The translations under genes and the position numbers were made by a program. The notes below the pieces were generated by a model that was not told where the DNA came from, did no database searches, and saw only the letters and a list, made by a program, of their open reading frames with translations. Of a stretch of DNA of 26,826 bases, positions 1 through 26,826 are shown piece by piece. Source of the DNA: Cochliopodium minus (lineage: Eukaryota; Discosea; Himatismenida; Cochliopodiidae); NCBI GenBank assembly GCA_024220525.1, contig JAMYWO010000007.1, positions 22,944 through 49,769 of the forward strand, read 5' to 3'. The stretch's first letter is position 1, and each line of letters starts with the position of its first letter.

Positions 1-310
1 TTGCTTCCCCACTTATCTCTTTTTTGCTTTCCAACAACAATTCCAACATGTATGTCTTTTGTCCTTGATAAAAAAAAATAATTTAATAAAAAAATTCTTT
101 AAAAAAAATGTAATAAAATTATTTGAAAAAATGTATAAAAAAATTTATTAAAATAAAAATTAAAACAATGAAAAATAAATTTAAAATAATTGGTAAAATT
201 ATAAACAAAAAAATGATTAAAAAACGGAATACCAGTAGACCAGTTGAGGATATCATTAGAAGTAAAACTTCCTCCACTCAAAATTTTGTTTGCCAATTTT
301 TTGGATGCCT
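1..310 (-). CDS. Partial unrecognised gene, two probable exons running off the left edge
   Basis: Two stretches on the minus strand look like exons. The first runs 310 to 233, between an acceptor ending in acag and a donor starting gtattc. The second runs from 63 to the window edge after an acceptor ending in tcaag. With the AT-rich intron removed (232-64) the frame stays open across the junction, giving about 46 residues. They include ASKKLANKILSGGSFTSND and then, after the junction, QKTYMLELLLESKKEISGEA, which look like amphipathic helices. Base composition rises in both exons and falls in the intron. I do not recognise the family. The 5' exons are not visible. The stretch could also be decayed sequence linked to the neighbouring virus-like fossil, so the call is weak. 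Confidence 0.35.
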
Positions 311-464
311 CTGTTAAAATAAAAAAACATTTAAAAAATTTAAAAAATAAAGAAAAATAAAATTAAAATAATGAATAAATAAATAAATAAATTTTAATAT
401 TTTTTTATACCAGATTGAGAAGTAAGTAGTATATATTTGGGGGTTTGGCGTCACTCAATCAACT

Positions 465-1715
465 CTCAATGATCGTCTCGATTTGTATTAATAAGTGTTA
501 AAGCAAGTTTCCATTGGGTCATCGACTCTCTCAATTTCCCCGTATTAAATTCCCAGGTCAAAACCCCCATTGAGAAAGCCTCTCGATAAGACCCCTATCG
601 AAATGCTCGTACATGGCACTCCAAATACAAACCTCGACATCATTTGATACAAATGATGCATTAGTTGTTATTCTAACAATTTCATCAGTAGTTAACTGAT
701 AGCCTCCGTAATTAACACTATGTTCTGCAGAACTTGGAGCAAGAGTAAAAGGTAATACCCAAATATTTGTAGCAGTTGGGAAAGAAACAATAAAATCAGT
801 ATCAAAATTTTGTCCCATTACCCAATTATTTAAATTTTGATAAAAAGGGAATGCAATTAACTGGTTATTTTATCGTGAAACTCAATGTTATCTACATTTC
901 CCAAAAAAGTGTTATAATTTGTATAATTTGTATAAACAGGATTAGTTCTTAACATAATGACTAAATATGCGCAGTAACCTCTTAAACTGTTAAGTTTAAT
1001 ATCATACTGTGTAGATGCAACCATTGGATTGATAGACTGCAAATTTCTAACATAGTTAATGTATTTATGTCTCAAAGGTAAATTATAAATTGACATTGGT
1101 ATGTTCAATTGTCTAATTATAATGTTCATGTTACTTAAAGAAACATTCGTAGATCCTGCAGAATTACAAAAATAACCAGCCTGATTAAAATAAAATCTAC
1201 ACAATATACTATTTTTTAAACTTCTAAAATCAGGTTGTGAACCATTAAATAAATCAAACTCAAGTAAAAATGTTGTTGTTCCATTTTGTGCGATGTTACC
1301 TGTTTGTGGGGTATAATTAGAGTTAAGGTTTGTTTGATCTATGGCTTATAAAATCTCTTTTAGTTAGCATTCTTAAAAAATAATTTTCGTCAGGGTAAAC
1401 GATTCTAAAAAGATCTTGACCATTATTAACATAAAATTCTATTCTTTCAAAACATTGATAAGGGCTTACCGTGGCAGCACCAGTGTTATTCTCTTTTAAT
1501 GTCAATTCCAAGTACATTGTTGAAATATATCCTCCTGTTGAGTTTATTTCAAAGTCAACATTAACACCTTGAGTCAAAGAACAAGTCGGTAAACTCGATT
1601 TTGATGGCTGTCTTCTCCATCCTTCGAGTTCATTCACATGAGGAGGAAAAGATTCAGTATGAGAAGATTTCATAAGAACGTTACCTTGTTTTTGATAGGG
1701 ATGCAACTGTTTCTT
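465..1715 (-). mobile_element. Fossil major capsid protein region of a Polinton-like virus
   Basis: Minus-strand coding-like sequence resembles a double-jelly-roll major capsid protein of Polinton-like viruses. The N-terminal part carries beta-strand-rich sequence with GGYISTMYLELTLKE and a stretch around ERIEFYVNNGQDLF. The C-terminal part has the pattern WVLPFTLAPS...GGYQLT, followed by a final strand region. Together these resemble the first jelly roll and the closing strands of such capsids. The region is broken, with roughly three interruptions. No other Polinton gene (pPolB, integrase, ATPase, protease) is visible, so this is an isolated fragment. A Ty3-type LTR lies about 110 bp upstream of its 5' end. 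The capsid assignment rests on motif feel, not a profile score. Age cannot be set from one copy. Confidence 0.5.
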
Positions 1716-1821
1716 AGGGTCTTAAGCTTTTAAAACTTTTTTGTCAATATAATGAATCATTTTAGTTTATAAAATTCAATATATTTTAATTTTTTAGAAT
1801 AGATTATATTTTTTTTTTATT

Positions 1822-2071
1822 TGTTGTGTATTTGTTGAATCCTCAAGCTCAGAAATGCCCTCTGTACCCTTATCCTTAAAGATAAATACAATCAATAAAC
1901 AGAATTTTAGAAAATAATTTTTTTTTTTTTTATTTTATATTTTATCAATCTATTCTAATAATAAATCAATTTAAGGACTCAAAGTATCTTAAATTGATTT
2001 AGATTTGAGAAATATCTTTGATAAAAACAATAAATTAAGAATATTTCAAGAATAAAGGTAACAACACAACA
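1822..2071 (-). repeat. 3' LTR of the Ty3/gypsy element
   Basis: This 250-bp stretch begins TGTTGTGT and ends ACACAACA, a perfect 8-bp inverted terminal pair of the TG...CA type expected of an LTR. On the minus strand it lies directly after a purine-rich tract and a few bases past the end of the retroelement pol region, as expected for a 3' LTR. The flanking bases at 1817-1821 (TTTAT) would be one side of a target duplication. The other side cannot be tested because the element's 5' end is not in the window. No second copy of the LTR was seen here, so LTR-LTR dating is not possible. Confidence 0.7.
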
Positions 2072-2088
2072 TCTCCCTCTACTTCTTC
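2072..2088 (-). other. Polypurine tract of the Ty3/gypsy element
   Basis: On the minus strand the sequence GAAGAAGTAGAGGGAGA lies immediately before the first base (TG) of the LTR. An all-purine run apart from one T, abutting the 3' LTR, is the plus-strand primer site used by LTR retrotransposons. It overlaps the end of the pol region, whose last codons encode a Lys/Ser-rich tail. Confidence 0.65.
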
Positions 2089-4539
2089 GATTTCTTGTTT
2101 TTAGAAATTCCTTTCCTGTTCTTTGGATATTTCTTTTCAAATTCTTGAAGATATTTGGAAACCATCTTTATATTTGCAATCTGTCTTTCTTTCAACCATT
2201 TTGGAGATTCTGTTCTCTTCCCGTCTATAATGGTTTTAAAAGTAAATCCTCCATTTACCTTTTTGTGTTCCAAAATTTCCTCTATCAACCACTGTCCTTT
2301 CCTTGGAACAATGTTCACCTGATTATCGTTTCTATCGAAATCCAACGTGTTATTTTGCACATTGTTCTCGATTTTATCAGATGTATTATCATCCTTGTTC
2401 TGAATGTTTGAATCTCTTTTGTCTTTATCTCCATCATCACTGATATCTACCATATCAAGATCATTCTTCTTCCCCTTTCTTCCCTCTCCCTTCCTGCGGG
2501 CAATTAAAGGTAGTTTTTCTTTCTTGTTACGATTCTTCCACTTGGATAGGACTTCTTTACAATGGGATAATTCATCTTCATTTCTCCAAGAATCATTATC
2601 ATCTCCATAACCCTTCCTCTAAACAAATTTGGTGCTAGGATTAACCAATGTAACGATGTATTTGTTCCCATTCTTGCTTTCTCTCATTTCAAGTAAGTCC
2701 ACACATATTCTTCCATTTCCAATGGTAGGCTCCAACGGATGTAGCATTGGTTTGAAAGATTTCTTTCTCTTGTTCCTCTGATATATTTCGCAACATAAAA
2801 TGAATTCTTTGACGTCATCATAGTATCCAGGCCAGTAGAAACGGAATCTCAGAGCATCCATCGTCTTTTGAACACCTAGATGACCACTAGTAGGGTGAAG
2901 ATGGGCAAGTTTCAAAACCTCTTCTCTTTTGAACTTGTAAACGTAATTTCTAAGACCAGAGTTGAACTTCTTGTCTTTGTCTTTTAATTTTCTACACAGT
3001 TGTCCTCCCACAACGCAGAATTTGTCTTTTTGTTTACTACAAATGTCAACAATACCTTTGTGTAGATCGTAATCAACGTTTTTAGGTAATTTTCCACCTG
3101 TGAAAAGAGCTTTCATTACAACCTCGAAAACATCAATCAGATTGTGGTCAAGATTGTTAGGAGGGAAAGTCATATCTACTTTCTCATCCGTTTCCGCCAA
3201 GTCCACCTCAACAACCACCTTCTCTGTGTCATTCTTCACAGTGACAGGGCAACAATATTGAAAGAAAACTCATTATCTTTGTGAAAAATTGGTTCTTCAG
3301 GTTTTTGAATACCAGGCTTTTCACAAATGGAGTTCTAGTCAACATATCGCTCACATTCTTCTCTCCAGGAATATGTTCGATGAGGAAATTGTAGTTAATG
3401 ATGTAGAGGAGCCATCTGTACACCATAAACGAAGTATTTCCAAGTCTAGACAGGTCTGTCATCTTCGTGAGTGGTTTGTGATCAGAGTAAATTGTAAAAA
3501 ATTGACCAAAAGGAAGGAAATATTTGCAGTATTTAATCATGAAAACAATTGCAAAGAGTTCATTTTGAATTGTTGCCCACTTTAAGCTATCACCCGTGAA
3601 AGCTTTAGAGAAGAAAATGATTGGCAAATGTTTCTTTTCTGGATCCAACTGATACAAATAACCTCCGACACCGTAATCACTAGCATCACACATTATGAAA
3701 AACGCTTTCTCATAATCGGGTACATAACGATAAGCTTCATTTGTGATGGATTCGCAAACCCATTCAAGATCGGCTTGTAGTTCATCACTCCACGCAAACT
3801 TGACCAGTTTTGAAGTTAATGAATTGAACTGCAGTTTTCATTGCCAAGTATTTCTCCGAACAGGCAAATGTTATCAATTTGCCAAGTACTGACAATAATT
3901 GTGACCTACTAGCAACCCTAGTAGTGAGTTTCAAAGCTCCATGTCTTTCAGGATCATGTTTCAACCCTATGTCATCTCATATGACCAAGGAATTTAACCA
4001 CATTCCCGATTTGCACTTTCTTTACGTTAATTCCAACGTTATTTGCTTTGAAAGTGTTTAAAACTTCATCCAGCGTGTCCAATAATCCGTCAAAAGTGTT
4101 TCCTTCCACCATGAAATCATCCATGTAAATGACGAGATTCTTTTTGTTCTCAAACAAACTTGGAAGCCAGATGTTGCTAAAATGACTCGGAGATTCTTTT
4201 GTACCAAAAGACATCGTATTCTACATGTAAATCTCCCTGTCAGGACCATAGAAGCAAGAATTTGGTTTGCTGTCTTCAGTAAGTTCAATGTTGTGAAAAC
4301 CATCATTCATATCCAAAACAGCGAAAAACTTTGCTTCTGGGTTCATTTGGTTGATTTTATCTTGCACAGAATCTGTATCAGACTTTGTCTTGTTTGAGAC
4401 TTCGTTAAGCTTGTGATAGTCCATTACCATTCTAAATTGACCAGAACCAGGAGGACCTTTGTGGGCAAAATGAACGTTCGAGATACACTGAGCGTCCTTT
4501 ATGTTGATCACCTTCACTTTCAAATTCTTTTTCAACTCT
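2079..4539 (-). mobile_element. Ty3/gypsy LTR retrotransposon pol fossil (chromovirus-like)
   Basis: Minus-strand pol remains in Ty3/gypsy order. Reverse transcriptase lies at about 3970-4539, with the YMDD box and a VKFLGH-type motif. RNase H lies at about 3290-3690, with CDASDYGVGGYL, an IYSDHKPL-type motif and the HIPGEKNVSDMLTR tail. Next come the integrase H2C2 zinc-binding domain and the start of its core at about 2620-2960. A chromodomain-like C-terminus lies at about 2090-2330 (WLIEEILEHKKV...), followed by the polypurine tract and 3' LTR. The element is broken, with roughly four to six interruptions. It is cut off at the N at 4540, so gag, protease, the 5' LTR and the start of RT are not visible. 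Motifs are well preserved, suggesting moderate rather than great age. A more decayed relative lies at 24360-24590. Confidence 0.88.
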
Positions 4540-4540
4540 N
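4540..4540. other. Single ambiguous base at an abrupt sequence boundary
   Basis: The only N in the window. Left of it the sequence is retroelement reverse transcriptase on the minus strand, cut inside the domain. Right of it, after only four bases (atag, a plausible intron acceptor), the plus strand enters the middle of a VIT/vWFA gene. Two unrelated features are truncated at the same base, which is the pattern of a collapsed assembly gap or join rather than natural sequence. Confidence 0.85.
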
Positions 4541-4544
4541 ATAG

Positions 4545-7500
4545 GATATAGAATGCAAGAGTGGACATTCTTTGATATCCAAATCATCAACAGATAAAAA
4601 AAGATATATAGTTGGAATCAACAAACAACAATATTTAAACAACGATTTGATCATTGCCATAGATGTTGAGAGATTGTACGAACCCAAGATATGGTCAGAA
4701 ATAATACCTCTTTCATTATTCAACCCACAAGAAACTAGTATCGAAAAAAAAGGGATGTTGGTGGCTTTCAGTCTTCTTCCAAATTTATTCTTGCTTAAAG
4801 TAAACCACGAAGTAATTTTCTTGTTGGAAACATCCGAAGAAATGTCTAAAGAAGCAAGACTCACACAAATAAAAAACTCCATTGCATCTTCTGTACAAAC
4901 TTTGTCCAAAGCATCTTATTTGCAAATCACAGGGTTCGATAAGGGGTCCAAATCTGTTTTCAACGAGAGTGTGCAAGCCAATCCCAAGAATATTCTCAAA
5001 GCATCCAAGGATCTAAAAATTTTCGAGGCTCAAGGGAGCTCTGAGGAGGTCAATTTGTATGATCCTCTGAAACAAGTCCTATCAAAGCCACCTGTTGAAG
5101 GATGTGCAAGAACAATATTTTGTAAATTCTTTTCCAAACTTTTTTTTAAATCAAAAACAAATAATATTCATTTTGAACAGTGATTGTTGCTTCAAATAAA
5201 TTTAAAAGAATGGATGAAATATGTTCTCTTTTAAGAGAAAATATTGAAACAACAAGGTGTATTGCAGTTGGTCTTGGAGAAGAAACTTATAGTGTTGTTA
5301 AAGGTAAAAAGATAAATATTTTTTAAATATTAAATATAAATTTAAAAATCATTTCTTAATAGAATTGGGTTCAGTTGGAAATGGAGCTTTTGATGTTTGC
5401 AAAACTCCTTTGGAACTTAAGGATATTGTGGTCAGAAATTATTCTGGGATTGCTCCATCTCTTTATAAAGTAGATTTGGAAGTAAAAATCGGAGAAGAGA
5501 AATGTGAAGTCCTCACCATCCCAAGGAAGTTGCCACCTGTCATATCCATGGTTCCTTACACAGGATTTTTTATCATCCCTCAAGTTTCCAATCCCGAAAT
5601 AACCCTCACATTCACAACAGAAACTGGTAAGAAGTTGTTGCCTATGAAAGTTAACAAATCACAAATCTCTTCTGGTGCAATCTTTCAGACCATCGCTGCT
5701 TCTCACATGATATATGACTTTGAGTACATCAAAAACAAAGAAAGCGAAAAGAATCTCGAGTTGGCAAAGAAGTTGGCTCTCTTTTACGGTATCCCTTCTT
5801 TCAGAGCTCTCAATCAAAACATGATTATAGCTGACACCAAAATCATAAAGAAACAAGTTCCCAACTATCAGAGTGGAGGAGGAATCATTTATGGAAAATA
5901 CAAAAACGACGAAGATTTCTTGTATTTTCTACAGAATGAATGCGACAAATCTCTTCCCAATGTATCATACGAACTCAAGTTTTCTAAATCTCCTCCTTCT
6001 TCGGGAATTCAAATGAAAGAAAGATCTAGCACAATGAATGTACCCAGAAGAGGAAGTCTTACAGCACCTCAAAACAAAAGATCAAGCCACAAATTTTCTA
6101 GTTCACCCACTGGAGCTAACACTAGTGGAGATTTATCTGAATATGTAACTGAAGAAGAAAAGCCCAAAGAAAACACCATCAAAGAAGGTGCTACCAAGCA
6201 TGGGATGGTTGGAAAGATGTCTAGAGGCTTGGGAACCTCTTGGAGAAGAAGACTTTTGATTTTGAAAGGAACAAGGTTAATGTATTATAAAAATGAAGAT
6301 AGTGATCAACCAAAGTGTGTAATTTTATTGAAAGGGTGTACCGTTGTTCCTGAGGCCACCGGAAAGAGAAAGAACGTTTTCAAGTTGACAGATAAAGAAA
6401 AAAGAAAGTGGAAGTTTGATGCTGAGACTACTGAACAACTAAATTCTTGGGTTTCGGAAATTGAAAAAGCATCTAAATTGGATATCTTTTCAGCTCCAAA
6501 TGTTGTCACTCACAAAGTAATTTTTTTCATTATTTTTCATATTTTTATTTATATTTTTATTTTAGGTTCATGTGAATTTTGATACAAACAAAGGATTTCA
6601 AGGACTTCCTAGAGAATGGGAGTTTTTGTTGAAAGAAAGCGGTATCAAACCAGAAGAGTACGACTCCAACGATTTATTGAACGTAATGAAATTTTTCACT
6701 GCTCATGTAGAAGGAAAAAGTCTTCCAATGGGTAAAGCTCTCTTGGAAGACAAAGTTGACACACCTCCAACATTGAGAGAATCTCCTTCCAAAACAGACA
6801 TTTCTTTAAAGCAATTAAAGCCTAGCACAGAGGGTCTCACATCTCCAAAGTCACCAAAGGAAACTCAAGGGGAAGACAAACTAACAAAACTTAAAAAACT
6901 CTCCAAAATCGGTCCTATAAACAAAAATGACAAAATTACAGTTGATACTGTTGATAGATCTTCTGAGGATGCGAGAGATGAGAAGACAAATGGAGAGTAT
7001 ATTGAAGGAGATGACAGTCTTGAAGAACTCGCCAATCTTGCTATTGGGATGGTGAAGAAGGAAGAAGATGAAATAGAAAAAAACAAAAGAAATGAGGAAG
7101 AAACACAAAATAAAGTTGAAACTCCAAAAGACCCGCTCAAAAACAAACAGCCAAGTGTTGAAGTGACCACCAACAGAAGCAGCAACAAGCTTGAAGTGCC
7201 CAAACTTGAAAAGAAACCTTCCCAAGAAGTGATCAACGGAAAAGGAGATACCAAAGCCGAAGAAAACACTGCCAAAGTGGAATCTCCTCAGGTCACAAAG
7301 CCAGAAGCTGTCGAAAAACCAACTACACAAAAAAGAACTCCCACTAAGAAAACTCCGAGCAAGGGGGGTGTAAAGAAGGGGCTTGGTCCTCCTTGTATAC
7401 ATTGTAAAAAACCTCTTCCTAAAGTTGATAGCAAGTTTTGTGGAAAGTGTGGTACTAAACAAGATGGAGAGAAGAAGGAGGTTGTTCCGGAGGATAACGG

Positions 7501-8536
7501 AATTATCAAATTAGCTTCCGAGGATGAACTTCCTTACAGAAATCTGGAGAAGATTGGAGAAGGAGCCAGTGGAGTTATATTTATTTGTTACGAGAAGGAC
7601 AAGGAGACTTCAAACAAGCTTGCTCTAAAAAAGATGTTGCCTGACAAAGAAAATACTCCTGAACTTATAGAGTCTGAGATTAAAATCATGAAAAGTTTCA
7701 AACACGCCAACATTGTTCGTTTCGTAAATTCCTTCCAGATCGATCTTTGTTATTATGTTTGTATGGAGTACATTGACGGTGGTTGTTTGACTGAAATTTT
7801 GGATGAGTTTGGTTCCATTGCCATGGATGAATCTCAAATCGCCTATGTTTGTAGAGAAATTTGCAAGGCTTTGAATTATGTTCACAAATTGAAAAGAATA
7901 CACAGAGATATAAAAAGTGAAAATGTAAAGATATTTTCAGTTTTATTTTTCTTATTTTTCTTATTTTTTCTTTTTTTTGTTTATTTTTTTGTTTATTTTT
8001 TTAAATTTTTTTATTTTTAAAATAGATTTTAGTTACCATGTCTGGAAATGTCAAATTAGCAGATTTCGGTTATACAGCACAATTAACTGCATCCAGAACA
8101 AAAAGAAATACCACAATCGGAACACCTGTAAATTTTACTTTTACATTTTTTATAATTCAATTTTCCTCATTTTTTTTTAAAGTATTGGATGTCTCCAGAA
8201 TTGATTAAAGGGCAAGATTATGATTACAAAGTAGATATCTGGTCTCTCGGAATAGTCGTGGTAGAAATGACCGAAGGAGAGCCTCCGTACCTCGACTTGG
8301 AACCTCTCAGAGCCCTCTTCCTCATTGTAACTAAAGGTTTGCCTGAATGGTCAGCTGATAATTGGTCGGAAGAATTGGAAGACTTTCTCATTATGTGTAC
8401 ACAGAAGGAACCAAAGAATAGACAAAGTTCCGCTGAGGCTTTGGTTCACCCTTTTTTGTCTAGGGCTTGTGAGAAAGAGGAGTTTGCTTCTCTTGTCATT
8501 GAGGCCAAGAAAATCAAGCTTGAAAGAGGATATTGA
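4545..8536 (+). CDS. VIT/vWFA-PH-CRIB-zinc ribbon-PAK-type kinase fusion (5' end missing)
   Basis: Exons: 4545-5121, 5181-5303, 5363-6516, 6566-7924, 8026-8127, 8183-8536. They join in frame to 1222 visible residues; 5' exons lie beyond the N at 4540. Visible order: end of a VIT-type domain (1-80), vWFA domain (about 86-275), C-terminal helical part, PH domain (513-606; [19 protein letters not shown]), CRIB (608-665; SAPNVVTHK then [16 protein letters not shown]), charged Lys/Glu/Pro linker, zinc ribbon C895-x2-C898-x11-C910-x2-C913, and a STE20/PAK kinase (about 940-1205). Kinase motifs are intact: [30 protein letters not shown]. One uninterrupted exon (5363-6516) carries both the vWFA tail and the PH domain, so the fusion is not a joining artefact. 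The vWFA metal site is degenerate. Likely a Rac/Cdc42-regulated kinase at membranes; the vWFA role is unknown. Confidence 0.9.
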
Positions 8537-8642
8537 AATTTAATTAAATGTCAACTGTTTACAAAAAATTCTTCAATTTTGTTCATCCCTTGTGAGTTGT
8601 TTAATGTTTTAATTAAAATAATTTTAAATTAAAATTAAAAAA

Positions 8643-10700
8643 ATGCCGCTCAAAATTTACTTTATTTCTTTTGGGTTCATTTTTTTGCTTTTTATCAATC
8701 TATCATCTTCCCAAAATACATCGAATAAAGCAAGGACATTGGAGATATTCTCCACATTAAATTATGGAAATGATTTTTGGCTTTATAAAGCAAAAGAGCA
8801 TTACAACGATAAGATTATACAAGCAAGAATAATGAAGAAAATAAAGATAAATGAGAATCTATTGCAAAATGGTAAAAGAATAGTTTGATATTAGTCAATA
8901 TAAAATTATTTTTAATATTTTCTTAGTTATTCCTATATTCCCTTTTTTGATACATGTTGAAAAGTATATTGAAACAGAAGGCGATACATTTGAGAGATGT
9001 TGCAATCAAGCATTGAAGGATTATTTGAAATCGAACAATCCAAATCAATTAAAGATAGAAACGATACCAGAGAACCTGGAAGTAGAAGAAGCATTGATAT
9101 CCTATCTGATAAACAATAATAAAGATATTAATCTGATAAATCTGTTCGATGATGAAGATAATAAAGGAGATGCAGTAGTATTAAACTTTATACGCAAAGA
9201 TGGTTTTGAAAAACTCGAACATGTCTTGCTTGAAATAAAATCATCAAACGAAACGATCAAGATAAATTCATTTGCTATAGATAGAGTAGATGAAAAGAGC
9301 TATTCATTAGCTTTGTCAACATTACTCTTCTTATTCACATTCTTTTTACCATTCGCATTGAGGAAGTTATCTAAAAATCATCCCCTTTCATTTCCTTCCG
9401 TTGTAGTTGAGATTGACATTCTTTATTTCAGATACACAAGTCCATGTCTCGGCTTTGTCACTTGTCTTCTCACTTTGTTTTTTCAATCATATTTCGTTGA
9501 CATCGGTTTTTTCTCTCCCGAAATCAACTCAAGTCTTAGTTTTTGGTGGTTCCCCATTTCATACATTGTGTTCACTACTTTGATAATTCCGTGCATTGTC
9601 TTGACAATGTTATCCATCAGATTCAATTTTGTAGATATTTTTTTTGAAAATTTTGTGTTTCCTTGGGTTTTGTTTGGATCAGGTATGGGATGTTTAGGTA
9701 ATAAATTTTTTTCATTTTTTTTTCATTTTTTTATTTTTTTTATTAATTTAAATTTTTTTTTATCGATTTCAGCATTTTTGTTTCATGCAAACCTTATTTT
9801 ATATGGAAGTTTTTCTATTTTTCTCTTTATCAGCAGCTTGTTCCTCATCACCTACTCTATCCTTTACGTAGGAAAAACAGTGAGTGATATCATAAAAGAA
9901 AAACCATCAAGAACCCTCTTTGAATTATTAGCAATAAATCTCATTTCCCTTTTGTCCACCCTCTCCTTCATCCTATGTTATCATCCAATAAGAGATCAAC
10001 ACTACATCCTTTATTTATTCTTCATTTCAAGTGTTCTTATCGTTTCTTTCTTGATTTTCGTTTCGTATTTGAAATCTCCAAAAGAAAACTACCATAATAT
10101 TTCTATGTCTGAGTCTCTCGACACCGATTTTTCAGATTTCAAGTCTTTGGAGGATATTCAAGATAGACTCATTTCGACAAACTGTTTACCTTTTGTTGGA
10201 CATAGTGTTGCTATCAAGAAGAGTATTCTAGAGCAATCTTTCGAAAGTTTCAAATTAGTAAATTTTTTTTTTTTAAATGAATTAAAAAATTTATCATTTT
10301 TTTTTTTTAAAAAAGGTGACAATTAAAGGTATTAGAGGATGTGGTAAATTAATTTTTTCTTATTTTTTTTTCAAATTTTTTATTTTTTTTTTTTAAAAGG
10401 AAAATCAAGATTAGTAAATGAATTGAAATCATCGAAACAATACCAAGTATTTATTGGAGACTCTAATGTTTCCATAAACGGGGATAGAGGAGTTGATAAA
10501 TGTACTCCATATGAGCCAATCAAAAACGTAAAATCAAATAAAACCAAAAAAAATTTAAAAGAGAATATAAAACAAAAAATAAAAACAAAATCATAAAAAA
10601 TGAAAATAAAAAATAAAAACGAAATCATAAAAAATAAAAAAAATAAAAAATAAAAAATAAAAAATAAAAAATAAAAAATAAAAAATAAAAAATAAAAAAT

Positions 10701-10737
<37 letters not shown>

Positions 10738-13700
10738 AAATAAAAAATAAATAAAAATAAAATAAATTTTTTTTTTTTAGGCAATTTCAAAGATAGTGGG
10801 TATTGGAAGGTTTCAGTCCACAAAAGAACAAATTGACATTTTGAATAAATTGACAGAAATAGCCTCAGATAGCTCTGGAATTTCTTTCATTTTTGGCACT
10901 TCAGAGAACGACAGCTCTGAATCTCCTGTAGATGTTTCCTTTCTTGCTTCATCAATTTTAAATTCTATTCAAAAGTACATCAATACCAAGTCAAAAAAAA
11001 TTATGATCATTTTAGAAGGTAAAAATTTGGGAATATTGTTTACTATTCATTTTAATCATTAAAATGTATTTTGTAATTTTAGATATGGAAGCTTCAGATT
11101 CTAGTTCTCAATCACTTTTAATTCAAATGACGAGAATATGTGCATCTTCTCCAAGAGTGTACAAAAAAAATATTTTTTCTTTTTTAAAATTTTAATTTTT
11201 TTTTTGTCAAAAGATATCCTTTTACCCTTGTAATCGTTGAAAGGGTAGCTACTTCTAATACTCCACACAGTGAATGGATAGAAAAGTGTATAGACATAGC
11301 AACCAACTCTCACAGTCTTTCTTGCTCTTTGAAACCTTTCTCAACAGAAAATATAGAAGAGATCTTGGAGAAATTCTCTTTTTCAAACTCTTTCGTTCAA
11401 TCGAACTCTTCGAAAATTCATGTCCAATCTAATGGAAACCCTCTCAATGTTCTACTCATTCTAAAACACATTTGTAACAAAGATTTCTTAGAAATATCTC
11501 AAAGTGGATACACTTTTTGCCACGGAAGTAAACTAATTTTTTTTTTAAATTTTTTTTTAATTTTTTTTTAAAAAAAATTGTTTAGTTACATTTGAAAAAA
11601 TAAGACTTCCTTCAGGTAAAAATTCAATCAAAAAAAAACTACGTATAAAATAATTTTTTTTTTTTTTTTTAGAAATGATTGATCAGATGGTGGAACAGTT
11701 GAAACAAGTGGACGAGAAAATGATCAACATCTTGATTTGTGCTTCCCAAATAGGTTTCATTTTCGAGGAGAAGCTGATCGCCAAATCCATGCACATACCT
11801 GTTCTAAAAGTTAGTCAAAAACTGTTTCACATTCAAAATAAATGGGGAATAATAGCAGATTTAAGAGACGAAGACTGTAAAAAAAAATGATTTATTCTTT
11901 TTTTTATTTTTTATTTTCTTATTTTTATCATTTTTATAATTATTTTTTATTGTTTTATTTTATTTCGTTTTTTATCATTTTATTTTTTTTATTAGCCAAT
12001 AGTGTTTTTATTTTTATTTTAACTTATTTTATTTCATATAGATTATTTTTTATAGTTTTGTTTTTATCATTTTATTTTTTATGTTAGGCAATGGTGTTTA
12101 TAAATTTGTTAATGCCAATTACATTGAAGCAGTTTACAAATATACATTCAACAAATCTTCCTTGTTTTCCGACTCCAAATTCATTCCTCAGCTAATCAAA
12201 CAGTACAACTCTCAACTAAGTTATTCTTTGGAAGAGATTTTGAAAAAGGGAGATGGAAACAGCGAAAAAGTATACAAGCTTTCTGATTACTCTCATATTG
12301 CAGGTCTTTCTAAAATTTGTTTCGAGTATTCTTTTAAAAGGTAAATTATTTTCTTTTTAAAAATGCTAATTGTCAAATTTTCAAAGACAATACATAATAA
12401 AATTAAAATAAAATAAAATCATTAAATTGAATATAATAAAAAATAAACAAAACAAAAATTAATTTTTAAAACTTTATTTTTCATTTTAGTGCATTTATTG
12501 CTTGTAGTAATTGGTCGTTTAAAGAATGCTTAATTTATGCCGAAAGAGGTATTTTTTATTAAATATTTTTTATTGATTATTACTTAATTAATTTAAGCAA
12601 TCGAGATTGGCATTAAAATGGGAATCAAGAAACACAGAGTCAAACAAAAAAATTTCATAGAAGATGTACAAGAAAAAGACAAGAATTTCTCCGAAGATAA
12701 TTCAGAAAATTTCTACAATATATGTATCCTATGTGCTAAAATGTACTTGAATATAGATGTTTGAAAAAATTTTTTTCTTTTTTAATTTACTTTATTTTTA
12801 TTTTATTTTATTTCTTTTTTTAACTTTCTTTTAAATTTTTATTTCTGTTTTATTTTTCTTTATTTTTTTAAAAAGCCTTTCACAATGAACAATAAAGTTG
12901 TGAGTGTTCTGACACATTTAGAAGACACCGACCAAGTTTTGATTTTGAGATCTCTTGCGTTTTCTTACCAAGGAAAATTTGAAGATTCCCTCAAAATAGC
13001 CACTCCACTTCTCACCTACAAAGAAAACGATCCAAATAGTAGTTGGGTGGTAGGGTAAAGAAAAATTTTTTTAATTTTTTTATGTTTTATTTTATTTCTT
13101 ATTTAATTATTTCATATTTTAAAGTAATGCTGCTTGGAGTTGTTTGTATGCAAATTTCAGATCAAACAATAATGAGTCAATGAAAAATTGTTTGTATATT
13201 GCAGATGACGCAGAAAAAATTCTTGAAAAGCATAACAACGATAAAAACTTGATGCAAATTTTGGCCAAAATAATTAATGTCAAAGGTTTTCAATTTATTT
13301 TAAATATTTTCTTATTATTTAAATATATTGTTTTGTTTATTTTTTTTTGTAAAAAAGGAATGATTCAATACCATCTTTCGGATTTTAAAAGTGCAGAAAA
13401 AAATTATTTGAAATCATTTGATCTAAATGAAAAGACAGGTAATCCATTGGGAAAAGCAATTTGTTGTGGTTTATTGGTAATTATTTACATTATTTTTTTC
13501 AAAAATTTTTTTAATTTTTTAAAAGGCAAGACTTTATAAATCTTACGGTGAACAAGCTACAGAGGAGCACTCAAAGGTTGAAAATTACAACAAGGCTCTT
13601 GATTTTTTCAAGAAAAATGAATCCATCTCCATCAACGTAGACAGTATCTTTGGGGTTGTTGTCATACCATATTCCGTAAAAAAATTCTTTCGAGAATAAA

Positions 13701-14135
13701 AAATTTTTCATATAAATTATATATTTTTATATTTTTAATTTATTATTTTAAATATTAATTTATTCTTTAATCATTAATTTTAATTTATTTTTTTTTGAAT
13801 AGATTTCAGAAATTTATTATAGATTGGGAGATTTAAAAAATTCGGAAATTTATTCTATTACTGCCAAACAAAGGTGTATCAAGCACAACTATTTCATGGA
13901 CATCCACATCCAGAGCGGAGCCCTCTTGATCGAACTCAACCTCCAAAACCAAAAGATGAAAGAAGCCGAGAAAGAAATGAGTGAGACCATAAATTTTATT
14001 CTTAACAAGAAGAAAGAAAAGTTTATCAATGCTGACAACTCTGTTTCCTTGAAACGTTTGAGAGATTATGTTTTGTACAATAAGTTGGATTTCCCAAAAC
14101 TTATTGAAGCTATTGATGTTGCTATTGGAAAGTAG
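8643..14135 (+). CDS. Seven-span membrane protein with STAND (AAA_16) NTPase and TPR-like tail
   Basis: Exons: 8643-8871, 8927-9697, 9773-10257, 10316-10343, 10400-10527, 10781-11018, 11083-11158, 11214-11527, 11586-11615, 11673-11876, 12088-12340, 12490-12548, 12598-12758, 12876-13054, 13125-13285, 13358-13476, 13526-13675, 13803-14135; 1305 residues, every junction in frame. Signal peptide 1-23 and an ectodomain to about 200 come first. About seven hydrophobic spans follow (near 202-221, 247-267, 283-305, 316-338, 345-367, 383-405, 412-432). A cytosolic NTPase starts at LPFVGH (472): Walker A GIRGCGKS 500-507, Walker B IMIILED 621-627 followed by MEASDSSSQSLL, then LKPFSTENIEEIL and SNGNPLNVLL, typical of AAA_16/STAND ATPases. 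A winged-helix-like part (ICASQIGFIFEEKLI, YKFVNANYIEAVY) and helical TPR-like repeats follow. No cyclase or kinase domain is present. Probably a receptor or sensor with an intracellular STAND switch; ligand unknown. Confidence 0.82.
10556..10766. repeat. A-rich 7-bp tandem repeat inside an intron
   Basis: The intron 10528-10780 of the seven-span/STAND gene consists mostly of A-runs broken by single T. From about 10630 the T recurs every seven bases for roughly 15 units (AAAAAAT). Long A-tract phasing like this can bend or stiffen DNA and is prone to slippage in replication and assembly. No coding content; apparent Phe-rich minus-strand reading frames here are artefacts. Confidence 0.8.
11967..12102 (+). 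repeat. Partial tandem duplication covering a 3' splice site
   Basis: The segments starting at 11967 and 12059 match closely over about 44 bases: gttttttatcattttat..., ending attagccaatagtg in the first and gttaggcaatggtg in the second. The unit offset is 92 bp. The second copy holds the acceptor of exon 11 (12088) of the STAND gene and the exon's first bases. The first copy therefore carries a decoy acceptor (attag at about 11995) and a decayed copy of the exon start, which soon runs into a stop. Confidence 0.6.
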
Positions 14136-14245
14136 CTTTTTTTTTTTGTTGTTATTCAAATTTATAATTAAATCAATTTTAATTTTTTTTAATTTTTATA
14201 AAAAAATAAAAAAAACGATATTTCATTTTTCAAAAAGAATATAAT

Positions 14246-15517
14246 ATGACTTCTCATCAAATGAAAATATGTATTCTTGGAGGTAATTTTATTTGATTTT
14301 ATATTCTCCTTGTGATTTCATTTGTATGATTTATAAAAAGGAATATCCGTTGGGAAAACTGGTACCTGATATTTCTCAAAATTATTCATTTTTTAAATTC
14401 TCCAATCCTATTAGCGATGTCAATCAAATTCATATCAGGTAATCCCTACAACGAAAAAAAAAATTTATATATTTAAGAAAATTATTATCATTTTTTTTAA
14501 AAAGGTCAATTTCTTGATCAATATGATCCCACAATTGGTATCTTTCTCCATCTAATTTCAATTAAAATTCATCCAATAATTTTTTATTGAACAGAGGATA
14601 GTAAGAAAATATGAAAATTTATTCTGTAATTCTGATTTATTGGGATATTGATAGGTTATACTAGGTATCTCTGCTCTTTATTTTTTTGTTCGTTCAACAA
14701 TTATTCAAAATTTAAATTCAATTACGCCTATTTTCCATATTAGAAACATGGATATCGATAATATTCCTTGTGTGATCAACATACAAGATACTTCAGGTCA
14801 AGATGAATTTCTATTGTTGAGATCAGGTAAAATAAATAAAATTCTATCACTAAAAACCACAACTAGTTTTAATTAATCAATACACAATAAATGTTCTTTG
14901 ATTACACAATCAAATATTTTATATTAACTAGATAAAATTTAAAAATAATTTTATTTGACAATTTTTTTAGACATGTCCAAATTTACAACTTTGTTAGTGG
15001 ATATTAATTTATAACCAACAAATTTTGAACTGTAAAGTTTTACAATTTTTTCACAATATCAAAAAATTTTTGGGCTCAATTAATTTTTTTCGAAAGCCTG
15101 TTTTAATTATTTTTTTTTTAATAAGGATGGATCAATGAATCAGATGCATTCATTTTAGTTTATTCAATTGACAACCAGAAATCATACAATGAAATCACCA
15201 ATATCTACCAAGATGTCATGAAAGTCAAACAAAAAAAGCAGATTATTGCTTTGGCAGCTAACAAATGTGACATCCAAAAGAGATCAGTCTCCAAAGAAAA
15301 AGGACTTGAACTTTCAAAAAAATTTTCATTGGAATATTTTGAATGTTCTGGTAAAAAAATCATTTTTATATTTTTTTTTTAATTTTTATTTTTTTGATCA
15401 GCCAAAGACAATGTTAATATTGAATGCATATTTGTTTATTGTGCTAGAGAAATCAGGAAGTACAGAAGCGAAAATATGAGTGTCAACAAAAATAAGGGAA
15501 TCTGTAATTTGTTATGA
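14246..15517 (+). CDS. Ras-family small GTPase with CAAX tail
   Basis: Exons: 14246-14282, 14341-14361, 14415-14438, 14505-14537, 14595-14600, 14655-14664, 14744-14826, 15126-15350, 15402-15517. They join in frame to 184 residues, the usual Ras length. G motifs: P-loop GGISVGKT (12-19), switch I YDPTIEDSY (34-42, identical to the classical Ras effector loop), DTSGQDEF (59-66) with the catalytic Gln63, NKCD, and ECSAK. The C-terminus CNLL is a CAAX box whose final Leu favours geranylgeranylation, so membrane attachment is expected. Two exons are only 6 and 10 nt long. P-loop positions matching Ras Gly12 and Gly13 are Ile14 and Ser15, an odd pair; Rheb has Arg-Ser there. Intron 7 (299 nt) is unusually long. 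Subfamily (Ras, Rap or Rheb-like) is not resolved. Confidence 0.93.
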
Positions 15518-15955
15518 TTATTTACTGATACAGAGATTTTTTGTAAATAAAATGTTTCTTGGATAAAATTTTTGGAGGATCTTATTTTGTAAAATAGTAA
15601 AAAAAAAATTAAGAATTTTGGTGTTTCTTTTTAGTTGATCCTTCCAACGGAAAATTTATCAAAAATGAAAAATGATTAAAAAATAATGAAAAAATAAATT
15701 TATTTTAAAATTGAATGAGGGTGCAACCAAAATTCTTGTGTTATCAAAAGTTTTAATTTGGACAATCAGAATTATTTTACAGGATCACTCAAAACACTTT
15801 TACAACTGTTCCAAATTTAAACTGTTGTAATATTTTTGGACATCCCTATTGATACATCCTGGAGTACAGAAAAAGAAAACAAAATCTTTTCGAGAAAAGA
15901 TACCCAAAGGAGATCAAAAGGAAATGTCCTAGAAGAATAAATTAAATAAAAAAAA
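15518..15955. other. Intergenic region between the Ras and nuclease genes, with a possible small inverted-repeat element
   Basis: No gene was found in these 438 bases. A stretch at about 15718-15850 has ends that are imperfect inverted repeats (gggtgcaaccaaaatt at the left; the reverse complement of the right end reads gggatgtccaaaaat). This could be a MITE-like fragment of about 130 bp. A perfect 12-bp inverted pair, AAGAATTTTGGT and ACCAAAATTCTT, also links 15611-15622 with 15728-15739. A similar motif (atgtccaaatttacaac) lies near 14973 in the long Ras intron. No clear target duplication was seen. Confidence 0.3.
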
Positions 15956-17812
15956 ATGAAAATTTTGTTCTTGATTTTTTCCCTATTATTTATTTCCATT
16001 CTTCCTATTGCTAATTGTTGGGGATGGTTAGGTCATTCTGCTATTGGGCAAATAGCATTCGAAAGATTGAGCGCACAAGATAAGCTCGTAATCCAACATT
16101 ATTTGAAGAATTTATCCTTGGCAGATGTTGCACCACAACCAGATCAATATGCGTAAAAAAAAGAAGAAATTATATTTTCGTATTTTTTAAAAAATTCTGA
16201 TGATAATTCTTTTTTTTTTTTGAAAATATAGTTATAGCAGGTAAAATTTAAGATAACGAAGGGAAATTTATTGATGTTCATACAGAAAGATGATAACGAA
16301 TATTATAATATCATTTCCAATTAATTGAATTATTTAAATATATTTGAAACAACTGTTTTTTTTACATTTCCTTTTTTGTTATCAAATAATAAAAGTGGAG
16401 GAAAATGGTCAGCACCACTTCACTACTTAAATTTGCCAAGAAATGCAACAGGATACACCAGTTCAGAGTAAAAAAAAAAAATTAAAATTTTTTGTTTTTC
16501 TATCTTCTTTAATATTTATTTTTATATTTTATAAATATCTTTATTTTCATATTGTTAATATTTTTAGTTGCCCAGACCCTCCAAGTTGCAACGTAAAGGC
16601 AATCGCCAACTACACTTCCATTTTAACCAAAGAAGGAAAGTTGGGTCCATTTTGCAGCTCCGAATACAACCCTACCTCCATTGGTAAAATAAAAAAAAGA
16701 GAATTCTCAATTAATTTCATACCATTTAATTTTTTTTTTAATAAGAACCTTGTGCTCTCATTTTCCTTACTCATTTTGTTGGGGGTAATTTGAAATAACC
16801 ATTTTAAAAAATTTTATTGTAAAAATCCAGAAATCATTATTTTTTTCTTTTATCTATTTTTTTGATATTATTTTAAAACCATTAATTTCTTTTTTAAACA
16901 CCATATTTATATCATTTATTTTTATTTATCTTTTCTTAGACATCCATCAACCTTTGCATTGTGGGTATGGATATGACGAGGGTGGAAATTTGGTGAAAGT
17001 CGACTACTACAGCAAGCATACCGAGCTTCATGAAGGTTTGGAAAAAATAAAAATGAAAAAATAAAAATAAAAATAAAATATAAAAAAATTATAAAAATAA
17101 ATATAAATAAAAATTAGTTTGGGATACTTTAATGATTGAAAACGTAAGATTATTTTCTTTTTAATTTTTTCTTTTTGAAATTTAAATTTTTTAATTTTTT
17201 CAGGTTACTGGAACTAACAATTATTCTTTGCTCGTTCAAAACATCCAAAAAACTATTGACAATTATCCTTCCATGGTCACCTATTATTTGAACAACATGG
17301 ATGTTGTAACGTAAGTCTCAAAATTATTCAAAACTAAAATTAAAATTAAAATTTTTAAAAAATAGATGGGCAAATGAAAGTAAAAAAAAAAAATCAATAT
17401 TTTTTAATTAATTTTTATATTATTTTTAATTTAATTTATTTTAATATATTTAAAATTTGTTTATTTTTTTTATTATTTAAAATTTGTTTTTTTTTTGTTT
17501 ATTTTTTTTTTAAAATCAGGTTTTGATTATGTAAGGAATACTTGCTACGTATATTCTGCTTCAGAAAGAAATATGAAAGAAGAGCCACAGTTGGGAACAT
17601 GGTATTTTGATAGAAACATCCCTTTTGTCTACCAAAGGTACTTTTAAAAAAATAATTAATTTTTTCATTTTAATTAATTTTTAATTTTTTTCTCTTGTTT
17701 TTTTTCTAGACTTACTGCAGCTAGTGTCAGACTTGCAAAACTTTTGTCTCAAATCTTCAATGGAGGATCAAACAATTTTTTGGAGCTTTTTAAAACATAC
17801 ATGAAAAAATAA
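15956..17812 (+). CDS. Secreted S1/P1-type zinc nuclease
   Basis: Exons: 15956-16152, 16232-16240, 16396-16467, 16568-16683, 16746-16784, 16940-17035, 17118-17143, 17204-17310, 17366-17379, 17520-17637, 17710-17812; 298 residues, all junctions in frame. A signal peptide (1-21, ending ANC) leaves a mature N-terminus WGWLGH. All nine P1 nuclease zinc ligands can be placed: W22, H27, D63, H78, H141, D145, H151, H175, D179. Within each ligand cluster their spacing matches that of P1. The start is fixed by the signal peptide and by Trp22 as first mature residue, which in this family binds zinc through its amino group. Expected activity: single-strand DNA/RNA cleavage and 3'-nucleotidase in the secretory, lysosomal or extracellular compartment, for nucleic acid or phosphate scavenging. 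Exons 2 (9 nt) and 9 (14 nt) are very small. Confidence 0.93.
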
Positions 17813-17956
17813 ATTTTTTATTTTTGAATAAATACAAATTTTTTAAATAACTCCAATTACTTTGCTTTAGAGTATTCTGGACTAAAATAACAAAAATTAT
17901 TTAAAAATATCACAAAAATTAATAAAAAAATTTTTAATTAGGAAAAGTTTTTTTTT

Positions 17957-20250
17957 TTATCTTTTAAAAGAAACAAAACCAAAAAGGCTGCTCAAGCCAG
18001 ACTTCAAAGTACCAAAAAAACTCTTCTTTGGAACGTTTGTACCTGCCTTGATGATCTCACTAGCTTGGTTGCCATTTAACTTTGGATACATCATCTTGAG
18101 ATCTTCATAATTCATGATCTTTTGGTGGGCTTTCTTTTGGTAGGAGCGATCTACATAGCAGATTGCTTCCTTCTCTACGATCCAGTTGTCGTCTTCTTTG
18201 TATAACTTCAAATTTTTTCTTTCATTGTAAGCAACACTATCATTTTTCCTAAAATAGAAATTCAAAATTAAAATGAAACAGATTCAAGTTTAACATTTAA
18301 ATTTTTACATAAGATTTTTGAGGGTAAGGTTGATAAGATCCCTCCATTGAGATGCTTGGGAAGAACCTCTCTGTGCTTTCATTGTTCTCTGTCCAGAAGG
18401 AGAAACCAAAACTAACAAAGAAGGGTCTTTGTCTTTCAAAAAAAAAAATGAATACAAAAATAATAAAAAGGTATAATTGAAATACCTTGGACAATGAACA
18501 AAGAGTGAATTTCTATTATAGTATCAACCAACAAAGAATCTTCATTTTCTTCGTCTTTGAATGCGATAATAAAATACTCCTCTAACAAGAAGCAGAAATA
18601 CTCCTCTATGAAAAGCTCGTTCTCGTCATCAAAATTCTCTTCATAGAAGACATCTTCCTGGATGAGCTTTCTTGCTCTGTCTTTGAGTATCTCCTCTCTA
18701 CAACTCTTGTCAAATCTCATTATCAGACCAGAGAAACCTTCTTTTTGATGAACCTAAATGTAATAAATGAAATTTAATTATTTATTTTCGATTTGAAATT
18801 TCAAAAAAATTTTTTTTACCAGGTTAATTGATTGATTGATTTGCTTGCAGATGTTTTCTGTGACTTCTACGCTCTTCTCTAGGCAGCTGTAGTCGGGATG
18901 GTCGATGCTTGTGTACTTGAAAATGGATTGAAACAAAAGAGGATAGCGTGTAATTCTTTGTGCAGGGAGAACCAACAAAGATTGCTTTAATATAAACAAT
19001 CAATATGATAAGATATAATTTGATAATAGGAATGAATTATATTTGAAGAAATTTGTAAAAAAATATTATATTTTGGAGGAAATTTCTTTTTATACCAAAG
19101 TATAGAAGGTTTGTTTCTTCTCATTTGCAAGTTTTCTTAGCTTGGAATTGAAAATATTTCCGATATTCTTCATCACTTTCTCATTTTTGGAGAGATATTC
19201 GATATAGATTTTGAGGAAGGGAGATACCTTTGGAATAACATCTCCAATCATCAGATTTTCGTTGTCATCTTTGCATTTGTCGAATCTTTCTCTGAAATTC
19301 TCATAGATCTGCCTGTTAAGCTCATAGATGGATTCAATATTTGAGAACACTTGATTGATCTCTTCTTCATTCATTATCTTCCTCTTTCTTATTGGAATAA
19401 TGAAGTCATTTATCAAAGTTTTCAATTGATCGACATAGATCTTTTCTGAATTGAGTAATTCTTTGACAGAACTGATTCTCTTTTTCAATCTATTGTTGAT
19501 TCAAATGGGTATATGAAAAACATGATAATAAAAAAAATGAACTTTATTACCTTGAATTATGAAAGTTATTTTCATAATTTAGATGGTCCACGTTATACAA
19601 ATTTGTGCATCTTCCTGGTATATATCCAAATTGTTCATATATTTCTACATACCACCATCCCGATGAATCTATCTGAAGGATCTTTGCGTTTTCTCCAATA
19701 AAGCATGACAATTCATTCTCTCCTCCTGATTTGAAGTTCTCTATGATGGTGGATATTTGATTTATTGGCTCATTTATCTTGTCAAAATTGGGTTCATAAT
19801 CAATCTCTTTTTCGAATATTCTTTATTTTGGAATAATTTCAATTTTTTTATTTGAAAGAGATTATTATTACCTTTCTATGTTTTGATTCTTGAATTCCAA
19901 TTCAAATTTCTTTATTTTTTCTGTTACTTTTGCCTTTGTTCATTGTTTATAATTTTAATTTCAAAGATATTTTTGGAAAATAAAGTTACGTTTCTGCAAA
20001 ATCTTTTAACATGGTACATTCTTCTTAGTCTTTCTGCAACTAATGGATCTTCTTTTATGTTATAAATTTCTTCCTCTTCTTTGTCATCCTCTTCTTTAGT
20101 TAATACTTTCTCATTTCTAATTGATTCCACAAATTTCTTTTCTTTTTGTTGGATTATTTGTTTATTACTTGTAATCTTTTGATTCTTGAAATTCAATTTG
20201 TTGTTCAAATCAATGTTCAATTGATTTGGTTTTGTATTCTCTTTATTCAT
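17957..20250 (-). CDS. SH3-DH-PH Rho guanine nucleotide exchange factor
   Basis: Exons on the minus strand: 20250-19990, 19933-19872, 19820-19551, 19489-19096, 18984-18820, 18753-18486, 18432-18309, 18248-17957; 611 residues in frame. Residues 1-107 are charged and helical (KEEDDKEEEEIYN..., AERLRRMYHVKRF). An SH3 domain follows at about 132-187 (ELSCFIGENAKILQID, GWWYVEI, FGYIPG). The DH domain spans about 198-385, starting ISSVKELLNSEKIYVDQL and carrying the hallmark LLVLPAQRITRYPLLFQSI. A PH domain (385-514) follows and ends SQWRDLINLTL. The Ser/Lys/Phe-rich tail ends GFVSFKR. It should catalyse GDP-GTP exchange on Rho/Rac-type GTPases at membranes, with SH3 recruiting Pro-rich partners. 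It converges with the nuclease gene (144 bp apart) and diverges from the MTMR14 gene. A Rac-binding PAK kinase lies 9 kb away. Confidence 0.92.
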
Positions 20251-20639
20251 AACGAATTTTTTTTAATTTATTTGTATTGTACAACCGTTATTATTATTTG
20301 ATAAAATTAAAAAATTGCGCAATTTTTTTGTATTCTTCATATCCAAGAGATAAAAAGAAATTCAAGAATATGAAACATGGAAAAACGAAAAATACCCCAA
20401 ATTGAACAGTTGGTTTCGATGGAAGACATATTTTTAAAAATAAAAATTATTTTACAAGAATGCAAAACAATTCATCTATAAAGCCATAAATAAATCCGAT
20501 TCTTGTTGATTTGATAGGTTTAAATTTTTTAATACATATTTTCTTTTTGATTACTTTCCATTTTGTATGGATGAAAACAATGTTTGAGAAAACATTTGCT
20601 GAAATATTAATAAATAATTGAATAAAAAATCAAAAAAAA
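20251..20639. promoter_or_regulatory. Divergent intergenic region between the RhoGEF and MTMR14 genes
   Basis: The 389 bp between two divergent start codons must hold both promoters. The region is AT-rich with A-runs before the MTMR14 ATG. Its standout is a 20-bp perfect palindrome at 20309-20328, consisting of TTGCGCAA flanked by six A and six T. The core is the only CG-containing island nearby and equals the classical C/EBP-type bZIP palindrome. No TATA box can be singled out in such AT-rich sequence. Confidence 0.45.
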
Positions 20640-22441
20640 ATGGAGATTAATTACAATAATAACATTGATACAAAAGATAATGATGAGATTAATCTTTCCC
20701 AATTGTTTCTATATTTTACAGTTCATCATGTATCTGATAATATCATGATAAAGGAAAAGATAGTGAAATATACACAAAGATTATTCGAAAAGGATTATAT
20801 TGTTGAAATATTGGACAATAGTGAGAATCAAATATGTAGCACATATCCTCCATCAATTTATTTGATCCAATCAGAGAAGGAAAATGTCAAGGGATGTGAA
20901 ACAGAAAATAATAAATTGATAGATTCGGAGAAAATAAGGGATATATTATCTAAATCTGGTAAATTAATTCTAAAAATAGCCAAAATATTTATATATCATT
21001 TCTGTACTTCAAATTATTATTCATTAATTGATTATATGATTCTAAAATCCAAATCTTTAAAAGTGATACATAATTAATCACTCACATAAATAATTTAGTA
21101 CATTATCATCTTTATTTATTCTATAATATCTTTTTTATCAGTTCATGCAAGAGTAAAACAAAGAGCACCTATACCAGTAATTCACATAAAAAATAAATCG
21201 ATCTGTAGATCTGCAACTCTATCTCAGCCCATAGAACAATATTACAACAAAACAAAAAAGCTTATAGAGGGGATCTCTTCTGTATTCTTCGATAAACCCG
21301 AAAAAAGAAAGTCTTCTGTTTCTAATTTAAACGATATGAGATTAGAAGATGTGAAGTTGCTAGAAAACATAAATATAAATTTTATAATAGACTTAATGAT
21401 GGAGGTATAAAAAAGAATTTATTTATTTTTTATTTATTTATTTTTAATTTATCATAGAACAAGAAAAAGTTTTTAACAATGCCTTTTACAAGCTCAGAAA
21501 AGTCTGATAATTCTAATCGTTACAAAGATTTCTATCTTTATAGTTTGCCTTATCCTGGTTGCGATTTTTTTCATCAATGGAAAATGGAGAACAATAACCA
21601 CGAAATATATTATGATTGGGAAAAAGGTAACTAATTTGGTTGTTACACTTATTTGATTAGGTTTTATTTTTTATTATTTTTTAAAAGATAATAATAATGA
21701 TGCTGTATTTAATATTCCTCCTAAATTTCATGAACTAGTTGATTGGGAAGATTATAAAAAATGGAGTTTATCTTTATTGACCAAAAACTATTTAAGGCTC
21801 ATTTTGGATAACATTGAAAATGATTTATGTAAAGGTATTTTAGTTCATTGTATCACAGGTTATTTTAATAAATTACCTTTAATAAACTTTAAAAATTTTA
21901 TATTTATTGAAAATATTAGGTTGGGTAATTTAATAAAGTCAACAAGTTTAATATAAAATATTTCTAAAATTAGGATAGGTATACAAAAATTTTTTTAAAA
22001 AGATTTTACTTATTTAATGTTCCTTTTAGAACTCCTTTATTTATTTCTCTGTTAAGAATTTCTTTGTGGGCTGATCAGTAAAATTTTTTCTATATTAACC
22101 CTTTCAATTCCGTTTTATTTAAAAATAAAATTTTTTTAAAAAGGTTAATTCATGTTAACTTGGATTGTAATGAATTGCTTTTTTTAACAGTTGGATATGA
22201 TTGGCTTTTGTTCAGTCACCAACTTATGTACAGAATGAAAAAAGGAGAGGAGATAATGAGATTTTGTTTTGAGTTTTTGGATTGTATAACTGACAAGGAG
22301 TTTTCTTTGAATCCCCTAATTGATCTTTTGGAAGAAAGGAAGAAGAGGCTTCTTTCTATTAAACGAAATTTTGTTTTATTGTTTGACAAATTTATTGCCA
22401 AGAATTATTCCAATGAGATCCTTTTTAATACTTTTAAATAA
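20640..22441 (+). CDS. MTMR14/EDTP-type phosphoinositide phosphatase
   Basis: Exons: 20640-20958, 21142-21404, 21458-21626, 21688-21858, 21920-21924, 21974-21978, 22030-22077, 22144-22441; 425 residues in frame. It matches the MTMR14 (Jumpy, EDTP) branch of myotubularins: ICRSATLS; the run LENININFIIDLMMENKKKF; YSLPYPGCDFF; catalytic HCITGWDRTPLFISLL with Cys305 and Arg311 forming an intact CX5R; then ISLWADQLIH and LFLTVGYDWLLFSHQLMYRM...FCFEFL. The human protein is longer, with a C-terminal extension not present here. Expected role: removing the 3-phosphate from PI3P and PI(3,5)P2 on endomembranes, so tuning autophagy or endocytosis. Two consecutive exons of 5 nt each encode the G-W-D-R part of the active-site loop. 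The assignment is strong because the eight-exon model restores every family motif without forcing. Confidence 0.93.
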
Positions 22442-22523
22442 TATGAATAATTTTTCGCTTGTAAATAAAAAATATTAAAAAAAATAAAGATTCAAAAACT
22501 CTTTTTCAATCTGTCAATTTTGG

Positions 22524-24318
22524 ATGATTCCAAATTCTAACTCATCTATCTCTGTACATAATATTTTCATGAAGGGTATAAATTATTTTTTAAATCAATC
22601 ATGCCTTTTAATTTATATTCTAAAATTTAGAAAATGGAGATGTTTATTCATTTGGGGAAAATTTTTATGGGCAATGTGGGAATGGCAAATTAGGTGAGAA
22701 TTCAGATCTTTTAGTTCCAACAAAAATAATGAACAATCAGAAAATCAAATCGATTGTTTTGGGCATGGATTATTCATTTTATATAAAGGGTATGTTCATT
22801 TATGATATTAGATATTTTTTTTTTTATGAAAAATAAACAAAGGAAATTCCAAAACAAAATCAATTTCAATAAAATATCAAATTCTTAATTTTTGTTTAAT
22901 TTTGAATTAATTCTAGATTTTTACTTTTTGTATAATGTTTTATATTTCTTTTTAAATTGAGATTTTTATATTTTTGATAATTTCATTCATTTCAAAAAAG
23001 AAAATGGGGATTTGTTTGGATGCGGAAAAAATTGGTTTTCTCAGTTTGGAATTTTAAATCCAAATCCTTTGTTATTTAAATATCTTTGTTCTGGCGTAAA
23101 ATCAATATCTAGCATGAGAACATTCACAGTTATCCAAAAGGGTATTTTTAAATGTTTGATTTATTTTTAAATTAATGAAAATTGGTTTTTAGAGGATGGG
23201 AAGATATATGCAAGTGGAAGTTTAACCAAAAATAAAACTTTTGAGGAAATAAAGATTGAAAATGTTGTTTCTTTTTCTTGTGGAAATGGACAGTGCTTGT
23301 TTTTGAAAAGTAAACAAAATTTTGTCAATAAAAAATATTAAATACACAAAAAAAAAAAAAAATAGAAAATGGAGAAGTATGGTCTATGGGTACGAATTTT
23401 TATGGAGAATGTGGGTTAGTTCAAGAAATAACCAAAATAAAGGAGCCAACTTTGCTCTATTCCGACAAAAATACTATTTCTGTTTGCTGTGGATACCAAC
23501 ATTCCTTTATATTAACAAGTAAAAATTAAATCTTTTTTAGAAGGAATGTTTAATTTCACTTTTTTTTTTAAGGAAATGAAAATGGAAATTCAATTTTAAA
23601 GTCTTTTGGTGCTAATACTTATGGTCAATTAGGTATTGGTACTTTTAGTGATTGCCAATATGGCTTATCCACAATAGACAATTACCCAAATATTTCTTCT
23701 GTTCATTGTGGTTATGCTTTTTCTGTATTTTTGAATGGTAGTTTTTTATAAAATAAAAAAAAATAAAAAATTTTTTATCAAAATATAATTAGACAAAGGA
23801 GAAGTTTATTCTTGTGGATCTAATTTTCAAGGCCAACTTGGTTTAGGTAACAATGAACACAAAGCAACTTTCACTAATGTAGGTCTTTCTGATATTTCCT
23901 ATGTCTCTACTTCTTATTGTCATTGTGTTTATGTTAACAGTATAATTTCAATACTTTTTATCATTTAAAGATTATTTCTATTTTTTTTTTATTGAAAAAA
24001 CAAAGAGAAAAACGAAATTTTTGTTTGTGGTGATAAATTAGGAGTGGGAAACACAAATCAATCAAATATAGTTAAAAAGCTTGAATTTGATAACTTAAAA
24101 TTAATCCAAAACCATCAAATTTTCACAGTAAACTATTTTTTTTATCTTGTTTTAATTAAATTCTATTAAAAAAGGAATGGTCCAATGAGAATCACAAGTA
24201 TTTTGGAAAGTTGTTTAAAGAGAGGACATTTGCTTTTTTATCTTGTTTGAAATTTTTTCAAAACAAATTCAAAGTACCAAAACCTGTTCAACAAATAATA
24301 ATTAAAAAATTTTTTTGA
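22524..24318 (+). CDS. RCC1-repeat beta-propeller protein
   Basis: Exons: 22524-22575, 22631-22789, 23001-23141, 23193-23309, 23366-23518, 23573-23737, 23793-23939, 24006-24127, 24175-24318; 399 residues in frame. Exons 2-8 each encode one RCC1-type blade opening with ENGDVYSFGENFYGQCG or variants (ENGDLFGCGKNWFSQFG, EDGKIYASG, KNGEVWSMGTNFYGECG, then SFGANTYGQLG, KGEVYSCGSNFQGQLG, and KKNEIFVCGDKLGVG). That makes a seven-blade propeller. The last exon adds a 48-residue Lys/Phe-rich tail. Introns 1-7 are all phase 1, so each blade is a symmetric exon module. The fourth exon is short, so that blade is reduced. RCC1-like propellers serve as exchange factors or protein docking platforms; nothing here identifies a GTPase partner. 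No BTB or HECT partner domain is encoded. The gene starts 82 bp after MTMR14. Confidence 0.9.
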
Positions 24319-24359
24319 ATAGCTTTTAATTTGATTCTTTGAAATTTCTATCTGTTTTA

Positions 24360-24590
24360 GTTTTGAGAGTGAATTGTTTCATTTTAAAAGTGTTTTTTTA
24401 CACAATGTTTCGATTTTAAACGATGAATTTGATCTTTGTTCTGAATGATTGAGTCTCCTCCATCTTTATCCCATCACTGAAATCTACCAAATGAAGATCC
24501 TTTCATTCCTGTCCCTTTCTATTATTAGTAGTTTTTCTTGTTTCGATTCTTCCACTTGTACTTCTCGACAATGTGATAGTTCATCTTTTT
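24360..24590 (-). mobile_element. Old relic of the same Ty3/gypsy family
   Basis: This stretch aligns by eye, in the same orientation, with about 2330-2580 of the Ty3 element. Shared blocks include TTGTTCTGAATG, the CATCACTGA...ATCTACCA segment, AGTAGTTTTTCTT-like sequence and GATTCTTCCACTTG. It corresponds to the pol 3' linker next to the chromodomain. The copy is short, broken and clearly more diverged than the one at 2079-4539, so it is likely older. No LTR or target duplication was seen around it. It begins just after the end of the RCC1 gene. Confidence 0.7.
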
Positions 24591-25084
24591 TTTTTCCATT
24601 GAAAAAATTGTTTAATTATAAAATCTCTCTTTTGCTATAAACTCTTAAAATTTTCTTTTTAAATGAAAATTTATTGGTTTTGTATTTAATTTTCAAAATT
24701 GCTTTTAAAAATTATAATTAAAATATGTTAAGATAGAGAAAATTAGATTGAATTTGTGCGATTGAACTCAATCTGGGATTGTGTTAATTTCATTGGTAAT
24801 TTTAATTCAAATAGAAAAATATTTTAATTTATATTTATCAAAAATATAAAAAATGTATAAAAAAAATATTGGTTTGATATATAATTTATATTTTTATAAT
24901 ATCAGTGATTAGGGATGTAAGCTTTTACTGGGTAAATTTTAAAAATTTAATGATTGAAAAAATAATATGAATTTATTTTTATAAAATTTTAAATTTTAAA
25001 TTTGGATAATTGAGCTTGATACTATATCAAGATCAATTAATGAGTTTGATTAAATGCAAGCTAATAAAGTTTTATAAAAAGTTA
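24591..25084. other. AT-rich intergenic stretch with no recognised feature
   Basis: Nearly 500 bases of very AT-rich sequence with many short A- and T-runs. Neither strand holds a convincing exon, repeat or RNA gene. The lone motif tagggatgt at about 24911 also occurs (inverted) in the Ras-nuclease intergenic region, too short to mean much. Confidence 0.5.
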
Positions 25085-25760
25085 TATATTCAGATTCTGC
25101 AAGCTGCTCGGGTTGGAAGTGAGGGGCTTGGAACTCTTGATCAAGCTTAAACCCCAAGTGAAGGTTCAACATTTACTCGTGGTCAAGTAATTGGGGTTTT
25201 GTTAAAACAGCTGATGTTGTCATCATCAATCTTTGCTTGCCACTTCTTTCAATGCCATCACCATTCAACACCCCCACTTCACCATTTGAGCACATCAAAC
25301 ATGATCGCTGTCATTCCTTCACCATCTGCTTTTTTGTTTCTCCTTATCTTCGAGAGTGTCTCAGGGAATGCACCAACATCTTAATCTGTTGGATTCGATC
25401 TCAACTGATGCCACAACCCTCTAAATCAATTTGCACTCCTCAAAATTGATGCGCATCGTTTCTCGAATGTTGCTTTCCGATGCTCAAGACATTTTTTCAT
25501 CTCCGACTCTTTGGCTTGAAGATCTCACATGCCCCCAAGTATATTAGAATCAAACATCTCATGCTTTCCATTCACCATCATCTTTTTCACCACAACATAT
25601 ACCAACTGGTGCTTTCCGATTTCAACTGATCATTCAAATTCAACCATGCATGCTTTTGAAATGTGGCTTGGCTTGAATATCAAATGTGATGGGATCTTCT
25701 GTGATTGTTCCCATCACATTTGCGAACCTTCCTCAAGATACAATAGGAGAAAATCTATAA
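25085..25760. repeat. GC-richer non-coding block, possible decayed mobile element
   Basis: Composition jumps here to something like coding DNA (many C, frequent CATC and CACC), yet all frames are closed every few dozen codons. The block contains short recurring motifs (tgctttccgat near 25470 and 25611; variants of gat-ctcaactgat). It also holds an AAACCCCAA/TTGGGGTTT inverted pair at 25149-25157 and 25191-25199, and a perfect 14-bp hairpin at 25681-25722. Such an isolated island next to a Ty3 relic suggests an old insertion. The family cannot be named: no clear pol, transposase or terminal repeats are visible. A decayed host pseudogene is the alternative. Confidence 0.4.
25681..25722. repeat. 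Perfect 14-bp inverted repeat with 14-nt loop
   Basis: CAAATGTGATGGGA at 25681-25694 is followed after 14 bases by its exact reverse complement, TCCCATCACATTTG, at 25709-25722. A stem of 14 uninterrupted pairs with mixed base composition is unlikely by chance in this window. It could be a hairpin in a transcript, a transposon sub-terminal structure or a binding-site pair. It lies about 280 bases before the last gene. Confidence 0.75.
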
Positions 25761-25998
25761 TAAAAGAGAATAAATTAAATTAATTGTTGAATATAAAAAA
25801 TATTTTTTTGTTTATATTCATTAATGGTTGATATAAACTTTGTTGAAGAACTTTGATAAAAACTAATAAAAAAAAAATTGTTAATCTTTTTCTATTTTTA
25901 ATTTTGAATACACTATAAATTTAAATACAATTCGAAATTTTTCATAAATTAAAAGGAAAATTTATAGATTTAAAAATTTTATTTCTAATAAAATTAGA

Positions 25999-26826
25999 AT
26001 GGAAAATAAAGTTATTACTTCAATAAAACACAATGATGAAGGAATTGAGATTGATTGGAATGATGGATGGATATCAAATCTTGATTCTATAAGGGATTCA
26101 AAATCATTTTGCTCTGAATTGATTATATTCTATCAACAATTGGCTATCAATAATAATCATCCGAATGTTGCACTGTTCACAGAAGAAATCATTCAATGTT
26201 TTTTTAAAGATAAATTCAGTTTGAAGAAATTGGATGAGATTCAAAAAGAGATAAAGGAAAACCGTGATGAAAAGAGGGTGAGGAACAACATGAAGAACTC
26301 TATTTCTCTCAAACAGTTTTCTTTGATTGAGGCAAATTTAGCTGATGAACCTTTTCAGTTGAATTTGGGAACAAAAAGATGTTTTTATAAAGTTAAAATT
26401 GATGGTGAGGTTATTGAGAGAGAAATTAAAGATGTGGAAGGAAATGAGAGTAACGTGTTGGAAATACTCAATCAATCTTTTGAAAAGGAGAATTTACCTA
26501 TTGAAAAATCCTTTCATTTTTACAAGCTTCTATTTGGTGGGGGGGCTCTGAAAAGATCTCTAATCCAAGTTGATATCCTTAAATATTGCAAATCTGATGA
26601 TCGAAATGGGGATCAGATTTTTGAAAGTGTTATTTGTGAACCTCTATTTGAAGATTTTCGTCCAAAACCAACTGTAAACTTTATAAACAAATTTATTATT
26701 TTTTTTTTTTGAATTTATTATTTGGTCAATTAAAAAAAATTGATTTATTTTAAATTTAATCATTTAAATGAGTAAATAAAAATTTCTATTTTATTTTAGG
26801 TGCGACCAAAAAAACCAGTAAGGAGA
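25999..26826 (+). CDS. Unrecognised protein gene, partial at right edge
   Basis: Exon 1 runs 25999-26673 (225 codons). A donor gtaaac follows, then an intron to 26799 and an exon from 26800 to the window end encoding VRPKKPVRR. The start is the first ATG after a very AT-rich leader containing stops. I do not recognise the family. Visible features: an N-terminal segment with GIEIDWNDGWISNLDSIRD, a charged helical stretch rich in Glu/Lys around residues 75-100, a beta-like segment (RCFYKVKIDGEVIEREIKDV), a Gly run (LLFGGGALKRS), and a basic Pro-rich region at the exon junction (FRPKPT then VRPKKPVRR), a possible SH3-binding site. No membrane segment or signal peptide is seen. The protein is likely cytoplasmic; function unknown. 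Confidence 0.75.

Follow-up and report, generated by a model that had tools for sequence, protein, structure and literature searches.

A gene of Cochliopodium minus appears to encode seven membrane spans joined directly to a STAND NTPase switch. It lies on the forward strand of the window, the whole 26,826-nucleotide stretch of contig JAMYWO010000007.1 that we analysed, and runs through 18 exons from the ATG at 8643 to a stop codon ending at 14135, giving a predicted protein of 1,305 amino acids (Table 1). Switches of this kind usually occur in soluble proteins, and a literature search, mostly of titles and abstracts, returned no published protein joining a seven-span (7TM) part to STAND, NACHT, NB-ARC or AAA_16. 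We tentatively read the product as a seven-span membrane receptor with a cytoplasmic ADCY10/MalT-like STAND switch and TPR-like helices encoded by one gene, an interpretation to which we give somewhat less than even confidence.

Table 1. Features of the gene, in positions of the window
Feature	Position	Strand	Details
Whole gene, exons 1-6	8643-8871, 8927-9697, 9773-10257, 10316-10343, 10400-10527, 10781-11018	+	
Whole gene, exons 7-12	11083-11158, 11214-11527, 11586-11615, 11673-11876, 12088-12340, 12490-12548	+	
Whole gene, exons 13-18	12598-12758, 12876-13054, 13125-13285, 13358-13476, 13526-13675, 13803-14135	+	
Signal-peptide-like segment, aa 1-23	8643..8711	+	Hydropathy; cleavage site by inspection
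Ectodomain, aa 24-202 (~180 aa)	8712..9303	+	Includes intron 8872-8926
Seven predicted membrane spans	9304..10068	+	aa 203-222, 249-270, 285-307, 318-338, 341-366, 383-404, 411-432
Exon 3	9773..10257	+	End of span 4, spans 5-7, linker and AAA_16 start LPFVGHS (aa 472-478), uninterrupted
STAND NTPase module, aa 472-856	10186..12152	+	AAA_16 core, GNP motif, winged helix; Pfam, hhalign, alignment
Walker A, GIRGCGKS, aa 500-507	10328..10407	+	Split by intron 10344-10399, phase 1 of G505
Walker B, IMIILED (E626, D627)	11000..11087	+	Split by intron 11019-11082
Sensor-1-like Arg662 (VIVER)	11242..11244	+	Alignment
G726-N727-P728	11434..11442	+	Invariant in six-row alignment
TPR-like C-terminal region, aa 880-1305	12222..14135	+	TPR_12; GTTT donors at 12759 and 13286

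Gene model and coding frame

All 17 introns are GT-AG, with a GC content of 0.06-0.17 against 0.27-0.39 in the exons. A coding-frame score ranked the chosen frame first in 18 of 18 exons, in line with the original prediction that every exon keeps frame, although exon 1 was nearly tied (a lead of only 0.02 bits per codon). The score was lower for residues 1-440 (-0.07) than for residues 441-1305 (0.17). Intron 9698-9772, which falls inside span 4, was also read as coding sequence; it is open in frame, but its GC content of 0.09 led us to keep it as an intron, and the frame continues either way.

Exon 3 joins the spans to the STAND module. The original prediction had raised the case of two genes split between 10070 and 10316, but span 7 and the N-terminal box of AAA_16 share one open exon, and a stop-free frame runs from 8884 to 10326. 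With spans 5-7 and the beginning of the STAND module on this uninterrupted exon, the DNA leaves no place for a gene boundary between the last span and Walker A unless an internal promoter is invoked. The architecture is known from genomic sequence of one genome, as would also be seen if a faulty gene model or assembly had linked an unrelated STAND gene to the one for a membrane protein. The in-frame exon shared by spans 5-7 and the AAA_16 start, its place on a 354-kb contig and the top-scoring frame in every exon speak against such an artefact, which we consider very improbable.

Splice signals were less uniform. Two of the 17 donors are GTTT, both in the TPR part (12759, GTTTGA, outscored by 169 of the 203 GTs in the gene; 13286, GTTTTC, outscored by 158 of 203), and the acceptor before 11586 is weak (75 of 269 AGs score higher). 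At 12759, the 7TM-STAND gene could instead end past exon 13 with the in-frame TGA 12762-12764, and a separate TPR gene could start from the ATG at 12885. The poor rank of the GTTTGA donor on which the join depends would fit such an end, and the 120-base gap resembles the 106- and 110-base gaps flanking the gene. However, the acceptor before 12876 ranks as typical, with 14 of 269 AGs above it, the gap has an intron-like GC content of 0.09, STANDs of this type commonly carry TPR tails, and a second non-GTA donor (13286) is required anyway. We regard two genes at this end as distinctly unlikely, and the 7TM-STAND fusion stands with or without this split.

Membrane part and STAND module

Hydropathy was calculated with three scales at two author-chosen thresholds each, without control proteins. 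All six runs returned the N-terminal hydrophobic segment and the same seven spans within residues 203-433, as had been predicted; four of them added one or two segments (783-803 and/or 1179-1196), which lie inside the winged helix and the TPR part. Lysine and arginine numbered 3, 1 and 4 in the presumed inside loops and 3 in the tail, compared to 0, 0 and 1 in the outside loops. These charges and the signal-peptide-like start fit an N-out/C-in topology, from which we infer the side facing outside. Spurious spans arising from T-rich sequence were also considered; the coding-frame scores and the loop charges, an informal comparison, speak against them.

For the ectodomain, Pfam gave no credible family. 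The 7TM part had no 7TM receptor family among its Pfam matches at E 10, nothing meaningful among PDB sequences and no protein match at E 10 among 1,590 candidates. The 'GPCR-like' of the original prediction thus describes topology only, and topology is also the basis of the putative receptor function of the seven-span part. A resemblance to class C GPCRs near span 2, noted by eye, was dropped as Pfam gave no support.

Only 40 residues separate the last span from the STAND module, too few to accommodate a cyclase or kinase. Pfam detected no enzyme domain in the 1,305 residues, in agreement with the absence of an enzymatic effector claimed earlier. In the C-terminal 432 residues, it matched TPR_12 (E 2.3e-5, 24.9 bits, under the cut-off of 30.1). 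Hydropathy, hhalign and Pfam together support the predicted single chain of signal-peptide-like start, seven spans, STAND module and TPR-like tail.

The STAND module matched AAA_16 in Pfam (E 1.6e-6, 29.1 bits, under the curated cut-off of 32.6). A profile of bacterial cyclase-, kinase- and regulator-linked STANDs, aligned without the gene's own sequence, matched it in hhalign with E 1.7e-13 over 360 columns, whereas the best of five shuffles reached E 0.051 and the reversed sequence E 0.42. A five-relative profile, from which the gene's own row was removed after having taken part in the alignment, scored 73.9 bits, while none of 200 shuffles exceeded 9.2. Sequence searches of the PDB gave no relative at E 10; NCBIfam gave one match (E 0.17) and PADLOC two (E 0.0025-0.0026), both confined to the Walker A stretch. 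The profile matches place the module among the STAND NTPases, AAA_16/ADCY10-MalT-like, and it may bind ATP. The alignment also bore out the canonical motif order: Walker A (GxxxxGKS), E626 and D627 of Walker B, R662, GNP (726-728) and the winged helix (764-856). Asn843 replaces the winged-helix His present in all five aligned relatives, a departure that we do not treat as family-defining, and the Walker B stretch is without the W seen in four of the five.

Relatives and known architectures

Searches of the own genome with the whole protein, the STAND part and the 7TM part returned the gene's own exons only, among the best candidates scored. Against the protein database, the whole protein had no match at E 0.01 and the STAND part had three weak ones, each among the 7,997 candidates sharing most words. 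Since eukaryote coverage of this database is uncertain, absence from the protein searches says little. The three weak matches are bacterial STANDs (P0001, P0002 and P0003; E 0.11, 0.43 and 8.0). The STAND profile matches here over 360 columns, but their N-terminal modules differ from the one here: going by the names of their Pfam accessions, we take them to be a cyclase, a kinase and a regulator-type module, respectively. NACHT gave 40 matches in the own genome; for 12 loci among them, each about 3.4-3.5 kb long, the longest frame within the locus was inspected. None of these frames held a run of membrane spans; eight of the 12 showed one to three hydrophobic peaks, and in six of these eight the peaks included one helix sharing an S..LC..P pattern, judged by eye.

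The closest kinds are GPCR-bigrams, ADCY10-type STANDs and membrane-bound NLRs. GPCR-bigrams of oomycetes and other microbial eukaryotes (GPCR-PIPK, -TKL, -INPP, -AC, -PDE and AP-GPCR; PMC5784254) likewise combine, within a single chain, a seven-span part and after it a cytoplasmic signalling module, except that AP-GPCR reverses the order. Their accessory domains are catalytic; here, Pfam found none of the listed enzyme kinds, and a STAND switch follows a 7TM part of no recognised family. A term search of its main text gave no AAA, ATPase or NACHT (PMC5784254).

Contig C155 of the own genome carries an ADCY10-type cyclase gene, whose first cyclase exon matches ADCY10 structures. Its STAND follows the order found here, with AAA_16, then GNP, then the winged helix, and an intron interrupts Walker A at the identical column and phase; for this single site, the chance of coincidence is about 0.04 under uniform placement. 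In the position of the signal segment, ectodomain and seven spans it has a cyclase part, in keeping with the class III cyclase domains that precede the STAND in ADCY10; the protein described here had no cyclase match. The ADCY10-type gene also has the winged-helix His. Direct pairwise comparison of the two STANDs was weak (hhalign probability 3.6%, E 0.012), and AAA_16 scored 64.8 bits in the ADCY10-type STAND against 29.1 here. This lower score, the exchange of His for Asn and the missing W of Walker B would suit a degenerate STAND that no longer switches and, together with the TPRs, serves as a membrane-tethered docking platform. Walker A, the acidic pair of Walker B, the Arg and GNP are nevertheless retained, and codon usage of the STAND part is normal in the chosen frame; we consider such a scaffold unlikely.

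Membrane-linked STANDs have been published. Sponge NLRs with transmembrane domains (PMC12909245) resemble the protein in this respect, the number of spans not being given in the part of the source that describes them. An oyster family (PMC8195603) has an ectodomain and membrane segment as here, but with one TM helix followed by DED and TRADD-N; its variable C-terminal part may, as the source outlines it, hold a STAND. That STAND proteins are normally soluble, as the original prediction put it, therefore holds as a rule with such exceptions. Its 'new kind of sensor' is better counted among the receptor-effector fusions, as a new variant with a putative sensor role.

Bacterial 7TMR-DISM receptors also combine an ectodomain, seven spans and an intracellular module, as here, but their modules differ. 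This Pfam family was not among the matches at E 10, a search whose filters drop most weak matches.

Possible direction of signalling

In the receptor reading, the ectodomain or the seven-span bundle would sense an outside signal, and movement of span 7 would reach the AAA_16 core by way of the 40-residue linker. Nucleotide exchange and then opening of the winged helix could follow, and the opened STAND-TPR arm might self-associate or bind partners at the membrane. The gene structure, the hydrophobic spans, the loop charges and the motifs and homology of the STAND are read from the DNA; the direction of signal flow and oligomerisation are our proposal. A more specific form, a ligand-gated NLR-like surface receptor in which a 7TM part placed before an ADCY10-type STAND acts as sensor and drives nucleotide-dependent STAND-TPR opening and clustering at the membrane with neither G protein nor enzyme, is rather doubtful.

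In related STANDs, where a cyclase, kinase or regulator is followed by STAND and then TPR, the N-terminal part is the output; the relatives therefore favour the reverse direction. The STAND-TPR tail would then be an intracellular sensor, with the seven-span part replacing the cyclase as output, through G-protein activation or an inside-gated conductance. The seven-span part indeed occupies the chain position of the cyclase or kinase in P0001, P0002 and the own-genome ADCY10-type gene, and the shared Walker A intron is a hint that the two STANDs descend from a common ancestor. However, that coincidence is one site, and the signal-peptide-like start and 180-residue ectodomain resemble an input part, so that we hold the reverse direction to be possible yet fairly unlikely.

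The receptor-effector fusions in the cited literature on microbial eukaryotes carry enzymes, where this protein has a STAND switch. If the receptor reading is true, a membrane receptor would work through a nucleotide switch of the type found in NLRs and ADCY10-type cyclases, and would offer a single-chain system for asking whether a membrane signal sets the STAND switch, or the reverse. The genome gave 78 exon-level matches to G-alpha at E 0.001 or better, though the weaker ones could come from other GTPases; receptors of this topology thus have possible partners there. Elsewhere in the genome, there was one class C-type GPCR match above the cut-off.

The membrane part and the STAND module in one gene

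Rebuilt from splice signals, the gene at 8643-14135 (+) comprises 18 exons and 17 GT-AG introns and encodes 1305 aa; it lies on a 354 kb contig of a 44.65 Mb assembly (598 contigs). Scored with codon usage taken from other genes (a training set of 3480 codons), the chosen frame ranked first in every one of the 18 exons, only narrowly in exon 1; this bears out the original prediction that all exons keep frame. The membrane half scored below the STAND-TPR half (-0.07 versus 0.17 bits per codon), as expected from its hydrophobic composition. GC content was 0.27-0.39 in exons and 0.06-0.17 in introns. Intron 5 holds an A-rich microsatellite of AAAAAT-type units (window 10590-10770).

Two genes split at 10070-10316, between the last span and Walker A, were the case against a fusion that the original prediction had named. 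Such a split would require an internal promoter, and the first gene would have no stop. Exon 3 (9773-10257) is uninterrupted: it encodes spans 5-7 (aa 341-432) as well as LPFVGHS (aa 472-478), the first AAA_16 box, and a stop-free frame (8884-10326) runs through exons 2 and 3. At the DNA level we therefore place the spans and the STAND in a single gene rather than two. Walker A (GIRGCGKS) is assembled from the 28-base exon 4 and the beginning of exon 5. Less certain are the joins of exons 13-14 (donor GTTTGA) and 15-16 (donor GTTTTC), with typical acceptors each outscored by 14 of 269 AGs, and the join of exons 8-9, where 75 of 269 AGs outscore a weak acceptor before 11586. In the STAND part of an ADCY10-type gene of the same genome, all seven donors used start with GTA, having been partly selected for that feature. 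In principle, the TPR tail past aa 992 might belong to a second gene; the 7TM-STAND fusion is unaffected by this.

Membrane topology and STAND motifs

All six hydropathy runs called the same seven spans, preceded by an N-terminal segment; four of the six placed one or two further segments within the winged helix or the TPR part. The presumed inside loops carry 3, 1, 4 and 3 K/R residues, the outside loops 0, 0 and 1. The spans and ectodomain matched no credible Pfam family, the 7TM part gave no meaningful match to solved structures, and none of 1590 word-sharing candidates in a protein search with it reached E 10 or better. "Seven-span receptor-like" is thus a label for predicted topology only: of the GPCR-like part originally proposed, the seven spans held, while a GPCR family match was not found in these searches.

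Pfam AAA_16 matched the protein at E 1.6e-6, with a score slightly below the curated cut-off; by sequence, the STAND part had no relative in the PDB. A protein search with the STAND region gave three weak matches; the top one, annotated as 'predicted ATPase/class 3 adenylate cyclase', had E 0.11. The four STAND modules of these three proteins were aligned without the window protein, and hhalign matched this profile to aa 472-852 with E 1.7e-13, a mildly circular test since the profile members were retrieved with the window as query. Controls with the same profile gave E values of 0.051 (best of five shuffles), 0.42 (reversed sequence) and 0.72 (7TM part). Walker A, the acidic pair of Walker B, the Arg, GNP and the winged helix are all kept in the window protein, and with this profile match they support the predicted STAND module. 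The winged-helix His of all five relatives is replaced by Asn843. In NLRs a His near this position contacts ADP, so the resting state of this STAND may be altered.

An ADCY10-type relative and the possible origin of the fusion

The ADCY10-type gene was found via Pfam, independently of the window query, and fits the four-module profile with E 1.2e-29. Against the window protein alone its STAND aligned weakly over 336 columns (hhalign probability 3.6%, E 0.012), and phmmer gave 13.7 bits, where 200 shuffles reached at most 6.2. Of its two presumed cyclase exons, the first matches ADCY10 structures (E 3e-9), and neither had a cyclase match in Pfam; its second cyclase domain was recognised by eye only. 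A 15-base microexon splits its Walker A.

Among 8 introns of the window gene and 6 of the ADCY10-type gene over 391 aligned columns, one is common to both in column and phase, inside the last Gly of Walker A; under random placement, 4% of trials showed one or more exact matches. This common position tentatively suggests common descent of the two STANDs within this lineage. A membrane part might have been substituted for the cyclase part, or a STAND transferred behind a membrane part.

In our best reading, a signal outside the cell would be received first, the seven-span bundle would then move, the STAND would next exchange nucleotide and open, and the TPR arm would finally mediate clustering or docking. 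Alternatively, the STAND-TPR arm may be an intracellular sensor acting on the seven-span part; this reverse flow parallels ADCY10-type proteins, where the arm is regarded as acting on the cyclase.

Known fusions and genomic setting

The catalogue of GPCR-bigrams (a GPCR and a catalytic accessory domain in one chain; PMC5784254) lists PIPK, TKL, INPP, AC, PDE and aspartic protease as accessory domains; the window protein carries a STAND module. AAA, ATPase and NACHT are absent from the main text of the catalogue, and likewise from that of a choanoflagellate GPCR survey. Membrane-linked STAND proteins have been published from sponges (PMC12909245) and, within one oyster family, for certain members (PMC8195603), in passages that do not call them seven-span. 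Among the papers listed by literature searches for 7TM joined to STAND, NACHT, NB-ARC or AAA_16, none named such a protein. The fusion, as predicted from one genome, would thus be a new variation on these known receptor fusions and membrane-linked STANDs rather than the new kind of sensor first proposed.

No paralogue was found among the best candidates scored in the same genome. Among its 40 NACHT matches 25 were over the cut-off, including two adjacent pieces on one contig, and a run of spans was absent from the 12 of 40 loci searched, each seen in part. The NACHT family is large and lies in long open frames, several of which start, by eye, with a caspase/CHAT-like stretch. With a limit of E 0.001, G-alpha gave 78 exon-level matches; the weaker ones may belong to other GTPases. 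Elsewhere (contig C1:261696-266636), a single 1940-aa open frame holds tandem cyclase domains, seen as five guanylate/adenylate cyclase matches with nearly equal scores, spaced ~1.1 kb apart.

Small-GTPase signalling genes (PAK-like, Ras-like, RhoGEF) are abundant around the window gene. The overlapping frames with the Capsid_N match are possibly the remnant of a capsid gene, and the nearby RNase H and integrase frames, judged by their domains, represent what is left of a retroelement or a comparable mobile element.

Features neighbouring the window gene, with the ADCY10-type gene for comparison
Feature	Position	Strand	Remarks
Two overlapping reading frames	window 857-1721	-	one with weak Capsid_N (PF16903) match, E 0.016, below cut-off
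RT-type RNase H and integrase H2C2 zinc domain	window 2619-3837	-	adjacent frames; E 6e-24 and E 7e-19
PH-CRIB-kinase (PAK-like) gene	last frame ends 8536		flanks window gene; domain match
Ras-type GTPase-like gene	ATG 14246		other flank of window gene; resemblance judged by eye
RhoGEF domain exon	window 19090-19500	-	E 2.2e-22
ADCY10-type gene (L038 and L039)	contig C155 of the same genome (G000), about 40.5-47.4 kb		RCC1 repeats, then cyclase part, then STAND
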